From positions 1 to 64,000 of the IMG/VR virus record IMGVR_UViG_3300005529_000033: a DNA stretch of 64,000 nucleotides, one strand, 5' to 3'. Under the pieces are notes generated by a model, which had not been told where the DNA came from, did no database searches, and saw only the letters and a list, made by a program, of their open reading frames with translations. Position numbers and translations under genes: made by a program. Below, piece by piece: positions 1-64,000 of this stretch; positions within the stretch are counted from its first letter, which is position 1; every line of letters starts with the position of its first letter. The DNA is from a virus.

Positions 1-398
1 CCGCGCCGCCCTGCCCCCGCCGCGGACCGCAGGCTACGCCCTGACCATGGGCGCCCTGCCGGCCCCGGAGAACGTCAGCGGGCCGCCGCTGACCCCGCGG
101 GCCGGCCCGTGGCGTGCCCCGCTGCCCCGGTCCCGGCCCCGGGGCCGGGCAGCCGCGGACGCGGGCACCAGGACCGCCGTCCCGCCTGCCTGGCAGCCCG
201 CGCCGTTATCTCAGCCCGCCAGCATCCGCGTCACCTACCTGCGTGCCGGGACCGTCCGCAGCACCCGCGGCGCGCCGCCCGCGCCGCCGCCCGCCCCCGG
301 GCCGGCCCTGACCGCCAGGGCCCAGGCCGCCCGCGCCGCCCTGCCCCCGCCGCGGACCGCAGGCTACGCCCTGACCATGGGCGCCCTGCCGGCCCCGG
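1..398 (+). repeat. 68-bp perfect direct repeat, copies at 1-68 and 331-398
   Basis: Bases 1-68 recur identically at 331-398, 330 bp apart and in the same reading frame, so the encoded segment (RAALPPPRTAGYALTMGALP and onward) is duplicated. After the repeat the copies differ by a small in-frame insertion before rejoining in a similar VSGPP-coding stretch. This looks like recent tandem duplication within a repeat gene. Confidence 0.85.
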
Positions 399-1351
399 CG
401 GTCACCCCCGGGAACGTCAGCGGGCCGCCCGGCCAGGTCACCGCCGCCGCCCCCCCGGGCACCGTCCAGGCCTGCACCGGCAGCCCCGGGCAGGTCATCA
501 GGGTCCGCCCGCACCTGCCCGCCCGTGGCGCCGGCCGCGGCACCAGGCCCCCCGCCGCCAGCGTCACGGTCACCGGCACCTCCGGCACCATCACCGCCGC
601 CGCCCCGGCCGGGACAGCAGCAGCCGTCACCGGCTCCCCCGGCCGCCGCGTCCGGGCCCGGCCCCCCGCACCGAAACGCGGCGCCGGGCGGGGCATCTTC
701 GCTGTCGCCTCCATCCCCGGCATCACCCCCGGCACCCCCGGTCTCATCTTCGCGACCGCGCCCGCCGGGACCGTCACCGCCGCCGCGGGCACGGCAGTTG
801 CCGGGCGGCCCGGCATCCTGACCCTGGCCGCCGTCACCGGGACAGTGACCGCCATCACCGGCACCCCCGGCCGGGCCGCCCGGTCCCGCACCCCGGAGCC
901 GCCGCGGCGCGGGACGGGACGCGGCCGGCACGGCACCCGCGGCGTCACCCTGGCCGGCGTCCCCGGCGCCGTCACGGCCAGGGCCCCCGCCGGGACGGTC
1001 ACCGCCGTCACCGGCACCCCCGGGCGCCCGGTCAGGTCCCGTGCCCTCATCCCTGCGCGGCGCGGTACCGGTACCGGCGGCCACGGCACCCGCGGCGCCA
1101 TCCTGGCCGGGCCCCCCGGTACCGTCATCTTGTCCGTCCCGGCAGGCGGGATCACCGTCACCGTCACCGGGACCCCCGGGACAGTAGCAGCTGCCGGGCC
1201 CGGCGGGTTCGTCGTCCTTACCCCGTTCCGGTACGTCCGCTGGGAAATCCCCGAAGGGTTCTCCCGGACGGAACCCCGCAGCCACATCACCACCGGGAAT
1301 CCCGGGAGCATAAAAGTCACCGCCCCCGCCGGGACAGTGACCGCCGGGTAA
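2..1351 (+). CDS. Repeat-rich structural protein, 5' end outside window
   Basis: The frame is open from the first bases of the window to a TAA at 1349-1351, so the true start lies upstream; an internal ATG occurs at 47. The protein is almost entirely Gly/Ala/Pro/Thr/Val/Arg. It is built from a super-repeat of roughly 60 residues: a GTPGTVTA-APAGTVTAVTGTPG-like segment followed by an Arg/Pro-rich segment ending in RRGTGRG-like motifs, seen about four times. The same GTxGTxT / APAGxVTV repeat occurs in the protein at 8828-11173, which suggests both are surface or fibre-like structural proteins. Function is unknown. The repeats make it prone to length change. No catalytic motif is visible. Confidence 0.6.
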   Translation, partial: RAALPPPRTAGYALTMGALPAPENVSGPPLTPRAGPWRAPLPRSRPRGRAAADAGTRTAVPPAWQPAPLSQPASIRVTYLRAGTVRSTRGAPPAPPPAPGPALTARAQAARAALPPPRTAGYALTMGALPAPAVTPGNVSGPPGQVTAAAPPGTVQACTGSPGQVIRVRPHLPARGAGRGTRPPAASVTVTGTSGTITAAAPAGTAAAVTGSPGRRVRARPPAPKRGAGRGIFAVASIPGITPGTPGLIFATAPAGTVTAAAGTAVAGRPGILTLAAVTGTVTAITGTPGRAARSRTPEPPRRGTGRGRHGTRGVTLAGVPGAVTARAPAGTVTAVTGTPGRPVRSRALIPARRGTGTGGHGTRGAILAGPPGTVILSVPAGGITVTVTGTPGTVAAAGPGGFVVLTPFRYVRWEIPEGFSRTEPRSHITTGNPGSIKVTAPAGTVTAG

Positions 1352-1424
1352 AAAGCAATAACCGGCGGCGGTGATAGCCTTAAAACCAGGACCAGCGTAA
1401 ACACGGGCATCCGCGGGAGAACCC

Positions 1425-2096
1425 ATGACGTCGACAGTCGCACCGAACCCGGCCTACGGCGCGGGGCTGCCCACCGGGTGGACCGTCCAGAACGCGTTAA
1501 GCAGCAATAACGGCGGCGGGGACCAGAACATGGTCAACGGCGGGAACGCCCCCACCTCTTTCTCCCAGGCATTCAGCTCCGCCGCTAACGGGTTCTTATT
1601 CGAAAACGGCGACATCGCCACCGCGCTGCAGACCGCCGGGTCCCTGACCGCCATCACCACCGGAGTAGGGTACCTCGCCAAGTTCTACTGGGGCGGCGGC
1701 ACCCTGACGAACTTGTACCTCGACGTCATCACCGCCGGGAGCAGCCTGACCCACGGGTGGCTCGCCGTGTTCGACTCGAGCGGCACCCAGTGGGGCATCA
1801 CCGCCGACCAGGGCGGCACCGCTTTCGGTTCGACCGGGGTCAGGACCTTCGCGCTCGCCACCGCGACCGTCCTGCCGACCGGCTGGTACCGCTCCTACGT
1901 CCTGGCCGTCGGCACCACCGGGCCCAAGCTCGCCCCCGCCTTCCCCGCCATCTCCGCCACCGCCAACGCCGACCTGGCCGCCGGGTCCTACCGGTTCTCC
2001 ACCCTCGGCTCCTCGCTGTCCGCCGTCCCGGCCAGCCTCACCCTGGCCTCCGAGACCTCCGACGTCGCCATCGAGTACTGGGTAGCAGGCAGCTAA
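1425..2096 (+). CDS. Minor structural / fibre-like protein
   Basis: A 223-residue protein with no recognised family. It is rich in Gly, Ala, Ser and Thr with alternating hydrophobic residues, as in a beta-sandwich, and has aromatic-Gly motifs such as FYWGGGTL and GWYRSYVLAVG. This composition resembles phage fibre or decoration modules. It starts about 70 nt after the repeat-rich gene and its TAA overlaps the next ATG (TAATG), so it is translationally coupled to the following small protein. Position among head genes before the portal suggests a virion component. No signal peptide or membrane segment is seen. Confidence 0.65.
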   Translation: MTSTVAPNPAYGAGLPTGWTVQNALSSNNGGGDQNMVNGGNAPTSFSQAFSSAANGFLFENGDIATALQTAGSLTAITTGVGYLAKFYWGGGTLTNLYLDVITAGSSLTHGWLAVFDSSGTQWGITADQGGTAFGSTGVRTFALATATVLPTGWYRSYVLAVGTTGPKLAPAFPAISATANADLAAGSYRFSTLGSSLSAVPASLTLASETSDVAIEYWVAGS

Positions 2097-2500
2097 TGAC
2101 CGCATTCACCGGCACCTGGTCCGGGTCCGTCAGCACGACCGGCGGATCCGCCACCGTGCTGACCTCGGCCAGCCGGTGGAACTACATCCGCGTCACCAAC
2201 ACCACCGCCGCCGGGGTCATGTACGTCACCACCGACGGCGCCACCCAGCCCGCCGCCGGCGCCGACGAAGGCTGGTCCGTCGCCCCCGGCGAGACTGTCA
2301 TCGTCCCGAACAGGGCCGCATTCTGGTGGCAGGGATTCGGCGGCCCCGGCGGGAACATCGACCCGGTAGGGCTCAAGAACCCGCCTATCGACGTGGTAGC
2401 GCCAGCGAACAGCACCAGCGCCCCCAACCCCGGTACCGCGGTGTGGCTTGTCATGCCCGGCGGCACCACCCCGACCGCCATCGTCGAAGGAGCAGGATAA
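2096..2500 (+). CDS. Small structural protein, unknown
   Basis: A 134-residue protein starting at the ATG that overlaps the previous stop. The N-terminal half has Ser/Thr/Gly-rich beta-strand-like sequence (GTWSGSVSTTGGSATVL) and a segment with WSVAPGETVIVPN, as in small jelly-roll or Ig-like decoration proteins. Its last A begins the next gene's ATG, so three genes from 1425 to 2895 are translationally coupled. No enzymatic motif is seen. A capsid or tail decoration role is inferred only from context. Confidence 0.65.
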   Translation: MTAFTGTWSGSVSTTGGSATVLTSASRWNYIRVTNTTAAGVMYVTTDGATQPAAGADEGWSVAPGETVIVPNRAAFWWQGFGGPGGNIDPVGLKNPPIDVVAPANSTSAPNPGTAVWLVMPGGTTPTAIVEGAG

Positions 2501-2895
2501 TGGGATTAGCCCCCGCCCCGAAGGTCCCCGAGCGCGGCAGCTCCGTCTACGAGGCCAAGATCGCCCCTGACGTGTCCGGCAAGCTCGGCCCGAACCACTT
2601 CCAGGAAGGCATCGGCCTGGACCGCGACGTCCCGAACGACTTCATGGTCGGCGTCATGTCCGGATACGAGACCGCCCCCGGCCGGCCCAACCAGAACAAG
2701 CCCGTCTGGATCAAGACCGCGCAGGAGACCACCCGCGAGCGGATGCACGCCGGATCCGCCGCCTGGACCGAGGCGCCGGAGTACCTCGGCCCGTTCGCCG
2801 CGGCCACCGGAGACGAGGCTGAGCGCAAGTTCGTCGTCGAGCAGCGGTCCGGCGGCCGTCAGTACCGGCGCAACGCCGCCTGCGTCAGCGACTAG
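2500..2895 (+). CDS. Hypothetical head-region protein
   Basis: A 131-residue charged protein starting at an ATG overlapping the upstream TAA. It contains no hydrophobic segment and no recognised domain. It ends 34 nt before the portal gene, with a strong GGAAGGA ribosome-binding sequence for the portal between them. Its place immediately upstream of the portal suggests a head assembly or structural role, which is inference. Confidence 0.6.
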   Translation: MGLAPAPKVPERGSSVYEAKIAPDVSGKLGPNHFQEGIGLDRDVPNDFMVGVMSGYETAPGRPNQNKPVWIKTAQETTRERMHAGSAAWTEAPEYLGPFAAATGDEAERKFVVEQRSGGRQYRRNAACVSD

Positions 2896-2929
2896 CAGCC
2901 CTTCCGCCTGAGCGGAAGGAAACACCCGG

Positions 2930-4663
2930 ATGGCGCTCGACTTCCCCTCCCCCAGCCAGCGTGCCGGCACGCTGGCCATGTCGATATCCCCGCTCGGGAT
3001 CGTCGAGTTATCTGAGGAAGAATTCGAGGTCCACGGGCCTCGGATGCAGCGGTACGCTAACGCCGCCGCGTTCTACCTGGGGCACCACTGGGGGTACGTG
3101 GAGCCGAACGGGGAGCCGCAGCTCACCCTGAACTACACGAAAAGCCTCAGCGACTTCCTGACGAATTTCTGCTTCACCAAGGGAATCCAGTTCAAGTCCG
3201 ACAAGATGTGGACTCATCTCGTCCCCGCCCTGCTGGACCGGGTGTGGTCACGGGACAACAACAAGGGCCGGGTCCTGTGGGAAATCGGCAACATGGGCTC
3301 CATCTTCGGCGACGTCTTCGTCAAGGTCACCTACGAGCCCGGCTGGACAGACCCGCTCGGTTTCCGGAACCCGCCGCGGATTCGCATCATCCCGCTCAAC
3401 CCCAGCTTCTGCTTCCCCCGGTGGCATCCGCACGACAAGGAGCGGATGGAGGAATTCAAGTTAAAATACCGCTTCTGGTCAACCGCACCGGACGGCACCC
3501 GGATAACGAACACCTACGTCGAGATCATCACCGACACGACGATCCGCGAGTACGTCAACGACGAGCTGATCTCCGAGCGGGAGAACCCGGTCGGGATCAT
3601 TCCCATCGTGCAGATCCAGAACACCCTCGCCCAGGGCTCCCCCTGGGGGCTGTCGGACATCTGGGAGATCCTCGGGACCAACCGCGAGTACAACGAGAAG
3701 GCCACCGAGATCAGCGACATCATCAACTACCACGCCAATCCGATCACGGTCATAACCGGCGGCAAAGCCCCGCAGATGGACGTCGGGCCGAACAAAGTCT
3801 GGGGCGTGGACAACGACAACGCGAAGGTATACAACCTGGAGAACAACTTCCAGGGGCTGCAGGCCGCGGTCGGCTACCTGGACATGCTCAAGACGTACAT
3901 GTTCGAAGCGATGGGCGTCCCGGTCGGCGCTTTAGGCCAGGAACAGGCCATCTCCAATACCTCCGGTGTCGCGCTGTCCATCCAGTACCTGCCGACCATG
4001 CAGAAATTCCAGCAGAAGCAGGTCACCTACGGGCCCGGATTCAAGGCCATCTGCGCGCTCGCGCTGCGGACGATGTTCATTTTCGAGCCGGAAACGCTGC
4101 TGTACGACCCGGAAACCGACGGGATCATCCAGCCCGGCCAGCCGGAAATCGCCGACCGGTCCGACCCGTCCCTGTGCGAGATCGACGTCGACTGGGCCCC
4201 CGCCCTGCCCGTCGACCTGCTCATCAAGCTGGAAGAGATCCAGCTGAAGCTGGCGCTGCGGCTGGAATCCCGCAAGGGCGCCCTGAAGGACCTCGGCGAG
4301 GAATTCCCCGACGAGAAGCTCCTCGAGCTCGCCCAGGAGCTCATCGAGGACACCAAGGACCAGGCCGCCATCGACCTCATCAAGGCCCACGTCGCCGCGG
4401 CCATGGCCGCGCTGACCGGGATGGTTCCCGAGGGCATGGAACCCGTCGCCCAGGAACCCACCAAGAACGCCGACGGGTCCGTCACCCCGCCGCCCGTGCC
4501 GCCTGCCCAGCAGCAGGCCGCGGACATCAACCTGCCCTCCCCCACCATCGACTCCCTCGTCGGCGCCCCCGACACCCGCAATCTCATGGCCGAAATCGTC
4601 ACCCGCGCCTACGGCTGGAAGCAGCAGGCCCGGCGGGATATCGACAAGACCCCGGCACAGTAG
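2930..4663 (+). CDS. Portal protein (SPP1 gp6-like)
   Basis: This 577-residue protein would form the dodecameric ring at the capsid vertex through which DNA enters and leaves. Length, an N-terminal region with NPPRIRIIPLNP, a central helical segment with EISDIINYHANPITVITGG, and the following GVPVGALGQEQAISNTSGVAL stretch are typical of the SPP1-type portal family. The C-terminus (about 480-577) is Pro/Ala-rich and variable. Ribosome-binding site GGAAGGA lies about 8 nt upstream of ATG 2930. Scaffold and major capsid genes follow, as expected for a head module; the terminase that would normally precede is outside the window. The gene carries at least three TTA leucine codons. Confidence 0.88.
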   Translation: MALDFPSPSQRAGTLAMSISPLGIVELSEEEFEVHGPRMQRYANAAAFYLGHHWGYVEPNGEPQLTLNYTKSLSDFLTNFCFTKGIQFKSDKMWTHLVPALLDRVWSRDNNKGRVLWEIGNMGSIFGDVFVKVTYEPGWTDPLGFRNPPRIRIIPLNPSFCFPRWHPHDKERMEEFKLKYRFWSTAPDGTRITNTYVEIITDTTIREYVNDELISERENPVGIIPIVQIQNTLAQGSPWGLSDIWEILGTNREYNEKATEISDIINYHANPITVITGGKAPQMDVGPNKVWGVDNDNAKVYNLENNFQGLQAAVGYLDMLKTYMFEAMGVPVGALGQEQAISNTSGVALSIQYLPTMQKFQQKQVTYGPGFKAICALALRTMFIFEPETLLYDPETDGIIQPGQPEIADRSDPSLCEIDVDWAPALPVDLLIKLEEIQLKLALRLESRKGALKDLGEEFPDEKLLELAQELIEDTKDQAAIDLIKAHVAAAMAALTGMVPEGMEPVAQEPTKNADGSVTPPPVPPAQQQAADINLPSPTIDSLVGAPDTRNLMAEIVTRAYGWKQQARRDIDKTPAQ

Positions 4664-4668
4664 AAGCC

Positions 4669-4830
4669 ATGAACTGGAATGCATCAGCATCAGTAACTGA
4701 AATCACCTGGGCCCTGCCGCCGCACCCAGACGGTGACATGCCGGATCCCGGCATGCGCGAGCCGCGGGATCCTGAGCCGGATTCCGGTGGCATGCCCGCT
4801 TCCGCCGAGCCGTCTTATACTGGCGGATAA
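4669..4830 (+). CDS. Small acidic protein between portal and scaffold
   Basis: A 53-residue open frame starting at the ATG five bases after the portal stop. The product is Pro/Asp/Glu-rich with no recognised domain. A perfect hairpin sequence lies within it and a promoter-like TATACT near its end. It could be a real coupled gene or merely a spacer carrying the regulatory signals for the scaffold-capsid unit. Confidence 0.35.
   Translation: MNWNASASVTEITWALPPHPDGDMPDPGMREPRDPEPDSGGMPASAEPSYTGG
4737..4755. repeat. Palindrome between portal and scaffold
   Basis: CATGCCGG and CCGGCATG are perfect 8-nt arms around a 3-nt centre. There is no T-rich tail, so it is more like an operator or mRNA processing hairpin than an intrinsic terminator. 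Confidence 0.4.
4816..4821 (+). promoter_or_regulatory. Possible -10 box (TATACT) for scaffold-capsid unit
   Basis: TATACT fits the actinobacterial TANNNT -10 pattern and lies 45 nt before the scaffold ATG. No good -35 hexamer is seen 17-18 nt upstream. Confidence 0.35.
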
Positions 4831-4866
4831 GAGAAAAGAAGCCGACTCGTATTCCTGGAGCCATTC

Positions 4867-5691
4867 ATGGGACAGCAGTTACCGACGCCGGAACCCCAGC
4901 CGACCCCGGCCGCCATGCCGCAGCACCGCCCTGCCCAGAATCCGGACGAGGTATTCACCTCCGCGCAGGTCCGCGCCATGATCGAGGCGAATGCCCGGGA
5001 ACTCCAGCAGGCCGCCGACGCCCGCCTGTCCGACCAGTCGAAGCAGTTCCAGTCCCTGAACGACGAGCTCAGCCGGCTCCGCGAGTACCAGAAGGCCCAG
5101 CAGGACGCCGAGGCCGCCCGCGCTAAGGCTGCCGAAGACGCCCAGCGCGCGAAGGAAGAGGAAGAACTTTCCGCCAAGCAGCTCCTGGTGAAGTACCGGC
5201 AGGAATCCGAAGCCCAGCTCCGCCAGCTGCGCGAGGACGTATCCACCCGTGACGCCCTCCTGGCCAAGGAACGCGAGCTGCAGGCCATCCGCGAGCATGC
5301 CCAGCGGCTTATCCTGGCGGCCGGCGACGAGATCATGCCGGAATTCCACGACTACATCACGGCCGGCGTTACCTCGGTAAAGCAGGTCGAGGATAACATC
5401 GAAATTGCAAAGCGCAAGACCGCTGCTATCGTGGAAGGTGTACGGCAGGCCCAGACCCGGTACCAGGCCGGATTGCAGCCGGTCGGCACAGGGTCAGGGA
5501 GCTACGAATACCCGGGCGCCGGAGGAAATGCCCCGCAGTACACAGCGGAGCAGATCAACGGAATGATCCCGGGTTCACCGGAGCACATGGCCGCACGGCA
5601 GATGGCGGGCCTCGGCTCGCCGCAGGGAGTAGCAAGGCCCGTGGATGCAAGCGGGTTCCCGACCGATTCCCGGATGACCGCATTCGGGTAG
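4867..5691 (+). CDS. Capsid scaffold protein
   Basis: A 274-residue protein with a Pro/Gln-rich N-terminus, then a long charged coiled coil from about residue 35 to 150 (many Glu, Lys, Arg, Gln, Ala heptads such as AKAAEDAQRAKEEEELSAKQ), then a flexible Gly/Pro-rich C-terminus. This layout and the position between portal and major capsid gene are typical of scaffold proteins that guide prohead assembly and are then lost. No protease motif is visible, so maturation cleavage, if any, would need another protein. Start ATG follows a GGAG sequence. Confidence 0.8.
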   Translation: MGQQLPTPEPQPTPAAMPQHRPAQNPDEVFTSAQVRAMIEANARELQQAADARLSDQSKQFQSLNDELSRLREYQKAQQDAEAARAKAAEDAQRAKEEEELSAKQLLVKYRQESEAQLRQLREDVSTRDALLAKERELQAIREHAQRLILAAGDEIMPEFHDYITAGVTSVKQVEDNIEIAKRKTAAIVEGVRQAQTRYQAGLQPVGTGSGSYEYPGAGGNAPQYTAEQINGMIPGSPEHMAARQMAGLGSPQGVARPVDASGFPTDSRMTAFG

Positions 5692-5738
5692 GACAGTAGC
5701 ACCCGGCCCGGTGAAGGCCGCGGGAGAAAGGCAGATCA

Positions 5739-6755
5739 ATGCCAGCTGTGTACCAGGGCACCGCGGGAATCACCGGCACGCCGTACCTAGCGTCCACCCC
5801 CACCGCCTACGGCGGCACCAACACCCAGTTATCCCCGGCCATCCAGGTCTTATGGTCCAAGGAAATACTTTTCCAGGCCATGCCCCTGCTGCGCTACGAG
5901 CAGTTCATGGTGAAGAAAACGGAATTAGGGGTCCAGCCTGGTCTCACCGTGAATTTCATGAGGTACAACAACCTCCCGGCCGCCAGCCAGCTGGTCGAAG
6001 GCGTGCGCATGGTCAGCCAGCCGCTGACCGCTTCCCAGTTCTCTATCACGGTCGCCGAGCACGGCTTCGCCGTCGCCACGACTGAATTCCTGTTAAACAG
6101 TTCCTTCGATGACGTAATGGCCTCGGCCGCCCGGTTACTCGGCCGGAACATGGCCCTGTACCTGGACGGCAGCTGCCGCGACACGTTCACCCTGGCGTCC
6201 TCGGTGCTGTACGGGTACAACAAGCCGGCCCTCGCGAGCGCGCTCCGCACTCCGCTGTCACCGTACGACCACGGCGTCCCCGCCACATCCCTGTCCGCGC
6301 TTTCCGCCGGCAATTACGCCTTCACCACCGCCCTGGTCAAGGACGGCGTGCTGACGCTGGCGTCGAAGAACATCCCGCGGCTCGGCGACGTGTACGTCTG
6401 CTTCATCCACCCCGCCCAGAGCCGCGAGCTCAGGGATGACCCCGAGTTCATCGACGTGTCCCGCTACTCGCAGCCGGGAAGCTTCATGCTCGGGGAAATC
6501 GGCCGGTACAACGACTGCGTATTCATCGAGACCACGCAGGTCCAGGCCCAGTACGTTTCCGGGAACTCCGGACCCACCTACTACAACTCCACCATGATCG
6601 GTGACAACGCCGCCGGGCATGCCATTTCCCTCCCCGTCGAGCTCAGAGACTCGGGCGTACTCGACTACGGTCGAGAGCACGGGCTGGCCTGGTATGCCAT
6701 CTGGGGTCTCGGGCTTATCACCGACCAGTCCATCGTCAACCTCATGACCAACTAG
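5739..6755 (+). CDS. Major capsid protein, N4-gp56 family
   Basis: The 338-residue shell protein, with an HK97-type fold expected for the N4-gp56 family. Supporting features are the N-terminal segment on a TQLSPAIQVLWSKEILFQAM pattern, a segment with GLTVNFMRYNNLP, the FAVATTEFLLNSSFDDVM stretch, and the VCFIHPAQSRELRDD motif with a downstream EIGRYNDCVFIETTQ, all characteristic of N4-gp56-like capsids. It follows the scaffold gene directly. At least five TTA leucine codons are present, a notable feature in this G/C-rich DNA. Confidence 0.88.
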   Translation: MPAVYQGTAGITGTPYLASTPTAYGGTNTQLSPAIQVLWSKEILFQAMPLLRYEQFMVKKTELGVQPGLTVNFMRYNNLPAASQLVEGVRMVSQPLTASQFSITVAEHGFAVATTEFLLNSSFDDVMASAARLLGRNMALYLDGSCRDTFTLASSVLYGYNKPALASALRTPLSPYDHGVPATSLSALSAGNYAFTTALVKDGVLTLASKNIPRLGDVYVCFIHPAQSRELRDDPEFIDVSRYSQPGSFMLGEIGRYNDCVFIETTQVQAQYVSGNSGPTYYNSTMIGDNAAGHAISLPVELRDSGVLDYGREHGLAWYAIWGLGLITDQSIVNLMTN

Positions 6756-6788
6756 CAAGCCATTCCGGGAAAACCAGGGAGGCATTTC

Positions 6789-7154
6789 ATGCGGCCTTTC
6801 TGCCGGAGAAAGCCAGACAGCTCACAGCGCATCCTCGCCGCACTCGGGCAGATGCGCCGCGATATGACCGCGTACGGGAAACTCATAGGAGAACTCATGG
6901 CAGCCCAGGACGACATCAACGCCGCGACCCAGGCCTTCCAGGGCGTGCTCACCGACCTCCAGGCCCAGGCCGCCACCCTGGTCACCGACCTCGCCGAGAT
7001 CCAGGCCGCCGTCGCCGCGGGCCAGCCCGTCGACACCAGCGCGCTGAACGCCGTCGTCGCGAACGCCCAGGCCGTCCAGTCCGCCCTGGACACCGCCGTG
7101 GCCAACATCGACGCCGAGGCCGCCTCCGTCACCCCGCCCGCCCCGCAGCCGTAA
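6789..7154 (+). CDS. Small coiled-coil head-region protein
   Basis: A 121-residue protein starting at an ATG after GGGAGG. Residues 35-105 form a long Ala/Gln/Asp-rich helix (QAQAATLVTDLAEIQAAVAA) of coiled-coil type, followed by a Pro-rich tail. The first 30 residues are basic. It sits right after the major capsid gene, where phages often place head decoration or completion proteins. An alternative start at ATG 6897 would remove the basic leader. Function unknown. Confidence 0.6.
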   Translation: MRPFCRRKPDSSQRILAALGQMRRDMTAYGKLIGELMAAQDDINAATQAFQGVLTDLQAQAATLVTDLAEIQAAVAAGQPVDTSALNAVVANAQAVQSALDTAVANIDAEAASVTPPAPQP

Positions 7155-7190
7155 CCCGCCGCCCACCCGTAGCCCACCCGGAGAACACCC

Positions 7191-7631
7191 ATGGCACCAG
7201 CGAACGCCGGCAGCATCTTCGTCGGCGACACCAAGCTCAAGGACGAGCTGCTGCGCTCGGCCTCGGAGAAGAAGCGCCGCGAGGCGCTATCGGAAGCCGA
7301 GAAAGCAGCCGAGGACGAAGCGCACGCCATCCGCACGGGCGTCACCCACGTCGACCTCGACACCGGGTTCAGCCCGCTGCCGGAAAAAGAAGACAACGCC
7401 AACCCGAAATCAGAGACGGTCGTCGTCCGGTTCCGGCGCGAAGTCGAGGAAATGGCCTACGGCCGGCAGATCACCACCCCCGCCGTCTACGACGGGAAAG
7501 GCGATATCGTCACCCCGGCCGTCCTGGGGAGCATCCGGTACTTCAGTTTCCAGGAAGGCCGCCGGTACGAGATCCCCCGGCACATGGCCGAGCACCTGGC
7601 GACGCGCGGGATCGTCTACGACTACGAATAG
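7191..7631 (+). CDS. Head completion/structural protein, unknown
   Basis: A 146-residue hydrophilic protein. Residues 15-50 are strongly helical and charged (LLRSASEKKRREALSEAEKA); the C-terminal part has a beta-like VVVRFRREVEEM segment and GRRYEIPRHMAEHL. The latter resembles the C-terminal region of small phage proteins annotated as head or neck components, but no family is certain. It lies in the same unbroken rightward run as the capsid gene. Confidence 0.65.
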   Translation: MAPANAGSIFVGDTKLKDELLRSASEKKRREALSEAEKAAEDEAHAIRTGVTHVDLDTGFSPLPEKEDNANPKSETVVVRFRREVEEMAYGRQITTPAVYDGKGDIVTPAVLGSIRYFSFQEGRRYEIPRHMAEHLATRGIVYDYE

Positions 7632-7640
7632 GAGGCGGCA

Positions 7641-8165
7641 GTGGGGCAGATCGGCACGCACGGCGCGCAGGCCTGCCTGAACCTGCTCACCGGCAACGCC
7701 GTCCCCGTCGTCTCCTCCTCCGCCCCCTCAGCGTGGATCCCGGGGCAGTACTGGATCAACTCCTCCGCGGGGAACACCCCGTACGAGTACAACGGGGCGA
7801 CCTGGGTGCCGGCCAGCTCCACCCGGTACATGGCGCTGCTGACCGCCGACCCGACCGGGCCGATCCCCGCAGTGAGCATCTCCGACCTGGCCGAAGTCAC
7901 CACCGCCGGGTACGCGCGGGCCGTGGTGTCCATGTCGCTGGCCACCCCCGACTACCCGTCTGTCAGCACGGACACCGGGACGATCTCCTGGGGGCCGATG
8001 GCGGCCGACATGCTCGCCCCGGCGTTATTCGCCGCCCTGGTCACCGTCAGCTCCGGCACCGGGGGCCTGTACGTGTTCTCCTGGCCGCTGCCGTCCCCGC
8101 AGCAGGTATCCGTCTCCCAGTACGTGCAGGTCGCGACGAACGAGCTCAGTCTTTCCCAGGCCTAG
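7641..8165 (+). CDS. Minor structural protein, beta-rich
   Basis: A 174-residue protein beginning at GTG 7641 with GGAGG just upstream. The N-terminal part (SAWIPGQYWINSSAGNTPYEY and NGATWV) resembles the short beta-modules found in phage fibre and decoration proteins; the middle has LTADPTG and a region typical of virion beta-sandwich proteins. No catalytic residues or membrane segment are seen. The role as a head fibre or minor tail protein is inferred from context. Confidence 0.6.
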   Translation: MGQIGTHGAQACLNLLTGNAVPVVSSSAPSAWIPGQYWINSSAGNTPYEYNGATWVPASSTRYMALLTADPTGPIPAVSISDLAEVTTAGYARAVVSMSLATPDYPSVSTDTGTISWGPMAADMLAPALFAALVTVSSGTGGLYVFSWPLPSPQQVSVSQYVQVATNELSLSQA

Positions 8166-8215
8166 CCGGTACATTGGTAGTGGACGTGAGCCCGCATTTC
8201 AAGGGAGCCGGATAG

Positions 8216-8794
8216 ATGACCGCTCTGGTATTTTCAGACATCCTGTATTACCTATCGGCTCCCTCCGCGTCCGCCGGGTTCGCCAATGCCGGGACCGCAG
8301 GCGCCAGCTGGGGCGGGTACATCAGCACCAGCCAGCTGAACTCGAGCGTGACGCTGGACAACTTGTTCAACGACATCACCGGATCCCAGAACGCCGCGGA
8401 CCAGGTGGATTACGCCTGCTTATTCGTGCTGAACAACACGTCCAGCGGTAACTCGATGCTGAACACGGTGGTATGGGTGCCGAACTCCGCGTACGTCGCG
8501 GGAGGCGCGAACGCGGCGGTCGGCGCCGACCCGACCGGCATCAGCGTCAAGACCGTCACGTCCCTGCAGGCCGTCAAGATCACCTCCAACACGGTCGCGC
8601 CCGCCGGGGTCAGCACCTGGATCGGCCCGCAGGCCTCCGCCCCCACCGCCCCGTCATACACGGGCGGCCTGCAGATCGGCACCGTCCCGCCCGGCTCCTG
8701 CTTCGCCCTGTGGATCCGCCGGACCGCGGCGAACTCCGCGCCGGTCAACGCTGACGGGCTCGGCATCCAGGTCATCTGCGACACCCAGGGCTAG
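8216..8794 (+). CDS. Minor structural protein, beta-rich
   Basis: A 192-residue protein starting at ATG 8216 after GGGAG. It contains repeated Ala/Asn/Gly-rich strands, NAADQVDYACLFVLNN and a C-terminal SCFALWIRRTAANSAP motif similar to small phage capsid-fibre or adaptor beta-proteins. It is followed by the long Trp-repeat gene. It may be a base domain for that fibre, but this is a guess from order. Confidence 0.6.
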   Translation: MTALVFSDILYYLSAPSASAGFANAGTAGASWGGYISTSQLNSSVTLDNLFNDITGSQNAADQVDYACLFVLNNTSSGNSMLNTVVWVPNSAYVAGGANAAVGADPTGISVKTVTSLQAVKITSNTVAPAGVSTWIGPQASAPTAPSYTGGLQIGTVPPGSCFALWIRRTAANSAPVNADGLGIQVICDTQG

Positions 8795-8827
8795 ATCCTC
8801 CCGGCTCCGGCCGCGTGAGGAGCCGGC

Positions 8828-11173
8828 ATGACAGTCTTCACCGCCACCTCGAGCACCACCTGGTTATGCCCGCCGAACGTCTTCACCGTCGCCTGCGGCG
8901 CCTGGGGCATGTTCGGGGCCGGCGGCACCTCCGTCCACGGCTCCAAGCCCGGCGCCGGGGGCGGGGGCGGGGCCTACAGCTTCGCCGGCAGCGTCGCGGT
9001 AACCCCCGGCAACACGTACAGCATTTTCGTCGACGCGACCTCAGCCCGCTTCGTCGGGGACAGCATCACCGTCGCGGCGAACTCCGGGACCAGCGCGGTC
9101 AGCAACACCCCCGGGACCGGAGGCGCGATCACCGCCGGGATGGACGTGTCCCATCCCGGCGGCAACGGCGACGCGGGCACGCTCGGCAACAACCAGCCCG
9201 GCGGCGGAGGCGGCGGCGGAGCCGGATCAGGGGGCGCCGGCGGGAACGCCTCCGGCAGCACGGGGGGAACCGCGGGCAGCGCCGACGCCGGGGCCGGCGC
9301 CGCAGGCGGCGGATCGCTGGCTTCCGGCAACAGCGGCAACCTGCCGAACGGCGCCTCAAGCGGCGGCGGCTCCGGCGGCAGCATCAACCATGCGGGCGCC
9401 CCCGCGGGCGGCGGCCAGATCCAGCTCACCTACGCCGCCGTGGCGAACACCACCGTCACCGGGGCAGCCGGGATCCTGGCCGCAGCCGGGACCGGCGGCA
9501 CGGTAGGCGCCGGCTCCAACGGGACAGCCGGGACCATCACCGTGTCCGCGCCAGCCGGGGCCGTCACCGTCGGCGGCAACTGGGTCACCCCCGGCACGGC
9601 TGGCACCATCACCGCCGCCGCCCCGGCCGGCGCCGCCACCGTGGCGCTGCCCGGCACCCCCGGCACGGTCACCGTCACCGGGCCGTCCGGCGGCCTGCTC
9701 GTCCACGTCGTCTCCCCCGCGCCCCGCACGCCCGCCACCGCGTTCGCCGGCACCCGCCGCACCGCCCGCAGGCCAGCCCGGGGGCGGCGCGAGCGCGCCG
9801 CCCCCGGTGTCCTGGGCGGCGCCCGGTTCTCCGCCGTCACGCCCGTCCAGGCCCCCCCGCTCGCCACCTGGAACACCCGTACCCTGGTCACCTCCGCCGC
9901 CCAGGCCGGATGGGGCGTCCGGCTCCAGGTCACCAGCCAGCGCCAGGTCTCCTGGAATACCCGCGCCGCCCTCACCGCCCAGCCCGCCCCGGCCGTCACC
10001 TGGACCGCGGCCCTGCGCCGCCCCGCCAGCCATCCCGGACGCCGCCGCCGCGGCATCCCCCCTCCCCCGGCCGCCAGCCGCCGGTCCGCCGCCTTCACCG
10101 CACCCGGCCCCCCCATCGCCTGGCGCACCTTCGCCGCCGCCGCTGTTACTGCATACGCCACCTGGAACACCCGCGCCCAGGTCACCTCCGCCGCGTACAC
10201 GGCATGGCACACCCAGGCCGGGACCCACGGCATCGTCATCTCCGACGCGGACATCACCTGGACCACCTACGCCGCCTCCGTCACCCAGGATGCCGCCGCC
10301 GCCTGGAACACCCGGGCCCTGGCCACCGGGACGGCCGCACTAGGCTGGGCCGCAGACGGGCGCATCGTCTCCGCCGCCGCCGCCGCCTGGAACACCCTGG
10401 GCGCCGTTCCCCTGCCCCGGTACGGCGTCCGCCGCCAGGTCACCGCCCGGAGGCACCGCCGCGGCGTCCGCCTGGCCGCCTGGCGCGGTGCCTCCGCCCA
10501 GGCCGCACCCCCGCCCAGCATGGCCGTCACCCGGTGGGCCGTCCGCACCCAGGTCACCCAGACTGCCGCCGCCGGCTGGGGAAGCCGGGCGCTGGTCACC
10601 AGCACTGCCAGCGCCCGGTGGAAGACCCTCCGCAGCTTCACCGCAGCCAGTCCGCAGGTCGCCTGGAGCACCCGCACGACGATCGCCGGCAATACGGCTG
10701 CGGGCTGGCGCACCCTGAACACCGTCACCCAGGGCGCCGCTGCCACCTGGCTGGTCAATGAGACCGGGCCCGCCGTCACCGCCATCATCCGGTGGAACGT
10801 CCTGGTCAAGGCCCCGGCCAGCACGGCAGCCGTCACCTGGGACACTTGCCAGACGATAAGCTCTCGCACTGCCGTGACCGGATGGGACATCACCCCGCCC
10901 GTCACGAGCTCCTCCCCGCCCATCGGCTGGGACGACCTGGTGACCGTCGCCGCCTCATCCCCGGCGGTCACCTGGAACACCCGGACCCGGGTCACCTCGG
11001 CTGCCGCCGTCACCTGGGGAGTCATCGGCACCGCGGCCAGCACCCAGGTCACCCGGTGGCGCACGCTCGGGGCCGTGGCCTGCGACAGCCCGCAGATATC
11101 ATGGGATACAGGCCAGGCGCTGCAGGCCCAGATGCGGCTGGCCTCCATGGACGAGTGGTTCACCCCGGAGTAG
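8828..11173 (+). CDS. Gly-rich plus Trp-repeat structural protein
   Basis: A 781-residue protein in three parts. Residues 1-200 are Gly-rich with GGGGGG and a GGGQIQLTY end, as in glycine-rich fibre or adhesin domains. Residues 200-300 carry the GTAGTIT / APAGAVTV repeat shared with the protein at 2-1351. Residues about 340-770 consist of some two dozen units of 14-16 residues, each anchored by a Trp (pattern W-N/x-T-R-x-x-V-T then about nine residues), broken twice by Arg-rich inserts (GRRRRG; RRHRRG). No enzyme motif is present. A repetitive head fibre or adhesion protein is the best guess. Confidence 0.7.
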   Translation: MTVFTATSSTTWLCPPNVFTVACGAWGMFGAGGTSVHGSKPGAGGGGGAYSFAGSVAVTPGNTYSIFVDATSARFVGDSITVAANSGTSAVSNTPGTGGAITAGMDVSHPGGNGDAGTLGNNQPGGGGGGGAGSGGAGGNASGSTGGTAGSADAGAGAAGGGSLASGNSGNLPNGASSGGGSGGSINHAGAPAGGGQIQLTYAAVANTTVTGAAGILAAAGTGGTVGAGSNGTAGTITVSAPAGAVTVGGNWVTPGTAGTITAAAPAGAATVALPGTPGTVTVTGPSGGLLVHVVSPAPRTPATAFAGTRRTARRPARGRRERAAPGVLGGARFSAVTPVQAPPLATWNTRTLVTSAAQAGWGVRLQVTSQRQVSWNTRAALTAQPAPAVTWTAALRRPASHPGRRRRGIPPPPAASRRSAAFTAPGPPIAWRTFAAAAVTAYATWNTRAQVTSAAYTAWHTQAGTHGIVISDADITWTTYAASVTQDAAAAWNTRALATGTAALGWAADGRIVSAAAAAWNTLGAVPLPRYGVRRQVTARRHRRGVRLAAWRGASAQAAPPPSMAVTRWAVRTQVTQTAAAGWGSRALVTSTASARWKTLRSFTAASPQVAWSTRTTIAGNTAAGWRTLNTVTQGAAATWLVNETGPAVTAIIRWNVLVKAPASTAAVTWDTCQTISSRTAVTGWDITPPVTSSSPPIGWDDLVTVAASSPAVTWNTRTRVTSAAAVTWGVIGTAASTQVTRWRTLGAVACDSPQISWDTGQALQAQMRLASMDEWFTPE

Positions 11174-11175
11174 AC

Positions 11176-12003
11176 GTGGAAGCCGCCGAGCTCATCCGCC
11201 GGGTACGCAGGGAGTTAGGCGACCCGCGGCAGCAGTTCCGTTCCACTATGCCCTGTGACGGCACCGTCGCCTGGTTCAACCTCCCCAAGGAGAACATCGA
11301 CCCGGACGACTTCACCGCCGACGTCATCTCGCCCGGCGGCTCCGTCATGGCCCTCGAGCCCGACGCCGGGTACGCGCTGAACTCCCGGCAGGGCCAGGTC
11401 CTGCTCGCCGCACCGCCCGCCGCCGGCAGCACCGTGCTGTTCACCGGCACTGCCTACGCCATGTTCAGCTGCCAGGACATGGATGACTACCTGCGCGACG
11501 CCATCACCTGGCACTGCGCCGGCCGCAGCATCCGGGAACGGTACCGGACCCCGCAAGGGTTCATTGCCTACCGCGAGAGCCCCATGGGCCTGGGTAACCT
11601 GCCGCCCATGGAAGAACCCCTGCTCGCCATGCGGGCCGTGTACAACCTGCTCTGGGTCTTAGCCAACGACGCCGCCACCGACGTCAACGTCCAGACCGCC
11701 GAAGGCACCGTGATTGACCGCGGCCAGCGGTACCGGCAGCTCGTCTCCCAGATCCAGGAGCTCCAGGAACGGTACGACCGGGACTGCGCCGCCGTCAACG
11801 GCGGCCCCTACCGGTGGGAGACCATCCGGCTCCGCCGCGTCTCCAAGACCACCGGCCGGCTCGTCCCGCTGTACAAGGACCGCGAGTACGACGAGTTCGC
11901 CTACCCCACCCGGCTCGTGCCGCCGATAGACGCCCGCTGGGAAGACAACTCCGGGATACCATCGCAGCTGTACTTCGGCTACGGCGGGATCGGAGGATCA
12001 TGA
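11176..12003 (+). CDS. Head-tail connector-region protein
   Basis: A 275-residue protein starting at GTG 11176, two bases after the upstream stop. The N-terminus (AAELIRRVRRELGDP) followed by strands and QVLLAAPPAAGSTVLFTGTA resembles phage proteins that start with a helix and carry a small beta domain, often annotated as head-tail adaptors. A central helical region has LQERYDRDCAAVNGGPYRWE. There are no nuclease or ATPase motifs. Context between head fibre and neck genes fits a connector role. Confidence 0.6.
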   Translation: MEAAELIRRVRRELGDPRQQFRSTMPCDGTVAWFNLPKENIDPDDFTADVISPGGSVMALEPDAGYALNSRQGQVLLAAPPAAGSTVLFTGTAYAMFSCQDMDDYLRDAITWHCAGRSIRERYRTPQGFIAYRESPMGLGNLPPMEEPLLAMRAVYNLLWVLANDAATDVNVQTAEGTVIDRGQRYRQLVSQIQELQERYDRDCAAVNGGPYRWETIRLRRVSKTTGRLVPLYKDREYDEFAYPTRLVPPIDARWEDNSGIPSQLYFGYGGIGGS

Positions 12004-12329
12004 TGCCCGGACAGAGCCCGCACCTGAACGAGCAGCAGTTCAGGGTTAAGATCACCCCGGCCCAGTCGAACCTGCTCAGCTCCTACCGCGGCGCCAGCGA
12101 GCACCTCGACGCCGCCGAGGATCACGGCGCCAGCTGGACCAGTAACAGCCTCACGGTCCCGCACGAAGCCGCCCCGCATATCGCCAGTTTCGTCAGCATG
12201 CACGCGGAAATCGCCCGGGACGTCCAGGGCGACTACATGACCCCAGGGGAACGCGCCAAGCACAGGACCGCCCTGGGGCTGCACAAGAATGTCTCCGCTG
12301 CCCTCGGCGAGCACATGCGGGGCCGCTGA
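12003..12329 (+). CDS. Hypothetical protein upstream of Arr-like gene
   Basis: A 108-residue hydrophilic helical protein. Two adjacent in-frame ATGs exist (12000 and 12003); the second is six bases from GGAGG and is preferred. Its stop TGA overlaps the ATG of the following Arr-like gene, so the two are translationally coupled. The sequence contains TPGERAKHRTALGLHKNVS but no recognised domain. Coupling suggests it may be a partner of the Arr-like protein, which is inference. Confidence 0.55.
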   Translation: MPGQSPHLNEQQFRVKITPAQSNLLSSYRGASEHLDAAEDHGASWTSNSLTVPHEAAPHIASFVSMHAEIARDVQGDYMTPGERAKHRTALGLHKNVSAALGEHMRGR

Positions 12330-12601
12330 TGAGCGCGTCCGACTACCTGCAGCCCAGGCAGTTCTACCACGGCACCCGGCATGAGTTCACGCCAGGTGAC
12401 CTGGTTGATCCTGGTCGTGAGCAAAATCCTGACCCATCGGCATCCGGTCCTTACGCTTACGTCAGTCCCGACAAGAGTTTCGCCAGCGGGTACGGCAAGG
12501 TGTACAAGGTTGAGCCGACCGGACCGGTAGAACGCGTCCCGCACGGGGCATCCCTGGAGTACCAGACCGCTCATCCCCTGCGCGTGACCGGAGAAGCATG
12601 A
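12329..12601 (+). CDS. Mini Arr-like ADP-ribosyltransferase-fold protein (copy 1)
   Basis: A 90-residue protein that matches, in order, the hallmarks of rifampin ADP-ribosyltransferase Arr: FYHGT with His14, GDLVDPGRE, a YAYVSPDK strand with Tyr44, VYKVEPTGPVE, and EYQTAHPLRVTGE at the end. Arr proteins are usually near 140-150 residues and use His, Tyr and Asp; here the Asp expected after VEPTGPVE is Val70, so activity is uncertain. It is coupled by ATGA overlaps on both sides (12327-12331 and 12598-12601). A paralogue with the same N-terminal pattern lies at 38641-38910. It could modify a host protein or small molecule, or be a dead binder. Confidence 0.65.
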   Translation: MSASDYLQPRQFYHGTRHEFTPGDLVDPGREQNPDPSASGPYAYVSPDKSFASGYGKVYKVEPTGPVERVPHGASLEYQTAHPLRVTGEA

Positions 12602-13137
12602 GCCGCGTCGACTGGAAATCCGGCGGCAAGTTCTCCACATCCGAGGCTGAGACTGCCGGCATCTACGAGGCCATGGCCGGGTGGCGTGACGCTAACGGCG
12701 ACTGGCTCGGCTACTTGCACCTCAACCGCGAGGCCAGCCAGTACGACGACGTGTACGCCGAGGCCACCGGAGCCGGCCTGGTCTACTACCCGATGGTCCG
12801 CCTGCCGGTCATGCATGTCACGTTCAACCCGTCCGGCAACGAGCAGGGCGAAGCCGGGTTCTACTGGAACGACTCCATCACCGCGCAGATCGCCTACGAC
12901 GCCTTCACCCAGTCCGGCCTCCCGTTCTCCAGGATCAGCCCGCAGGGCTACGGCAACGACCGCTGCCTGTACAACCGCAAGATCTTCCGCGTCACCAAGC
13001 TCACGCCCGAGGGCAAGATCCAGCAGCAGCCCACCGTCATCCTCCTCGAGGCCACCCAGGTCAAGCCGGATGAAGCCCGCGACGACCCGGTTGTGAGCCG
13101 CCTGATCCAGGCGAACCTCGGGGACGGCAACCAGTAA
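12598..13137 (+). CDS. Neck/tail completion-region protein, unknown
   Basis: A 179-residue protein starting at an ATG overlapping the Arr-like stop. It is a mixed alpha/beta sequence with GNEQGEAGFYWNDSIT and LPFSRISPQGYGNDR; the C-terminal VTKLTPEGKIQQQPTVILLE segment looks like paired beta strands. It could be a head-closure or tail-terminator type protein given its size and place, but no specific family was recognised. Confidence 0.55.
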   Translation: MSRVDWKSGGKFSTSEAETAGIYEAMAGWRDANGDWLGYLHLNREASQYDDVYAEATGAGLVYYPMVRLPVMHVTFNPSGNEQGEAGFYWNDSITAQIAYDAFTQSGLPFSRISPQGYGNDRCLYNRKIFRVTKLTPEGKIQQQPTVILLEATQVKPDEARDDPVVSRLIQANLGDGNQ

Positions 13138-13140
13138 GCT
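13135..13140 (+). promoter_or_regulatory. Leaderless-type -10 box TAAGCT for 13148 gene
   Basis: TAAGCT ends exactly 7 nt before ATG 13148 and overlaps the stop of the previous gene. No ribosome-binding sequence lies between box and start, so a leaderless transcript is likely. It is one of a series of such boxes in this window. Confidence 0.55.
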
Positions 13141-13147
13141 TGCCGCC

Positions 13148-13498
13148 ATGGGCTGGGCGGAAAAGCGGAGCGGCGGCTGGCGGGCCAGGTGGTACGACCG
13201 GGACAGGAAGCAGAAGTCAGCCTCAGGCTTCAGGACCCGCGCCGACGCCCTGGATTACGCATCGCTCCGCGAGCGCTTCCGGGTTCCTGACGCAACCGTG
13301 CCCCCAGCTGAGGAGCAGGCCATAAGCAACGACCAGGTGCTTGTGCAGCGGTATCCGAGCGGCAATGCCGCGGTAGCAGTCCTGGGCACCAGGCTCCGGG
13401 TTTCCCTCCAGGCGCACGAATGGAATGGCCTGGTCGAGATCATCCGGTCCCTGGACGGGACACCACGGCCTGCGGCACCAGTAAGATCGCAGCCATGA
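13148..13498 (+). CDS. Orphan arm-type DNA-binding domain protein
   Basis: A 116-residue protein whose first 45 residues (WAEKRSGGWRARWYDRDRKQ then SASGFRTRADALDYA) match the three-stranded arm-site DNA-binding domain that opens many tyrosine recombinases. There is no catalytic domain. The remainder contains a strand-rich part with HEWNGLVEIIRSLDG. It has its own TAAGCT box and overlaps the next gene by ATGA. It could be a DNA-binding accessory such as a directionality factor or a remnant of an integrase. The tyrosine recombinase at 24581-25474 appears to lack such a domain. Confidence 0.55.
   Translation: MGWAEKRSGGWRARWYDRDRKQKSASGFRTRADALDYASLRERFRVPDATVPPAEEQAISNDQVLVQRYPSGNAAVAVLGTRLRVSLQAHEWNGLVEIIRSLDGTPRPAAPVRSQP
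13482..13487 (+). promoter_or_regulatory. Leaderless-type -10 box TAAGAT for 13495 gene
   Basis: TAAGAT followed by 7 nt and ATG 13495, inside the 3' end of the preceding gene. It fits the recurrent TANNNT-N6-8-start arrangement. Confidence 0.45.
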
Positions 13499-14046
13499 CC
13501 CAGGACCCGATCTTCGCAGGCAAGCTCTCCTTAACCGACGACATCCCCGGCGAGCCAGCCGTCTTCGAGCGGGCCGACCCGGAGCGCTTGGACCGTCTCG
13601 TGACGACATACGCAAAGACGCGTGCAAGCTCGCTGTCTGACCTGATGACGGTTGAGCAGGCCAGTTCCGAGCTTGACCGCATGCAGGCGGAACGCAAGCG
13701 CATGCGCTTCCCGCAGACAACGTTCAACCAGGTCAAGTGGGATCTCGGCTACATAAGGGACACTTACGGCCAGCCGCCGCCCCTCCCCGAGCCCGGCCTC
13801 AGCCCGGCCGCGCAGCGGGTCCGCGCGGAAGCCGCCCGGCTCGGTATCGACTACGACGCCGAGGTAGCCAAGGTCCTGCACAGCATGAAGGCCGCAGGCC
13901 TGCGCGTCGCCCCGAACCCCTGGTCCGCGAAGGCCGGCCCCGACCCGCTGAAGAACGTCAGCGACGAGGCCAGGTACCAGGCGGAGAAGGCCGCCGTCGA
14001 GACGATCAAGCGAGAGCGCGGCGTTCAGCTGACCTGGCAGGACTGA
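13495..14046 (+). CDS. Hypothetical helical protein
   Basis: A 183-residue, mostly alpha-helical charged protein with EQASSELDRMQAERKRMR and a C-terminal DEARYQAEKAAVETIKRERG helix. No family recognised. It starts at an ATG that overlaps the previous stop and has a TAAGAT box 7 nt upstream. It ends three bases before the convergent minus-strand DUF3307 gene. Probably an accessory (moron-type) gene. Confidence 0.55.
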   Translation: MTQDPIFAGKLSLTDDIPGEPAVFERADPERLDRLVTTYAKTRASSLSDLMTVEQASSELDRMQAERKRMRFPQTTFNQVKWDLGYIRDTYGQPPPLPEPGLSPAAQRVRAEAARLGIDYDAEVAKVLHSMKAAGLRVAPNPWSAKAGPDPLKNVSDEARYQAEKAAVETIKRERGVQLTWQD

Positions 14047-14049
14047 CAG

Positions 14050-14508
14050 TCACCTGGCAGCGGCCACCGATGCCGCCCACAGGCAGCCCACGTGAAACGC
14101 CTGGTCCAGCGCGTAGGCACCTGTGCCCAGTACCGGGTTGTCATCCTGACCTGGCCTGGGAGCGCCAAGCTTCCAGAAGTCGCGGAGCCCGGCCAGCTCT
14201 GCCAGCCTTGCCAGGCCGCGCGCCGGGTCCAGTGACCGGCGGTCCGCGAGGTAATGAGACACCGCGTCGCCGGCCAGTGCCAGCGCGGTGCGGACCGGCC
14301 GTACCTGCTGACCGGACAGGTGCAGGGCGGTCACCGCGGCTGCCTTGCACGCAGTCAGCGTCGCTATGTGCACTGCGCACGCCCGGCGGCCCTCCCAGCC
14401 TTCGCGGCCCTTCCACGCGGCCTGGCGGGACGTCTGGGCCCAGTGGTCGCCCACCAGGTGCGCAGCGTACAGAGCGGCGAACATGTCTCCGGCGGATGCT
14501 TGAGTCAT
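14050..14508 (-). CDS. DUF3307-family membrane protein
   Basis: A 152-residue protein on the minus strand, against the direction of all surrounding structural genes. The pattern AALYAAHLVGDHWAQTSRQA, KGREGWEGRRACAVHIATLT, GDAVSHYLADRR and GTGAYALDQAFHVG is the same as the DUF3307-like membrane proteins common in Streptomyces genomes, with conserved His/Asp residues in hydrophobic helices suggesting metal or proton chemistry. Function of the family is unknown. Its isolated reverse orientation suggests a host-derived accessory gene expressed in the prophage. Confidence 0.72.
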   Translation of the reverse strand: MTQASAGDMFAALYAAHLVGDHWAQTSRQAAWKGREGWEGRRACAVHIATLTACKAAAVTALHLSGQQVRPVRTALALAGDAVSHYLADRRSLDPARGLARLAELAGLRDFWKLGAPRPGQDDNPVLGTGAYALDQAFHVGCLWAASVAAAR

Positions 14509-14563
14509 GGTCCCAGCATGGGCCAGGTGCCAAGCATGCGATGTCCAGGATGACGCTGGATGC

Positions 14564-14581
14564 CTGCGTCATCTGACGCAG
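14564..14581. promoter_or_regulatory. Palindromic operator-like site
   Basis: CTGCGTCA and TGACGCAG are perfect arms around TC. The site lies in the 111-bp gap between the divergent DUF3307 gene and the tail gene at 14620, so a repressor could act on both. A TAACCT box follows at 14594-14599. Confidence 0.4.
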
Positions 14582-14619
14582 TGATATTCAGTTAACCTGG
14601 GAAGAGTAACCGCAGGGAG

Positions 14620-15378
14620 GTGGCTGTTATCCCCTGGCTGCTGAATGAGGATGCTGCCCTGAAGTTCAAAATGCAGGGCCTTACCGTCACCGACATGACC
14701 TCCGGGGACTTACCTGGCGGCGTCCGTGAGGTGCCCGTCCGGTTCCGGCTTCCCATGGACGAACTGGTTAACCTGACGTTCCCCAGCATCTTGATCGAGT
14801 TCCAGCAGATGGTGTGGGCGTCGCCGCGGCAGCATTCCGGCCAGATCCAGCTGCCGTACGCACCCGAGGGCATGACGCACTGGTGGCCGGACGGGGACAC
14901 GGCCTACCCGGTCGGCGGCAGCCCGTACTGGACCCGGGAGCCGCTGGCCGTCTGGCTGTTCTACCAGGTGACCCTGTACAGCCGCCTGCAGCGTGACCAT
15001 CAGCGCCCGCTCGAGGCCGCGCTGTCCCAGCCAGACTACCTGCCGCTGCTCGACGGGTACCTCAACGTGCCGCAGGACGGCACGTACCGGCGGCTGGATG
15101 TCACCGGGGGCCCGAACCGCGGCTACGCCCGGTACGACCCGTCCGAGCTCGGCCAGGGAGACCAGAAGCGCGTCCTGTTCACGACATGGCAGGTACGCGT
15201 TTCCAGCGAGATGCTGTACGGCGTGGAAGACCTCCGCGCAGCGGTCCTGGCCCAGGCTGTCAGCTTCGACCTGTCCTGCTATACCACAACCCAGAACATC
15301 ACCACAGCGGAGATCCACGAATCGTTCGGTATCCTGGGCGTAAGACCGCAGACGTCATGGAACGTGCAGGGGCAATAG
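14620..15378 (+). CDS. Neck/tail-terminator region protein
   Basis: A 252-residue protein directly upstream of the tail sheath. The GTG used here overlaps the end of a GGGAGG sequence, so the real start may be a few codons later; none of the nearby alternatives is clearly better. The protein has alternating strands and Pro-rich turns (PVRFRLPMDELVNLTFPSIL) and several Tyr/Trp-rich segments (SPYWTREPLAVWLFYQ). Position suggests a tail terminator or connector to the sheath. No family recognised. Confidence 0.55.
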   Translation: MAVIPWLLNEDAALKFKMQGLTVTDMTSGDLPGGVREVPVRFRLPMDELVNLTFPSILIEFQQMVWASPRQHSGQIQLPYAPEGMTHWWPDGDTAYPVGGSPYWTREPLAVWLFYQVTLYSRLQRDHQRPLEAALSQPDYLPLLDGYLNVPQDGTYRRLDVTGGPNRGYARYDPSELGQGDQKRVLFTTWQVRVSSEMLYGVEDLRAAVLAQAVSFDLSCYTTTQNITTAEIHESFGILGVRPQTSWNVQGQ

Positions 15379-15388
15379 AGGAGTCCGG

Positions 15389-16975
15389 ATGACCACTCCA
15401 GTGGGTTACGGCCGACCCGGGGTCTTTGTCAAAGAGCAGTTCGGCCCTCTCGCCAATAACAACGGCGCTATCCCGGGTGAGGCGTTACCCGCGTTCTCCG
15501 CGCTGTACAACCGCGGTCCTCTCGCTCCGACCCTGGTCACGTCCTGGCAGCAGTTCAAGAACTTATACGGCGACTTCAGCACCTCGCCCGGGTCGCTCCT
15601 CCCGTTCGCGCTCAACCAGTTCTTCCTCAACGGCGGGACGCAGTGCTTCATCGCGCGGATCCCGAATACCGACGCGACCACGGCGACCCTGGCCCTGGAC
15701 GACATCGCCACCCCGACGCCCGGCGTCATCCTCACCGTCAACGCGGCCAGCCCCGGCATCTGGGGGAACCAGGTTTTCGTCGAGATCGTGTCCGCGGGCC
15801 AGGCGGGCCGGTTCAATCTCAATGTGTACTTCAGCGGGACTTCGGCGTCCAACCTGGTGGAAACGTTCCAGGACCTGTCCATGGACCCGACTGACGTCAG
15901 GAATGCCGTCACTATCATCAGCTCCCCGCTGGCCGGGTCGAATTACATCACGGTCATCGAATCGCTGCCCGGCGGGGTCTACACCCAGGGCACTACCGAC
16001 CTGGCGCTGATCTCCCCGACCCCGCTGTCCGGCGGCGGTGACGGCAGTACCGCGCCGGCCCTGGATGACGCGACCCACGGGGCACCGCCGGTATTCGACT
16101 CGCTCATCAACCAGGCCCTGTACATTAACTTCCCCGGATTAACGTCGATCACGACCCTGACGAACCTCAATGCCTGGGCTGAGACCCGCGGCGACGTGAT
16201 GCTCGTCATCGACGGGCCCGCACCGGAATTCCCGGAAAAGGAAGCGGAAGTAGCGCAGACCTACATCAACATGACGACCGGCAATAACAGCCTGCCGCAG
16301 TCAACGTACCTCACGGTGTACGCGCCGTGGATTCAGGTATCCGACCCGAGCTCCACCGTGGTGGGCGCCACCCGGTGGCTGCCGCCAGGCGGCGCGGTCC
16401 TGGGGGTGTGGCAGCGGACTGACGTGCAGTTCGGCACCGTCCAGTCACCGGCCGGGATCCAGGCCACCATCAGCGCCATCCAGCTCGAGGTGCAGTTCTC
16501 CAACAAGAGCCTGGACGCGCTGAACAACGCGTACGTCAACGCGATCAAGTTCATTCCCACGATCGGCATCGTGATATTCGGGTCGCGCACCCTGCATCCC
16601 GGGTACCCGGATCGGTATGTCGCCGTCCGCAGGATGATCATAAAATTAGAACACGATTTCAAGTGGATTACCCAGTACGCATTATTCCAGCCGAATGACG
16701 ACCGGCTCTGGGCGTCCATCACCACGACGATATCCACGTACCTCACGCAGTTAATGCAGGCCCACCAGCTCGGCGGGACGACCCCGGATAACTCATTCCA
16801 GGTCGTGTGCAACTCCACGAATAACACCCTGGCGACGGCTGCGGCGGGCATCGTCAATGCCGACGTGGCCGTGTCCCTGCTGTCCCCGGCGGAATTCATC
16901 TACATCACGCTGTCCCAGTTCCAGGGCAGCCAGGCGCAGCAGACCACTGTCACCACCTCGAGCACCTCGGCATAA
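15389..16975 (+). CDS. Tail sheath protein
   Basis: This 528-residue contractile sheath subunit defines the phage as a myovirus. It opens with YGRPGVFVKEQFGP, the typical sheath N-terminus, has the middle domain with NFPGLTSITTLTNLNAWAET, and the conserved C-terminal domain with GIVIFGSRTL, RYVAVRRMIIKLEHDFKWIT and the terminal strand region. During infection it would contract around the tube encoded next. The gene is preceded by GAGG and contains at least six TTA leucine codons. Confidence 0.92.
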   Translation: MTTPVGYGRPGVFVKEQFGPLANNNGAIPGEALPAFSALYNRGPLAPTLVTSWQQFKNLYGDFSTSPGSLLPFALNQFFLNGGTQCFIARIPNTDATTATLALDDIATPTPGVILTVNAASPGIWGNQVFVEIVSAGQAGRFNLNVYFSGTSASNLVETFQDLSMDPTDVRNAVTIISSPLAGSNYITVIESLPGGVYTQGTTDLALISPTPLSGGGDGSTAPALDDATHGAPPVFDSLINQALYINFPGLTSITTLTNLNAWAETRGDVMLVIDGPAPEFPEKEAEVAQTYINMTTGNNSLPQSTYLTVYAPWIQVSDPSSTVVGATRWLPPGGAVLGVWQRTDVQFGTVQSPAGIQATISAIQLEVQFSNKSLDALNNAYVNAIKFIPTIGIVIFGSRTLHPGYPDRYVAVRRMIIKLEHDFKWITQYALFQPNDDRLWASITTTISTYLTQLMQAHQLGGTTPDNSFQVVCNSTNNTLATAAAGIVNADVAVSLLSPAEFIYITLSQFQGSQAQQTTVTTSSTSA

Positions 16976-16986
16976 GGGGAAGCGGA

Positions 16987-17577
16987 ATGGCCGTCCAGCA
17001 GAGCCCGTCACTTTCCTCGGTGGCGACCGACCCGCTGAGGGTGTTCAAGTTCCAGGTGCTGTTCCACCCAGGCCAGGCGCTGGCGTCCTCGCTCGGCGTA
17101 TCGGCGAGCTCCGCTTTTTCCTATGGTTTCATGACCGTCTCCGGGCCCGCCATCAATATCGAGGTCATCCCTTACAGGGAAGGCGGCGATAACGTAACCA
17201 CCCGGAAGATGCCCGGCCAGGCTGATTTCGGTGCCATCACGATGTCGCACGGCGTGAAAATGGCCGCGTCCCAGATGGACATCCTCTGGATGTCTCAGCT
17301 GTTCACCGTCATGCAGGGCAGCGGGAACCAGGCACCCGGCGCGGAATTCAGGATGATCTGCGACGTGTACGTCCTGGACCACCCGGTCACCACCGCCTCA
17401 GCGCCGGTCAAGGCCGCGTTCCGGCTGTACAACACGTGGCCCAGCTCGCTGGCGTTCTCCGACTTCGACGCGGGCGCCAACGCGTTCCTGATCGCGCAGA
17501 TGTCCCTGGCCTATGAAGGCTTCGACGTGCTCGTCGCCGCGGGTGCCGGCACCACCGAGGTCAGCTTCTCCCAGTAG
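16987..17577 (+). CDS. Tail tube protein
   Basis: A 196-residue protein of the T4 gp19-like tube family. It follows the sheath by 11 nt as in most myoviruses, and shows the typical layout: N-terminal RVFKFQVLFHPG strand, central REGGDNVTTRKMPGQADFG motif and C-terminal FDAGANAFLIAQMSLAYEGF. It would form the inner tube of the tail. In other contractile phages the tail assembly chaperone normally follows directly; here about 8 kb of lysogeny genes intervene. Confidence 0.88.
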   Translation: MAVQQSPSLSSVATDPLRVFKFQVLFHPGQALASSLGVSASSAFSYGFMTVSGPAINIEVIPYREGGDNVTTRKMPGQADFGAITMSHGVKMAASQMDILWMSQLFTVMQGSGNQAPGAEFRMICDVYVLDHPVTTASAPVKAAFRLYNTWPSSLAFSDFDAGANAFLIAQMSLAYEGFDVLVAAGAGTTEVSFSQ

Positions 17578-17791
17578 GCGTGCCAGCAGCCTCCGGGGCC
17601 CCGTGCCCGCGCATGGGATCCCCGTACGCGACATGCAGCAGGAACGTGATCACAGCCCCGGAGACTGCCGCGGCAAGCATACAGGACTTGCGCGCCTGCC
17701 CGCGTCCCGGTAGGTTCAGGATGCTTGCCGGGCGGGTTGCTAAGGGGTCCTGTCCGGCAAGCACGGGCCCTCCGCATAGCGAACCGGACAT
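17561..17791 (-). CDS. Possible small membrane protein
   Basis: A 76-residue minus-strand frame with one hydrophobic segment (CMLAAAVSGAVITFLLHVAY). A TAGCCA sequence lies 7 nt before its ATG, close to the TANNNT arrangement seen elsewhere. It overlaps the 3' end of the tail tube gene by 17 nt. It may start at the internal Met of the hydrophobic segment. Weak evidence; coding status is uncertain. Confidence 0.3.
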   Translation of the reverse strand: MSGSLCGGPVLAGQDPLATRPASILNLPGRGQARKSCMLAAAVSGAVITFLLHVAYGDPMRGHGAPEAAGTPTGRS

Positions 17792-17945
17792 GCACAGGTG
17801 GCTACTCTGCTCCGGCCGGTACGCACCTCTGACAGAGCGCGGGGGGCCCTCTGCATGCTTGTGCGATGGCAGGCCGCCATGTTACGGTTTGCCTTACCCG
17901 GCGGGCAGGGACGGCTCTGCCGGGCAGCCCGGGGTGAGACCGGGT

Positions 17946-17990
17946 GCGAAGGCCCCCCGTCAGATCTCATTCCCTGGCGGGGGCCTTCGC
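17946..17990. terminator. Strong hairpin between tail tube and serine recombinase
   Basis: Perfect 12-bp arms, GCGAAGGCCCCC at 17946-17957 and GGGGGCCTTCGC at 17979-17990. It lies five bases beyond the minus-strand recombinase stop and can also stop rightward transcripts from the tail tube operon. The 17792-17945 stretch before it holds no convincing gene. Confidence 0.65.
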
Positions 17991-17994
17991 CTGT

Positions 17995-19533
17995 TCAGCT
18001 GCTGCACTGCACGATCGTCCGGCGTAAGCTGGCTAACGGGATTGTCACGTTGATGACAATGCTGCCATCCCATTGAGTGATGTGGTAGACGCCATTGACG
18101 ATGCTCCTGCCCATGGACCGCACGGCAGGGTGCTTGCCCAGAGATCTTGCCACCACTTCACGCATAGCCGGGTCCAGGTCGCTGCCGTCATATTTCCACG
18201 CCCAGATGCGGACTCCGAGGGATTTCAGCCAGTCGTTGCGCTCGGCATCAGTTGCGAGGCTTTTCCAGCGGTCTGCGTATGTTTCCCCGGTTTCCCTGCG
18301 TTCTGTCCTCGGCGCTTCGACTTTCAGGTTCTTGATCCGGTCTTCCTCGGCCCACAGCCGTTCCCGTTCAGCTTGCTCTTCGGCACGGCCGAGCCCCTGG
18401 GACGGCAGCTGCTGCAGCTGAAACTGGATGTCGTCCAGCTCGGCCCTATGGTCATTGCCGGGCACGAACACTAGCATCGTGATGGGCCGGACGAGCTGCA
18501 TCATAGCTTGATGCACGAGTGCATCAACTGGCTCGAGCCGCATCTGGTTGCCGCATCCTTTGCGCTGCGAGCCCTTGCCGGTGCACCGGTAGTACAGCAA
18601 GGTGCGGTTCATGCCGCCTTTGACGCGGTACATGGGGGAGGTGCCGCCGCAGCTCGGGCAGAACAGCACCGACGTGCATGCCGCCCGGTTCTCCTGGTTG
18701 ACGGGGCCGCGCTTCGGCCGTTTCGTCAGCGCCTCGTTGGCACTGTTGAACAGGCCGATGCCGACGAGCGCTTCACACCGGAGGACGATCTTGCCTGCGC
18801 TGTTCCTGCGGTAGCCGATGTAGGTCGTGCAGCGGATCATCCGGGAGATCGTCCTGGGCTGCCATGGCTGGCCTCTGACGGTAGCGACGCCTTCAGCGTC
18901 GAGCCGCGCGCAGATCCGGGCGAGGGACCAGCCGTCGCGGCAGTACCTGAAGATCTTCGGGACGTACATGCGGCCGAGGTCGGTTGGGACGAGCGTCTTG
19001 TTCTCCTTTTCCCCGGCGATCTCGTAGCCCCACGGGGGTTCGCCGACCAGGCTGCCCTTGGCGATCAGGGCGGCCTGCATGCGCACGTTACGTTCCTGGA
19101 TCGATTCCCACTCTTGGCGGGCGCCGCGCTTGGCTGCTGCCCACTGCCAGTAATCCGAATCGTCCCGGGCCGGGTACTGGGGGCCGTCGACGATGATGAG
19201 CCGTTTGCCGTGCTGCGTTGCCCAGTGCTCGATCTGGGTGAAGTCTTCCTGGGTGCCGCGGGACAGCCGGTCGGTCTTGAAGGCGATCACCGCGTCGTAC
19301 AGGGCGAGCTTGTCCGGGTGGGTGACCCAGGGCCGCAGGTTCTTGCGGTCCCACGGGGCGACTGTGCCGCTCTTGGTGTCCGGCACGACCTCGACCACGT
19401 GCCAGCCTTCACGTTCGGCGTACTCACGGGAGTTGGTGTCCTGAGTGTCGATGCCTAGACCCTGGCCGTATGCGCGATTAGAATGCTTGCGCGACAGCCT
19501 CGCGGCGATGATGGCGTTTCCCTTGGGTTCCAC
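17995..19533 (-). CDS. Large serine recombinase (integrase)
   Basis: A site-specific recombinase of about 512 residues on the minus strand. It has the resolvase catalytic domain (AARLSRKH with the nucleophilic Ser, and KTDRLSRG), the recombinase domain with GWSLARICARLDAEGV, a zinc ribbon with CPSCGG and a later GCGN, and a helical coiled-coil region near residues 380-420, all in the usual order. It would integrate or excise the phage. GTG 19533 is chosen because predicted transcription begins near 19562; alternative starts are ATG 19551 and ATG 19590, and none has a clear ribosome-binding site. It sits inside the tail operon together with a second, unrelated integrase. Confidence 0.85.
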   Translation of the reverse strand: MEPKGNAIIAARLSRKHSNRAYGQGLGIDTQDTNSREYAEREGWHVVEVVPDTKSGTVAPWDRKNLRPWVTHPDKLALYDAVIAFKTDRLSRGTQEDFTQIEHWATQHGKRLIIVDGPQYPARDDSDYWQWAAAKRGARQEWESIQERNVRMQAALIAKGSLVGEPPWGYEIAGEKENKTLVPTDLGRMYVPKIFRYCRDGWSLARICARLDAEGVATVRGQPWQPRTISRMIRCTTYIGYRRNSAGKIVLRCEALVGIGLFNSANEALTKRPKRGPVNQENRAACTSVLFCPSCGGTSPMYRVKGGMNRTLLYYRCTGKGSQRKGCGNQMRLEPVDALVHQAMMQLVRPITMLVFVPGNDHRAELDDIQFQLQQLPSQGLGRAEEQAERERLWAEEDRIKNLKVEAPRTERRETGETYADRWKSLATDAERNDWLKSLGVRIWAWKYDGSDLDPAMREVVARSLGKHPAVRSMGRSIVNGVYHITQWDGSIVINVTIPLASLRRTIVQCSS

Positions 19534-19553
19534 ACGCCAAGCATGGCACATGC

Positions 19554-19597
19554 TTGACAGGTGAGGCAATACTGAGCAGTATGTACTCATGTGTCAA
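19554..19597. promoter_or_regulatory. Symmetric overlapping divergent promoters with central palindrome
   Basis: On the plus strand TTGACA (19554-19559), 17 nt, CAGTAT (19577-19582). On the minus strand TTGACA (19597-19592), 17 nt, CAGTAT (19574-19569). Both -10 boxes are the two arms of the palindrome ATACTGAGCAGTAT (19569-19582). The two promoters therefore occupy the same DNA and should be mutually exclusive: one reads the serine recombinase, the other the DUF2637-like operon. Confidence 0.65.
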
Positions 19598-19624
19598 CCA
19601 CATCCCGCAGGAGGTCAGAGGACC

Positions 19625-19789
19625 GTGGCGCTCAACCAGTTCGAATCTGAGACTGTCCAGCAGGCCTGCCAGGTCTTGAAGGAAAGCGAGCAGACGCAGG
19701 ACATCAGCGTGATCGACCAGCTCCAGGCGAGCGTGGCACAGCTGATCATGATCGTAGAGCGGCTGGGCAAGGATCGCATAGCGGCATGA
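19625..19789 (+). CDS. Small helical protein
   Basis: A 54-residue protein starting at GTG 19625 with GGAGG upstream at 19610-19614. It is entirely helical and amphipathic (SVIDQLQASVAQLIMIVERL), like a small dimerisation protein. Its stop overlaps the ATG of the next gene (ATGA), so it is coupled to the DUF2637-like protein. It is transcribed from the rightward half of the symmetric promoter. Function unknown. Confidence 0.6.
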   Translation: MALNQFESETVQQACQVLKESEQTQDISVIDQLQASVAQLIMIVERLGKDRIAA

Positions 19790-20502
19790 AGACAGCCGAC
19801 ACCACCACCAGGCGGGTCACCCTCGGGGTCTCCGCGATCGGCCTGTTCGCCGGAGGCGACTCCTACACCCACATCTACGGCCTGGTCCGGGACTGGCACG
19901 GCAACGTCATCTCCGCGGCCCTCACGCCGCTGGCCCTCGACGGCATGGTCTACGCCCTCACCGCGGCCAAGTTCGCGGCCAGCCGGAAGGGCGTGCCGGT
20001 CCCGTTCAAGATCCATTTCTGGTACTGGATCGGCACGCTGAGCACCCTCCTGGCGAACGGCGCCTCCGGCTGGCACGACGGCACCGGCACGGCCATGCTG
20101 AACACGCTGTCCGTCATCTGCTACATCGGCTGCACCGAAGCCCTGACCTGGATCCTGCGTCATGTCAGCCCGCCGGCGAAGAAGCCCGCACCTGTCACTG
20201 CATCAAAGCCGCACCCGCAGCCTGCATCAAGCCCTGCACCAATTGATGCGCCGACACCGCCGGCTGCCCCTGAGCCGGATGATGCGCCGCATGACGAGCT
20301 GGGCGACCGGCGCGAGCAGAAGAAGACCTACGCCCCGCGGCGCCCGCTCGAGGAACTCCTGGCCGAAGCCCAGCAGAAGTTCGCCGACGACCTCAGCGCC
20401 GGCAAGATCCCCGGGCAGAAGAAGATCTCCGATGCTGTCAGCTGCGGGCCCGGCAAGGCGGAAGAGATCCAGAGGCGGCTCGAGGCCCTGCGGACTGCCT
20501 GA
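19786..20502 (+). CDS. DUF2637-like membrane protein with C-terminal helical domain
   Basis: A 238-residue protein. Residues 1-130 form about four hydrophobic segments (LGVSAIGLFAGGDSYTHIYG, ISAALTPLALDGMVYALTA, WYWIGTLSTLLANGASGW, LSVICYIGCTEALTWIL) resembling the DUF2637/SpdB-like proteins of actinomycete plasmids, integrative elements and phages. Residues 130-180 are a Pro/Ala-rich linker, and the last 50 residues form a charged helical region (GKAEEIQRRLEALR) that may bind DNA. The TGA lies inside the left arm of a 24-bp terminator hairpin. Role in lysogeny or maintenance is inferred from family context only. Confidence 0.65.
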   Translation: MKTADTTTRRVTLGVSAIGLFAGGDSYTHIYGLVRDWHGNVISAALTPLALDGMVYALTAAKFAASRKGVPVPFKIHFWYWIGTLSTLLANGASGWHDGTGTAMLNTLSVICYIGCTEALTWILRHVSPPAKKPAPVTASKPHPQPASSPAPIDAPTPPAAPEPDDAPHDELGDRREQKKTYAPRRPLEELLAEAQQKFADDLSAGKIPGQKKISDAVSCGPGKAEEIQRRLEALRTA

Positions 20503-20559
20503 GCACAGCAGGAAGCCCCCGGTCCCAGTTGCGGGCCGGGGGCTTCCTGCTGTGCTCAG
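20499..20559. terminator. Bidirectional terminator with 24-bp perfect arms
   Basis: Arms at 20499-20522 and 20536-20559 are perfectly complementary around a 13-nt loop, followed on the plus strand by TTTT at 20563. The stop codons of both convergent genes (plus 20500-20502, minus 20558-20556) lie within the arms, so it ends transcription from both sides. Confidence 0.85.
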
Positions 20560-20903
20560 CCGGTTTTACTGCGCTTGAGCACTCCGATGACCTTGGCGGC
20601 GATTACCGGGTTAACCTCATCCAGGAGGAATATCGGCTTGTGCACGGGGCTCGACGGCACGAGCAGTACCCCGCCGGGCGCGCGGAATACTTGCTTAACG
20701 TAGCCGCCGTGGTCTGACCTGACCACGGCAACATCCCCGTCAGCTACTTCCGCCCCGAAATCGGCAAGCACGAGGTCACCGTCGCAGATGCCGTCGCCCG
20801 CCATGCAGTCGCCCTTTACCAGGAAAAACCCGATGTCGTCATGCGGCACCAGGTAGTCGGGCATGCCGATATAGCCTTGCGGTTCGCCTGGTCCGGTTTT
20901 CAT
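20556..20903 (-). CDS. S24/LexA-fold protein with Cys in place of catalytic Ser
   Basis: A 115-residue protein equivalent to the C-terminal peptidase domain of LexA/UmuD, without a helix-turn-helix. FFLVKGDCMAGDGICDGDLV matches the RGDSM-IFDGD motif of the family, with Cys33 replacing the usual nucleophile Ser; Lys70 in YVKQVF lies 37 residues later, the same spacing as Ser119-Lys156 of LexA. It may still cleave itself through Cys, or act as a dimerisation partner or antagonist of LexA-type proteins. It lies 18 nt downstream of a paralogue that has lost both residues. Confidence 0.68.
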   Translation of the reverse strand: MKTGPGEPQGYIGMPDYLVPHDDIGFFLVKGDCMAGDGICDGDLVLADFGAEVADGDVAVVRSDHGGYVKQVFRAPGGVLLVPSSPVHKPIFLLDEVNPVIAAKVIGVLKRSKTG

Positions 20904-20921
20904 GCGAGCCTCCTGCCTGCG

Positions 20922-21233
20922 TCAGTGCTGTATCCGCGTGACCTTCCCGATGATCACCGGGTTGTCCCTCGGCGTGAGGACCAGAAGCTCATACGGCGTG
21001 CTCAGCAGCAGGATGCTGAGCGTCCCGCCGTAGGTCACGCTCGCAATCACTTCACCGTCGCTATACCTGACCAGGGCCATCTCGCCGTCAGAGGGCAGCT
21101 TGGTCTTATCAACTGTGAGGCAGTCACCGTCGAGTATCCCGTACCCGGCCATTTCCCAGCCACGAACGGGAACCACGATGAAGTTGTCCGGGCCTGGGGA
21201 GCTATCGCACGGATTGTCTGAGCTGTTGTACAT
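20922..21233 (-). CDS. S24/LexA-fold protein lacking both catalytic residues
   Basis: A 103-residue protein with the same fold pattern as its downstream neighbour: VPVRGWEMAGYGILDGDCLT corresponds to the RGDSM-IFDGD region, but the nucleophile position is Glu27 and the general-base Lys position, 37 residues later, is Ala64. It is thus expected to be inactive as a peptidase. GGAG lies 6 nt before ATG 21233. It is transcribed leftward with the Cys-type paralogue and may serve as a decoy or heterodimer subunit; this is inference. Confidence 0.62.
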   Translation of the reverse strand: MYNSSDNPCDSSPGPDNFIVVPVRGWEMAGYGILDGDCLTVDKTKLPSDGEMALVRYSDGEVIASVTYGGTLSILLLSTPYELLVLTPRDNPVIIGKVTRIQH

Positions 21234-21268
21234 GAGTATCTCCGTTACTGCTGGTTTTGCATAAGCAA

Positions 21269-21389
21269 GGGCCCCGGGAAAGTCTGCGCCCTTCCCGGGG
21301 CCCCGCCGCTCCCGGCGAGCCGAGTCTCAGGCCAAGCCTGCCGGGAGCCAGGCGCAAGGCCCCCCATCTATGCAGGGGAACGGGGGGCC
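21269..21389. terminator. Three tandem hairpins upstream of the S24 pair
   Basis: Perfect arms at 21269-21280/21292-21303 (12 bp), 21308-21316/21340-21348 (9 bp) and 21358-21365/21382-21389 (8 bp). They insulate the S24 pair from leftward transcripts arriving from the 21710-22093 gene. From 21390 to 21709 no gene with convincing start or domain is seen on either strand. Confidence 0.6.
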
Positions 21390-21709
21390 CACGCCTGTCT
21401 TGCAGCCTCCATGCCGGCCCCCGAAGGTCAGCATGAGGCTGGTCTTGCTGCCTGGACGGCTTCCCCACCGGCCAGGCTTCACAGCCTCCGCGCACGTACA
21501 GGTGACTCGCCGTCGTGCTTCTGCAATGCCTGCACTGCGCGTATTCAGTTATTTCTCCGCTCTGACGGCGGCGTTACGCATATGTTCCGAGTATGGGATT
21601 AGGTTTGGGTGTCGGGTCCGGGCTTGTTGCCGTACCGCGACCGGGGCTGACCCCCGGCCTGGCGCTCCCCCTTCTCAACCCGCGGAGCATGCTGCCGTAG
21701 CAGTCCTGG

Positions 21710-22093
21710 TCAGGCCAGCGCGGAAGCTGCCGGCATGTCGAAGAGCGCTTCTCCGGCAGAGACGGTCAGGTGACCGCTCCGCTCGTCGAAGCAAAGCATC
21801 AGGGCAGGACTGAGGCCGTCGCCGTCCACAATCACCACAGCCTGCGCAGCCGTGACGTCAGCCCGGTTCTGTATGTCCAGGAGACTGACTTCCTCGATCA
21901 CGGCATCCGCAGGAAGAAACGCCTGCGGGACCGGTATGTGCCGGTAGCAGCAGTGCATGGTATTGCTGGCATGCTCGCTGCCGCCGGCGGTGTACCTGAC
22001 GTACAGGTTCGTCAGTGCTTCCGCCGTGCCGCACACAGGGCCGCCGGTATCTGCACCCAATACGGGCACTATCTTCAGGTCACTCATCCGCAT
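21710..22093 (-). CDS. Hypothetical regulatory-island protein
   Basis: A 127-residue protein starting at ATG 22093 with GGAAGG five bases upstream. It has no recognised family. It contains a Cys-rich centre (NTMHCCYRHIPVPQ) and a beta-rich C-terminal half with AVVIVDGDGLSPALMLCFDE. It is transcribed leftward, divergent from the DUF6879/XRE operon and separated from it by a 207-bp control region. A link to lysogeny control is possible but unproven. Confidence 0.5.
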   Translation of the reverse strand: MRMSDLKIVPVLGADTGGPVCGTAEALTNLYVRYTAGGSEHASNTMHCCYRHIPVPQAFLPADAVIEEVSLLDIQNRADVTAAQAVVIVDGDGLSPALMLCFDERSGHLTVSAGEALFDMPAASALA

Positions 22094-22141
22094 CGCCACC
22101 TTCCGGCGTGTCGGTTCTTGTCTTGCTAAACCGTAAGCACG

Positions 22142-22157
22142 GCGCCTGTCCAGGCGC
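22142..22157. promoter_or_regulatory. Operator-like palindrome in divergent control region
   Basis: GCGCCTG and CAGGCGC flank TC, giving a perfect two-fold symmetric 16-bp site between two divergent genes. It is a candidate binding site for the XRE-DUF5753 regulator encoded nearby. Confidence 0.35.
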
Positions 22158-22189
22158 AAGCAAACTGGCGAAAATTTTCTGCGATGTTC

Positions 22190-22218
22190 TTGTCTGGCAG
22201 ACAGCGCTGACGTACTGT
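22190..22218 (+). promoter_or_regulatory. Promoter for DUF6879/XRE operon
   Basis: TTGTCT (22190-22195), 17 nt, TACTGT (22213-22218). Good agreement with actinobacterial sigma-70-type promoters. It would give a leader of roughly 75 nt before ATG 22301, which has AAGGA upstream. Confidence 0.55.
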
Positions 22219-22300
22219 AGGTGAAACTTGGCGTCACCTTGCCTGGCTGTTCTCGTCCATGCGACGATGAGGGTCAACCAGACAAGGAAAGGACTCCAGC

Positions 22301-22504
22301 ATGGACATCCAGCTCATCCGGAAGGCTCCCAATTGCTTCTCCGACAACTGCCCGGGAGACGAGTACAAGGTCTCCGGTCTTCCCGGCTGGAAGGTAGTTG
22401 TGGGCCGGAAACCGGAGACACTGCTCGACGCGGAAGCCCTCGCGCAGCTCAGGGGCCGGGTCGGTCCCGACGAGTATGCCTCTCTCGTGCCGGACAGCGA
22501 ATGA
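22301..22504 (+). CDS. Small protein of DUF6879/XRE operon
   Basis: A 67-residue protein with a Cys pair (NCFSDNCPGDEYK) and a segment EALAQLRGRVGPDEYASL. Small proteins of this kind are often found beside DUF6879 and XRE-DUF5753 genes in Streptomyces. Its stop overlaps the ATG of the DUF6879 gene. It starts after AAGGACTCC. The function of this arrangement is not established; regulation or a toxin-antitoxin-like role has been proposed for related loci. Confidence 0.6.
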   Translation: MDIQLIRKAPNCFSDNCPGDEYKVSGLPGWKVVVGRKPETLLDAEALAQLRGRVGPDEYASLVPDSE

Positions 22505-23013
22505 CCGGAACCGCTATCTCCGCAGAGGAACTTGCGGATTTCATCCGCGGATTCGAACGCACTGCGTACCGGCAGGAATACCAGGTCCAGCCCCTGCTGT
22601 TCGAGCAGGATGCCTTCCGGCAGTACCTGGCCGGCTCCCCGCTGGAACCGGCCGCATGGCCGGTCTGGCAGGACTGGCTAGACCGCGTTCAGTCGATGAC
22701 CGCGGCCGGGAAACTCATCAGCCGTGTCATCCTGCTCGACGCGCAGCCGACTCCGTACCAGCAATGGCGGCTGTGGTCTGCTCCCTGGCACGGCAGGGCC
22801 GGCGAGGACATCCGGTTCCTGCCGGTAAGCGAGGCCGGCGCCCTGGGTAACTGGTGGCTGTTCGACGACAGCCGTGTTGTTCTCCAGAGGTTCACCGATG
22901 ACGGCAGGCTTGATGAGTTCAGGCTCATCACCGGGCCAGAAGTCGTCAGTTACTGCACGTGGCGCGATTACGCGATGCGCCACGCCATGACGGCGGAGAC
23001 TATCGCCGCCTGA
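22501..23013 (+). CDS. DUF6879-family protein
   Basis: A 170-residue protein starting at an ATG overlapping the upstream stop. ADFIRGFERTAYRQEYQVQP at the start, WLDRVQSMTAAGKLISRVIL, AGEDIRFLPVSEAG and NWWLFDDSRVVLQRF match the DUF6879 pattern common in Streptomyces, where it accompanies an XRE-DUF5753 regulator as here. The biochemical role is unknown. It is followed 14 nt later by the regulator gene. Confidence 0.7.
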   Translation: MTGTAISAEELADFIRGFERTAYRQEYQVQPLLFEQDAFRQYLAGSPLEPAAWPVWQDWLDRVQSMTAAGKLISRVILLDAQPTPYQQWRLWSAPWHGRAGEDIRFLPVSEAGALGNWWLFDDSRVVLQRFTDDGRLDEFRLITGPEVVSYCTWRDYAMRHAMTAETIAA

Positions 23014-23027
23014 CATGAAGGACCAGC

Positions 23028-23891
23028 GTGCACCCAGTTGGCGAGCGGCCGGATCAGCCTGGCGGCCTGGCGGAGCGGCTCTACCGCATGCGCCAGGCCA
23101 TCCGGCCCAAGCTCACGCAGGAGCGGATGGGCGCTGACCTGGGCTGGCCGACGTCAAAAATCAGCAAGATCGAGAGAGGTAACCAGATGCCCACAGCCGA
23201 AGATATCGAGGCATGGACAGCCAGGTGCGGGCGTCCTGAAGAGACTCAGGACCTACTCGATCTGCTTGAGGATGCCAAGACGATCCGCCGCCAGGCACGC
23301 ACGCGCGCCGCACGCAGCCAGGCCGGCCAGCAGGTCAGCATGGACGAGCGGACCAGGGCGGCCAGGCGCATCCGTGACGCCGAGCCCATGGCTATCCCCG
23401 GCCTGCTGCAAACACCAGGCTACGCACGTGCCATTGCGGAGCAGGTAGCTGCCGTCTACGGCGCGGGCGACATTGACGCTGCGGTAGCAGCCCGGATGCA
23501 GCGCCAGGCCGTCCTGTACGACCAGGACAAGGAATTCCAGTTCGTTATCACGGAGGCGGCGCTGCGTATGCCGCCCTGCCCGGTGCCGGTCATGACCGGC
23601 CAGCTCGACCGGCTCCAGGTCGTTCTCGACATGCGCAACATCACGCTCGCCGTCATCCCCATGGGCACCGCGCTCAGCTTCGCCCCGTTCTTCGGGTTCA
23701 TGATGCTCGATGACACGGTGATCGTCGAGGACTACCTCGGGTCGAACGAGACCAGCGGGGAGGCTGCGGCGGTGTTCGAGCGTATCTTCGGCCTGCTGAT
23801 GGATGAGGCCGTCACCGGGAGCGAAGCGCGAGAGCTGATCCTGTCAGCCGCATCCAGCCTCCGGCAAGGACCACCTGAACTGGAAGCATAG
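23028..23891 (+). CDS. XRE regulator with DUF5753 (Scr1-type)
   Basis: A 287-residue DNA-binding regulator starting at GTG 23028 after AAGGA. Residues 15-75 are the helix-turn-helix (RLYRMRQAIRPKLTQERMGA, WPTSKISKIERGNQMPTAED). Residues 95-280 are the DUF5753 domain (MAIPGLLQTPGYARAI, FVITEAALRM, GTALSFAPFFGFM, VIVEDY). These proteins act as repressors or antitoxin-like regulators paired with DUF6879 or DUF397 partners. Here it is the best candidate for the master lysogeny regulator in the island. Confidence 0.82.
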   Translation: MHPVGERPDQPGGLAERLYRMRQAIRPKLTQERMGADLGWPTSKISKIERGNQMPTAEDIEAWTARCGRPEETQDLLDLLEDAKTIRRQARTRAARSQAGQQVSMDERTRAARRIRDAEPMAIPGLLQTPGYARAIAEQVAAVYGAGDIDAAVAARMQRQAVLYDQDKEFQFVITEAALRMPPCPVPVMTGQLDRLQVVLDMRNITLAVIPMGTALSFAPFFGFMMLDDTVIVEDYLGSNETSGEAAAVFERIFGLLMDEAVTGSEARELILSAASSLRQGPPELEA

Positions 23892-23941
23892 CAGTGAACA
23901 ACATACGATGGATTTCCCGCCGTCTCGAAGAAGGTCACGCC

Positions 23942-24445
23942 ATGTACTCGAACCAGCCTTACGCATCGCCCGGGACAGGTGAGCAGTACCGGTACCCGCA
24001 AGATGGAGGCACGCAGATCATGGGTCCTGCCGTTCCGCAGGCAGCTCCGTACGGCACGCCCCCGCCGTCATCGCCACCTCAGCCGCCGCAGTCGCTCAGC
24101 GGCTTGCGCACCCTGGCTATCCTCGCCATCGTGCTCGGCATCGCCGGCATCCTGTTCACCAGCTACAAGACCTCGGACGCCGGATCATCGGCGCGTTTCA
24201 GTCACCTGCAAAGCCAGGTCACCAGCCTGACGCAGCAGGTGAGGACGCTGACTGCCCAGCGTAACGGCCTGTCCCAGCAGGTCACCACGCTGGCGAAGAA
24301 CCAGGGACAGCTATCCAGCCTGGTCAGCAGCATGAGCGGAACCGTGAAGAACCTGGCCCCGTTCAGCCACGGCGTCTGCCCCGGCGTATTCCAGGGGTCC
24401 AAGGGCGCGTTCAACGCTCCGGTCCCCTGCAACCCCGGCGGCTGA
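23942..24445 (+). CDS. Membrane-anchored coiled-coil protein
   Basis: A 167-residue protein. ATG 23942, preceded by GAAGAAGG, is preferred over GTG 23894. Residues 1-45 are a Pro/Gln-rich cytoplasmic part, then a single transmembrane helix (LRTLAILAIVLGIAGILFTS), then a coiled coil (LQSQVTSLTQQVRTLTAQRN) and a short C-terminal domain with two Cys (HGVCPGVFQ and VPCNPGG) that could form a disulfide outside the membrane. The layout suggests a surface protein expressed in the lysogen, possibly for exclusion; this is inference. Confidence 0.6.
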   Translation: MYSNQPYASPGTGEQYRYPQDGGTQIMGPAVPQAAPYGTPPPSSPPQPPQSLSGLRTLAILAIVLGIAGILFTSYKTSDAGSSARFSHLQSQVTSLTQQVRTLTAQRNGLSQQVTTLAKNQGQLSSLVSSMSGTVKNLAPFSHGVCPGVFQGSKGAFNAPVPCNPGG

Positions 24446-24466
24446 GCCGGCAGCCGCAGCAAGACT

Positions 24467-24502
24467 GAAGCCCCCGGGTCTTCCGCCGGACCCGGGGGCT
24501 TC
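24467..24502. terminator. Intrinsic terminator after membrane coiled-coil gene
   Basis: Perfect 14-bp arms at 24467-24480 and 24489-24502 around an 8-nt loop, followed by TTC. It ends the DUF6879/XRE operon and separates it from the tyrosine recombinase. Confidence 0.75.
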
Positions 24503-24580
24503 TTCATGCCCGCCTGCCGCAAGCAAAGATATCCGGTAAATATCCTTGACACACCCGGCAGTACGCGCGAGCATGCATGC

Positions 24581-25474
24581 ATGGACACACTGAACCTGGA
24601 TGAGCTTGCCCGTAAGTACGAGATCGCGATGCGTGACGACGGCCTGGCTGGCAACACCGTCAAGACAAGCATGGACACCGTGCGCGCCTTGCAGAAGTGG
24701 CAGGCAGCCAACGGCAGGAACGGCCTCGGCCTGGACGACGTACGCGGGTTCATCGGGTCGATCCTGGACAACGGCGGGGCCAGGAACACCGCCCAGACCC
24801 GCGCCAGGGGCCTGCGGTCCTTCGCCGCCTGGGCGCACCGGGACGGCCACATCGCCAGCAACGAGCTGACCGCCCTCAGCGTCCCGAAGGAGGGCCAGCG
24901 GCACATGCGGATACTGGAGGACGAGGAACTCAGCCGTCTCCGGGACGCATGCCGCGCACCCGGCGGTTTCATCGGCTGCCGCGACGAGGCCCTGCTCGAC
25001 CTGTACACCTACACAGGCGCGCGGGCCAGCGAGGCGCTGGCGCTGGACCTGCCCGGCGACCTGGACATGACACCGGGCAGGGAAGCGGCCATCTTCAGGG
25101 ACCCCAAGGGAAACCGCGACCGCAAGGTCCCGCTCGTGGGACCGGCCAAAGACTCCATGGCCCGCTACCTGGCAGCCCGCCAGGCGCAGGGCTACGAGGC
25201 CGCCGGCCCCCTGTGGATGTCCAGCCGCCGCAGCAGGCTCCAGTACGACGGCGCATCGACGATCATCGACCGCCGCGCGCAGGCCGCAGGCATCGGCGAC
25301 TTCCACCTGCACATGCTGCGGAACTGGTTCGCCGTCACATGGCTCCTGCGCGGCGGGTCGGAGTCAGGCCTGCGGAAGATCTGCGGCTGGCTGTCGAACG
25401 ACATGCTCCAGCACTACATCGGCGCCGCCGCTGAACGGCTCGCCGACGCCGAAGCCCGCCGCATCTTCGGCTGA
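24581..25474 (+). CDS. Tyrosine recombinase (integrase)
   Basis: A 297-residue tyrosine recombinase. An N-terminal SAM-like core-binding domain (LARKYEIAMRDDGLAGNTVK, AWAHRDGHIASNELTAL) is followed by the catalytic domain: Arg in YTGARASEAL, Lys in DPKGNRDRKVPL, HMLRNWFAV, Trp in KICGWLSN and nucleophile Tyr in LQHYIGA. The usual second His-Arg-His pattern is HMLRN here. No arm-type DNA-binding domain precedes it. ATG 24581 is used; a TTGACA at 24548 may be its -35 element. It shares the island with a large serine recombinase. Confidence 0.82.
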   Translation: MDTLNLDELARKYEIAMRDDGLAGNTVKTSMDTVRALQKWQAANGRNGLGLDDVRGFIGSILDNGGARNTAQTRARGLRSFAAWAHRDGHIASNELTALSVPKEGQRHMRILEDEELSRLRDACRAPGGFIGCRDEALLDLYTYTGARASEALALDLPGDLDMTPGREAAIFRDPKGNRDRKVPLVGPAKDSMARYLAARQAQGYEAAGPLWMSSRRSRLQYDGASTIIDRRAQAAGIGDFHLHMLRNWFAVTWLLRGGSESGLRKICGWLSNDMLQHYIGAAAERLADAEARRIFG

Positions 25475-25480
25475 GCATGC

Positions 25481-25519
25481 GGAAGGGCCGTCACGGACCA
25501 CACACGGGACGGCCCTTCC
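25481..25519. terminator. Intrinsic terminator after tyrosine recombinase
   Basis: Perfect 12-bp arms GGAAGGGCCGTC (25481-25492) and GACGGCCCTTCC (25508-25519), followed by TT. It marks the right edge of the lysogeny island before the tail operon resumes. Confidence 0.75.
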
Positions 25520-25593
25520 TTAGGTGTCCACCCGCAGGCAGCGTATCACGAGGCCGCCGGTAGAATCGGTGCAGACGCCTACCGGGAGACGAC

Positions 25594-26616
25594 ATGCCGC
25601 AGACCGCGCACACGCGCATCGTACAGCCAGCAGACTTACAGGCCGCCGAAGGCGTCCCCGCGATGCCGCCGCGGCAGCCGTTCCCGGTGCCCGGCGCCAC
25701 GATCCCCCCGCCCGGCCCCGCTGCGGCCCCCGGCGGCTTCCCGCTCCAGCTCCCGCCAGCGCAGATGACCAGCTCCGCCGTCAACCCGCAGGCTGCCGCG
25801 GCGATGGCCGGAGCCGCGATGAGCGCCTCCCAGACCGACTTCCCCGACAAGCCGCCCGGCATCTACGACAGCTTCGTCCGCTTACCCGGCGGGCTGGACC
25901 TCGGCGGCGGTGATTTCATCTGGACCGCCGAGGTCCGCGAGCTGACCGGCGCCCACGAAGAGCAGCTGGCCCGCGCCGCCCAGTCCGCGAACACCTTCCA
26001 CTACCTGGAAACGCTGCTAGCCTGCGGCACCACCCGGCTAGGCAGCAAGGATCCGGCCGAGACCGCCCGGTACCTGCCGAAGCTGCTGATCGGCGACCGG
26101 GACATGCTCGCCCTGGCCATCCGCATCGCCACCTACGGCCCCGAGTACGAGTTCTTCGACTACGTGTGCCCGCTGTGCGGAGGGCTCACCGCTAAGGTCA
26201 CCTGCTCGGTCCTGCCGCAGCCCGAGGGCGACATCGAGCTCCGCACCCTGGGCCACCCCGGCGACGCCGCGTTCGACGTCCCGCTGCGGCACGGCGGCAC
26301 CGCGGCCGTCCGGCTGCCCGACGGCGACGACCAGAAGTACTTCGCCGGGTTCATGTCCGCCACCATAACCGAGCGGAACTCCGCACTGCTGCGCCGCTGC
26401 GTCAGCAGGGTCACCGAGGCCAGCGGGATGATACGTGACGTGGCCGCCGAGCCGTCCGTCATCCTGGCCATGCCGGCCGGGGACCGCAAGACGATCGTCA
26501 AGGCCATCAGTGACCGGCAGCCCGGCCCCCAGCTGCTGGGCGGCGTGAAGTTCCCGCACCTGGACTGCGGCAAGGAAGTCTCCCTTCCGGTCACGCTGGG
26601 CGCCTTGTTTCTCTAA
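25594..26616 (+). CDS. Tail assembly chaperone, upstream frame
   Basis: A 340-residue protein. Residues 1-85 are a Pro/Ala-rich variable leader. From about 105 the sequence DFIWTAEVRELTGAHEEQLA resembles the conserved core of tail assembly chaperones of actinobacterial myophages, with a zinc-binding-like CPLCGG at about 195. It precedes a second short frame that continues without its own ribosome-binding site, the classical arrangement for a programmed frameshift chaperone pair, and lies upstream of the tape measure gene. A T4 gp26-like baseplate chaperone relationship is the alternative reading. A TAGAAT box and GGGAG lie upstream of the ATG. Confidence 0.7.
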   Translation: MPQTAHTRIVQPADLQAAEGVPAMPPRQPFPVPGATIPPPGPAAAPGGFPLQLPPAQMTSSAVNPQAAAAMAGAAMSASQTDFPDKPPGIYDSFVRLPGGLDLGGGDFIWTAEVRELTGAHEEQLARAAQSANTFHYLETLLACGTTRLGSKDPAETARYLPKLLIGDRDMLALAIRIATYGPEYEFFDYVCPLCGGLTAKVTCSVLPQPEGDIELRTLGHPGDAAFDVPLRHGGTAAVRLPDGDDQKYFAGFMSATITERNSALLRRCVSRVTEASGMIRDVAAEPSVILAMPAGDRKTIVKAISDRQPGPQLLGGVKFPHLDCGKEVSLPVTLGALFL

Positions 26617-26836
26617 GAGCAGCATCGGGAAGCTGTACGACGACTACGGCTGCCTGGTGACCTGCATGCCCGCCTGGTCCCTGGACGTCATCGAGAACAT
26701 GGGCCGCGGCAAGCGCGAGTACTGGGTCCAGTTCTGCCGCGCCGCCTACGAGCGCAAGGAAAAGAAGAACTCGGACCTGATCAGCAAGCTTGCCGAGCAC
26801 GCCGCCGGGCTGCTCGGCGCACGGCGCCGCAAGTGA
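26612..26836 (+). CDS. Tail assembly chaperone, frameshift extension
   Basis: Open frame continuing +1 (equivalently -2) relative to the upstream chaperone, ending at TGA 26834-26836. It encodes about 74 residues (SIGKLYDDYGCLVTCMPAWS, then KREYWVQFCRAAYERKEKKN) with no ATG or ribosome-binding sequence near its beginning; an internal GTG at 26657 lacks any GGAGG. A likely slip site is TTT C at 26608-26611, where tRNA-Phe could re-pair from TTT to TTC just before CTC TAA. The fused product would be the longer chaperone form needed for tape-measure assembly. Confidence 0.6.
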   Translation, partial: SKSSIGKLYDDYGCLVTCMPAWSLDVIENMGRGKREYWVQFCRAAYERKEKKNSDLISKLAEHAAGLLGARRRK

Positions 26837-26839
26837 CCT

Positions 26840-26869
26840 TTGACAGCGGCGCAGCCAAGCGCGTAGCTT
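26840..26869 (+). promoter_or_regulatory. Promoter TTGACA-N18-TAGCTT for 26876 gene
   Basis: TTGACA at 26840-26845 and TAGCTT at 26864-26869, 18 nt apart, with ATG 26876 beginning six bases after the -10 box. This is the best-formed example of the leaderless promoters in the window. Confidence 0.7.
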
Positions 26870-26875
26870 ACCGGT

Positions 26876-27244
26876 ATGGGCGGAGACCAGCAAGCACAGC
26901 AAGACCATCCGGCACTGTACGCCGTCCTGTGCGGCCTCGGAGCCGCCGCTACCGCCACGGCTGCCTATGCCTATCTTGCCAGGACCTCCTCACGGCAGGA
27001 AGCAGACTGGTTCTTCCGGCGCACCGGCCGGAACATGCTCGCCGGCGCCGCCGCCGCAGCCGTGCTGGCAGGTGCTGCCTGCCTGGTCAGCTACGTCAGC
27101 CTCACGGCAGCGTGCACCCTGCTCCTGGCAGCCGGGATCATCCTGCTGGCCGTCTACGTGCCGCCGTGCATGCTCATCATCGGCTACGCCGGCCGGCAGG
27201 CCCGTTACCTCGGCCGTCAGTACCGCGGCTACCTGGACAGGTAA
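26876..27244 (+). CDS. Small multi-pass membrane protein
   Basis: A 122-residue protein with three hydrophobic segments: ALYAVLCGLGAAATATAAYA, MLAGAAAAAVLAGAACLVSY and CTLLLAAGIILLAVYVPPCM, and a basic C-terminus with Tyr/Arg. It has its own leaderless promoter and sits between chaperone and tape measure. Three membrane helices and size would fit a holin, but lack of a neighbouring lysin makes a lysogen-expressed accessory membrane protein equally likely. Confidence 0.6.
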   Translation: MGGDQQAQQDHPALYAVLCGLGAAATATAAYAYLARTSSRQEADWFFRRTGRNMLAGAAAAAVLAGAACLVSYVSLTAACTLLLAAGIILLAVYVPPCMLIIGYAGRQARYLGRQYRGYLDR

Positions 27245-27261
27245 ATAACCACCGCCCCGGA

Positions 27262-27267
27262 TAGCCT
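27262..27267 (+). promoter_or_regulatory. Leaderless-type -10 box TAGCCT for 27274 gene
   Basis: TAGCCT followed by six bases and ATG 27274; no ribosome-binding site between. No clear -35 element. Confidence 0.45.
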
Positions 27268-27273
27268 GTAGGT

Positions 27274-27531
27274 ATGGCTGAAGCACGCATCCGGGGCCCA
27301 GGGGGATACGCTGAGGTAAGCGGCGCCGCGGGACCCTTGCGCCCGGCCCCGGCTCCGCCGCAGGCAGCGGGTGCCGCCCCGTTCACTCCGCCGGATATCT
27401 CCGCATTAGGGGACGGCGCAGCGGCAGGCGGCGCGGCTAAGACCGGCGGCGGCGGCCTGGCCCACGCGATCAGCATGGGCGGCCGTCTCATCAAGCTGCT
27501 TCCTGAAGCCGCCGAGGCAGCCGCACTGTAG
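27274..27531 (+). CDS. Small Ala/Gly/Pro-rich protein
   Basis: An 85-residue low-complexity protein (PAPAPPQAAGAAPF) with a short C-terminal helix (AHAISMGGRLIKLLPEAAEA). No domain recognised. It is followed by a second low-complexity protein with GGAAGGA before it. Both precede the tape measure gene and may be tail assembly or structural accessories. Confidence 0.5.
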   Translation: MAEARIRGPGGYAEVSGAAGPLRPAPAPPQAAGAAPFTPPDISALGDGAAAGGAAKTGGGGLAHAISMGGRLIKLLPEAAEAAAL

Positions 27532-27545
27532 GAAGGACGGCCCGC

Positions 27546-28169
27546 ATGGCAGCCATCAAGGCCGGCTCCGTCTCAGGATACAAATCACACGGCCCCGAAC
27601 GCCGCGGTGACGCCAGCTCCCCGCATCCCGCCCAGATCGGCGGCCAGCCGCACGTCCGGGTCCCGTTCAGCGATGTCAGGCCGCTGGGGACCCCGGCCCA
27701 GGGGCTGCGCCCTGTCGTCGCCGGCTTAGCCCGCGCGGCAGCCAGGGGATACCGGGTCAGCCGTGCCGTCCAGCAGGCCCAGCAGCGGCGGCAGCCCGGC
27801 GGGAACGGGATGAACTGGCAGGCATCCCCGGTGCCGGGCCCTGTCCCGGGAGGCGGGCAGCCTGCGCCGGCGGCTCCTCCCCGGCTGCCCCCGGGCCCGG
27901 GGATGCCGTATAACCAGGGCACCACGTACCGGGCGACCGCCGGGCCGGCGTACGGCGGGGCCGCCTGGAACGGCGGCGGCGGCCCGCTGGCGAACGCGAT
28001 GAGCGGAACAGGCAGCGCACGGCCCGCGGCGCTGCCGCCCGGACCCGGCATGGCGTACAACCGCGGCTGGGTACCGGACGCGGACCAGCAGCCCGCCCCC
28101 AGCGGCAGCGGGCGTCCCGGCCGCCGCGTGATCCAGGGCCAGGTCATCAGGCAGATCGAGGCCGGCTAG
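27546..28169 (+). CDS. Pro/Gly-rich protein upstream of tape measure
   Basis: A 207-residue protein. Residues 1-80 contain a basic helical part (GLARAAARGYRVSRAVQQAQ); the rest is Pro/Gly-rich with a duplicated motif, PPGPGMPYNQG and PPGPGMAYNRG. Stop TAG overlaps the tape measure GTG, so translation is coupled. Function is unknown; a role with the tape measure in tail assembly is inferred from coupling. Confidence 0.55.
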   Translation: MAAIKAGSVSGYKSHGPERRGDASSPHPAQIGGQPHVRVPFSDVRPLGTPAQGLRPVVAGLARAAARGYRVSRAVQQAQQRRQPGGNGMNWQASPVPGPVPGGGQPAPAAPPRLPPGPGMPYNQGTTYRATAGPAYGGAAWNGGGGPLANAMSGTGSARPAALPPGPGMAYNRGWVPDADQQPAPSGSGRPGRRVIQGQVIRQIEAG

Positions 28170-31100
28170 TGACCACGCCAGACGGCGGCCCGCTCGACGG
28201 CGACGGCCAGGACGGAGGCGCCCTCGTCCCGTTCACCGGGGCCGGGCAGCTCATCGGCACTAACGATCTGCAGCGCACCGTCCAGCAGTTCACCGATGCC
28301 GTCCGCGAGCTGACCAGCACGGTCCGCGAAGCCCGCCAGTCCCGCAACGGCAGCGCGTTCTCCGTCTCCCCGTCCGGGGTCGCCACGCCCCAGGGCGGCT
28401 TCTCCGGGCTGCTAGGCTCAGTACCCGGAGTCGCAGGCAGCAACACGGGAGGGCCGCGTGGACCAGGACCCCGGGCGTTACCTGCTGGCACGGCTGGATC
28501 TGGAACCGCGCCTGCTGGAGGGTTCGGCACTTTACTTCGCGGTCCTGGCGGCGGATGGTACGGCGCAGGCGGCGGGACAGGTCCCGGCGGAGGCCTTCCG
28601 GTTCCGGGAGGTCCCGGGCCAGGCGGGCCAGCTGGTCCTGCAGGCCCGGGTGGAGGTGGTCCTGGAGGTGGCGGTCCCGGAGGCCCTGGCGGCGGAGGCG
28701 GCGGAGGCGGTGGCGGGTTCCTTCCGCTTCTGGGACCGGCGGCGTTCGCGGCCGGGTACGGGATAAACCGCGCTTACGCCGCGTTCTCCCGGTTCTCGAA
28801 CAACAGCCTGGGCCCGCAGATCACCATGTCCAGCTACCTGGCGCAGCAGATGTCGACCACCAGCGCCCGCGGCCCGGCTGCCCAGCAGGCCATCCTGAAC
28901 CAGGCCTTCGGCTCCAATGCCATGGCCACGGGCGTCTCCGACGCCGCAGTCGGCCAGTCGGTCCTGAACGCCGTCTCCGGGTTCACCGCCGGGGCCGTAC
29001 CCGGCTACGCCCAGCCGCTCGCCCGCGGTGCCAGCGCCTACAATGCCCTGCTGAACTACCCCAACGGCCTGACCTACACCCAGTCCGCCGGGATCACCGG
29101 GCAGCTGATGTCCCCGCAGACCGCGATGAACTTCTACCGGATGGGCCTGGGCAACGTATCGCCGCTGCAGCTCGGCGGCAAGGTCAACACCAACGCCGCC
29201 GGCATGTACGAGCAGCTGTTCTCCAGGCTGGCACCCGGCGAGAACCTGAGCCAGCTCCGCTATAACCTGCGCTCCGGCGGCGTCTTATCCTCCGAGCTCG
29301 GCCAGCTCACCGGCCTGTCCGGCAGCAATCTCGAGGCCTTCATCACCTCCGGCCTGGACGTATCCAAACTCCAGTCCGAGGGCCTGTCCGCCTCGAAGAT
29401 CAACCAGCTGATGCAGCAGGCCGGGAAAGGCAACCGCACCGCCCAGAAGCAGCTCCAGGGCTACGGCGTCAACCTCACCGACCTGCAGGCGCAGAAAGAC
29501 GTCACCGCCACCAAGACCTCCCGCCAGGCATCCATCGAGCAGTCCTTCGCCTCCGGCCTGGATCAGGCCAGCCAGAACCTCGTCAACTTCAACAACGCCC
29601 TGAACGCCATCCTCAAGAACCCTCTCATCAACAAGGTCACCGGCTACAGCTCCGGGTACAGAGCCGAGGCCGGGAACCAGGGAAGCCTGCTCCAGACCTT
29701 CATCAGCCCGCAGAACTCCATCGCCTCCCGCGTCGGCGGGTTCTTCTCCCGCCTGTTCGGCGGCGGCGCCGGGAAACCCGGCCCTAAGCAGCAGAAGCAG
29801 ACCGCCGGCCAGTCCAACCGCAACGCCAACACCGCCGGCGGCATCTCCAAGCAGGCCGCCGCCGCCACGCACGCCGCCGAGACCCAGCTCGGCGTCCCCT
29901 ACCAGTGGGGCGGCGAGAACCCCGGCCGCGGCTTCGACTGCTCCGGCCTGGTCCAGTGGGCCTACGAGCAGGCCGGCATCGCGCTGCCCCGCACCTCCCA
30001 GGCTCAGTGGGCGTTCCTGGCCAAGAAGCAGGTCCCCTTGAACAAGGTCCAGGAAGGCGACATCCTGTTCTCCGCCGGGTCAGACGGCACCGCCTCCAAT
30101 CCCGGTCACGAAGCTCTCATGATCAGCCAGAAGCAGCTGATCCAGGCCCCGTTCGCCGGGCAGAACGTCCAGATCGACCCGTACGACCCGGGCCAGTGGC
30201 TGTACGCGGCCCGCCCCTCCGGCAGCCTGTCCGGCTCCGCCGCAGGAGGAGGCGGCGGCAACGGCAGCAGCGGCGGCAACACCCAGAACCAGGGCAACGC
30301 CGGAGCCGCCCCCGCCCCCGGCATCGGCCTGGACCCCGGCAGCTACGGTTCGGTCGACGAGCTGTCCGCCGTCCAGGGCGCGCTGCTCGGCGGAATCTCC
30401 GTCTCCGCCCCGTCCGTCAGCTCCAGCGGCGGCAACACCCAGAGCACCGGCTCCGGCGGCAGCGGCTCCGGCGGGAACTCCGGCAGCGGCGGCGGCAGCT
30501 CCTCCGCCAAGGGCGGCACCCCGGCGGCTAACAAGGCCATCGCGAAGAAGCTGATGAAAAGCTTCGGCTGGACATCGGACGCCGAGTGGAATGCCCTGGT
30601 CTCCTTATGGACCCGCGAATCAGGCTGGTCCCAGTACGCCGACACCCGCGTGACCGGCGCGGGCGGCGACAACAAGAACTCTAAGATCTTCGCCTACGGC
30701 GTCGCCCAGGCCCGGCCCGCCACCAAGTACCCCAAGGCCGGGCAGCCCGCCGACCTCGGCGGCCAGTCCAACGCCGGCGTCCAGATCACCTGGGGCATGG
30801 ACTACATCAGGGATAGCGGCTACAAGGACCCGATCCACGCCCTGCAGCACGAGAACGCCGTCGGCTGGTACGCCGCGGGCACCCCGGGAGCCCGTAAAGG
30901 CTACGCCATCGTCGGCGAACGCGGCCCCGAGCTCATCAAGCTGACCGGCGGGGAGAAGATCCTCAACGCCTCCCAGTCCGCCCACCTGGCCCGCCAGGAC
31001 GCCAAGACCCCTATGTCCCATCCGTACAAGAACCTGCTATCCGGGAACTTCGCCTTACCCGACCTGCCCCGGTCCCCCGCCGCGGCAGCCGCCTCCGGCG

Positions 31101-31267
31101 GCCACGCCTCCGGCGCCGGGGTGAACATCAACTTCGGGCAGAACTCCATCGTCCTGGGCCAGGGCGTCACCCAGCAGGAGGCGAAGAACTTCGTCCAGGC
31201 CGTCGCCGACGCCGCCCGGCAGAACTCCACCGTCGCCGCCATCGCGAACGGCTCCCTGCACGGCTAA
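28169..31267 (+). CDS. Tape measure protein with NlpC/P60 and transglycosylase-like domains
   Basis: A 1032-residue protein starting at GTG 28169. The N-terminus has a helix (LQRTVQQFTDAVRELTSTVR), a very Gly-rich stretch (about 125-195) and a hydrophobic part, then long helical regions to about 480. Residues 565-690 form an NlpC/P60 peptidase domain with FDCSGLVQWAY (Cys591) and GHEALMI (His). Residues about 795-910 resemble a lytic transglycosylase: WTRESGW with Glu817, YGVAQARPATKYP, QITWGMDYI. Near 910, GYAIVGERGPELIKLTGGEK is the typical tape-measure end. It would set tail length and cut peptidoglycan during DNA entry. Confidence 0.88.
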   Translation: MTTPDGGPLDGDGQDGGALVPFTGAGQLIGTNDLQRTVQQFTDAVRELTSTVREARQSRNGSAFSVSPSGVATPQGGFSGLLGSVPGVAGSNTGGPRGPGPRALPAGTAGSGTAPAGGFGTLLRGPGGGWYGAGGGTGPGGGLPVPGGPGPGGPAGPAGPGGGGPGGGGPGGPGGGGGGGGGGFLPLLGPAAFAAGYGINRAYAAFSRFSNNSLGPQITMSSYLAQQMSTTSARGPAAQQAILNQAFGSNAMATGVSDAAVGQSVLNAVSGFTAGAVPGYAQPLARGASAYNALLNYPNGLTYTQSAGITGQLMSPQTAMNFYRMGLGNVSPLQLGGKVNTNAAGMYEQLFSRLAPGENLSQLRYNLRSGGVLSSELGQLTGLSGSNLEAFITSGLDVSKLQSEGLSASKINQLMQQAGKGNRTAQKQLQGYGVNLTDLQAQKDVTATKTSRQASIEQSFASGLDQASQNLVNFNNALNAILKNPLINKVTGYSSGYRAEAGNQGSLLQTFISPQNSIASRVGGFFSRLFGGGAGKPGPKQQKQTAGQSNRNANTAGGISKQAAAATHAAETQLGVPYQWGGENPGRGFDCSGLVQWAYEQAGIALPRTSQAQWAFLAKKQVPLNKVQEGDILFSAGSDGTASNPGHEALMISQKQLIQAPFAGQNVQIDPYDPGQWLYAARPSGSLSGSAAGGGGGNGSSGGNTQNQGNAGAAPAPGIGLDPGSYGSVDELSAVQGALLGGISVSAPSVSSSGGNTQSTGSGGSGSGGNSGSGGGSSSAKGGTPAANKAIAKKLMKSFGWTSDAEWNALVSLWTRESGWSQYADTRVTGAGGDNKNSKIFAYGVAQARPATKYPKAGQPADLGGQSNAGVQITWGMDYIRDSGYKDPIHALQHENAVGWYAAGTPGARKGYAIVGERGPELIKLTGGEKILNASQSAHLARQDAKTPMSHPYKNLLSGNFALPDLPRSPAAAAASGGHASGAGVNINFGQNSIVLGQGVTQQEAKNFVQAVADAARQNSTVAAIANGSLHG

Positions 31268-31270
31268 GCT
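31265..31270 (+). promoter_or_regulatory. Leaderless-type -10 box TAAGCT for 31278 gene
   Basis: TAAGCT overlaps the tape measure stop codon (TAA) and is followed by seven bases and ATG 31278. No ribosome-binding sequence. Confidence 0.55.
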
Positions 31271-31277
31271 TGCGCAC

Positions 31278-31535
31278 ATGTCAGAATGGCTCAGCACCGG
31301 CCGTCACACCCGCTGCCCCAACCCAGAATGCCTGTCAATCGACGGCCTGAAAGTCCGTCCGGTTCTCCAGGTTACGGGCCCGGCCTCCCTGGCAGGCGTG
31401 CAGCTGAAGTTCTCAGCTCGTGAAAGCTGGGAATACAGATGTTTCGATTGCGAGGCGACCGGCCCGGCACAGCTGAAGGCACCACAAGAGCACGGAAAAT
31501 GGGTAGACGGCCTAGGCGGCGAGCCCTACGACTGA
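31278..31535 (+). CDS. Small zinc-ribbon protein
   Basis: An 85-residue protein with CPNPEC near residue 13 and CFDC near 55, a two-half zinc ribbon. It has its own leaderless box and no link to tail structure. Such small zinc proteins are common accessory genes of actinophages; binding of nucleic acid or protein is possible but not shown. Confidence 0.6.
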   Translation: MSEWLSTGRHTRCPNPECLSIDGLKVRPVLQVTGPASLAGVQLKFSARESWEYRCFDCEATGPAQLKAPQEHGKWVDGLGGEPYD

Positions 31536-31562
31536 AGGCCATAGACTGGAAGAATTGCGCCC

Positions 31563-32069
31563 ATGCCTGATCAGCCTGACCCCATGGATCTGTGGAAGGA
31601 AGCCGGAGGCGGCACGCCGGGATTCAGCGCAGAACGCTGGTACACCCTGATCCGCGAACGCATCCTCGGCGAAGGATCCGAGTTCCCCGATCCGGCGAAC
31701 ATGAACTGGGGACTGCTCCAGGACCTGTACGTCAAGCCGCATCCGCTGATCCGCGACATCGACACCACCGGGCTGCACTACGGCATCGTCGAACTGCTGC
31801 TCAAGGCAAAAGCGGTCCACCATCTGCTCGACTTCGCTGACGTGCCGCGCGGTTACAGCATGGACACCCGCGCTATCGACGACCGGACATTGCTCGCGGT
31901 CCGGGGCATGCTGACGCTACGGGCACGGCTGGCCCGCATCTCCGGCTGGCATGCCCGCGAGACCGGGCCGGCCGGAATGGTAGGCGACGACTGCTATGAA
32001 TGCGGGTTCCCGTGGCCATGCCCCACGCGGCAGATGGCAGACGGGATCTATCAAGACGAGCCTGCGTAA
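31563..32069 (+). CDS. Hypothetical protein with C-terminal Cys motif
   Basis: A 168-residue mostly helical protein (HYGIVELLLKAKAVHHLLDF) ending in CYECGFPWPCPTRQ, a metal-binding-like motif frequent in actinophage proteins of unknown function. A TAGACT sequence lies 15 nt before the ATG with GGAAG between, so this one is not leaderless. It separates the tape measure from the baseplate genes. Confidence 0.6.
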   Translation: MPDQPDPMDLWKEAGGGTPGFSAERWYTLIRERILGEGSEFPDPANMNWGLLQDLYVKPHPLIRDIDTTGLHYGIVELLLKAKAVHHLLDFADVPRGYSMDTRAIDDRTLLAVRGMLTLRARLARISGWHARETGPAGMVGDDCYECGFPWPCPTRQMADGIYQDEPA

Positions 32070-32072
32070 ACT
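32067..32072 (+). promoter_or_regulatory. Leaderless-type -10 box TAAACT for 32079 gene
   Basis: TAAACT overlaps the upstream stop codon and precedes ATG 32079 by six bases. AGAGG lies in the spacer, so a ribosome-binding role is also possible. Confidence 0.4.
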
Positions 32073-32078
32073 AGAGGC

Positions 32079-32900
32079 ATGCCCCAGCTCCTGGTCCAGC
32101 CCCAGTTCTCCCCGAACTTGCAGACCACGTACCTGGGCCTGGGCGCTGGCGGCTTCGGGTCGATCGTCCGCGGCTTCATGGAATGGGACACCCCGCTGCC
32201 CGGTTACAGCGGCCTGGCCCAGGTCCAGTTCCAGTTCAATCCGTCGACGCTGGCCGTCGGCTACTATAACCAGACGAATAGCCAGACCGTCACCGATTAC
32301 TTATTCTCCAATTCGGCGAATACCGCCCCGGTCTACACCTACCTGCAGCAGTCCATCTCTTTCGCGCTGCTATTCGACCGGACGTACGACCTGTGGGGCA
32401 GCTACGGGGCCGCGGGCCTGCCGTCCCGGATCGACTTCCCTGACCAGCCCGGCGCGATCAACAACCCGGGCGCGGCCGGAGTCGGCGTGGACATCCTCGC
32501 CATGCAGCAGATCACGGGAATGCTCGCCGAGCAGGACACCGGCAAGGGTAACGCGAAAACGTCCCCGGTCAGCAGCAACGGCATCCTGAAGCCGCAGAAC
32601 CCGGCCATCATCTGGCCCACCTGGGTCTACTTCGGCAATTCCCCGGCCGGGGTGTATTACTTCGGGTACATCAGCGACTGGGAAGTCCAGATCACCCAGT
32701 GGACCCAGTACATGATCCCGATGCGCTGCGTAATAAACGTCAACTTCACGTTGCTGCCGACATCGGCGGCGCAGTCCGGGCAGCCCGCCGGACCTGGCCT
32801 GGCCAACTGGTGGTCGACCAGCCCGCTGCAGCCCGGGGCGCCGAAGAACGGGCCCGGCAGCAGCAGCCTGGGCACCACGGCGGGAGGAATCCGCGGATGA
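32079..32900 (+). CDS. Baseplate/CIS-tube-like protein
   Basis: A 273-residue baseplate protein. The sequence AQVQFQFNPSTLAVGYYNQT is characteristic of the contractile-injection-system tube/LysM-linker proteins (FQFNP motif), and it is followed directly by a LysM-type protein and then the hub, as in phage and Afp-like baseplates. A C-terminal Pro/Gly-rich tail is present. It would connect tube and baseplate hub. The stop overlaps the next ATG (ATGA). Confidence 0.72.
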   Translation: MPQLLVQPQFSPNLQTTYLGLGAGGFGSIVRGFMEWDTPLPGYSGLAQVQFQFNPSTLAVGYYNQTNSQTVTDYLFSNSANTAPVYTYLQQSISFALLFDRTYDLWGSYGAAGLPSRIDFPDQPGAINNPGAAGVGVDILAMQQITGMLAEQDTGKGNAKTSPVSSNGILKPQNPAIIWPTWVYFGNSPAGVYYFGYISDWEVQITQWTQYMIPMRCVINVNFTLLPTSAAQSGQPAGPGLANWWSTSPLQPGAPKNGPGSSSLGTTAGGIRG

Positions 32901-33175
32901 GCATCCTGTCCGGCTCGAGGTACGCCAACTCGGCTGTTGCCACCCTGCAGGTCAACGGGAAGCCGCGGCAGGTCATCCTCATCAGCCCCCAGCAGGCACC
33001 GTATTCATTCGGGTACCAGTCTTACCAGGTCACCGAGGCTGATACCGTGCAGTCCCTGGCATCCGCGTTCTTCGGCGACCCTACCCAGTGGTGGCAGATC
33101 GCCGACGCCAACCCCGAGATCGAATGGTGGGGGCCGATCCCGCCCGGCACCATCATCCGCATCCCCTCAGTGTAG
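32897..33175 (+). CDS. LysM-type baseplate protein (gpX-like)
   Basis: A 92-residue protein. The second half is a LysM module: YQVTEADTVQSLASAFFGDP, WWQIADANPEIEWW and IPPGTIIRIP. In contractile tails such proteins bind tube or hub rather than peptidoglycan. It starts at an ATG overlapping the previous stop and is followed two bases later by the hub gene. Confidence 0.8.
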   Translation: MSILSGSRYANSAVATLQVNGKPRQVILISPQQAPYSFGYQSYQVTEADTVQSLASAFFGDPTQWWQIADANPEIEWWGPIPPGTIIRIPSV

Positions 33176-33177
33176 CC

Positions 33178-34353
33178 ATGCCGAACCCGGTATTAGGGAA
33201 CGTCTGGACCCAGGTCAAGGTCAACGGGCAGCTCGTGAAGGACTGGCCGCGCCGGTTCGAGCTCCACCAGGAATGGGGCAAGCACGACGTCCTGTCCGCC
33301 TGCGTCATCGTGCCTCGCATGCACCCGTACCAGTCGCGGCTCACCGCATGGCCGGATAATTCTCTCATCGAGATCCAGTGGGGCCGCTTATCCCCGAGGA
33401 CAATCTCAACATGGTACGGGTACGTAAACCACAGTGAGCTCGCCAGCACCGTCGAGGACGGCCAGCGGGGCATCGTCATCGACTACCTCATCGCCGGAAC
33501 GTCGAAGCCGATGAACTCCGCAGTGAACAAGACCTGGCAGAATATCACCGCCTCGGTGATCGCCCAGCAGATCGCGCAGAAATGGAAGCTCCGCTGCGTC
33601 TTCACCAACAGCACCTGGATCCTGGATTACGAGATTCAGGCAGGGGAATCCGACTTCGCGTTCCTGAACCGCCTCGCCCAGAAAACAGGATTCCGGTTCT
33701 GGGTATCCGGCGGCACCTTGTATTTCGTGGACCCGCTGATGATGCTGTCGGCGGCCAGCACGTATTTCATCTATGAATACACCATCGACGGCGCCCTGAC
33801 TTACATGGACACCGCGAAGAACTTCCGGCGCCTCGCCGGGGACAACCTGCCCGGCGCAGCACAGGCCACCCGCCAGATCTGGGGCATAGACGCCAGCAAC
33901 AACCAGCGGTTTCACGTCAACGCCTCGGGTTCATCCGGCCCGGTCATGGTGCAGCGCACCGACAAGTTCGCCCGGTCCCGCGACGAAGCTCAGCAGATGG
34001 CCGACGCCGTGCAGTCCCTCGCGCAGTTCCAGGTCGGCTGCACCGTCGACGTCCTCGGCAACGTGCTGCTGTACCCGGGCAAGGTCTTCCGGCTCGACGG
34101 CAAGGCCATGGCCGACTCATCCCAGGGCTACTACCTGATCACCGCGGCCACCCACAAGCTGTACGCTAGCGGCCTGGATGACACCATCAAGGACCTGTAC
34201 TGGACCACCCTGACCGGGCTGAAGGACTCCCGCTCCTACATCCCCCGGTACAAGGGCATCCAGAAGATCAGCCCCGAGATCGTCACCTGCATCCGCGCCG
34301 GGAACCAGTGGCAGGCATCCGCCCAGTCCGCCATCCAGGAGGGATCTGATTGA
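33178..34353 (+). CDS. Baseplate hub protein (gpD/gp27-like)
   Basis: A 391-residue hub of the late-control gpD / VgrG N-terminal family. Typical signs are the WTQVKVNGQLVKDW start with a following strand barrel, SVIAQQIAQKWKL, the hallmark ESDFAFLNRLAQKTGFRFWV motif, and YTIDGALTYMDTAKNF. It lies between LysM and spike genes, as expected. It would form the central trimer under the tube. The overlap with the next gene uses TTGA. Confidence 0.85.
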   Translation: MPNPVLGNVWTQVKVNGQLVKDWPRRFELHQEWGKHDVLSACVIVPRMHPYQSRLTAWPDNSLIEIQWGRLSPRTISTWYGYVNHSELASTVEDGQRGIVIDYLIAGTSKPMNSAVNKTWQNITASVIAQQIAQKWKLRCVFTNSTWILDYEIQAGESDFAFLNRLAQKTGFRFWVSGGTLYFVDPLMMLSAASTYFIYEYTIDGALTYMDTAKNFRRLAGDNLPGAAQATRQIWGIDASNNQRFHVNASGSSGPVMVQRTDKFARSRDEAQQMADAVQSLAQFQVGCTVDVLGNVLLYPGKVFRLDGKAMADSSQGYYLITAATHKLYASGLDDTIKDLYWTTLTGLKDSRSYIPRYKGIQKISPEIVTCIRAGNQWQASAQSAIQEGSD

Positions 34354-34646
34354 GCATCCAGCACCTATACGTATCTACCGCGTGCCGGCACGGCGCATGC
34401 GGCAGCTGCCGCAATACCTGCAAATATTGCGACGAGCCTTGCCGCCATGAGTGCCATCCGCAGAAAGCCGCCACGGACGGACAGCCGCAGACCTGGGTCG
34501 ACCAGGCCCGGGACATCGCCGCCGAGCTGTTGTATCTGGTCAGGCAGGCGGACTGGCTCCCAGATAAACTGGCTGACCGCATCAGGAACGACCCGTCGCT
34601 TTTCTGGCTGCGCGGCGAGACCCAGCCGGACGGGACCTGGAGGTGA
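34350..34646 (+). CDS. Small Cys-rich protein
   Basis: A 98-residue protein starting at TTG 34350 with AGGAGG upstream. The N-terminal 40 residues carry seven Cys and several His (CRHGACGSCRNTCKYC then CRHECH), a probable double zinc site; the remainder is a helix (RDIAAELLYLVRQADWL). Similar Cys-rich proteins occur in Streptomyces phages between tail genes. Its place between hub and spike by overlaps on both sides suggests it is expressed with them. Confidence 0.65.
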   Translation: MSIQHLYVSTACRHGACGSCRNTCKYCDEPCRHECHPQKAATDGQPQTWVDQARDIAAELLYLVRQADWLPDKLADRIRNDPSLFWLRGETQPDGTWR

Positions 34647-35053
34647 CCGCCGGACGGCCGCAGCACGGCACCAGCTACCACCCCACCGCCCAGTCCTTAG
34701 AAAACGAGCAGCTGTTCGGCATGTACCTGGGCAAGGTCACGCACACCCGCGCCCAGGACCTGTGGGTCCGGGTCAACATCCCGCAGCTGCTCGCCGACCA
34801 GGACTCTAACTGGGCCCGCCCGATCGGCTTCAACTCAGTCGGCTCAGCCGACCCGCCCGTCGCCGCCTGGAACTCCGAGCCGCCGCTGCCCTGGGGAGGC
34901 TTCGCCCGGCAGCAGTACCCCGGCCAGCCCACCGGCTGGTCCGTGAAAGAAATGGGCCCCGGGCCGCCGGTCGGCTCGCTGGTCGTCGTGCTGTTCCTCG
35001 GCGGAGACCGGAACCGGCCGGGCTACCTGCTGACATCGCAGCACGTCGGTTAG
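34643..35053 (+). CDS. Baseplate spike, OB-fold (gpV/gp5-like)
   Basis: A 136-residue protein starting at GTG 34643. It shows the OB-fold pattern of tail spikes: FGMYLGKVTHTRAQDLWVRV, then GPPVGSLVVVLFLGGDRNRP, where the VGSLVVVLF-GGDRNRPGYL end is typical. Short length indicates no C-terminal beta-helix or lysozyme domain, so another protein may form the needle tip. It follows the hub as in other myoviruses. Confidence 0.78.
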   Translation: MTAGRPQHGTSYHPTAQSLENEQLFGMYLGKVTHTRAQDLWVRVNIPQLLADQDSNWARPIGFNSVGSADPPVAAWNSEPPLPWGGFARQQYPGQPTGWSVKEMGPGPPVGSLVVVLFLGGDRNRPGYLLTSQHVG

Positions 35054-35056
35054 TAT
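35051..35056 (+). promoter_or_regulatory. Leaderless-type -10 box TAGTAT for 35064 gene
   Basis: TAGTAT overlaps the spike stop codon; seven bases separate it from ATG 35064. CTGACA 15 nt upstream could be a weak -35. Confidence 0.5.
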
Positions 35057-35063
35057 CGTCCGC

Positions 35064-35285
35064 ATGGACGGCAACATCAAACCACTGCGCGTCGGCGACA
35101 TGTTATACGGATTCTGCGGCGGAGCTTTCGGCCGCGACGACTATGACGACAAACAGGTAGAAGCGGTAGGTACTGACTGGGTAGTGGCCAGGCCGACTGA
35201 ATGGTCCCTCGTCGGGGGACCGTCCTTCTTCCACGGTGACCCGGAGTCGCTGTGCCAGTACCGGGAGAAGCCGCACGTCGGCTGA
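35064..35285 (+). CDS. Small accessory protein
   Basis: A 73-residue protein (IKPLRVGDMLYGFCGGAFGR) with a beta-like pattern VGTDWVVARPTEW. Comparable short proteins with GDxLYGFCGGxFGRD occur in actinophages, but no function is known. It has its own leaderless box and is followed by a hairpin, so it looks like an independent transcription unit. Confidence 0.55.
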   Translation: MDGNIKPLRVGDMLYGFCGGAFGRDDYDDKQVEAVGTDWVVARPTEWSLVGGPSFFHGDPESLCQYREKPHVG

Positions 35286-35290
35286 AACAC

Positions 35291-35353
35291 ATGAGGCCTC
35301 CCTTGCGGTCACCGCGTCCTGACGGGCTGTCCGGCTCCTACGGGAGGCCTCGT
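35291..35353. terminator. Hairpin after 35064 gene
   Basis: GAGGCCTCCC (35293-35302) pairs perfectly with GGGAGGCCTC (35342-35351), with a weaker extension at both ends; the loop is about 39 nt. It could end both the small gene and the leftward tRNA transcript. The rest of 35354-35439 shows no gene. Confidence 0.5.
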
Positions 35354-35439
35354 ATTACATTGGATGTCGCGTCGGAGCAACGATCCCTGGATAAGTCACA
35401 TGCTTGCACGCACAGGTAACGCTGTCAACTGCCGTTTAG

Positions 35440-35513
35440 TAGCGGGGGAGGGATTCGAACCCTCGGCTTCCGGCTTATGAGACCGGCGAGCTACCGAACT
35501 GCTCCACCCCGCT
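35440..35513 (-). tRNA. tRNA-Met (anticodon CAT)
   Basis: Complete cloverleaf on the minus strand: acceptor AGCGGGG/CCCCGCT (7 bp), D-arm with GGTAG, anticodon loop CTCATAA, T-arm GAGGG-TTCGAAT-CCCTC, discriminator A; no encoded CCA. Position 1 pairs with 72, unlike bacterial initiator tRNA, although the acceptor and D-arm otherwise look like actinomycete tRNA-fMet. It could also be an Ile tRNA read through lysidine. Only tRNA found in the window. Confidence 0.85.
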
Positions 35514-35557
35514 ATGCGCTGCAGGCACAAGCATAGCAGCAGGCATTCCGGTCCTGC

Positions 35558-35563
35558 TAAGCT
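35558..35563 (+). promoter_or_regulatory. Leaderless-type -10 box TAAGCT for 35571 gene
   Basis: TAAGCT followed by seven bases and ATG 35571. No ribosome-binding site. Confidence 0.5.
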
Positions 35564-35570
35564 CCCCGGC

Positions 35571-35828
35571 ATGGCAGCAGATGATCATGTGGACAAGTTC
35601 ATAGGCAAGCTCAGGCTCTCGCTCGAGGAAGTCACCAGGCCGCTCCTGGAGAGCGAAGCCCCGCCTAGCATGTTCAGGCGGCACTACAACGAAGTGCTGA
35701 TGACCGCGCTGGCTACCGGGGAACTCAGCGACTACCACGACAACTGGTTCATCGACGAGGAAACCGGCCTGCTCGCCGTGAAGCTGTGCCTTCAGGTCCC
35801 CCGGTACCGGGGCCTGATCATCCCGTAG
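35571..35828 (+). CDS. Small hypothetical protein
   Basis: An 85-residue charged helical protein (VDKFIGKLRLSLEEVTRPLL) with no recognised family. ATG 35571 is preferred because of the TAAGCT box seven bases upstream; a longer frame runs back to 35514 through the tRNA end but has no support. It lies between tRNA and gp25 genes. Confidence 0.5.
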   Translation: MAADDHVDKFIGKLRLSLEEVTRPLLESEAPPSMFRRHYNEVLMTALATGELSDYHDNWFIDEETGLLAVKLCLQVPRYRGLIIP

Positions 35829-35850
35829 GTTCCCGCGAACCGCCCGCTGA

Positions 35851-35856
35851 TACCAT
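35851..35856 (+). promoter_or_regulatory. Leaderless-type -10 box TACCAT for gp25 gene
   Basis: TACCAT is followed by six bases and GTG 35863, in a 34-bp intergenic gap. No GGAGG. Confidence 0.4.
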
Positions 35857-35862
35857 CGAATA

Positions 35863-36273
35863 GTGAGCTTAGAGCTGCTGGTGCCGTTCGGCCTGGACAG
35901 CAACGGGCGTCCCGCGGTCACGCAGGACCCTGCTGTCCAGGCCTTCCAGCATGTCAAGTCGATCATCGCTACCCAGCCCGGCACCCGCGTCATGCTCCCG
36001 GCGTACGGCATCCCCGTCCGCAGCCTGCTGTTCCGCCCGGACCCCAAGCTGGTCACCATGAAGATCACCCGGGATGTCGAGCAGCAGATGGCCGCCTGGG
36101 AACCGTCGATCACCGTGCTCAACGTCACCGCCAGCCCTGATTCCGAGTTCGGCGTGGCTGAACTGGAAGTGGACTTCACCGCCAGCCCCCTGGAAACCGG
36201 GCAGGTCCAGACCGCCACCGTCCTAGTCGGCGGTACCGTCATCAACTCAGCCGAGCCGGTGACCGGGACGTGA
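35863..36273 (+). CDS. Baseplate wedge protein, GPW/gp25 family
   Basis: A 136-residue protein starting at GTG 35863. The pattern DPAVQAFQHVKSIIATQPGT, RVMLPAYGIPVRSLLF and DVEQQMAAWEPSI is characteristic of gp25/W-type wedge proteins, which share a lysozyme-like fold and link sheath to wedge. It lies directly before the J-like gene, as in most contractile baseplates, though a terminator-like hairpin comes between. Confidence 0.85.
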   Translation: MSLELLVPFGLDSNGRPAVTQDPAVQAFQHVKSIIATQPGTRVMLPAYGIPVRSLLFRPDPKLVTMKITRDVEQQMAAWEPSITVLNVTASPDSEFGVAELEVDFTASPLETGQVQTATVLVGGTVINSAEPVTGT

Positions 36274-36286
36274 CGGGCATAAAGAA

Positions 36287-36329
36287 GGCCCTGGGCAACC
36301 TCTTACGGAGTGTGCATGTGCCCAGGGCC
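36287..36329. terminator. Hairpin between gp25 and baseplate J genes
   Basis: Perfect 11-bp arms GGCCCTGGGCA (36287-36297) and TGCCCAGGGCC (36319-36329). No T-tract follows. It could reduce read-through or process mRNA; the J gene has its own GGAAGGGG ribosome-binding site. Confidence 0.55.
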
Positions 36330-36367
36330 AACGTGCCTAAGATAGCCAACAGCGGAAGGGGCCGCAA

Positions 36368-37912
36368 GTGACGACCCCGCAGCCGGTCCCGGCGAATTTC
36401 CCCGTCATGCAGGTCCCGACGTCCATCGACTTCACGAGCAAGGACTATCCGGCGTTCATCCAGTCGATGCTCGCCTACGCCGGGCGGACCTTCCCGCAGT
36501 GGAACACCACATCCGAAGGGGACATCGGGGTCGCGATCCTGGAGACCGTCGCCTACGTCGCCGACATCATCTCCTACTACGGTGACCGCATTACCCAGGA
36601 AGCTTACTTACCCACCGCCACCCAGCGGGTTTCCCTGCTGAACATCGCGCAGCTGCTCGGCTATCAGGTCTCCAACGGCGCCCCGGCCACCGGCCAGGTC
36701 ACCTTCCAGACGGAGACGAACTGGCCCGCCACCATGGTCGAGATCGGAACCCAGGTGGCCACCAGCATCTCCGTCCAGGCCAGCCAGCTGCTCGGCGGCG
36801 CGAACGCCCCGGTCGTCTACCAGACCACCGAGACCGTCGTCGTCCCCGCCAACGGCGGCACCATCACCGCGAACGTCAGCCAGGGCATCACTTACACCCA
36901 GACCCCCATCGGCACTTCAGACGGCACCGTCGCCCAGGTCCTGGCCATCCCCCAGCTCGGCGTCCAGAACGGCACCGTCTCCGTCTACGTCCAGGACGCC
37001 ACCGACTCCGGCATCACCCAGTGGAACTACTATGCCTTCCTCGTCGACGCGGGCCCGGAAGACCTGGCCTTCACAACTTATGTCGATCAGCACGGCCAGA
37101 CCTTCGTGGAGTTCGGAGACGGCCTTAACGGGCTGATCCCAGCCCTGGGCATGAACGTATACGCAACGTACACGACAACCGTGGGAGCCGCCGGGAACGT
37201 CGCCGCGGGCGTCGTGAGCTCCATCGTCACCCCTGTCACCGGGGTCTCCATCCAGCAGCTGGCCGACGGGACGTACAACTCCACCCTTATGAGCGGAGGT
37301 GCCGACCCCGAAAGTAACGACACAATCCGGGCCAACGCGCCATTGACATTCACTACTCAGAACCGCGCCGTCAGCGTGGATGACTTCGCGAATCTCGCAC
37401 TGAATGTCCCGGGCGTACTCATGTCCGTCGCAATCGGCAACCATTCAACCTCCGTCGCGCTGTATGTCTTAGGGCCGAACTTCCAGGGCCCCGGGCCGGG
37501 CCTGGTCCAGGATATCCTGGAGTTCTTCGAGGGCAAGACCCTGGCCGGGGTCAGCTTATCGGTCCTGGCGCCAGCGCAGATCCCCGTCGACGTCGGCTCC
37601 AACAGCAATCCGGTGCAGCTGTACGTCCTGCCGAACTACGCGCAGCAGACCGTCCTGGCCAACGTCAAGGCCGCCTTGCAGGCATTCCTGTCCCCGCCCA
37701 ACCAGCAGTTCGGCGCGCTCATCACGATCTCCGAGCTGTACCTGACCATCATGGCCGTCGCCGGAGTCGGATACTGCATCATCCCCGTCTTCACCCGTGA
37801 GGACGTGACCCAGACCGGGACCACCTCGATCCAGATGCGGCCCACCGAGATCGCCAACGCAGGGAATCTCTACTTCACCGTCTCCGGCGGACTGGGGAGC
37901 AGCACGCCATGA
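36368..37912 (+). CDS. Baseplate J-like protein
   Basis: A 514-residue wedge protein starting at GTG 36368 after GGAAGGGG. Typical J features are the FTSKDYPAFIQSMLAYAG start, EGDIGVAILETVAYVADIIS, a region with AEETDEANRxRA-like GGADPESNDTIRANAPLTF, then TTQNRAVSVDDFANLALNVP, and a C-terminal strand domain. It would form the arms of the baseplate with gp25 and the I-like protein. TTA leucine codons are present (for example AYLP). Confidence 0.88.
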   Translation: MTTPQPVPANFPVMQVPTSIDFTSKDYPAFIQSMLAYAGRTFPQWNTTSEGDIGVAILETVAYVADIISYYGDRITQEAYLPTATQRVSLLNIAQLLGYQVSNGAPATGQVTFQTETNWPATMVEIGTQVATSISVQASQLLGGANAPVVYQTTETVVVPANGGTITANVSQGITYTQTPIGTSDGTVAQVLAIPQLGVQNGTVSVYVQDATDSGITQWNYYAFLVDAGPEDLAFTTYVDQHGQTFVEFGDGLNGLIPALGMNVYATYTTTVGAAGNVAAGVVSSIVTPVTGVSIQQLADGTYNSTLMSGGADPESNDTIRANAPLTFTTQNRAVSVDDFANLALNVPGVLMSVAIGNHSTSVALYVLGPNFQGPGPGLVQDILEFFEGKTLAGVSLSVLAPAQIPVDVGSNSNPVQLYVLPNYAQQTVLANVKAALQAFLSPPNQQFGALITISELYLTIMAVAGVGYCIIPVFTREDVTQTGTTSIQMRPTEIANAGNLYFTVSGGLGSSTP

Positions 37913-38631
37913 CCGTAGCGCAGTACCCGAACGCGTATTTCAACTGGGGCACCGACCGGATCAACGAGATCGACGTCGACTGGGCGGCCGACGTCAACGG
38001 GCCCGCCGCCGAGATCATCGCCATCGAGAAGACCCTCGGCACCAACCCCCAGATCGAGAAAGACCCGATCGTCGGCCCGGACCCGATCACCTACACCTCC
38101 GTCGACGCGAGGATCTCCGCCACCCTCAACGGCACCGGCATCCCCGTCGTGTCCCTCAGCAACTCCCAGACGATGGTGCCGAATACGCTGAACTGCTCGG
38201 CCGCCACGAACTACGGCGTGTACAACACATACGACAGCGTGGACTACGACCCGTTCGGCATGTACAACGGGTCAGTCGTCACCATCCCGGCGACCGGCTG
38301 GTGGCGGATCATCATCGGCCAGTACTGGGACTGGTGGTCCACCGGGTACCACCGCTGCGTCTGGTGGGTCAACGACCAGTGGTGGCGGCATGACATCTGG
38401 CACTGGGATTTCGCCGGCAATACCGTGGGCTCCTGGTGGTTCACCAACGATAACGTCGGCGAGCAGCGCTACACCCACACCGCCATCAACTGGGAAGGCG
38501 TCCTGACCGAGGGCACCATCATGCGCGTATCGTCGGAGAACGGCTGCCCGCACACCCCGCACCGGACGTGGAACCAGGAATTCAAGGCCGCGTTCGTACG
38601 CTCCGTCGACCCGTCCACACCGGCAGGCTAG
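37909..38631 (+). CDS. Trp-rich tail fibre/tip protein
   Basis: A 240-residue protein coupled to J by ATGA. Residues 1-60 contain WAADVNGPAAEIIAIEKTLG, a helix found in phage fibre attachment regions. The C-terminal half has a C1q/TNF-like beta-sandwich pattern and is extremely rich in Trp (GWWRIIIGQYWDWWSTGYHR, VWWVNDQWWRHDIWHWDF). A stacked aromatic surface suggests carbohydrate binding, so this may be a receptor-binding tip. Function inferred. Confidence 0.62.
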   Translation: MTVAQYPNAYFNWGTDRINEIDVDWAADVNGPAAEIIAIEKTLGTNPQIEKDPIVGPDPITYTSVDARISATLNGTGIPVVSLSNSQTMVPNTLNCSAATNYGVYNTYDSVDYDPFGMYNGSVVTIPATGWWRIIIGQYWDWWSTGYHRCVWWVNDQWWRHDIWHWDFAGNTVGSWWFTNDNVGEQRYTHTAINWEGVLTEGTIMRVSSENGCPHTPHRTWNQEFKAAFVRSVDPSTPAG

Positions 38632-38634
38632 GAT
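38629..38634 (+). promoter_or_regulatory. Leaderless-type -10 box TAGGAT for second Arr-like gene
   Basis: TAGGAT overlaps the stop of the Trp-rich gene and precedes ATG 38641 by six bases. TAGGAT is a good actinomycete -10 sequence. Confidence 0.55.
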
Positions 38635-38640
38635 ACTGCC

Positions 38641-38910
38641 ATGGCAGCCAGTGATCATCTCCAGCCGCAGCAGTTTTTCCATGGTACTGACCGTCAGCTT
38701 CCGGTTGGCGGCTACCTGAAATCGCATCTGGAAAACCGCCGGGTGCATTTCACCACCGATAAGCAGCAAGCCCGGCTGTGGGCTTCCGACAGCGGCGAAA
38801 GTGAACCGCAGGTGTACGAGGTGCATCCGGAGGGTGAAGTGCAGCAAGGCCGAGGCGTCGGCGGCTATGCCAGTCACGATCCAGTGCGGATCGGCCGCCG
38901 CGTACTGTAA
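38641..38910 (+). CDS. Mini Arr-like protein (copy 2)
   Basis: An 89-residue paralogue of the protein at 12329-12601. Both open with M-x-A-S-D-x-L-Q-P-x-Q-F and an FHGT/YHGT motif with His14. Here the Tyr of Arr is replaced in VHFTTDK, and VYEVHPEGEVQQ followed by YASHDPVRIGRRV takes the place of the VEPTGPVE and C-terminal strand region. The expected catalytic Asp is absent, so it may be an inactive ADP-ribose or NAD binder. It lies as a separate unit between baseplate genes, with its own leaderless box. Confidence 0.55.
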   Translation: MAASDHLQPQQFFHGTDRQLPVGGYLKSHLENRRVHFTTDKQQARLWASDSGESEPQVYEVHPEGEVQQGRGVGGYASHDPVRIGRRVL

Positions 38911-38916
38911 GGAAGC

Positions 38917-41900
38917 TTGATGCCAGGACCACTGCCCGGCCAGACGGTGACGGCAGGCACGATCTTCGGCCTGTCGAAATACGGCACGTCCTTATACGGC
39001 CTGGGCCTGCCACCGGAATACCTAGTCGAGCCCATGACGGCGGCGTCGATCACGTACACGCAGGTCCTGGTGACCTGGCACCCGCCGTCCGGCACGATCT
39101 TCCGGTACCGGCTGCTGCGGAACAGGTTCGGGTTCCCCGTCAACGAGAACGACGGGGACATCATCTACGACACCACCGACTACCCCGGCGACTCCTACAC
39201 CGACCCGGATATCTCCCCCGGCACCTACCACTACTACGGCTTCTACGTCCTGGTGGACATCGCCGACAACATCTGGGTGCGCTCAGGCTTCGCCGGCTGC
39301 CTCGCCATCCAGGACTACGGCTCCGGCGAATACTTATTCAATCTTCTCCCCGAATATTTCACGACCATCCCAGAGACGGGTGCGGCACTTACCGACGACG
39401 CAGCTGGCAATAATCAGCTGCAGCTGTTCCTGAATGTCTTTGGCTGGGCGCTTGATTATCTCCGCACGCAATACGCCACGTACGCGAACCACCTGAATGA
39501 CGCACGGTTCATCCCTCTGGACCAGCTGTGGGACCTGGCACAGCAGGTAGGCCTCACGTTCAGTCCCGAGGTTCCTGCTTACACGGTGCGTAAGGCAACA
39601 GAGAATTTCGCTCACGTATCCCAGCAGCGCGGGACCATCCAGGCCATAGCCGAGGAAATAGCCATCCGGACTGGTTACGGCGCAGACGTACATATGGGTC
39701 CTAACATCATGCTCGACACGGACCAGGCACAGATCCTCAACCCGGTGTTCCAGCCGTACCAGCCCGCGCGCTGCTACGTCAAGGACGAGCCGGCCTGGGT
39801 GCCGTTCGCGGCGCTGGTCGGCGGGACGTGGAAAATATACGAGGAAGGCCGCGGCTGGACCGGTGACGGCTGGTGGTTCCGGTCCCTGCAGGACGAGAAC
39901 TGCGGCAACACCCCGCCCGCGGGCGGCACATCGGACTCGTTCTGGGGCGCCCTGTACGACTCCGATGACTACCTCGGCACCCAGGGCAACATCCGCACGT
40001 CGAACCCGGGGTCCTGGGAAGTCCTGGACACCGGGGCGGCCAGCATGCTCGCGCTGCCCGGGTCGGCCACGCAGGGCCTCGGCGTCCAGGCGCCCGCCGC
40101 GGTGAACGCCGGCAGCAACGCGTTCGCGTGGAACAGCCTGCGGATCTACAACAAGCAGGGCTCCGCGCGAACCCTGTGGGCCCGGTCGGTGTCAAGGCAG
40201 CATTCCGACCTCGGCCAGATCCCCGACCCCGGCTTCGAGCTCGGCACCACCCTGGCCGCCCCGGTGCAGAACACGTCCGCGGCGTGGGTGCCGGCGTCGT
40301 GGCCGCAGCTGTTCACCGGCAACTGGATGGGCGGACCGAAGCAGGTCTCCGTCCCCGCCTACTGGATCCCGGTCAACGCCGCCCTCTCGCGTGAGAACAT
40401 CGTCGCGCACGCCGGCTCCTGGGCCATGCAGGTCACCCCCACGGGAACCTCGGTGCCGGTGGCCACCCCGTCCGCCGTCCAGTACGCCAACCCCGGTTTC
40501 GAGTCCCCGTCGCTGGCCGGGTGGACCGCGGTCAACTGCGCCATCACCCAGTCCACAGCCCAGGCCCGCTCCGGCAAGTTCTCCCTGCAGGTCGCGCCCA
40601 CGTTCAGCATAGGGACGTCCTACAGCGGCGGATTCGCCGCCGGCAACACCTACACGCTGACCGGGAACCCGTTCATCACCGGCCCGCAGGTCACCGCCAT
40701 CCCCGGGATCGCCGACACCGTGACCTGCTACTGCTGGGGCACCAAGACCCCCGCCGGGGCCTCCGCGTTCCCGTCCGTGATCGCCGCGGTCATCTACTAC
40801 GACCTTAACGGCAACGTCCTGGCCACCACCGAGGGCACCTCCGTGCTGCTGTCCGCCGCGTGGACCGCGGTCACCGCCACCGCCACCGCCCCCGCCGGGG
40901 CCGTGGCCAAGGCGCTGATGATCACCAGCGACCCGGCGGCTGCCGCGAACGCGGACAACTTCTTCGTCGACGACATCGCCTGGACATGGAACGCCACCAG
41001 CTCCTGGTCCGCGATCACCCTGAACTCCCCGTGGGTGGCCTGCCCGGCCGGGCAGGCCTGCACCGCCGGCGGCTGGTACCGGGCCGCCGCAGCCGGCAGC
41101 AGCGTCCAGGCGCAGATTGTCTTCTACGACGCCGGAGGCAGCACCCTGGCCACGGACACCGGGTCCCTGCTCACCGGCACCGCGAACAGCTGGGTCAATC
41201 CCGCCGCGTCAGGCACCGCCCCGTCCGGGACCGCCTACGCCGCGCTGCAGCTGCTCATCTCCAACCCTGTCACCGTTTCTTATGTCGACGACACCACGTT
41301 CTCCACCGGCCTGACCTACTCCACCGCACCGGACCCGTTCAACGCGGTCCGCGACGGGGTACCCGTCCCGTGGATCATCAACGGGGAGGAATGGGACCCG
41401 GCCCGCCGGTATGTCCCGAATGACCTGGTGCAGTACCGGTCCCAGCCGTTCACCGCGCTCCGCGCTTCCACCGGCAGCGTCCCCCCGGCGAACAACGTCG
41501 CCACCGCCGACTGGGCGCCGCTGTCCCAGTCCCACCGCATCCGGCTGTGCCTGTCCGCGTACGTCAGCCAGAACCTGACCAGCGGCGCCAGCAACAGCTA
41601 CGCCGTCACCCCGTTCATCGAGTGGTACGACCAGCAGGGCACCTTCATCACCCGGGTCTTCGCCCGCACCCCGTCAGGAAACGGCACCGTCGCGCAGCCC
41701 AGTAACATGGCGTTCGACTCGTTCACCACCGAGTCCGTCCTCTCGAGCGCGGGAGCATCGGCGGGAACCGCGTCGCCGGGCCCGTGGAACGCCTCCTACT
41801 TCAACAACACCGCCCTGTCCGGCACCCCGGTCGTGACCCGCGTCGAGCCGTCCGTGAATTACACCTGGGACGGCGCCGCCCCGGCCCCCGGCATCGCCGC

Positions 41901-43191
41901 GTCCGGCTGGTCGGGCAGCTGGACGGCGACCTACACGGCGCCCGCAGCCGGGACCTACGGCTTCCAGCTGCAGGCCGCTGACGGCGGCAGCAGGCTCATC
42001 GTCAACGGCCAGACCCTCATCGACAACTGGGCGGACCAGTCCGGGGCCAACCTCACCGCGACCCTGGCCCTGACCGCCGGGCAGGTCATCACCGCCGAGG
42101 TCGACTACTGGAACCCGGCCCAGCCCGACTCCGCGTCCAGCACCGTCTCGGTCTCCGGCCAGGTCTCCGCCCGGTACGAGAAATCGCCGTTCTTCGCCAA
42201 CGAGTGGATCCTGAACTTCAACGGCACCCTGAACAGCCAGGTGGTGGCCGCGGCCCCCGGGCAGACCGCCACGGTGACCGCGCAGGGCTCGTTCTTCGCC
42301 GGGACCAGCGGCCACCTGTACGCGAACGTGAACTGGCTCGCCGCCAACGGCCGCGTCATCGCCACCTCCGTCTCCGAAGGTGCCACCTCCGTGTCCGCGG
42401 AGTTCACCGCCCCGGACGGCACCACCGCGGCGCAGCTGATCGTCGCCGGCGCCTTCCCCTCACCCGTGTTCTCCGCGCTCCAGCCATCGGTGTCCGGGTC
42501 CGCGGCCGGCACGATGACCATCGGCTCCCCGCCTCCCGGCAACACAGGCGCCCTGACATTCGGCACCGTCTCCACCCCGGCCATCCCCGCCGCGGCCACC
42601 CAGTTCTCCAACACCCTGAACGGCCGCGCCACCGACGACGAGCAGTCCAGCTGGACCTGCCCGGTCGCCGACTGGACCATCGGCGGGTACGCCGGCGGCT
42701 CCGCCTGGCCCGTCAACCCGGGCGCCAGGGCCATCGGGCTGCTCACCACCCAGCAGGCGAACACGTCGCTGGGCGTCACCTACCGGTCCATGCCGCAAGG
42801 CGGCGCCTACTCCGGGATCATCTTCCGCTACACGGACACCGGCAACTACTGGCGGTCCGACCAGCTGCAGCTCGGCTACGTCCAGTCCGGGGTCTACACC
42901 CGCGTCGCCGCCCACGCCCAGGCGTTCGCGCCAGGCGACCGGATGACCATCACCCTGAACGGCACCGCGATCACCGTCTACCGCAACGGCATCCAGGTCA
43001 GCGCCGCCACCTCCAGCTTCAACTCCGCAGCCACCGGGCACGGCGTCGTCAACGACATCCTCGGCTCTACCGAAGCCAAGGCCGAGGACACCGAGCGCCG
43101 GTTCCCCGGCCCGGCCCGCGGCAAGACCCGCCGCATGCCGCCGCAGCGACCCGGGCGACCCGGCAAGCCCGGACGCGCAGGAAGGTCATAA
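38917..43191 (+). CDS. Giant baseplate I-like protein fused to adhesion domains
   Basis: A 1424-residue protein. Residues about 35-110 resemble a fibronectin-like strand domain (ITYTQVLVTWHPPSGTIFRY); 130-260 match gpI/P2-like tail proteins (YLFNLLPEYFTTIP, LNVFGWALDYLRTQYATY, LAQQVGL, QQRGTIQAIAEEIAIRTGYG). Residues 500-800 contain carbohydrate-binding-like modules (NPGFESPSLAGWTA). About 950-1070 is a PA14-like domain (WNASYFNNTALSG, GTYGFQLQAADGGSRLIVNG). About 1220-1385 is LamG-like. It ends in a basic Pro/Arg tail. It would join the wedge to host-binding domains in one chain. Start ATG 38917 lacks a strong GGAGG. Confidence 0.75.
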   Translation: MMPGPLPGQTVTAGTIFGLSKYGTSLYGLGLPPEYLVEPMTAASITYTQVLVTWHPPSGTIFRYRLLRNRFGFPVNENDGDIIYDTTDYPGDSYTDPDISPGTYHYYGFYVLVDIADNIWVRSGFAGCLAIQDYGSGEYLFNLLPEYFTTIPETGAALTDDAAGNNQLQLFLNVFGWALDYLRTQYATYANHLNDARFIPLDQLWDLAQQVGLTFSPEVPAYTVRKATENFAHVSQQRGTIQAIAEEIAIRTGYGADVHMGPNIMLDTDQAQILNPVFQPYQPARCYVKDEPAWVPFAALVGGTWKIYEEGRGWTGDGWWFRSLQDENCGNTPPAGGTSDSFWGALYDSDDYLGTQGNIRTSNPGSWEVLDTGAASMLALPGSATQGLGVQAPAAVNAGSNAFAWNSLRIYNKQGSARTLWARSVSRQHSDLGQIPDPGFELGTTLAAPVQNTSAAWVPASWPQLFTGNWMGGPKQVSVPAYWIPVNAALSRENIVAHAGSWAMQVTPTGTSVPVATPSAVQYANPGFESPSLAGWTAVNCAITQSTAQARSGKFSLQVAPTFSIGTSYSGGFAAGNTYTLTGNPFITGPQVTAIPGIADTVTCYCWGTKTPAGASAFPSVIAAVIYYDLNGNVLATTEGTSVLLSAAWTAVTATATAPAGAVAKALMITSDPAAAANADNFFVDDIAWTWNATSSWSAITLNSPWVACPAGQACTAGGWYRAAAAGSSVQAQIVFYDAGGSTLATDTGSLLTGTANSWVNPAASGTAPSGTAYAALQLLISNPVTVSYVDDTTFSTGLTYSTAPDPFNAVRDGVPVPWIINGEEWDPARRYVPNDLVQYRSQPFTALRASTGSVPPANNVATADWAPLSQSHRIRLCLSAYVSQNLTSGASNSYAVTPFIEWYDQQGTFITRVFARTPSGNGTVAQPSNMAFDSFTTESVLSSAGASAGTASPGPWNASYFNNTALSGTPVVTRVEPSVNYTWDGAAPAPGIAASGWSGSWTATYTAPAAGTYGFQLQAADGGSRLIVNGQTLIDNWADQSGANLTATLALTAGQVITAEVDYWNPAQPDSASSTVSVSGQVSARYEKSPFFANEWILNFNGTLNSQVVAAAPGQTATVTAQGSFFAGTSGHLYANVNWLAANGRVIATSVSEGATSVSAEFTAPDGTTAAQLIVAGAFPSPVFSALQPSVSGSAAGTMTIGSPPPGNTGALTFGTVSTPAIPAAATQFSNTLNGRATDDEQSSWTCPVADWTIGGYAGGSAWPVNPGARAIGLLTTQQANTSLGVTYRSMPQGGAYSGIIFRYTDTGNYWRSDQLQLGYVQSGVYTRVAAHAQAFAPGDRMTITLNGTAITVYRNGIQVSAATSSFNSAATGHGVVNDILGSTEAKAEDTERRFPGPARGKTRRMPPQRPGRPGKPGRAGRS

Positions 43192-43195
43192 GCAC

Positions 43196-44890
43196 ATGAC
43201 CCTGTACAACCTGTGCCCGAACCCGTCGTTCGAGGTCTCCGCCGACGGCTGGGCCGCCCTGGACGGTTCCGTCATCACCCAGACCGGCGTCACCGCCTGG
43301 TCCGGCCGGTACTGCGCCCTGATCACCACCGACGGCCTGGCCCCCGGCGAAGGAGTCCTCGGCCCGCCCGCCCAGTTCCTGGCCGCTTCCCCCGCCTCGG
43401 TCCAGCTGCGCCTGGCGGGCGAATCCGGCACCGTCACCGTCCTGGTAGCCAAGAACCCCGGCGGCATCCTGCTCGCCGAGACCACCGTGCAGCTGGCTAA
43501 CGACTGGCAGCTCATCACGTTCGGCGGCCTGGCCCTGGCCGCCAATGACGCCCTCTACGTCGCGATCCAGACCACCTCCGCGCAGGACCTGGCCTTCTAC
43601 CTCGACGCGGTGATGTACGAGCCCGCCGCCGGACCGGACCCGTACTTCGACGGGGACTCCGCCGGCGCCTCCTGGACAGGCACCCCGGGCCTGTCCGCCT
43701 CGCAGCTGCCCCAGCCCGGCGCCCTGTCCCTGCACGGCGGCATGTCCATGTCCGGGCACCTGCAGGTCATCGACCAGGGCGAGGTCTTCACCATCGCCCT
43801 GCCGTCCGGGCAGGCCACCATGTCCGGCGAGATCACCGCGGTCACCGGCACCCCGCCACCCGGCGCCCTGGACGACTTCGCCTCCTGGGAAACCAGCACC
43901 GACGCCGACCCGGCGATGACCTACGTGACATGGAACACCGCCGGGCTGGGCTCCGGCCACACCGGCTACACCCGGCCCTGGTGCGTCTTCTACCCGCCGC
44001 TGGACTACCCCACCTCAACCGGGACCAACCTGTGGAACCGGGCCGCGTTCGCCGCCGCCGGCATGCAGTTCGCCTCCGTCGGCGCCGGAGCCGCGCAGAA
44101 CCTGACCTGCGTCCAGCTCGAGATGATGCCCCTGGCCGGCACCGGCAGCCTGGACCAGACCCCCGCCCCGTCGCCCTACGACCCGCCGCGGACCGTGCAT
44201 ACCACCGTCAAGGGGACCCGGATCAACTACGCGCAGAACCCCGCCTTCCAGGGAACCGGCATCTGGTCAGGCGCCGGGAACGGCACCCTGACGTACGACC
44301 CGCAGGTCACCTACCCGCTCGGCGGCGCCTTCGACGGGCAGCCGCTGACCACCTTCACCCGGTCCGGGAAAGTCACCGTGCCCGCCGGGAACGGCGGGGC
44401 CGCCCAGCAGCTGGCCGGCCTGTTCACCGGGGACACCTATACCGCCAGCATCTATGTCCGGCCCGGCGCCGGCATCGCCGACTTCCAGCTCACCGCCGGC
44501 TCCGGCGTCTCCGCCTCTATCGCGAACGCCAGCGGCGCTGACCTGACCGCGGGCACCTGGTACCGGGTCTTCGTCATCTTCAGGGCCCCCGCCCCCGGTG
44601 CCACCCTGGCCGTCACCGCCATCCCCGCCGCCGGCGCGCAGTATCCCGTCGCGTTCTGGTGCGGCCCGTGCCTCGTCGAAGCCGGCGACATCCTCGGCTC
44701 CTACTTCGACGGAAGCTTCAGCAACCCCGACTACATGTGGGAGAACGGGTCAGTGCCGGGCCTGGGCCGTTCCTACTACTACGAGGACTACACAATCCAG
44801 CAGGCCGTCATCACCGACATCCTGTCCCGCCACACCCCGCTGTCCATCACCTGGGCCCCGCCGTTATACGCGACCCTCCCGGCACAGTAA
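43196..44890 (+). CDS. Tail fibre with carbohydrate-binding-like domains
   Basis: A 564-residue protein following the I-like gene by four bases. It begins LYNLCPNPSFEVSADGWAAL and repeats a related motif near 345 (INYAQNPAFQGTGIWSGAG), each followed by a beta-sandwich ending in a FDG-S motif (PYFDGDSAGASWTGTP; SYFDGSFSNPDYMWENG). These are the CBM-like NPSFE...GW modules seen in Streptomyces phage fibres. It is probably a receptor-binding fibre and closes the tail operon. Confidence 0.72.
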   Translation: MTLYNLCPNPSFEVSADGWAALDGSVITQTGVTAWSGRYCALITTDGLAPGEGVLGPPAQFLAASPASVQLRLAGESGTVTVLVAKNPGGILLAETTVQLANDWQLITFGGLALAANDALYVAIQTTSAQDLAFYLDAVMYEPAAGPDPYFDGDSAGASWTGTPGLSASQLPQPGALSLHGGMSMSGHLQVIDQGEVFTIALPSGQATMSGEITAVTGTPPPGALDDFASWETSTDADPAMTYVTWNTAGLGSGHTGYTRPWCVFYPPLDYPTSTGTNLWNRAAFAAAGMQFASVGAGAAQNLTCVQLEMMPLAGTGSLDQTPAPSPYDPPRTVHTTVKGTRINYAQNPAFQGTGIWSGAGNGTLTYDPQVTYPLGGAFDGQPLTTFTRSGKVTVPAGNGGAAQQLAGLFTGDTYTASIYVRPGAGIADFQLTAGSGVSASIANASGADLTAGTWYRVFVIFRAPAPGATLAVTAIPAAGAQYPVAFWCGPCLVEAGDILGSYFDGSFSNPDYMWENGSVPGLGRSYYYEDYTIQQAVITDILSRHTPLSITWAPPLYATLPAQ

Positions 44891-44958
44891 ACGCCCGCAG
44901 GGTCCAGGCAGTGCCTGCGGCGCGAGCCTGCGGGCTCACCCGTGACCACCCCGTCAGC

Positions 44959-45046
44959 GGGAGCACCGCAAGCTTAGCAGAAAGATGCTCCCGGCGGCCT
45001 TCGCTCCCGGAACGACGGGGAGTTGCTTCCGGGGGCCGCCGGGAGC
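44959..45046 (+). promoter_or_regulatory. Competing hairpins, attenuator-like intergenic element
   Basis: GGGAGCA (44959-44965) pairs with TGCTCCC (44986-44992), but GCTCCCGGCGGCC (44987-44999) also pairs perfectly with GGCCGCCGGGAGC (45034-45046), and a smaller hairpin CCCGGAA/TTCCGGG (45006-45012, 45027-45033) sits in the loop. The two structures share 44987-44992 and cannot coexist. It lies between the last fibre gene and a membrane protein gene. Confidence 0.5.
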
Positions 45047-45087
45047 GGGTGCGATAACATGGGGCTAACCAGTTATCTTGACACCGG

Positions 45088-45093
45088 TAAGCT
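45088..45093 (+). promoter_or_regulatory. Leaderless-type -10 box TAAGCT for 45101 gene
   Basis: TAAGCT within the palindrome GGTAAGCTTACC (45086-45097), followed by seven bases and ATG 45101. No ribosome-binding site. Confidence 0.5.
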
Positions 45094-45100
45094 TACCGTC

Positions 45101-45460
45101 ATGTTCTTACTCGTTGTCAACTCGCTGGCCGCTTACACCGCCTGGGGGATCGTCAGCTCCCTCATCCCCGTCATCCGCCGCGGCCCGGCCACCTGGCGGC
45201 TGCCTTCCTGGCTCCGGGCCCTGGCCATCGCCGGCATCGCCTTCGGGTTGCACGCCGCCCCTCCGCGCTACGTGCACGCGCTCGCCGCCGCCGCGATCGT
45301 GCTGTTCCTGGTCATGGCCGCGCTCAAGCTCGGCGCCGCCCTCCCCGAGCCGTATGAGATAATCCTGTCGGCACGCGGGAAGCATCCTGAACCCCAGGAG
45401 GCACGCGGGTATTCTCCGGCACGAAGCGGCCCCGGCCGCCGTGTCCCCCGTATCGACTGA
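45101..45460 (+). CDS. Small membrane protein, holin candidate
   Basis: A 119-residue protein when started at ATG 45101, seven bases after TAAGCT; longer starts at 45059 and 45023 exist. It has three hydrophobic segments (MFLLVVNSLAAYTAWGIVSS, LRALAIAGIAFGLHAAP, ALAAAAIVLFLVMAALKLGA) and a charged C-terminus. Position after the tail genes and topology fit a holin, yet no endolysin gene follows, so another membrane role is possible. Confidence 0.6.
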   Translation: MFLLVVNSLAAYTAWGIVSSLIPVIRRGPATWRLPSWLRALAIAGIAFGLHAAPPRYVHALAAAAIVLFLVMAALKLGAALPEPYEIILSARGKHPEPQEARGYSPARSGPGRRVPRID

Positions 45461-45482
45461 CCAGCCCCAGGAGGAAACAAGC

Positions 45483-46325
45483 ATGAAGACATCTTTAGGA
45501 CCGCCAGCCCCCGGCTCGATCCTGCTGTTCGCCGGATCCGGCGACATCGACGAGCGCAACATGCACGCGCTGCTGTCCGGCTGGCTGCCGGAAGACCTGT
45601 CCTTAGAACCGCCGGTCATCCAGGCGGACATCCCCGCCGCCTGCCGCGGGCTGCGGAAAGTCCGCAAGTGGCTCGGGGATGAATTCCCCGACGGCGGCTT
45701 CGACACCGCCGACGACATAGCCGCGGTCATCCGCGACCTGGAACCCGGTGAGATCTCCCGCGCGATCCTGGTCATGCTGTGGGGCTCCGACGGCGGCGAT
45801 GAGCCCGCCGAGCAGCTCGTCGACCTCGCCATGCGCCGCGGCATCACCGTCCTGGATCTCGCCGACGGCCTGGACACCCTCGAGCTCGGCGACCGCAAGC
45901 CCGCAGAAGAACCGCAGGCCGCCCGGCGTACCCGCCGCAGCCGCGCGGAGACTCCCGCCAGCCGGGACAGCGAACCGCAGCAGCAGGCCGCGGGCGAGCC
46001 GTCACCCTGGGAACCGGACGCGCAGCCCGCCGCACCGGGCCCTGAGACCGTCCGTGAATTCATCAGCCGGGTCGTCCGGGGGCTGCACGCCTTCGCTGAC
46101 TCGCTCCAGGAACCGGCAGCCGCGCCGCCGTCCCAGCCGCCCATGATCGGCCGCCCGCGGACAGCCCCGGCGAAGAGCACCACGACCTGGCTGCAGAACC
46201 CGGACAACGAGAAAGAGTACAGGCCCCGGGGCCGCGGCCAGATCGGCCGGGCCTACAAGAACTGGCGTGAAGTCACCCTGACCGATGAGCAGGTCACCGC
46301 GCTCGGCCTGACCCCGCAGAAGTAA
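45483..46325 (+). CDS. Hypothetical protein with N-terminal sensor-like and basic C-terminal parts
   Basis: A 280-residue protein starting at ATG 45483 with AGGAGG nine bases upstream. Residues 1-130 look like a compact alpha/beta domain (GSILLFAGSGDIDERNMHAL, DIAAVIRDLEPGEISRAILV, AMRRGITVLDLADGLDTLEL). A Pro/Glu/Arg linker follows, and the last 35 residues are basic (KEYRPRGRGQIGRAYKNWRE), which may bind DNA in a nucleoid-protein-like way. No family is certain. A strong terminator follows. Confidence 0.55.
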   Translation: MKTSLGPPAPGSILLFAGSGDIDERNMHALLSGWLPEDLSLEPPVIQADIPAACRGLRKVRKWLGDEFPDGGFDTADDIAAVIRDLEPGEISRAILVMLWGSDGGDEPAEQLVDLAMRRGITVLDLADGLDTLELGDRKPAEEPQAARRTRRSRAETPASRDSEPQQQAAGEPSPWEPDAQPAAPGPETVREFISRVVRGLHAFADSLQEPAAAPPSQPPMIGRPRTAPAKSTTTWLQNPDNEKEYRPRGRGQIGRAYKNWREVTLTDEQVTALGLTPQK

Positions 46326-46338
46326 CCCGGAAGAAAAA

Positions 46339-46380
46339 CGGCCCTGCGGCACCGATACCAGCCGGATTGCCGCAGGGCCG
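46339..46380. terminator. Intrinsic terminator
   Basis: Perfect 13-bp arms CGGCCCTGCGGCA (46339-46351) and TGCCGCAGGGCCG (46368-46380). It follows the 45483 gene and directly precedes the GGAGGA ribosome-binding site of the next gene. Confidence 0.75.
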
Positions 46381-46391
46381 CGGAGGACCAT

Positions 46392-46871
46392 ATGCAAAGC
46401 AGGCCCCGGCAGCGGGCCTTACGGCACAAAGGCGAGGGACTGGACCGTCCCCCGCCTAAATTCGTGCTCATCTTCGAAGGCGCCCTCGGCATCCTCAGCC
46501 CCCTGGCGGAGCCCGCGTTCGCCCGTCACATGAAAGCCGGCGACTACCACCGGGCCCTGGATTCATGGGAACTGTCCGGCCTGGTCACCCGCGTCCTGAT
46601 GGACCGGGTATGGCGCTACTCCCAGACCTGGTACATCGTCACGTACCTGACCGCCGATGACGACTTCGCCGCAGCGCTCGGCGCTAAGCTCGACACCTGC
46701 GAGATCCCGTACAAGCAGGCCTGGGCGCTAGATCCAGGGGCTTTTGCCCGCCGGCTTATTGCTATGCCGGACATCATCCGCGTCTACGACCCGGACCCCG
46801 CGCGCACCGGCATCTACAGCCCCGCCGTCGGCCGGCTCCTGGCTGACCCCCGGCAGCTGGGTATCGTGTGA
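46392..46871 (+). CDS. Hypothetical protein
   Basis: A 159-residue protein starting at ATG 46392 after GGAGGA. It has a basic N-terminus, then KFVLIFEGALGILSPLAEPA, which resembles the first strand of a HAD- or nucleotidase-like fold, followed by helices with Trp/Tyr (VWRYSQTWYIVTYLTADDDF). Residues expected of a HAD phosphatase (DxD) are not present. No function is assigned. It overlaps a possible minus-strand gene at its 3' end. Confidence 0.55.
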   Translation: MQSRPRQRALRHKGEGLDRPPPKFVLIFEGALGILSPLAEPAFARHMKAGDYHRALDSWELSGLVTRVLMDRVWRYSQTWYIVTYLTADDDFAAALGAKLDTCEIPYKQAWALDPGAFARRLIAMPDIIRVYDPDPARTGIYSPAVGRLLADPRQLGIV

Positions 46872-47144
46872 CCGCAGCACGCCCGTACCCGCTTCCCTGA
46901 TCTTCATCAGCTGCAAGATGGCGTTCACTGCGTCAAGCTCTCCGCGAGTCGCCTCGGTACCGGACAGCCTGCGCTCGATGCCGTAAGCAATCCGGCGCCT
47001 GACTTCCGAAGATATCCGCTGCAGATCGTCATGCAGGTCCCACCACATTGACTCATACGACGCGGCCGGTTGCGCCGCTGCCGCCGTATCCCCGCCCTCC
47101 TTGGTGCCGGCCTGCTGCTGTCCTGTCCCGCCCCTGGCATTCAT
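46728..47144 (-). CDS. Possible regulatory protein, convergent overlap
   Basis: A 138-residue minus-strand frame. Residues 30-85 have natural-looking helical sequence (SYESMWWDLHDDLQRISSEV, RGELDAVNAILQLMKI); the C-terminal 50 residues read through the opposite-strand gene. GAGGTG lies ten bases before ATG 47144 and a perfect palindrome just upstream. The 144-bp antiparallel overlap with 46392-46871 is unusual, so the coding call is tentative. Confidence 0.42.
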   Translation of the reverse strand: MNARGGTGQQQAGTKEGGDTAAAAQPAASYESMWWDLHDDLQRISSEVRRRIAYGIERRLSGTEATRGELDAVNAILQLMKIREAGTGVLRSHDTQLPGVSQEPADGGAVDAGARGVRVVDADDVRHSNKPAGKSPWI

Positions 47145-47160
47145 GCCGCAGTTTCACCTC

Positions 47161-47172
47161 ACGCAATTGCGT
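47161..47172. promoter_or_regulatory. Operator-like palindrome ACGCAATTGCGT
   Basis: Perfect 12-bp palindrome between the minus-strand gene ending at 47144 and the XRE gene at 47423. It is the most plausible binding site for the small XRE protein. The remainder of 47173-47422 carries no convincing gene; weak promoter-like TTGATC and TAGCTG are present. Confidence 0.45.
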
Positions 47173-47422
47173 TTGATCTTGGACTGCTATGCATGCTAGC
47201 TGCGCCGACGCCTGTTGCACAAGGCCCGCAAGCCTGTGATAGCGTGACAGCCGTCCGCCAGTCCCGGCGGTTTTCCGGTGAAGAACACCCAACGGCCCAT
47301 CCCCCCCGAGGCCGTTCCTGGGGTCCCCGGGAGACGGCTGCTGGCGGCCCGGCCGGGAAGGAGGCGCGTAACCCAGTGACACCCAGAACGCCCCCTTCCC
47401 GGCCCCTGACCAGGAAGACCCC

Positions 47423-47689
47423 GTGAGCACCGTCGGCCGGAACCTCGGCCGCCTCCTGGGCGAACGGGGCATGACCGGCAATGAACTCGGCCAGCAGCTC
47501 GGGCACAAGACCGGCAGCTACGTCAGCGCCATCGTCTCCGGGCGCAAGCATCCCGGCCCCGGCATGATCGAGAAAATAGCCGCCGCGCTCGACGTCAGCC
47601 CCGCAAAGCTGACACAGGCTCCCGGCCCGGCACCGAAACCGGGCAAGTACCAGGCAACGGCAGCCGACCTGTTACAGAACCATCCCTAG
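47423..47689 (+). CDS. Small XRE-family regulator
   Basis: An 88-residue helix-turn-helix protein starting at GTG 47423. NLGRLLGERGMTGNELGQQL, SYVSAIVSGRKHPGPGMIEK and IAAALDVSPAKLTQ are the standard XRE helices. The C-terminal 20 residues are a short tail with no dimerisation domain. It lies downstream of a palindromic site and may repress the divergent gene or an early promoter. This is a second regulator besides the island's XRE-DUF5753. Confidence 0.78.
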   Translation: MSTVGRNLGRLLGERGMTGNELGQQLGHKTGSYVSAIVSGRKHPGPGMIEKIAAALDVSPAKLTQAPGPAPKPGKYQATAADLLQNHP

Positions 47690-47860
47690 CACCCGCGACC
47701 AGCACCGCGGGCACGCGGGATATAAGCCATGCCGCCGGCTGGCAACCGGTGGGCGCCGTCAGACGGGCACGTCAAGCATGCGCCTGAGCTAGCCAGGTGC
47801 AACCCCGGCGCAAAGCAGCGGATGGTTAAGGCAGAATCGGGCATCCCGTATGCTGGCAGC

Positions 47861-47928
47861 GCCGGGACGAGTGAAAGCTGGTGGACACGGAATACGGCAC
47901 CACCGGTTAAACACCGCCTCGTCCCGGC
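47861..47928 (+). ncRNA. Structured 68-nt element, tRNA-like arms
   Basis: GCCGGGACGAG (47861-47871) pairs perfectly with CTCGTCCCGGC (47918-47928). Inside, a GTG/CAC stem encloses AAAGCTGGTGGA, close to a tRNA D-loop, and CGG-TTAAACA-CCG has T-arm geometry. No proper anticodon arm is formed and the T-loop lacks the conserved C. It may be a degenerate tRNA, a small RNA or a plain cruciform. The surrounding 47690-48022 stretch has no convincing gene. Confidence 0.35.
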
Positions 47929-48022
47929 TTCTACGCCAGGCTCTAGCGTGACCGCCCCGTCGTTCCTGGGCTCTCCCGGTGTCCCGCCCCGGTGATCCGG
48001 CTACCGCACGGCAGACCAGAAA

Positions 48023-48049
48023 TAACCCGCCGGATTATCCGGCGGGTTA
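48023..48049. terminator. Intrinsic terminator
   Basis: Perfect 12-bp arms TAACCCGCCGGA and TCCGGCGGGTTA around a 3-nt loop, followed by AAA (useful leftward) and short of T residues rightward. It follows the structured element. Confidence 0.65.
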
Positions 48050-48124
48050 AAACCATGCAGTGCTGCCCTCGCACAGGGGGCAGACCCCCAGCTCCCAGTA
48101 GCCGCCGGAACCGGAACCTGCTGC

Positions 48125-48130
48125 TAGCAT
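48125..48130 (+). promoter_or_regulatory. Leaderless-type -10 box TAGCAT for 48137 gene
   Basis: TAGCAT with six bases before ATG 48137. Confidence 0.5.
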
Positions 48131-48136
48131 CCGGCC

Positions 48137-48307
48137 ATGAGCAAGCACAAGATGCGCTGGAGACCCCGGATATACCGCACGGATAAAATGTTCGCCGCAA
48201 GACATCTCCGGCATTACCACGGCTTCCACTGGGACATCCAGCTCGGCACCTGGATCTTTACCACCAGGCCGTTCTCCTCGCGGAACCGCCGGCACGGCCT
48301 GGACTGA
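48137..48307 (+). CDS. Small basic protein
   Basis: A 56-residue protein, strongly basic and aromatic (MSKHKMRWRPRIYRTDK, then HLRHYHGFHWDIQLGTWIF), with many His and Arg. It may bind nucleic acid or membrane. No family recognised. It has a TAGCAT box six bases before its ATG and ends before a compact hairpin. Confidence 0.5.
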   Translation: MSKHKMRWRPRIYRTDKMFAARHLRHYHGFHWDIQLGTWIFTTRPFSSRNRRHGLD

Positions 48308-48360
48308 CCTGCTCCTGCCCTTCACCGCACGCGGGTGAGCGCCGCAGGCGCGGACCGCGA

Positions 48361-48380
48361 TTCCCGCGCGAGCGCGGGAA
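48361..48380. terminator. Compact hairpin
   Basis: TTCCCGCGC and GCGCGGGAA with a 2-nt centre. It lies between two leaderless small genes and may end the first one's transcript. Confidence 0.4.
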
Positions 48381-48408
48381 GAACACCCAGCCCGCATGCA
48401 TACGACGC

Positions 48409-48414
48409 TATGCT
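48409..48414 (+). promoter_or_regulatory. Leaderless-type -10 box TATGCT for 48422 gene
   Basis: TATGCT followed by seven bases and GTG 48422. Confidence 0.5.
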
Positions 48415-48421
48415 TACCGCC

Positions 48422-48658
48422 GTGAACCAGCCCAAGCTTGCACCTGACGAGATCCGCGCCGTCTTCTACGTGATGTTCTGGGAGGGCGAGACCTGGCTGT
48501 CCTGGTCTGCGTTCCTGGTTTTCCTCATCGCTATCCCCGTCGCCCTGTGGTACGGCCCCTGGTGGTGGTGGGCTCTCGCCGGGTCCGCGCTCGAAGGGAC
48601 CCGGCGTCTCGGCTGCTGGTTCTTCCGGCCCGTACCGCAGCGGAAACGGCGGGCGTAA
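48422..48658 (+). CDS. Small membrane protein, Trp-rich
   Basis: A 78-residue protein starting at GTG 48422. It has two hydrophobic segments (WSAFLVFLIAIPVALWY and WWWWALAGSALEG) around a Pro/Trp turn and a basic C-terminus (PVPQRKRRA), so it likely spans the membrane twice with cytoplasmic ends. Holin, antiholin or lysogen surface functions are possible. A longer frame from 48335 is less likely because of the promoter box. Confidence 0.55.
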   Translation: MNQPKLAPDEIRAVFYVMFWEGETWLSWSAFLVFLIAIPVALWYGPWWWWALAGSALEGTRRLGCWFFRPVPQRKRRA

Positions 48659-48661
48659 GCT
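48656..48661 (+). promoter_or_regulatory. Leaderless-type -10 box TAAGCT for 48670 gene
   Basis: TAAGCT overlaps the upstream stop and is followed by eight bases and ATG 48670. Confidence 0.5.
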
Positions 48662-48669
48662 TACGGGCC

Positions 48670-49008
48670 ATGACCGACGACAAGATCATCTTCACCGTCG
48701 AGGGCGACACTCCTGAAGGGCGCAGGCTCGCGATGAGCTGTGCCGCCGCCGCTTCCGCCCTGGGCACGGCAGCCAGCGACTACGTGGCATACGTCAAGCG
48801 GTGCGCCGTGACCGGCAGCGTTCCCGTGCCGCGGGCAAGCCTCGAGCGCGCCGGGAAGATCATGAGCGTCCTCACCATGCTGATGGCAACCGGCGGGTCC
48901 ATCACGGCCGTCAGCCCGCCCGGCGCCGACGAGCGGGCGCTGCAGGCCCTGGCCGAGGCAATCCCCCGGCCGGAGCAGGACAAGGACCCCGGACCCGGCA
49001 GGATTTGA
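48670..49008 (+). CDS. Hypothetical protein
   Basis: A 112-residue protein with a beta-strand start (KIIFTVEGDTPEGRRLAMSC) followed by Ala-rich helices (AAAASALGTAASDYVAYVKR) and a Pro-rich tail. Not recognised. It is the last of the small independently promoted genes before the replication operon. Confidence 0.5.
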   Translation: MTDDKIIFTVEGDTPEGRRLAMSCAAAASALGTAASDYVAYVKRCAVTGSVPVPRASLERAGKIMSVLTMLMATGGSITAVSPPGADERALQALAEAIPRPEQDKDPGPGRI

Positions 49009-49200
49009 CCATGCATAGGCGTCCTGCTAAATTCCGTGGCGAGGTAACCGGCCGCAAGCATGAGTTGCGCGTACCCCCCTTTCAGATAATGCAGCTATGC
49101 AACCGGTTGTTACCGCGGCAGGCCCTGCGGCCGTAAAGGTTCGGTCACCTCCCTGTGGTCCGGGGCCTGCCGCCTTCCCCAGTCCTCCAGGAGCACGCAC
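49009..49200 (+). promoter_or_regulatory. Leader region of DNA metabolism operon
   Basis: No gene. It holds a possible promoter (TTGCGC near 49066 and TAATGC about 16 nt later), the palindrome CAACCGGTTG (49100-49109), and a leader hairpin with 11-bp arms GCGGCAGGCCC (49115-49125) and GGGCCTGCCGC (49163-49173). CCAGGAG precedes ATG 49201. The layout suggests a repressible promoter with a structured leader controlling the whole downstream operon. Confidence 0.45.
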
Positions 49201-49587
49201 ATGCCACTCCCCGGTTTCACCCTGACGGAGTTCTACGGGATCCGGTTCCGGCCCGGCCGCGCGAAAGATCCCGAATGCCCGGCTGTCCCGTACGCCCCGC
49301 TGAGACTGCTTGACAGCGGCGGCCTGGCGGCTATGGACGGCTACCTCGCCGGCCTGGGCTACGAAGGAGACGACCTCACCTGGCTCTGCTACGCCAGCCC
49401 GGACATCTACTGGGCCCTGGCCGTCACCGGGTCCGTCCGGGAGCCGGGAGCCGGGCCGTACCCCGAGAACGCGGTGAACCAGTGGGCCGGCAGCCTCGCG
49501 AGGGCCGCCTTCATCCTCGGCGTGCAGACCGCCCGCATGGACCAGTACCGGATGCACTGCCTCCGCAGCGAAGCCACCGCGACATGA
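49201..49587 (+). CDS. First gene of replication operon, unknown
   Basis: A 128-residue protein (LPGFTLTEFYGIRFRPGRAK) with acidic and aromatic residues and DLTWLCYASPDIYWALAVTG. No domain recognised. It has a good GGAG ribosome-binding sequence and its stop overlaps the next ATG. As the first gene of the DNA metabolism operon it may have an early takeover or replication role, which is inference. Confidence 0.6.
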   Translation: MPLPGFTLTEFYGIRFRPGRAKDPECPAVPYAPLRLLDSGGLAAMDGYLAGLGYEGDDLTWLCYASPDIYWALAVTGSVREPGAGPYPENAVNQWAGSLARAAFILGVQTARMDQYRMHCLRSEATAT

Positions 49588-50237
49588 CAGCAGGCCGCTA
49601 CCTGCGCCCCGCCGAGATGGACGCCTTCCGGCTGCGGTTAGCCAGCTACGCCAGCACCTACCCCGACAGCGACTTCCTCGACAACGCGCGCTCCTACGCC
49701 GGATCCGGCCGCATCTTCACCCGCGAGAACGCCGCCAAGGTCGACGATGCCCTGCGCTCCTGGGAGACGCGCCTGAACGCCCCCCGATTCGACCCGGGCC
49801 GCTGCCCGCCCGGCCTGGACGAGCACACCTGGCAGCTCGCCGTCCTGCTCCGCGAGCGCATCGAGCTATCCGGCTGGCCCTGCAAGTCCCTCCGCATCGC
49901 CTACGCCGAGCTCGGCCGCCTCATCGCCCGCGACGGCCTGCGCCAGGACCACGCCCCCTGGCGCGACGACCCCGGCGCCCCCGGCTGGCACCGGATGCTC
50001 GCCGCTGTCATCATCCATTACACCGATCACGAGGTCAGCGAGCAGAACGCCTGGTACGCCGCCGAGGACCTGGCCCAGCCCGGCACCGTGGCCCGCATCC
50101 GCGGCTACCTCGCCGACCAGGCTAAGCTCGGGGTCCTGGACCAGCACGCCCAGCCCGCCAACACGCGCGTCCCGACACCCGAGCGCCGGGCCCAGGTCGC
50201 CTCATACATACAGAGCCGCAAGAAGGTCAAGCCATGA
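49584..50237 (+). CDS. Hypothetical replication-operon protein
   Basis: A 217-residue helical protein starting at an ATG overlapping the previous stop (ATGA). It contains LDEHTWQLAVLLRERIELSG, RIAYAELGRLIARDGL and a basic C-terminus (ASYIQSRKKVKP). This could be a DNA- or helicase-associated protein given the following helicase gene, but no family was recognised. Confidence 0.55.
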   Translation: MTAGRYLRPAEMDAFRLRLASYASTYPDSDFLDNARSYAGSGRIFTRENAAKVDDALRSWETRLNAPRFDPGRCPPGLDEHTWQLAVLLRERIELSGWPCKSLRIAYAELGRLIARDGLRQDHAPWRDDPGAPGWHRMLAAVIIHYTDHEVSEQNAWYAAEDLAQPGTVARIRGYLADQAKLGVLDQHAQPANTRVPTPERRAQVASYIQSRKKVKP

Positions 50238-50431
50238 CACAGCGCGTGATCGTAGGTCTCGGAGGCGACTGCGAATACTCCGAGGGCGAGCCGCATCCAT
50301 GCGTGACGTTCGTCGTAGCCGGCCCGGAAGACTGGAAGGAACGCGCGAGACTGATGGAGTTCTTCAAGGCACAGGGATTCCTGCCGCATCAGATGATCGT
50401 AGACGAAGCCAGCTTCTGGCAGAACCTGTAG
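50234..50431 (+). CDS. Small hypothetical protein
   Basis: A 65-residue protein with a beta-alpha pattern (VIVGLGGDCEYSEGEPHPC; LMEFFKAQGFLPHQMIV). Coupled to the upstream gene through ATGA and seven bases before the helicase gene. Function unknown. Confidence 0.5.
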   Translation: MTQRVIVGLGGDCEYSEGEPHPCVTFVVAGPEDWKERARLMEFFKAQGFLPHQMIVDEASFWQNL

Positions 50432-50437
50432 GCGGTC

Positions 50438-51742
50438 ATGGACATCGGTAAGCACGTCATCGCCCGCGCGTTAGCCGACCAGACCGTCCGGCCCTTCACC
50501 GAGGCCGGCATGACCGCCGCCTGGCTGGACCTCGACGAGTCCGCCGCCGTCTTCGAGGGCACCACGGCCCGCGCCTGGCGGTTCCTGCTGAACCACGCCG
50601 ACCGGCACGGCCGCGTTCCCGGCACCGAGCTGTTCCGCCGCGAGTTCCCCGAAGCCGGCTTCCGGTTACCCGCCGACCCGCTGCTCGCCTCCGAGCTAGC
50701 CGAGATCGCCGTCACCGAGACCCGCCGCGTCGTCATCCAGTCCGCCCAGGCCGCCGTCCAGGACGTCTTCACCCGCACCGATTTCACCCAGGGCGACGTC
50801 AAGTCCGTCGACGAGGCCGCCGGGATCATCCGCGACGCCGCCGCCCGCTTAGCCGAGGGCCTGCGCCCGGTCTCCCAGCTGCTCAACCTCACCGACCCCA
50901 TCGACCGGGACGCCTGGCTCGCCGAGCGCCTCGAGCGCGGCGCCCCCTTCGGCATCGGCGGGGTAGACGACGACTTCTGGGGCATCCAGCCCGGTCATCT
51001 CATCGCCCTGGTCGGCCGCCAGAAGTCCACCAAGACATTCCTGCTGCTCAACTCCGCCGTCCAGGCGTGGATGGAAGGCTGGGACGTCCTGTTCTACACG
51101 TTCGAGATGGGCGCCCGCGAGATCGCCGACCGGGCCTACGCCCTCGGCGCCCACGTCAACCCGGAGGCCATCCGCCGCCGCGACCTCGGCAAGCCCCAGC
51201 GCCGCAAGCTCGAGGACTTCCTCGACGCCCTGGAGAAAGACCCGGATGCCGGCGATAACTTCCGCATCTCCGAAGGCTCCGGCGCGTTCACCCTGGACGA
51301 CCTCAATGCCGACATCACCCGGTACGACCCGCACATGGTCTACGTCGACGGCGCCTACTTCATCATCGACCGGCACACGAAGAAGGCGTCCGGCGCCGAC
51401 TGGGTAGCCGGGGAGAACGTCGCCCGCGAGCTCAAGACCGCCGCCCGTGCCCACGGCGTGGGCCTGGTCTGCTCCACCCAGGCCCAGGAGAAGCAGCACA
51501 ACCACTCCAAGTCAGGCATCGAGGGCCGCACCATGCTCGGCGGCACCGGCCTGCTCCGCACCTCCGACCTGGTGATGGGAGCCGACATGGACCAGGCCAC
51601 CCGCGTCCTGACCCTCAACTGCGTCATGTCCCGCTACGCTCACGTCCAGACCCGCAAGTACCGGTGGGACTGGGATAGCATGATCCTTTCCGGCGCCTCC
51701 GACGCCGACCTCGAAGCCGATATCGCGGAGATGGGCATATGA
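50438..51742 (+). CDS. DnaB-like replicative helicase
   Basis: A 434-residue RecA-fold helicase. Residues 1-150 form a helical N-terminal domain of the DnaB type. The Walker A region is LIALVGRQKSTKTFLLLNSA, where GRQKSTKT replaces the usual GxxxxGKT. Walker B is DPHMVYVDGAYFI, followed by helicase motifs with GLVCSTQAQEKQ and ARE/RTSDLVMG near the C-terminus. It would unwind DNA at the phage fork with the primase encoded downstream. The unusual P-loop deserves attention but the Lys-Thr pair is kept. Its end is nearly identical to that of the following small gene. Confidence 0.75.
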   Translation: MDIGKHVIARALADQTVRPFTEAGMTAAWLDLDESAAVFEGTTARAWRFLLNHADRHGRVPGTELFRREFPEAGFRLPADPLLASELAEIAVTETRRVVIQSAQAAVQDVFTRTDFTQGDVKSVDEAAGIIRDAAARLAEGLRPVSQLLNLTDPIDRDAWLAERLERGAPFGIGGVDDDFWGIQPGHLIALVGRQKSTKTFLLLNSAVQAWMEGWDVLFYTFEMGAREIADRAYALGAHVNPEAIRRRDLGKPQRRKLEDFLDALEKDPDAGDNFRISEGSGAFTLDDLNADITRYDPHMVYVDGAYFIIDRHTKKASGADWVAGENVARELKTAARAHGVGLVCSTQAQEKQHNHSKSGIEGRTMLGGTGLLRTSDLVMGADMDQATRVLTLNCVMSRYAHVQTRKYRWDWDSMILSGASDADLEADIAEMGI

Positions 51743-51945
51743 CAGCCGTCGAACTCACGGTTGACCAGGCCCGTTACCTGTCTGTCCTGGCCGCCGGCGA
51801 CATCATGAGTGACGTCCAGAGGGGCATCACCAAGCTTGCGGGCAGGCATGCAGGAGCCTGGGAAGCGCTCCAGCCGGCATGTGAATGGACACCACTGGAC
51901 GACGGCGAACCGCAGTCCGCCGACATCGGGGAGATGGGCACATGA
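51739..51945 (+). CDS. Small protein with duplicated helicase-type C-terminus
   Basis: A 68-residue protein coupled to the helicase by ATGA. It begins TAVELTVDQARYLSVLAAGD, a small helical domain, and its last residues ADIGEMGT mirror the helicase end ADIAEMGI. The underlying 27-bp DNA repeats with three mismatches. It looks like an inserted gene bounded by a copied junction. Confidence 0.5.
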   Translation: MTAVELTVDQARYLSVLAAGDIMSDVQRGITKLAGRHAGAWEALQPACEWTPLDDGEPQSADIGEMGT

Positions 51946-52145
51946 TCAACGAGACGCGCTGGAAGAGGCTTGATCTCAGCGGCCGGATGACCGGCGGCCT
52001 CGGCGGGGACGACGCGATCCGTGCGATAGACGCGGCCCTGCACGGCGAGACTGTCCTTGTCCGCATCGACGGCAGGGCCGTGGTCGTCGTCCCGTTCTCT
52101 GACTTCCCCGGGTCTGGTGCAGACGGCACGGAGGCGGACACATGA
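51942..52145 (+). CDS. Small protein, type II antitoxin-like fold possible
   Basis: A 67-residue protein (RMTGGLGGDDAIRAIDAALH then ETVLVRIDGRAVVVVPFSDF) with a helix-strand pattern reminiscent of small Phd/DUF-type proteins, without a confident match. Coupled on both sides by ATGA overlaps. Function unknown. Confidence 0.45.
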   Translation: MINETRWKRLDLSGRMTGGLGGDDAIRAIDAALHGETVLVRIDGRAVVVVPFSDFPGSGADGTEADT

Positions 52146-52360
52146 AGCTATGGCTGCCGTACTGGGGCAAGACCCCCAGAGGCGCCCGCCTCGTCTTCGC
52201 TGACGGCCTGGCCATCCTCTGCGGCATGCTCCGCGACGAGACCCTCGACGGCGAAACGCCCGTCCCGGACGATCACTGCGGCCAGGCAGCCGAGCTCAGG
52301 CTGAAGACCCGGCCCCGCAGGACCCGGATGCAGATGTACTTCACCGAGGACGGCACATGA
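52142..52360 (+). CDS. Small hypothetical protein
   Basis: A 72-residue protein (KLWLPYWGKTPRGARLVFAD) with basic C-terminus (TRPRRTRMQMYFTEDGT). Overlaps the primase start by ATGA. No family recognised; may be a primase accessory by position only. Confidence 0.45.
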   Translation: MKLWLPYWGKTPRGARLVFADGLAILCGMLRDETLDGETPVPDDHCGQAAELRLKTRPRRTRMQMYFTEDGT

Positions 52361-53286
52361 GCCGCGCACCGGAACCGCGGCCCGGCGACATCCTCGCCGC
52401 CCTGACCGAGCTCGGCGCCGCAGCGGACGCGAAGGTCTCCGGCGGCGACGTCTACGTCTTATGCCCCTACCATGACGACCGCAGTATCGGGTCCTTCGCG
52501 ATCAGCATCGAGACGGGCCTGAACTACTGCTTCGCCTGCGGGAACGGCGGCAGCTTCCACCGGTACCTGATGGCCGCGCAGAAGATGAGCCGCACCGAGG
52601 CCCGCCGCTGGTGCCTGAGCCGGCTCATCGCTACCACCGAGTCTGAGCGCCCGGACGGCACCCGCATCGAGATCAGCGAGGCCAGCCTCGCCCTGTTCAC
52701 CTCGCCGCCGGACGAGGCCCTGCGTGACAAGGCCGTCACCGCGGAGTCCTGCAATGTGCTGGAGATCTTATGGGACCCCGCCAGGGGCGACTGGATCTTC
52801 CCGGTACGCGACCCCTGGACCGGGAAGATCTACGGGTGGCAGGCCAAGCACGGCCGGTACATGTCGAACAAGCCGGAAACCATCCCGGTCAAGTCCTGCC
52901 TGTTCGGCTTCGGCCAGGTACCGCCCGGCGCCCAGGTCGTCCTCGTCGAATCTCCCGTCGACACCGCCGTCATGCGCGACGCCGGCTATACCGCCGTGTC
53001 TTCCTTCGGTTCCGTCGTCACCGACGCCCAGCTCGCCCTGATCACCGAGCGGGCCGGCAGCCTGGTCCTGGCCCTGGATGACGATAAGGCCGGCTGGCGG
53101 GCCACTGACGCGATCTGGCGCAAGCCCAGGCCCATCCCTGTCCGCGTCTTCAATTACGGCGAGTTCGACTATCCAGAAGGCAAAGACCTCGGAGAACTGC
53201 TTGACCGAGGAATCCGGTGGGGTAAGGACCCCGGCGAACTGCCCGACCATGCCATCCGGTGGGGCATGGAGAACCTGCTGTGCTGA
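52357..53286 (+). CDS. DNA primase (CHC2 zinc finger and Toprim)
   Basis: A 309-residue primase. Near residue 30 the zinc finger reads CPYHDDRSIGSFAI with CFACGNGG downstream, the CHC2 arrangement. The Toprim domain has LVESPVDTAVMRDAGYTAVS with the catalytic Glu and LVLALDDDKAGWRATD with the Asp-x-Asp pair. It lacks a helicase domain, so it works with the separate DnaB-like protein. Its last bases overlap the following helicase start. Confidence 0.84.
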   Translation: MSRAPEPRPGDILAALTELGAAADAKVSGGDVYVLCPYHDDRSIGSFAISIETGLNYCFACGNGGSFHRYLMAAQKMSRTEARRWCLSRLIATTESERPDGTRIEISEASLALFTSPPDEALRDKAVTAESCNVLEILWDPARGDWIFPVRDPWTGKIYGWQAKHGRYMSNKPETIPVKSCLFGFGQVPPGAQVVLVESPVDTAVMRDAGYTAVSSFGSVVTDAQLALITERAGSLVLALDDDKAGWRATDAIWRKPRPIPVRVFNYGEFDYPEGKDLGELLDRGIRWGKDPGELPDHAIRWGMENLLC

Positions 53287-54929
53287 CTATCCCCCTGCTC
53301 CCCTACCAGGAACCAGCCGTCGATAAGTTCCTCGGCCGGGGCAGCCTGCTGGTCACCATGGACCCCGGTACCGGCAAGACCATCGTCGCCATCGCCTGCG
53401 CCGAGGAGCTCATCGGCGCCCGCAAGATCAGTACCTGCCTGTGCGTCGTCCCGGCCGCCTTGAAATACCAGTGGGCCCAGTGTCTCGCCCAGTTCACCGA
53501 CATGCCCTCGCATGAGATCAAGGCCGGGAAGGAGATCATCACCGTCCCCGAGCCCCCGTTCTGCATCGTCATCGACGGCACCGAGAAAGCCAGGGACATA
53601 CAGTACGCGCAGATCTGCATGAACACCGAGTACGTCATCCTCGGCTACCCCAACGTCCTGAACGACTGGGACATCATCCGGCAGCATGCCTGGGATTTCG
53701 TGGTCCTGGACGAGATCACCGCCATCAAGAACCCCGGCAGCGACATCACCCGCGCGATCCGCGAGACCTTCCAGCCTCCCTGGCGGCTCGGCCTCACCGG
53801 AACCCCCGTCGAGAACAAGCCCGAGGAACTGTACTCCATCATGGAATGGATCTCCCCCGGCTACCTCGGCCTTCCCGCCATCTTCGACAAGGCCTACGTC
53901 AAGCGCAGTTCCAGCGGCGATGTCATGCGGTACAAGAACCTCCCCGTCCTGCATGCCCAGCTCCAGGCCGTCACCTACCGCAAGAAGCGCACCGACCCCG
54001 ACGTCGCCCGCTACTTCCCCCGCGAGGACGAGGACACCTGGACCGTTGGCATGCCGCCCGCGCTTCAGGAGGCCTACCTGGTGCTGGCCGCCGACCTGCT
54101 TGAGCACCTGCGCGCCGTGAAACGCCGCGGCGCGTTCGACATCACCGCCGCCTACCGCGGCGGCAAGCCTGACGAGGGCACCGCGGTAGGCCGGATCGCC
54201 TCCCGCATGCAGGCCATGGAAATGCTCACCTGCCACCCCTCCCTCATCGCGCAGTCCGCCAGCGACTACATCTATTCCGAGGTGTCGCGGGCTTCCGGGT
54301 ACGTGAAAGCTTCCTGGCCGGGCAGTAAGTGGTGCAACGACATCGTGAACTCCGGCATCATCACCGCGGACATCGCGCAGATGACACCTAAGCTTGACTA
54401 CCTGCTGGACAAGTGCGCCGAGATCGCCCGGGACCCGGACGCGAAGATCCTGGTCTACACCAAGTACACGCGCATGCTGCCCATCCTCGCGGACGCCATG
54501 GACCTGAACGGCCTCGGCCGCGTCACCTACAGCGGCGAGATGAGCGCCCCGGCCAAGGCGGGCGTCATCGCCGCGTTCACCGCCGCCCCGGGCATCCGCG
54601 TGTTCCTGAGCTCACACGCCGGCGCATACGGCGTCGACATGCACATGGCCTCCCACCTGGTCAACTACGACATCCCCTGGTCCGGCGGCAGGTTCGAGCA
54701 GGTCAACGGCCGCCACGTCCGCGCCTCCAGCACCCGGCCGGTCACCTACCTGCGGCACCTGCTCGCCGCTGGCTCCCTGGACGAGCGCAAGCTCGCCCAG
54801 GTCCGCTTCAAGCAGCGCCTGTCAGCCGCGATCGTCGACGGCCAGGGCGCCGACCACCTCGGCCGCCTGGAGAACGACGCGGGCACTCTCACGGAGTTCC
54901 TGGAAGACCTCCTCACCCGCCGAAGATGA
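53280..54929 (+). CDS. SF2 helicase (SNF2-like)
   Basis: A 549-residue superfamily 2 helicase. Start GTG 53280 overlaps the primase stop and is preceded by GGAG. Motif I is MDPGTGKTIVA, motif II VLDEITAIKNP (DEIT in place of DEAH), motif III LTGTPVENKPEELY; the C-terminal RecA lobe has ILVYTKYTRMLPILADAM, VFLSSHAGAYGVDMH and a Q/VNGRHVRAS motif VI region. It may remodel replication or recombination intermediates. SNF2-type proteins are common in phage replication operons. Confidence 0.85.
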   Translation: MLTIPLLPYQEPAVDKFLGRGSLLVTMDPGTGKTIVAIACAEELIGARKISTCLCVVPAALKYQWAQCLAQFTDMPSHEIKAGKEIITVPEPPFCIVIDGTEKARDIQYAQICMNTEYVILGYPNVLNDWDIIRQHAWDFVVLDEITAIKNPGSDITRAIRETFQPPWRLGLTGTPVENKPEELYSIMEWISPGYLGLPAIFDKAYVKRSSSGDVMRYKNLPVLHAQLQAVTYRKKRTDPDVARYFPREDEDTWTVGMPPALQEAYLVLAADLLEHLRAVKRRGAFDITAAYRGGKPDEGTAVGRIASRMQAMEMLTCHPSLIAQSASDYIYSEVSRASGYVKASWPGSKWCNDIVNSGIITADIAQMTPKLDYLLDKCAEIARDPDAKILVYTKYTRMLPILADAMDLNGLGRVTYSGEMSAPAKAGVIAAFTAAPGIRVFLSSHAGAYGVDMHMASHLVNYDIPWSGGRFEQVNGRHVRASSTRPVTYLRHLLAAGSLDERKLAQVRFKQRLSAAIVDGQGADHLGRLENDAGTLTEFLEDLLTRRR

Positions 54930-54931
54930 TC

Positions 54932-54960
54932 TTGACCAGCCGGGGAGGTCCCGGTAACCT
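54932..54960 (+). promoter_or_regulatory. Internal promoter TTGACC-N17-TAACCT
   Basis: TTGACC (54932-54937) and TAACCT (54955-54960) with 17-nt spacing in a 70-bp gap, one of the few gaps in this operon. It would add transcription for the genes from 55000 onward. Confidence 0.5.
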
Positions 54961-54999
54961 GCACATCCATGCTTCGGGGACAAGCACAGGAAGGGGAGC

Positions 55000-55461
55000 A
55001 TGATGACGCGCTCAGCCGGACCGGACAGGGCCCGCCAGGCGGCACTGACCTACCTCACCGCACGACTCGATAAGCGGGACGCGACCGCCGAGATGGGTGA
55101 CAAGAAGCGCGGCCCTCAGCAGGTACTCGAAGCCATGTGCCGTAATTTCGGCACCGAAGACGGCAACGGCAACCTCACCTGGCTCCTCGATCCGCCCGTC
55201 ACCATCGACGGCATCACCTATACCGGGTTCCGCCTCCAGGCCAGGCAGCCCGCCTCCTACTGGGACGAGGAGCCGGCACAGGAATTCATCCGCGGGCTTC
55301 CCCCGGAGCTGCAGGAAGGCCTCACGCATACCGAGATCGTCTACGACTACGACCAGCTGTACCTGCTCGTCCAGCAGCAGCACATCGCCGCGCATGACAT
55401 CGATAGCCTCATCGTCACTCCGCCGAGAGAATTCGCCCTCACCGTCTTAGAGGCGAAGTGA
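55000..55461 (+). CDS. Hypothetical protein
   Basis: A 153-residue protein starting ATG ATG after AGGAAGG. It has a helical start and a mixed beta region (VTIDGITYTGFRLQARQPAS; THTEIVYDYDQLYLLVQQQH). No family recognised. Its own promoter suggests it is needed at a different level from the helicase upstream. Confidence 0.55.
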   Translation: MMTRSAGPDRARQAALTYLTARLDKRDATAEMGDKKRGPQQVLEAMCRNFGTEDGNGNLTWLLDPPVTIDGITYTGFRLQARQPASYWDEEPAQEFIRGLPPELQEGLTHTEIVYDYDQLYLLVQQQHIAAHDIDSLIVTPPREFALTVLEAK

Positions 55462-55462
55462 C

Positions 55463-55852
55463 ATGACCCGCATCAAGGACTTCATCCCTGGTGCCGAGCC
55501 CGCCCGCGCCCCGGCGCCCCCCGCCCGGGACGACTACGAGCTCGGCCGCCCCGCCATGATCATCGCAGGCGAGCCCTGCTACCCGATCAGCGTCCTGGCC
55601 GACGCCATGAACCGCTCCAACAGCACCATCCGCGCCTGGGAAGCTGACGGCGTGATTCCCCGCGGCTACAGCACCGAAGGAGCCACCCGCAACGGCAACC
55701 GCCGCCTGTACACCCGCCGCCAGATCCTCGGCCTGCGCCAGCTCGCCGCCGAGTACGGCATCCTGGACGACCGCAGCCGCACCGTCAAGGGCAGCGAGTT
55801 CAGTCGCGTCACCTTCCTGCTGTTCGACAGCCTCCGCGAGGAGACAGCATGA
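55463..55852 (+). CDS. MerR-like DNA-binding protein
   Basis: A 129-residue protein. After a Pro-rich N-terminus, YPISVLADAMNRSNSTIRAW, EADGVIPRGYSTEG and NRRLYTRRQILGLRQLAAEY follow the winged helix-turn-helix of MerR-like proteins (recognition helix then wing). No effector-binding domain is present. It could be a phage regulator or origin-binding protein. Stop overlaps the next ATG. Confidence 0.72.
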   Translation: MTRIKDFIPGAEPARAPAPPARDDYELGRPAMIIAGEPCYPISVLADAMNRSNSTIRAWEADGVIPRGYSTEGATRNGNRRLYTRRQILGLRQLAAEYGILDDRSRTVKGSEFSRVTFLLFDSLREETA

Positions 55853-56010
55853 TCCTTCCCGACTGCCCCCAGTGCGCCGCCCAGCTCGACGACCCCCACC
55901 TGCTCGGCGCCGCCGCATCCGTCGGCATCTCCCGCAACATCAGCACGGAACAGGTACTGGCCGAGTACCTCCGCTACCACCACCGCCGCTTCCACCAGGA
56001 CACCGGATGA
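55849..56010 (+). CDS. Tiny CxxC protein
   Basis: A 53-residue protein beginning MILPDCPQCAAQLDDPHLLG with a CPQC motif and His residues (YLRYHHRRFHQ) that could complete a zinc site. It overlaps both neighbours by ATGA/GATGA. Function unknown. Confidence 0.5.
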   Translation: MILPDCPQCAAQLDDPHLLGAAASVGISRNISTEQVLAEYLRYHHRRFHQDTG

Positions 56011-56315
56011 TCCTCACCCTCGGCTACCGCGGCGTCTTCCGCCAGGCGCAGTACGAGACCGTCACCATCGAGGCCAGCATCAGCCTGGACACCGACAAGG
56101 ACAAGACCGGCAGCGCACTCACGCGCGAAGAACTCGCCGACCTCATGACCGCCGACCTCGGCACGCTGATCAGGCCCCTGACCGACCGCGCCGCACAGGC
56201 CAGCCAGTACGACGAAACCGAGACAGTGCTCTACCAATGGAAGGGATTCACCGATGCCGCAAGTGACACGCCGCCGCCCGGCCGAGCGCAGCGCCGGGTA
56301 CGGCGAGGCAGCTGA
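56007..56315 (+). CDS. Small hypothetical protein
   Basis: A 102-residue protein with strand-rich N-terminus (ILTLGYRGVFRQAQYETVTI) and an acidic helical middle. Its end overlaps by 62 bp with the next gene in another frame, unusual in this operon where overlaps are four bases; the C-terminal RAQRRVRRGS may therefore be low-constraint. No family recognised. Confidence 0.5.
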   Translation: MILTLGYRGVFRQAQYETVTIEASISLDTDKDKTGSALTREELADLMTADLGTLIRPLTDRAAQASQYDETETVLYQWKGFTDAASDTPPPGRAQRRVRRGS

Positions 56316-57084
56316 CGACAGCCAGCAGTTACCGGCCAGCCGGCGGCGCCGCCGCGCCGCCACGGCAGAAGACGAGTACGACCACGACGCCAGGGAGGAA
56401 CGCTCCTCGCGCCGAAGCCGCGGCAGCAGGCCCGCGCCTTCCTCCGGCGGACGCGGCTGGGCATCTCACCGCAAGAACGAAGCCCGCACCCGCCGCGGCT
56501 TCGGCGCCAGCCCTGATGAGTTCCGCGTCGACGCCGAAGACGTCACCTACCTCGTCAAGCCGTTAGAACACGAGCCGTTCTGGTCCTACTGCGAGCACTA
56601 CGTCGACGAGATCGAGGAAGGCAAGCGGTCCTTCACCTGCGGCGACGACACATGCCCCCTGTGCGACCTCGGCCACAACCCCCGCGCCTTCGACCTGTTC
56701 AACGTCGCCGTCTGGGACCCCGCCGGGAACGGCGGCGAAGGCACCTGGACCCCCAAGTACTGGCGTGCCACCCCGGACCCGGCCGGGAAGATCCTGTCCC
56801 GCTCCGAGGAACTCGGCACCGGCCGCAACCCCAAGGGCCTCGGCGACGACGACGTGTACCTCGCCGTCTCCAAGTCCAAGAGCAGGAAGAAGAAAGGCGG
56901 CCGGGCCTTCAACGAATTCACCATCGACCTGGTGAAAGCCCGCGACCTCGAAGAAGACCACGACGCCTGGCCCCTGGACGACGCCGACCTCGACGAGCTG
57001 AAGGAACGGCTGTTCGACGAGACCGTCGCCCCCGAGGCCTCCCTCAAGGAACTCCGCGACGCCGCCAGCGCCCTCGATGACTAA
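56254..57084 (+). CDS. ssDNA-binding-like protein with zinc site
   Basis: A 276-residue protein starting at ATG 56254 after GGAAGGGA. Residues 1-80 are basic and disordered (ASRRRRRAATAEDEYDH); 80-240 form a compact beta-rich domain with FTCGDDTCPLCDLGH, a Cys/His set resembling the zinc site of gp32-like single-strand binding proteins; the C-terminal 40 residues are acidic. An acidic tail, basic arm and position in the replication operon support ssDNA binding. Direct evidence for the OB-fold is not visible, so this is moderate. Confidence 0.55.
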   Translation: MPQVTRRRPAERSAGYGEAADDSQQLPASRRRRRAATAEDEYDHDAREERSSRRSRGSRPAPSSGGRGWASHRKNEARTRRGFGASPDEFRVDAEDVTYLVKPLEHEPFWSYCEHYVDEIEEGKRSFTCGDDTCPLCDLGHNPRAFDLFNVAVWDPAGNGGEGTWTPKYWRATPDPAGKILSRSEELGTGRNPKGLGDDDVYLAVSKSKSRKKKGGRAFNEFTIDLVKARDLEEDHDAWPLDDADLDELKERLFDETVAPEASLKELRDAASALDD

Positions 57085-57109
57085 CCCGGCACACACAGGA
57101 GACCGCGAC

Positions 57110-57742
57110 ATGACCGACGCCAGCTACCGCCACATCATCTTCATCATCGACCGATCCGGCAGCATCCAGTCCGTCTTACCGGACATGCAGGGCGGCTACG
57201 AGCAGTTCGTCAAGGAGCAGGCCGCCGTAGAGGGCATCAGCACCTCGGCATCGCTCTACCAGTTCGATACCGAGCACGAGAACCTTTTCTCCTTCCAGGC
57301 ACTGCACCATCTCAAGGCGTACAAGATCGTCCCCCGCGGCGGCACGGCGCTGCTGGACGCCATCGGCTACGCGCTGGTCACCGAGGGCGGCAAGCTCGCC
57401 GCGCTCCGGGAGGAAAACCGCCCCGGCAAGGTCATCGTCCTGATCTGCACCGACGGCGAGGAAAACTCCTCCAGGAAGTACACCAAAGCCCAGGTCAAAG
57501 CCATGATCTCCGAGCAGCAGGACACGTACGGCTGGACGTTCATCTACAACGGCGCCAACCAGGATGCCTTCGCCGAAGCCGGCGCCATGGGCATCGCCAC
57601 CTGCAGCACCATGGGCTACGCGGCGACCCCGCAGGGCACCGCCGGCAGCTGGGCATCAGCATCGGCGATGGTGACCCGCGGGGCCGCCAGCGGCACCTAC
57701 GCCTACACCGGGAACGAGCGCAAGGCAGCCTCCGGTGACTAG
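57110..57742 (+). CDS. von Willebrand factor A domain protein
   Basis: A 210-residue single-domain vWA protein. ATG 57110 is chosen because AGGAGA lies nine bases upstream; ATG 57077 overlapping the previous gene is the alternative. The metal-ion-dependent adhesion site is intact: IIDRSGSI (DxSxS), GGTALLDAIGY (Thr) and CTDGEEN (Asp). A C-terminal Gly/Ala-rich part (GAASGTYAYTGNERKAASGD) follows. Such proteins bind Mg and partner proteins; in replication operons they often accompany ATPases, none of which is adjacent here. Confidence 0.8.
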   Translation: MTDASYRHIIFIIDRSGSIQSVLPDMQGGYEQFVKEQAAVEGISTSASLYQFDTEHENLFSFQALHHLKAYKIVPRGGTALLDAIGYALVTEGGKLAALREENRPGKVIVLICTDGEENSSRKYTKAQVKAMISEQQDTYGWTFIYNGANQDAFAEAGAMGIATCSTMGYAATPQGTAGSWASASAMVTRGAASGTYAYTGNERKAASGD

Positions 57743-58070
57743 CGCCGCCGAGGACGGCTCCCTGCGGATCCGCGGCCGGAACATCCTGGACCTGCGCCTG
57801 GACGGCGGTGAGACCGTCCGCGGCTACCTTACCGCCCTGATCACGGTGGCCCTGTTCCAGGACGGCGGCCAGGCCTTGAAGGCACCCGTCCGGACGGTCA
57901 TGGCCGCTCACGGCATGCTTGACGACGGTGACCACGACCGGGCAGACCAGCTTATCGGTGAGGCCATCGGCGTCCTGGCCGCCGAGCCCTTCTGCCTGAT
58001 CGGCCGCAAGACAGACACCGAGCGCCGCTTAGCCCAGCTTCAGCGCCGCCACTCCGGCGGCCGGCGGTGA
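57735..58070 (+). CDS. Hypothetical protein
   Basis: A 111-residue protein from GTG 57735, overlapping the vWA stop by eight bases. Helical (RGYLTALITVALFQDGGQAL; RADQLIGEAIGVLAAEP) with a basic C-terminus. It is coupled to the vWA gene and may be its partner by position. Family unknown. Confidence 0.5.
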   Translation: MTSAAEDGSLRIRGRNILDLRLDGGETVRGYLTALITVALFQDGGQALKAPVRTVMAAHGMLDDGDHDRADQLIGEAIGVLAAEPFCLIGRKTDTERRLAQLQRRHSGGRR

Positions 58071-58252
58071 CCGGCCACCCGATCCAGCACGTCGACCTGC
58101 CCACCTATGTCACCGTGGGTGACGTCATCGACTCGCTGGCTGAATTCGACCGGGCCCTCTCGTTCACCATCCTGACACCCTGCGGCACCAGGCAGGCGAA
58201 CGCCCTGGACGTCGTTCCCGCCGACTTCGGCCACATGGTCCAGATCTCCTGA
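58067..58252 (+). CDS. Small hypothetical protein
   Basis: A 61-residue protein from GTG 58067 (TYVTVGDVIDSLAEFDRALS) ending QANALDVVPADFGHMVQIS. Coupled by GTGA. Family unknown. Confidence 0.45.
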   Translation: MTGHPIQHVDLPTYVTVGDVIDSLAEFDRALSFTILTPCGTRQANALDVVPADFGHMVQIS

Positions 58253-58324
58253 CCGCAAGCCCCGGGTGCAGGGAGACCGGTGAACCCTCTCCCTGCACCC
58301 GGCCACCATGAAAGGACACCAGCC

Positions 58325-58606
58325 ATGGTCAGGCGCGGTGCCAGCAGCAAGTCCACCTGCCGGGTAATCCCCGGTGACTGCCTGAAAATACTCCGGGACT
58401 TACCGGAAGATTATTTTGATGCAAGCGTGACTGACCCGCCGTATGACTTGACAGCCGGTAAGAAAGGCGGCACCGTGCTGGACCTGTTCGCGGGCACCGG
58501 CACCACCGGCCAGGCGTGCCTGGCCGAGGGCTTCAGCAGCGTCCTGATCGAACGAGACCCGGTAGCCCTGGAACTCATCCGCGTCCGCATCCCGGACCAC
58601 CAGTGA
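58325..58606 (+). CDS. Internally collapsed DNA methyltransferase
   Basis: A 93-residue protein starting at ATG 58325 after AAAGGA. It contains CRVIPGDCLKILRDLPEDYF and DASVTDPPYDLT, the start of a beta-class amino-methyltransferase with catalytic DPPY, and then joins directly to GTVLDLFAGTGTTGQACLAE and VLIERDPVALELIRVRI, the S-adenosylmethionine-binding half. In full-length relatives these parts are separated by about 100-200 residues that hold the target recognition region. The join (TAGKKGG) is in frame. It is probably inactive for sequence-specific methylation, unless it recruits a partner. Overlaps the polymerase start by GTGA. Confidence 0.7.
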   Translation: MVRRGASSKSTCRVIPGDCLKILRDLPEDYFDASVTDPPYDLTAGKKGGTVLDLFAGTGTTGQACLAEGFSSVLIERDPVALELIRVRIPDHQ

Positions 58607-60579
58607 GCCGCTACATCATCACCGGCAAGGACGACCTGGCCGACGCCGTGAGCATCCTGGCGCAGCGTGACGCGTTCGTGTTCGACATCGAGGCCCAGGG
58701 CGAGCACCGCGGCGTCCCCCATATATGTGACGTCACCTGGATATCGTTAGCGTCGGACGGGATCACCTGCACGATCCCGATGGGCCACCCCATCGGCAGC
58801 CGGCAGTCCGGCACCCGCATCGAACCGCGGATGTGCGCGGACGGGAAGATCCGCAACTACAAGAAGCCCGTCTGGGAACCCCCGCCCCCGCAGCTGGAAC
58901 GCAGCTATGTCTTCGAGCAGCTGCGCCCCTTGTTCCTCAACGACCGGCAGGTCAAGGTCTGCGCTGACCAGACCGTCGACTCGGTGGCCGTCACCCAGTA
59001 TCTCGGCGAGGTCCCCTGGCCCCCGTATGACTGCGTGATCACCATGGACTGGCTGCTGGACGAGAACCGCCTCCAGCACGGCGTCAAGCCCCAGGTCCGC
59101 GACTACTTCGGCTACGACTACGACACCGAGAACACCGGCCGCGAAGTAGAAAAGCACCCCTTCGGCAAGGTCGGCCACTACTCGGCCATGGACGCCCAGT
59201 ACGAGTGGCTCCTGTACAAGCGGCACCGGGCACTGCTCGAGGCCGACCCGGACCTGGCCGGGGCCTGGCAGCTGGAACGGGACCTGATGTCCGTCCTGAT
59301 CGGCATGCGGCTGGCCGGCGCCGACGTCGACGAGGACCTCGCCCGCCGCCACGAGCAGGCCCTGTCCGTCCGCGTCGAGCAGCACAAGGCCGCCATCTAC
59401 CGGGCCGCCGGCCGCGAGTTCTGCCTCAACTCCAACCCGCAGAAACAGGAAATCCTCTACTCCCCCCGGGCCCAGGGCGGCCAGGGGCTCAAGCCGTGGA
59501 AGCTCACCGACGGCGGGCAGAAACGCGCCGCCCGCGGCGCCGCCCTGACCATCGCCGACTACTCCACCGATGATGACGTTCTCCAGTCCTACCCGGACAA
59601 CCCCGTCTGCACCGCCCTGCGTGACTACGGCGACGCCGCCAAGCTCCTGTCCACCTACATCCAGTCCTGGCTCGGCACCGGGGACAAGCTCCCCATGATC
59701 CACGACGGGCGCCTGCACACCTGGCTGAAAGGCTACGGGACAGTCACGGGACGCCTTTCTTCCTCCAAGCCCAACCTGCAGAACATCCCCCGGCCCGACA
59801 CCGAAGACGGCAGGCTCCTGCGGTCCGTGTTCACCGCACCGCCCGGCCACAGGCTCATCGTCGCCGACTACGGCCAGATCGAGCTTGTCGTGATCGCGCA
59901 TTTCATCGGCCACGGCGGCTTGTACGACGCGTTCCTCAACGGCGAGGACCCGCACCGCAAGACCGCCGCGGAAATGTTCCGCTGCAGCGTCGAGGATGTC
60001 ACTCCGCGGCAAAGGCAGATCTGCAAGACATCGAATTTCCTCATCTCCTACGGCGGCGGCTGGAAAACCCTCATGATCTCCGCCAACAAATACCTCCCGG
60101 ACGACCAGAAAATCACCGCGGCCACCGCGAGAGAAGTCATGGACATCTACGCGGACACCTATCCCGAGGTGGAAGACTTCCGGTCGCTTGTCATGGACGC
60201 CGCCCGCCGCCGCAAGCCCCCCTACATCCGCACCCTGATCGGCCGCAAGCGCCGCATGCCCAAGCTCAACGCCCGCGACCCCAAGGTACGCGCCGGCGCC
60301 GAGCGCGCCCTGTTCTCCGCCCTCATCCAGGGATCCGCCGCGGACCTGATGAAAATGTCCCTGATCCGCGCCGACCAGATGCTCGCCGAGCAGCTCCCGG
60401 ACGCCTGCGTCATCTTGACAATCCACGACGAGATCGTCGCGGTCGCCCCCGAAGACCAGGCGGGGAAAGCACAGGACATCATCACCGAGGCAATGACCGG
60501 ACCGGGCATCCAGAAACTCATCCGGGTCCCGCTGAAGATCGACATCAAGGCCGTGAGCCACTGGGCGGACGCGAAGTAA
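58603..60579 (+). CDS. Family A DNA polymerase (Pol I-like)
   Basis: A 658-residue polymerase starting at GTG 58603. The N-terminal 3'-5' exonuclease is intact in pattern: FDIEAQG, CADQTVDSVAVTQYLG and HYSAMDAQYEW (Tyr-x3-Asp). Polymerase motifs are TVTGRLSSSKPNLQNIP, motif A IVADYGQIELVVIAH, motif B RQICKTSNFLISYGGG and motif C LTIHDEIV. There is no 5'-nuclease domain, as usual for phage polymerases. Motif A has Gly in place of Ser in DYSQIE. It would carry out phage replication with the helicase and primase upstream. Confidence 0.92.
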   Translation: MSRYIITGKDDLADAVSILAQRDAFVFDIEAQGEHRGVPHICDVTWISLASDGITCTIPMGHPIGSRQSGTRIEPRMCADGKIRNYKKPVWEPPPPQLERSYVFEQLRPLFLNDRQVKVCADQTVDSVAVTQYLGEVPWPPYDCVITMDWLLDENRLQHGVKPQVRDYFGYDYDTENTGREVEKHPFGKVGHYSAMDAQYEWLLYKRHRALLEADPDLAGAWQLERDLMSVLIGMRLAGADVDEDLARRHEQALSVRVEQHKAAIYRAAGREFCLNSNPQKQEILYSPRAQGGQGLKPWKLTDGGQKRAARGAALTIADYSTDDDVLQSYPDNPVCTALRDYGDAAKLLSTYIQSWLGTGDKLPMIHDGRLHTWLKGYGTVTGRLSSSKPNLQNIPRPDTEDGRLLRSVFTAPPGHRLIVADYGQIELVVIAHFIGHGGLYDAFLNGEDPHRKTAAEMFRCSVEDVTPRQRQICKTSNFLISYGGGWKTLMISANKYLPDDQKITAATAREVMDIYADTYPEVEDFRSLVMDAARRRKPPYIRTLIGRKRRMPKLNARDPKVRAGAERALFSALIQGSAADLMKMSLIRADQMLAEQLPDACVILTIHDEIVAVAPEDQAGKAQDIITEAMTGPGIQKLIRVPLKIDIKAVSHWADAK

Positions 60580-60583
60580 CTGG

Positions 60584-60589
60584 TAAGGT
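60584..60589 (+). promoter_or_regulatory. Leaderless-type -10 box TAAGGT for 60597 gene
   Basis: TAAGGT with seven bases before ATG 60597, in a 17-bp gap after the polymerase gene. Confidence 0.5.
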
Positions 60590-60596
60590 ACAAAGC

Positions 60597-61073
60597 ATGC
60601 AGGATCAGGCCGAAGATTACACGGGCGTCGTCACCGCCGCCATGTTATGGGACATGCTGCCCGCCGAGGCAGTCGTCCCGCTGTGCGCCGAGATCGACGG
60701 CATCACCCCGCCCGGCCCCGACGGCGCCGCGTTCGAGCTCGCGGCCAGCGACGCCCGCCGCGCCGCGATCGGCCCGCTGCTCCCCTGGATCGAGGTCCTG
60801 TCCGTCATCGCCGCCGAGATCGAGGGCATCGCCACCATCCGCCCCGTCTCCGTCACCAGAGACGACAGCACCGTGACGGTCACTCCCACCGCCGCGCCCA
60901 CTGCCGAGCAGCTCCGCCAGCTGCGCCAGGAACGCGACCAGTTCGAGATGGACGCCCACGACATCATCGTCCCCGCCGCCTGCGCCATCGTCTCCCTCCT
61001 GGTCGACCGCGGCTTCCTGAAGGTCACGGACCGCGGGCAGGCCGCCACCCTCGACGCGTTCACCGGGAGCTAG
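60597..61073 (+). CDS. Hypothetical protein
   Basis: A 158-residue protein with alternating helices (TAAMLWDMLPAEAVVPLCAE; LSVIAAEIEGIATIRPVSVT) and a charged coiled segment (EQLRQLRQERDQFEMDAHD). No family recognised. It has its own TAAGGT box although it sits within the replication operon. Confidence 0.55.
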   Translation: MQDQAEDYTGVVTAAMLWDMLPAEAVVPLCAEIDGITPPGPDGAAFELAASDARRAAIGPLLPWIEVLSVIAAEIEGIATIRPVSVTRDDSTVTVTPTAAPTAEQLRQLRQERDQFEMDAHDIIVPAACAIVSLLVDRGFLKVTDRGQAATLDAFTGS

Positions 61074-61075
61074 GG

Positions 61076-61555
61076 ATGTCGTTCTGGGACCGGCGGCTGC
61101 AGGAGATCAAGGGCCAGCCTCAGCGGCCGGCGTACCCCGGCAGCACCGGGATCCCGGCGCCGGCTGCCCGCAGCCGGGACGAGCTGCCCGGCTACGTCCA
61201 GCAGCAGCTCGCCATCCGCGGCACCGGAGGCGGCGCCCAGGAGGGCGCGGATAACCTGGCCCGCCGCATCCTGCGCGAAGGCTACAACGCCAGGCCGCCC
61301 AGCTGGGTGCAGCGCCAGCCCCGCGACACGTGCCCTAATTGCGCAGGCCCCGACATGGCCGCCGTCTCCAGCGGCGGCTACTCCCGGCCCGGCGCCCCCG
61401 GCACCATCTTGAGATGCTTCGACTGCGGCTGGTCCTCAGCCCGCGGCATCCCGGCCATGTACGGGATCCCCGCCTCCGGGCCCGTCGTCGGCGCCGCCGT
61501 CCAGTCCCGCGACGGCCAGGTGCCCCTGCGCAACACCGGGTTGATCACCGCCTGA
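61076..61555 (+). CDS. Zinc-ribbon protein
   Basis: A 159-residue protein starting at ATG 61076 just after the previous stop (GGGATG). The N-terminus (SFWDRRLQEIKGQPQRPAYP) is basic and Pro-rich; near residue 85 a zinc ribbon has CPNCAGP and CFDCGW about 25 residues later. Similar proteins occur in actinophage replication regions without known function; nucleic acid binding is plausible. Confidence 0.6.
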   Translation: MSFWDRRLQEIKGQPQRPAYPGSTGIPAPAARSRDELPGYVQQQLAIRGTGGGAQEGADNLARRILREGYNARPPSWVQRQPRDTCPNCAGPDMAAVSSGGYSRPGAPGTILRCFDCGWSSARGIPAMYGIPASGPVVGAAVQSRDGQVPLRNTGLITA

Positions 61556-61570
61556 CCGGCCCGGTAAGCT
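61541..61570 (+). promoter_or_regulatory. Promoter TTGATC-N18-TAAGCT for 61578 gene
   Basis: TTGATC (61541-61546), 18 nt, TAAGCT (61565-61570), then seven bases to ATG 61578. One of two boxes in the series with a clear -35 element. Confidence 0.6.
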
Positions 61571-61577
61571 TACGGCC

Positions 61578-61793
61578 ATGCTGAACCCCGAGCGTTTATC
61601 CCGCTACGTCGCGCCAGGCGGAACCCGGTCCGGCCAGTTAGGCTACATCACGCCCGCCCAGGCCCGCCGCATGCGGCACAAGCAGTTCTCCCGCAAGACC
61701 CACCAGCACATCCGCGGTGAGATCCCCGCCTGCCCCCGGTGCAAGCCCGGCTGGACGCCCGCCCGGCTGCGCCGCCTGGAGCAGCAGGCATGA
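61578..61793 (+). CDS. Small basic CxxC protein
   Basis: A 71-residue very basic protein (RRMRHKQFSRKTHQHIRGEI) with CPRC near the end and an Arg-rich C-terminus. It likely binds nucleic acid or zinc. Stop overlaps the next ATG. Confidence 0.55.
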   Translation: MLNPERLSRYVAPGGTRSGQLGYITPAQARRMRHKQFSRKTHQHIRGEIPACPRCKPGWTPARLRRLEQQA

Positions 61794-61942
61794 GGGCCCG
61801 CCCGTTCCTGGCCCGGCACTGGGCGGACATCTTGTTCGCCGCCGCCATCGCCTACACAGCCTCAGCCAGCGCCTATGCCGTGTTCTTCGTGCATCCGCCC
61901 GCTCCGGCAGTCATCATCCGCTCATGCGGGAGCACCCCGTGA
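61790..61942 (+). CDS. Tiny single-span membrane protein
   Basis: A 50-residue protein with one membrane helix (WADILFAAAIAYTASASAYA) and a short tail. Start overlaps the previous stop and its own stop overlaps the RecA GTG, so it is coupled in the operon. Small toxic or holin-like phage peptides have such layout; function unknown. Confidence 0.45.
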   Translation: MRARPFLARHWADILFAAAIAYTASASAYAVFFVHPPAPAVIIRSCGSTP

Positions 61943-63066
61943 CCGCCGACGCGCTGCGGCTGCTGTCCGGCTCAGCAAGATCCGGCTCTTTCATCCTGGC
62001 CTCCCAGATCGTCATGCCCCGCCGGTACACCTCCGGCTCGCTCACCCTGGACGTCGTGCTCGGCGGCGGCTGGCCCGGCAACCAGTGGTCCGAGGTCATC
62101 GGCCCGGAATCCTCCGGCAAGACCTCCACCGTCCTGAAGACCGTCGCCGCCAACCAGCGCGCCGACCCCGGCTTCGCCACCTTCTGGGTCGGCGCCGAGG
62201 CCTTCGAGCCGGAATGGGCCGCCCGGCTCGGCGTCGACCTCGGACGCGTCGTCGTCACCACCGAGCGGTCCATGGAAACCGTCCTGGACATGGTGCTCGT
62301 CGCCGCCCGCGAGCGTATTTTCGACATGATCGTCGTCGACTCCTATCCTGCCCTCATCCCCGCCGACGAGATGGAAGAGGAAAGCATCGGCGACGCCCAC
62401 GTCGCCTCCGGCGCCCGCATCTTCAACAAGTTCTGGCGGCGCGCCGGCGAGGCGGGGGGCCGCGCGTTCGACGGCACCGAACGGCCGTTCTTCGGCATCT
62501 TCATGAACCAGTGGCGCGATAAAGTCGGCGTCTGGTCCCCGCAGGGCACGCCCAGGACCACGCTCGGGGGACACGGGAAAGACTACGCGTTCTACGTCCG
62601 CCTCGACGTCGCCCGCACCGGGTGGGTCACCGAGAGCTGGGCCGGCCACGACAAGCCCGTCAAAGTCGCCCAGCAGATCTCCTACAAGACGATCAAGAAC
62701 AAGTCCGCGTCCCCGCAGGCCTCCGGCACCGTCGACTTCTACGTCCGCGACGCCCGCAACGGCATCCGCCAGGGCGACTACGACACCGCCGCCGACTACG
62801 CCGAGATGGCCGTCTTATTCGGCGTCGCCGTCAAATCCGGCGGCTGGTACGCATTCGGCGGCCAGAAATGGCAGGGCAAGCCCCGGTTCAAGGACGCCCT
62901 GCGCGAGGACAAGGGGCTGCAGGAAGCCGTCGCCGCCGAAGTCCTCAAGCTCACCGCCGATCCCTCCCGCATACCCGCGAACGCCTACGTCACCGACCCC
63001 GACGAGGACGCCATCACCGCCCCCCCGCGGCACGTCCGCAGGCAGGCGCAGAACTCCCGCCCCTGA
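61939..63066 (+). CDS. RecA-like recombinase
   Basis: A 375-residue RecA. GTG 61939 overlaps the upstream stop and has GGGAG six bases before; ATG 61924 is an alternative. The core reads SGSLTLDVVLGGGWPGNQWS, Walker A VIGPESSGKTSTVLK, Walker B DMIVVDSYPALIPADEME and the DNA-binding loop region after FFGIFMNQWRDK. It ends in a basic tail. It would promote phage recombination and could activate LexA-type self-cleavage, relevant to the S24 proteins in the lysogeny island. Confidence 0.9.
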   Translation: MTADALRLLSGSARSGSFILASQIVMPRRYTSGSLTLDVVLGGGWPGNQWSEVIGPESSGKTSTVLKTVAANQRADPGFATFWVGAEAFEPEWAARLGVDLGRVVVTTERSMETVLDMVLVAARERIFDMIVVDSYPALIPADEMEEESIGDAHVASGARIFNKFWRRAGEAGGRAFDGTERPFFGIFMNQWRDKVGVWSPQGTPRTTLGGHGKDYAFYVRLDVARTGWVTESWAGHDKPVKVAQQISYKTIKNKSASPQASGTVDFYVRDARNGIRQGDYDTAADYAEMAVLFGVAVKSGGWYAFGGQKWQGKPRFKDALREDKGLQEAVAAEVLKLTADPSRIPANAYVTDPDEDAITAPPRHVRRQAQNSRP

Positions 63067-63080
63067 AAAGGAAAAACATC

Positions 63081-63359
63081 ATGGGATATTACATCCAGGC
63101 ACCATCTGCCCACGGCAAGGCGGAATACCTGGCAGCCGAGCACGCCGCGGACATACTCGGCGTACCGCCTGCCTCCTACGCGGCAATCCCGGAGGACAAG
63201 GCACTCATCGCGGTCGTGGACAACGGCCTGTTCGAAGCCGCCGCCTACGTGCACAGCGAACCTGAATTCACGGCATTCAGCAGGTTAGATGACCCGCGCC
63301 CGCGCACCTGGCTGCTGATGGACAAGACCACCGCCCAGCGCCTCAGCAACTACCCGTGA
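63081..63359 (+). CDS. Small hypothetical protein
   Basis: A 92-residue protein starting at ATG 63081 after AAAAGGAAAA. Helical N-terminal half (AEYLAAEHAADILGVPPASY) and a strand-rich C-terminal half (ALIAVVDNGLFEAAAYVHSE). No family recognised. It lies between RecA and the proteasome-like gene. Confidence 0.5.
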   Translation: MGYYIQAPSAHGKAEYLAAEHAADILGVPPASYAAIPEDKALIAVVDNGLFEAAAYVHSEPEFTAFSRLDDPRPRTWLLMDKTTAQRLSNYP

Positions 63360-63384
63360 CACCCGCCGCGAACCGGAGAAACCC

Positions 63385-64000
63385 ATGAGCCTCATCATCT
63401 CCCTGACCACCCTCGACAACGTGATCATGGGCGCGGACAGCGGCACCTACGACCTCGACAGCGGCATCAGGGAACCCTCCGGCGCCCCGAAGATTTTCCG
63501 CCAGTCCGTCACCCGGGAAGAAGAGGGCGCATCCCTGCACTTCCTGGTCGGCTGCACCGGATCCACCCGGCAGCGGGAAGTCCTCCAGCACGCGTTCAGG
63601 CCGCCGAACCCGTACACCCGGGAGAACTTCGATCTCACGAGATACATGGTGGTGCACTACGCCGGCGACGTGCGCAGCTACCTCGACGACCACAACGCGC
63701 TGGGAGATGAGCACCCCCTTGAAGGGTCCGCGATCATCGCCGTCTACGGCACCGGCAAGTGGAACAGCGCCCCCCGCGTCTATGAACTGCAATCCGACCT
63801 GGGCCTGAGCCAGCCGGACAGCGACTGGAACGCCACCGGGGCCGGCTACCAGGTCGCGCTCGGCGCCGTGACGGCCCTGGACCTGCACGGCTGGACCAAG
63901 AGCGACCCCGAGGGCACCATCCGTGCCGTCCTGGGCATCGCCGGGCGGTACTCCCTGTTCTGCCACGAGCCGTACCACACCGCCCGGCTCATCGAGGACT
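63385..64000 (+). CDS. Proteasome/HslV-like N-terminal nucleophile hydrolase, 3' end outside window
   Basis: At least 205 residues from ATG 63385 after GGAGAA; the frame is still open at the window end. The start MSLIISLTTLDNVIMGADSG parallels HslV and proteasome beta subunits: after Met removal Ser2 would be the N-terminal nucleophile, Asp18 falls at mature position 17 as in HslV, and Lys36 in PKIF matches the catalytic Lys33 region. FLVGCTGSTRQRE corresponds to the GFAG loop and ATGAGYQVALGAVTAL to the conserved GSGGPYA-type helix. Whether it assembles rings or digests proteins is unknown; no HslU-type ATPase is visible. Confidence 0.62.
   Translation, partial: MSLIISLTTLDNVIMGADSGTYDLDSGIREPSGAPKIFRQSVTREEEGASLHFLVGCTGSTRQREVLQHAFRPPNPYTRENFDLTRYMVVHYAGDVRSYLDDHNALGDEHPLEGSAIIAVYGTGKWNSAPRVYELQSDLGLSQPDSDWNATGAGYQVALGAVTALDLHGWTKSDPEGTIRAVLGIAGRYSLFCHEPYHTARLIED

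Follow-up and report, generated by a model that had tools for sequence, protein, structure and literature searches.

A proteasome-like Ntn hydrolase with a predicted serine nucleophile in the replication and recombination operon of a probable actinobacterial phage

The DNA analysed here (the window) comprises bases 1-64,000 of a 70,435-bp viral record, and at its end lies a gene for a proteasome-like Ntn hydrolase (63385-64000, plus strand), identified by its open reading frame (ORF), a match to PHROG 1040, an AF2 model and structural matches. The reading frame starts with the ATG at 63385 and specifies a product of 205 residues. Its last sense codon ends at 63999 and the stop codon occupies 64000-64002 of the contig; the window end falls 2 bases short of the end of this stop codon, and the frame could be completed past it because the contig runs to 70,435 bp. 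A Shine-Dalgarno-like GGAGA, read directly from the DNA, is located 5 nt ahead of the ATG (63375-63379, plus strand). The GC content at codon positions 1, 2 and 3 of the plus-strand frame is 0.63, 0.46 and 0.92, which is a coding-like pattern, and a long antisense ORF opposite the gene lacks comparable codon-position support.

The hydrolase gene is part of a tightly packed, same-strand series that runs from a family A DNA polymerase gene through several small ORFs, RecA, a 92-residue ORF, the hydrolase, a resolvase and WhiB to an exonuclease. Specifically, the plus strand encodes PolA at 58516-60579 (PF00476, E=8.3e-87) and a RecA/UvsX-like recombinase at 61717-63066 (PF00154, E=1.9e-35), the best match of which is in Streptomyces phage BRock (45%). 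Since the RecA homology begins near residue 92 of the longest ORF, the true RecA start is probably further downstream. The 92-residue ORF (63081-63359, plus strand), which matches no family, precedes the hydrolase in the same operon. Beyond the window, the plus strand of the contig continues with a Holliday-junction resolvase family match (64006-64398), a WhiB protein (64398-64808) and an exonuclease family match (PHROG 2506, from 64792 on). The replication operon setting proposed in a sequence-only reading of this DNA is thus borne out by the same-strand PolA, RecA, resolvase and exonuclease genes around the hydrolase. That reading had also put the gene beside RecA; the RecA end at 63066 is indeed near, but the 92-residue ORF lies in between. 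Taken together, the RecA similarity and the presence of WhiB suggest an actinobacterial host, and the phage probably infects an actinobacterium. In other phages, the family gene adjoins ThyX, DHFR-thymidylate synthase or RNase H, or sits near PhoH. These varied neighbours indicate that the link to the nucleotide and replication phase is recurrent but not uniform.

Several other reading frames of this region deserve mention in their own right. A 108-residue ORF at 58280-58606 of the window matches a DNA methyltransferase (PHROG 67, 8e-22) and joins the motif-IV end (DPPY) to the FxGxG end with the middle absent; it resembles a methyltransferase that has been split or has lost its interior. In the replication region, 57077-57742 of the window encodes a PHROG 7371 protein (5.8e-50) that is VWA-like by eye and carries a DRSGS motif. 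The exonuclease ORF (contig 64792-66078; L002 4793-6079) is covered by PHROG 2506 over residues 42-288 of 428, and its Pro/Arg/Gly-rich tail overlaps another ORF (L002 5700-6215) by 380 bases. Probably, one of the two frames is noncoding there, or there is a frameshift. At the contig end, an endolysin-type protein (PHROG 291; L002 9481-10434) is truncated, and its frame opens with a non-homologous stretch.

The 205-residue protein matched PHROG 1040 ('peptidase HslV family') at E=3.9e-6, a family that was also matched by all 68 members of the alignment of relatives, and the 'Ntn_hydrolase-like protein' of Psychrobacter phage D'Alembert matched the single sequence at 4e-7. From the single sequence, there was no relevant Pfam or NCBIfam family (none at E<=1 for NCBIfam), PF00227 was not triggered, and phmmer against the PDB returned chance matches only. 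A profile of 106 relatives from which this protein had been left out scored it at 83.9 bits, whereas none of 2000 shuffles scored above 4.9 bits. The family resemblance is far above chance. Searched against the PDB, the family profile had its best matches in HslV (5.8e-12) and BPH (1.2e-11).

To assess the fold, an AF2 model was built with the alignment of relatives (68 sequences); it reached a pLDDT of 95.1 and a pTM of 0.91. The model has the proteasome beta-type fold with helices H1-H4 present, including helices at residues 61-69 and 84-102 and strands at 37-44 and 49-57. Foldseek against the PDB returned HslV, BPH and 20S beta subunits with E-values from 1e-9 to 1e-7 (HslV 2.2e-9). Over 167-182 aligned residues, VIA-align scored HslV, BPH, Anbu and 20S beta chains at Z 18-19, with 19.1 for Staphylococcus aureus HslV, 19.2 for BPH with epoxomicin and 18.6 for Anbu. 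In the superposition, residue 2 of the model falls on mature residue 1 of BPH and HslV. Among viral models, an uncultured phage supplied the best match, annotated 'HslV ATP-dependent protease HslVU, peptidase subunit', and there were further matches to two proteins of Gordonia phages. The predicted structure is therefore the Ntn sandwich that had been proposed from the letters of the DNA. The protein is a divergent, phage-branch proteasome-like Ntn hydrolase of PHROG 1040.

The proteasome catalytic set consists of Thr1 or Ser1, Asp17, Lys33 and the oxyanion glycine Gly47 (PMC8665760). The motifs quoted in the sequence-only reading were all found at the residues it gave, with GCTGST at residues 56-61, GAGYQVALGA at 152-161 and Lys36 inside PKIF. 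Aligned with the proteasome set, Ser2 (63388-63390) is the predicted N-terminal nucleophile after Met removal, Asp18 (63436-63438) corresponds to Asp17, Lys36 (63490-63492) to Lys33 and Gly56 (63550-63552) to the oxyanion-hole glycine Gly47, all on the plus strand; the predicted HslV/proteasome-type catalytic set of Ser2, Asp18 and Lys36 is thus supported. In HslV and proteasomes, the serine of a G-S-G motif neighbours the nucleophile. An alignment with Thermotoga maritima HslV places Ala153 (63841-63843, plus strand), within G-A-G, at the position of this serine. Position 153 varies among the relatives, with Cys in 45, Ser in 35, Thr in 19 and Ala in 3. Two insertions set the protein apart from most relatives: about 10 residues in the S3-S4 hairpin (residues 40-49; 63502-63531, plus strand), and about 8 residues (123-130) just before residue 131. 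The S3-S4 hairpin is also the site of the connectase insertion (PMC8665760).

Conservation was examined across the 106 relatives, a non-redundant set from phage records and viral contigs. Asp18 and Gly56, which were absent from the seed patterns of our scans, are invariant in 106/106. Lys36 is equally invariant and position 2 is Thr in every relative, as opposed to Ser in this protein, but the IMG/VR scans were partly seeded on Met-Thr-starting peptides, and one scan on a peptide ending in Lys-Val-Phe, so that the count for Thr2 is biased and that for Lys36 is affected somewhat less. The expectation that Ser2, Asp18 and Lys36 would be conserved among homologues thus held for Asp18 and Lys36, while position 2 carries Thr, an accepted alternative nucleophile. 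In the MAFFT alignment, the hairpin insertion causes Lys36 to be misplaced; alignments in local-pair mode position it correctly.

The relatives themselves were numerous. A tblastn search with the Psychrobacter phage protein led to 177 phage records, T5-like, Vibrio, Geobacillus, Tenacibaculum and jumbo phages among them, and one with the protein of actinophage DSL-LC01 led to Arthrobacter and Microbacterium phages, where the annotation reads 'protease'. Two scans of IMG/VR returned 244 and 90 related stretches; the 244 stretches represent a large MTTI[VA]AVQG proteasome-like family in viral contigs that is related to the DSL-LC01 protein. Four phage records, G017, G018, G029 and G034, each encode a strong AAA_2 (ClpX/HslU-class) protein in addition to the proteasome-like one, with a long distance between the two genes. 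A bacterial genome collection scanned with the actinophage-type profile and the same patterns yielded 0 relatives, and a direct search of viral contigs found no close relatives of the hydrolase. The search seeded with RecA gave 3 relatives, none with a hydrolase gene within reach, and that seeded with PolA gave none. In the tree, the protein falls on the MTCI side on a very long branch (3.5), which makes its position unsure.

Many phages have previously been found to carry proteasome-like genes. A survey by Fuchs, Alva and Lupas (2021) reported the phage proteasome homologs PPH, AAH (the alpha-proteobacterial and actinobacterial homolog) and CPH, and its authors regarded PPH as the first true member from viruses (PMC8665760). 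The sequence-only reading had considered a phage protease of this kind unusual, a view that does not hold, since such homologs are common in phages and form a family already in the literature. PPH and AAH resemble our protein in that they are compact group I proteasome-like proteins in Caudoviricetes without an AAA+ partner gene. The protein does not fit PPH, which is shorter, at about 140 residues, and is devoid of helix H2 (PMC8665760), as opposed to the 205 residues and the model helices at 61-69 and 84-102 here. The PHROG 1040 proteins of isolated phages (Psychrobacter phage D'Alembert DAL_45, Geobacillus virus E3 gp65 and Salmonella phage S124 gp067) have the same fold and length class, share Asp18, Lys36 and Gly56, and often lie beside nucleotide or replication genes. 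Our protein shares about 26% identity with them at best and differs by its Ser2 instead of Thr2, its Ala153 and its longer S3-S4 hairpin. The actinophage proteins (the 'ATP-dependent protease subunit' of DSL-LC01, Arthrobacter phage Hum25 gp81 and Microbacterium phage Pumpernickel gp135) belong to the same family, but occupy other tree branches and keep Thr2.

Outside the phages, bacterial HslV (ClpQ) has the Ntn fold and the catalytic residues in common with the hydrolase, and Bacillus subtilis CodW shares its serine nucleophile. HslV proper was rejected because an NCBIfam HslV match was absent and HslU was not found on the possibly incomplete contig. Most 20S beta subunits bear an N-terminal propeptide; a 20S beta subunit was rejected because the ORF with the Shine-Dalgarno-like site opens directly at Met-Ser. 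The BPH of Thiobacillus denitrificans (5ovs/5ovt) superposes with a Z-score of 19 over 172 residues at 20-21% identity, and no dedicated unfoldase is known for it, as we propose for the hydrolase. BPH itself has Thr1 and a demonstrated heptameric double ring, whereas the phage hydrolase is known here from its sequence and model. A defence-system reading was dropped since PADLOC gave no match, and JSS1_004, from an mBio paper, concerns a kinase and was not relevant.

Most likely, the gene encodes a co-expressed peptidase of the replication and recombination operon. We consider it likely that the protein is a compact proteasome-like Ntn hydrolase that cuts unfolded proteins in the replication phase with no unfoldase supplied by the phage. 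Removal of Met before Ser is expected from aminopeptidase specificity, and a host methionine aminopeptidase would expose Ser2 in this way. The Ser2 hydroxyl would then attack peptide bonds with its own alpha-amine as the base, while Asp18 and Lys36 would tune Ser2 and Gly56 would hold the oxyanion. The subunit may assemble into a small ring or another oligomer, and its targets would be unfolded, loosely folded or adaptor-delivered host or phage proteins, degraded in the replication phase independently of an unfoldase. Our literature search found no biochemical activity or function for any phage member. Counting against this explanation are two active-site departures from most of the family, namely Ser2 for Thr2 and Ala153 for Cys, Ser or Thr.

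An ATP-dependent protease, in which host unfoldases such as ClpX, HslU or Mpa/ARC would feed a ring in the manner of HslU and HslV, is unlikely in our estimation, even though HslV is among the closest fold relatives and actinobacteria possess AAA+ unfoldases. A profile search of the 70-kb contig gave no AAA_2 or AAA match, and the adjacent ATPase that had been looked for downstream of 64000 is not there, the resolvase, WhiB and exonuclease genes being found instead; because the contig may be incomplete, an unfoldase gene could lie elsewhere. The 50 related records hold only 4 strong AAA_2 proteins, each more than 20 kb from the peptidase gene, and thus no consistent or adjacent AAA_2 gene. The earlier suggestion of Mpa/ARC as a possible partner fares no better, since such ATPases bind 20S proteasomes through the alpha ring, and a PF00227 search of the possibly incomplete contig turned up no gene for an alpha subunit, although the PF00227 model also misses the hydrolase itself. 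Furthermore, the 2021 survey saw no AAA+ partner gene occurring together with the new homologs, and its Table 1 does not list HslV for Actinobacteria (PMC8665760). HslU as the partner is not supported.

Equally doubtful is a specific peptidase or ligase acting on one partner in the manner of connectase rather than as a general degradative compartment. The extra hairpin residues lie where connectase has its active-site cover, the second insertion, before residue 131, also counts in favour, and rings are not constant across the proteasome-like family, but the hairpin insertion is much shorter than the two-helix cover, and connectase lacks the first helix pair, which the model has. The serine nucleophile, a second shell relaxed at Ala153 and the longer hairpin could also be taken together as marks of a dedicated replication/recombination processing enzyme instead of a general degradative chamber; to this we give quite a low probability. 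Least of all do we expect a descendant with weak or lost catalysis that has been retained as a scaffold or decoy. The Ser2 and Ala153 departures and the very long tree branch would fit such a protein, but Asp18, Lys36 and Gly56 are retained, and a serine nucleophile functions in CodW as well as in other Ntn hydrolases. For CodW, the N-terminal serine nucleophile is given in the title of Kang et al. (2003), a paper cited in PMC5506225.

To the known phage genes, the present analysis adds a divergent member that has a predicted serine nucleophile, Ala153 and a hairpin insertion, and whose host is probably an actinobacterium. The 2021 survey reported no Actinobacteria-specific phage with AAH (PMC8665760). 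Together with the proteins of DSL-LC01, Hum25 and Pumpernickel, the hydrolase indicates that proteasome-like genes, whether AAH or not, occur in actinobacterial phages, its own host being probable. Phage proteasome homologs are widespread, and the hydrolase described here is a rare member with a predicted serine nucleophile in a readable replication and recombination operon, which makes it a modest extension of the family rather than a new kind of system.
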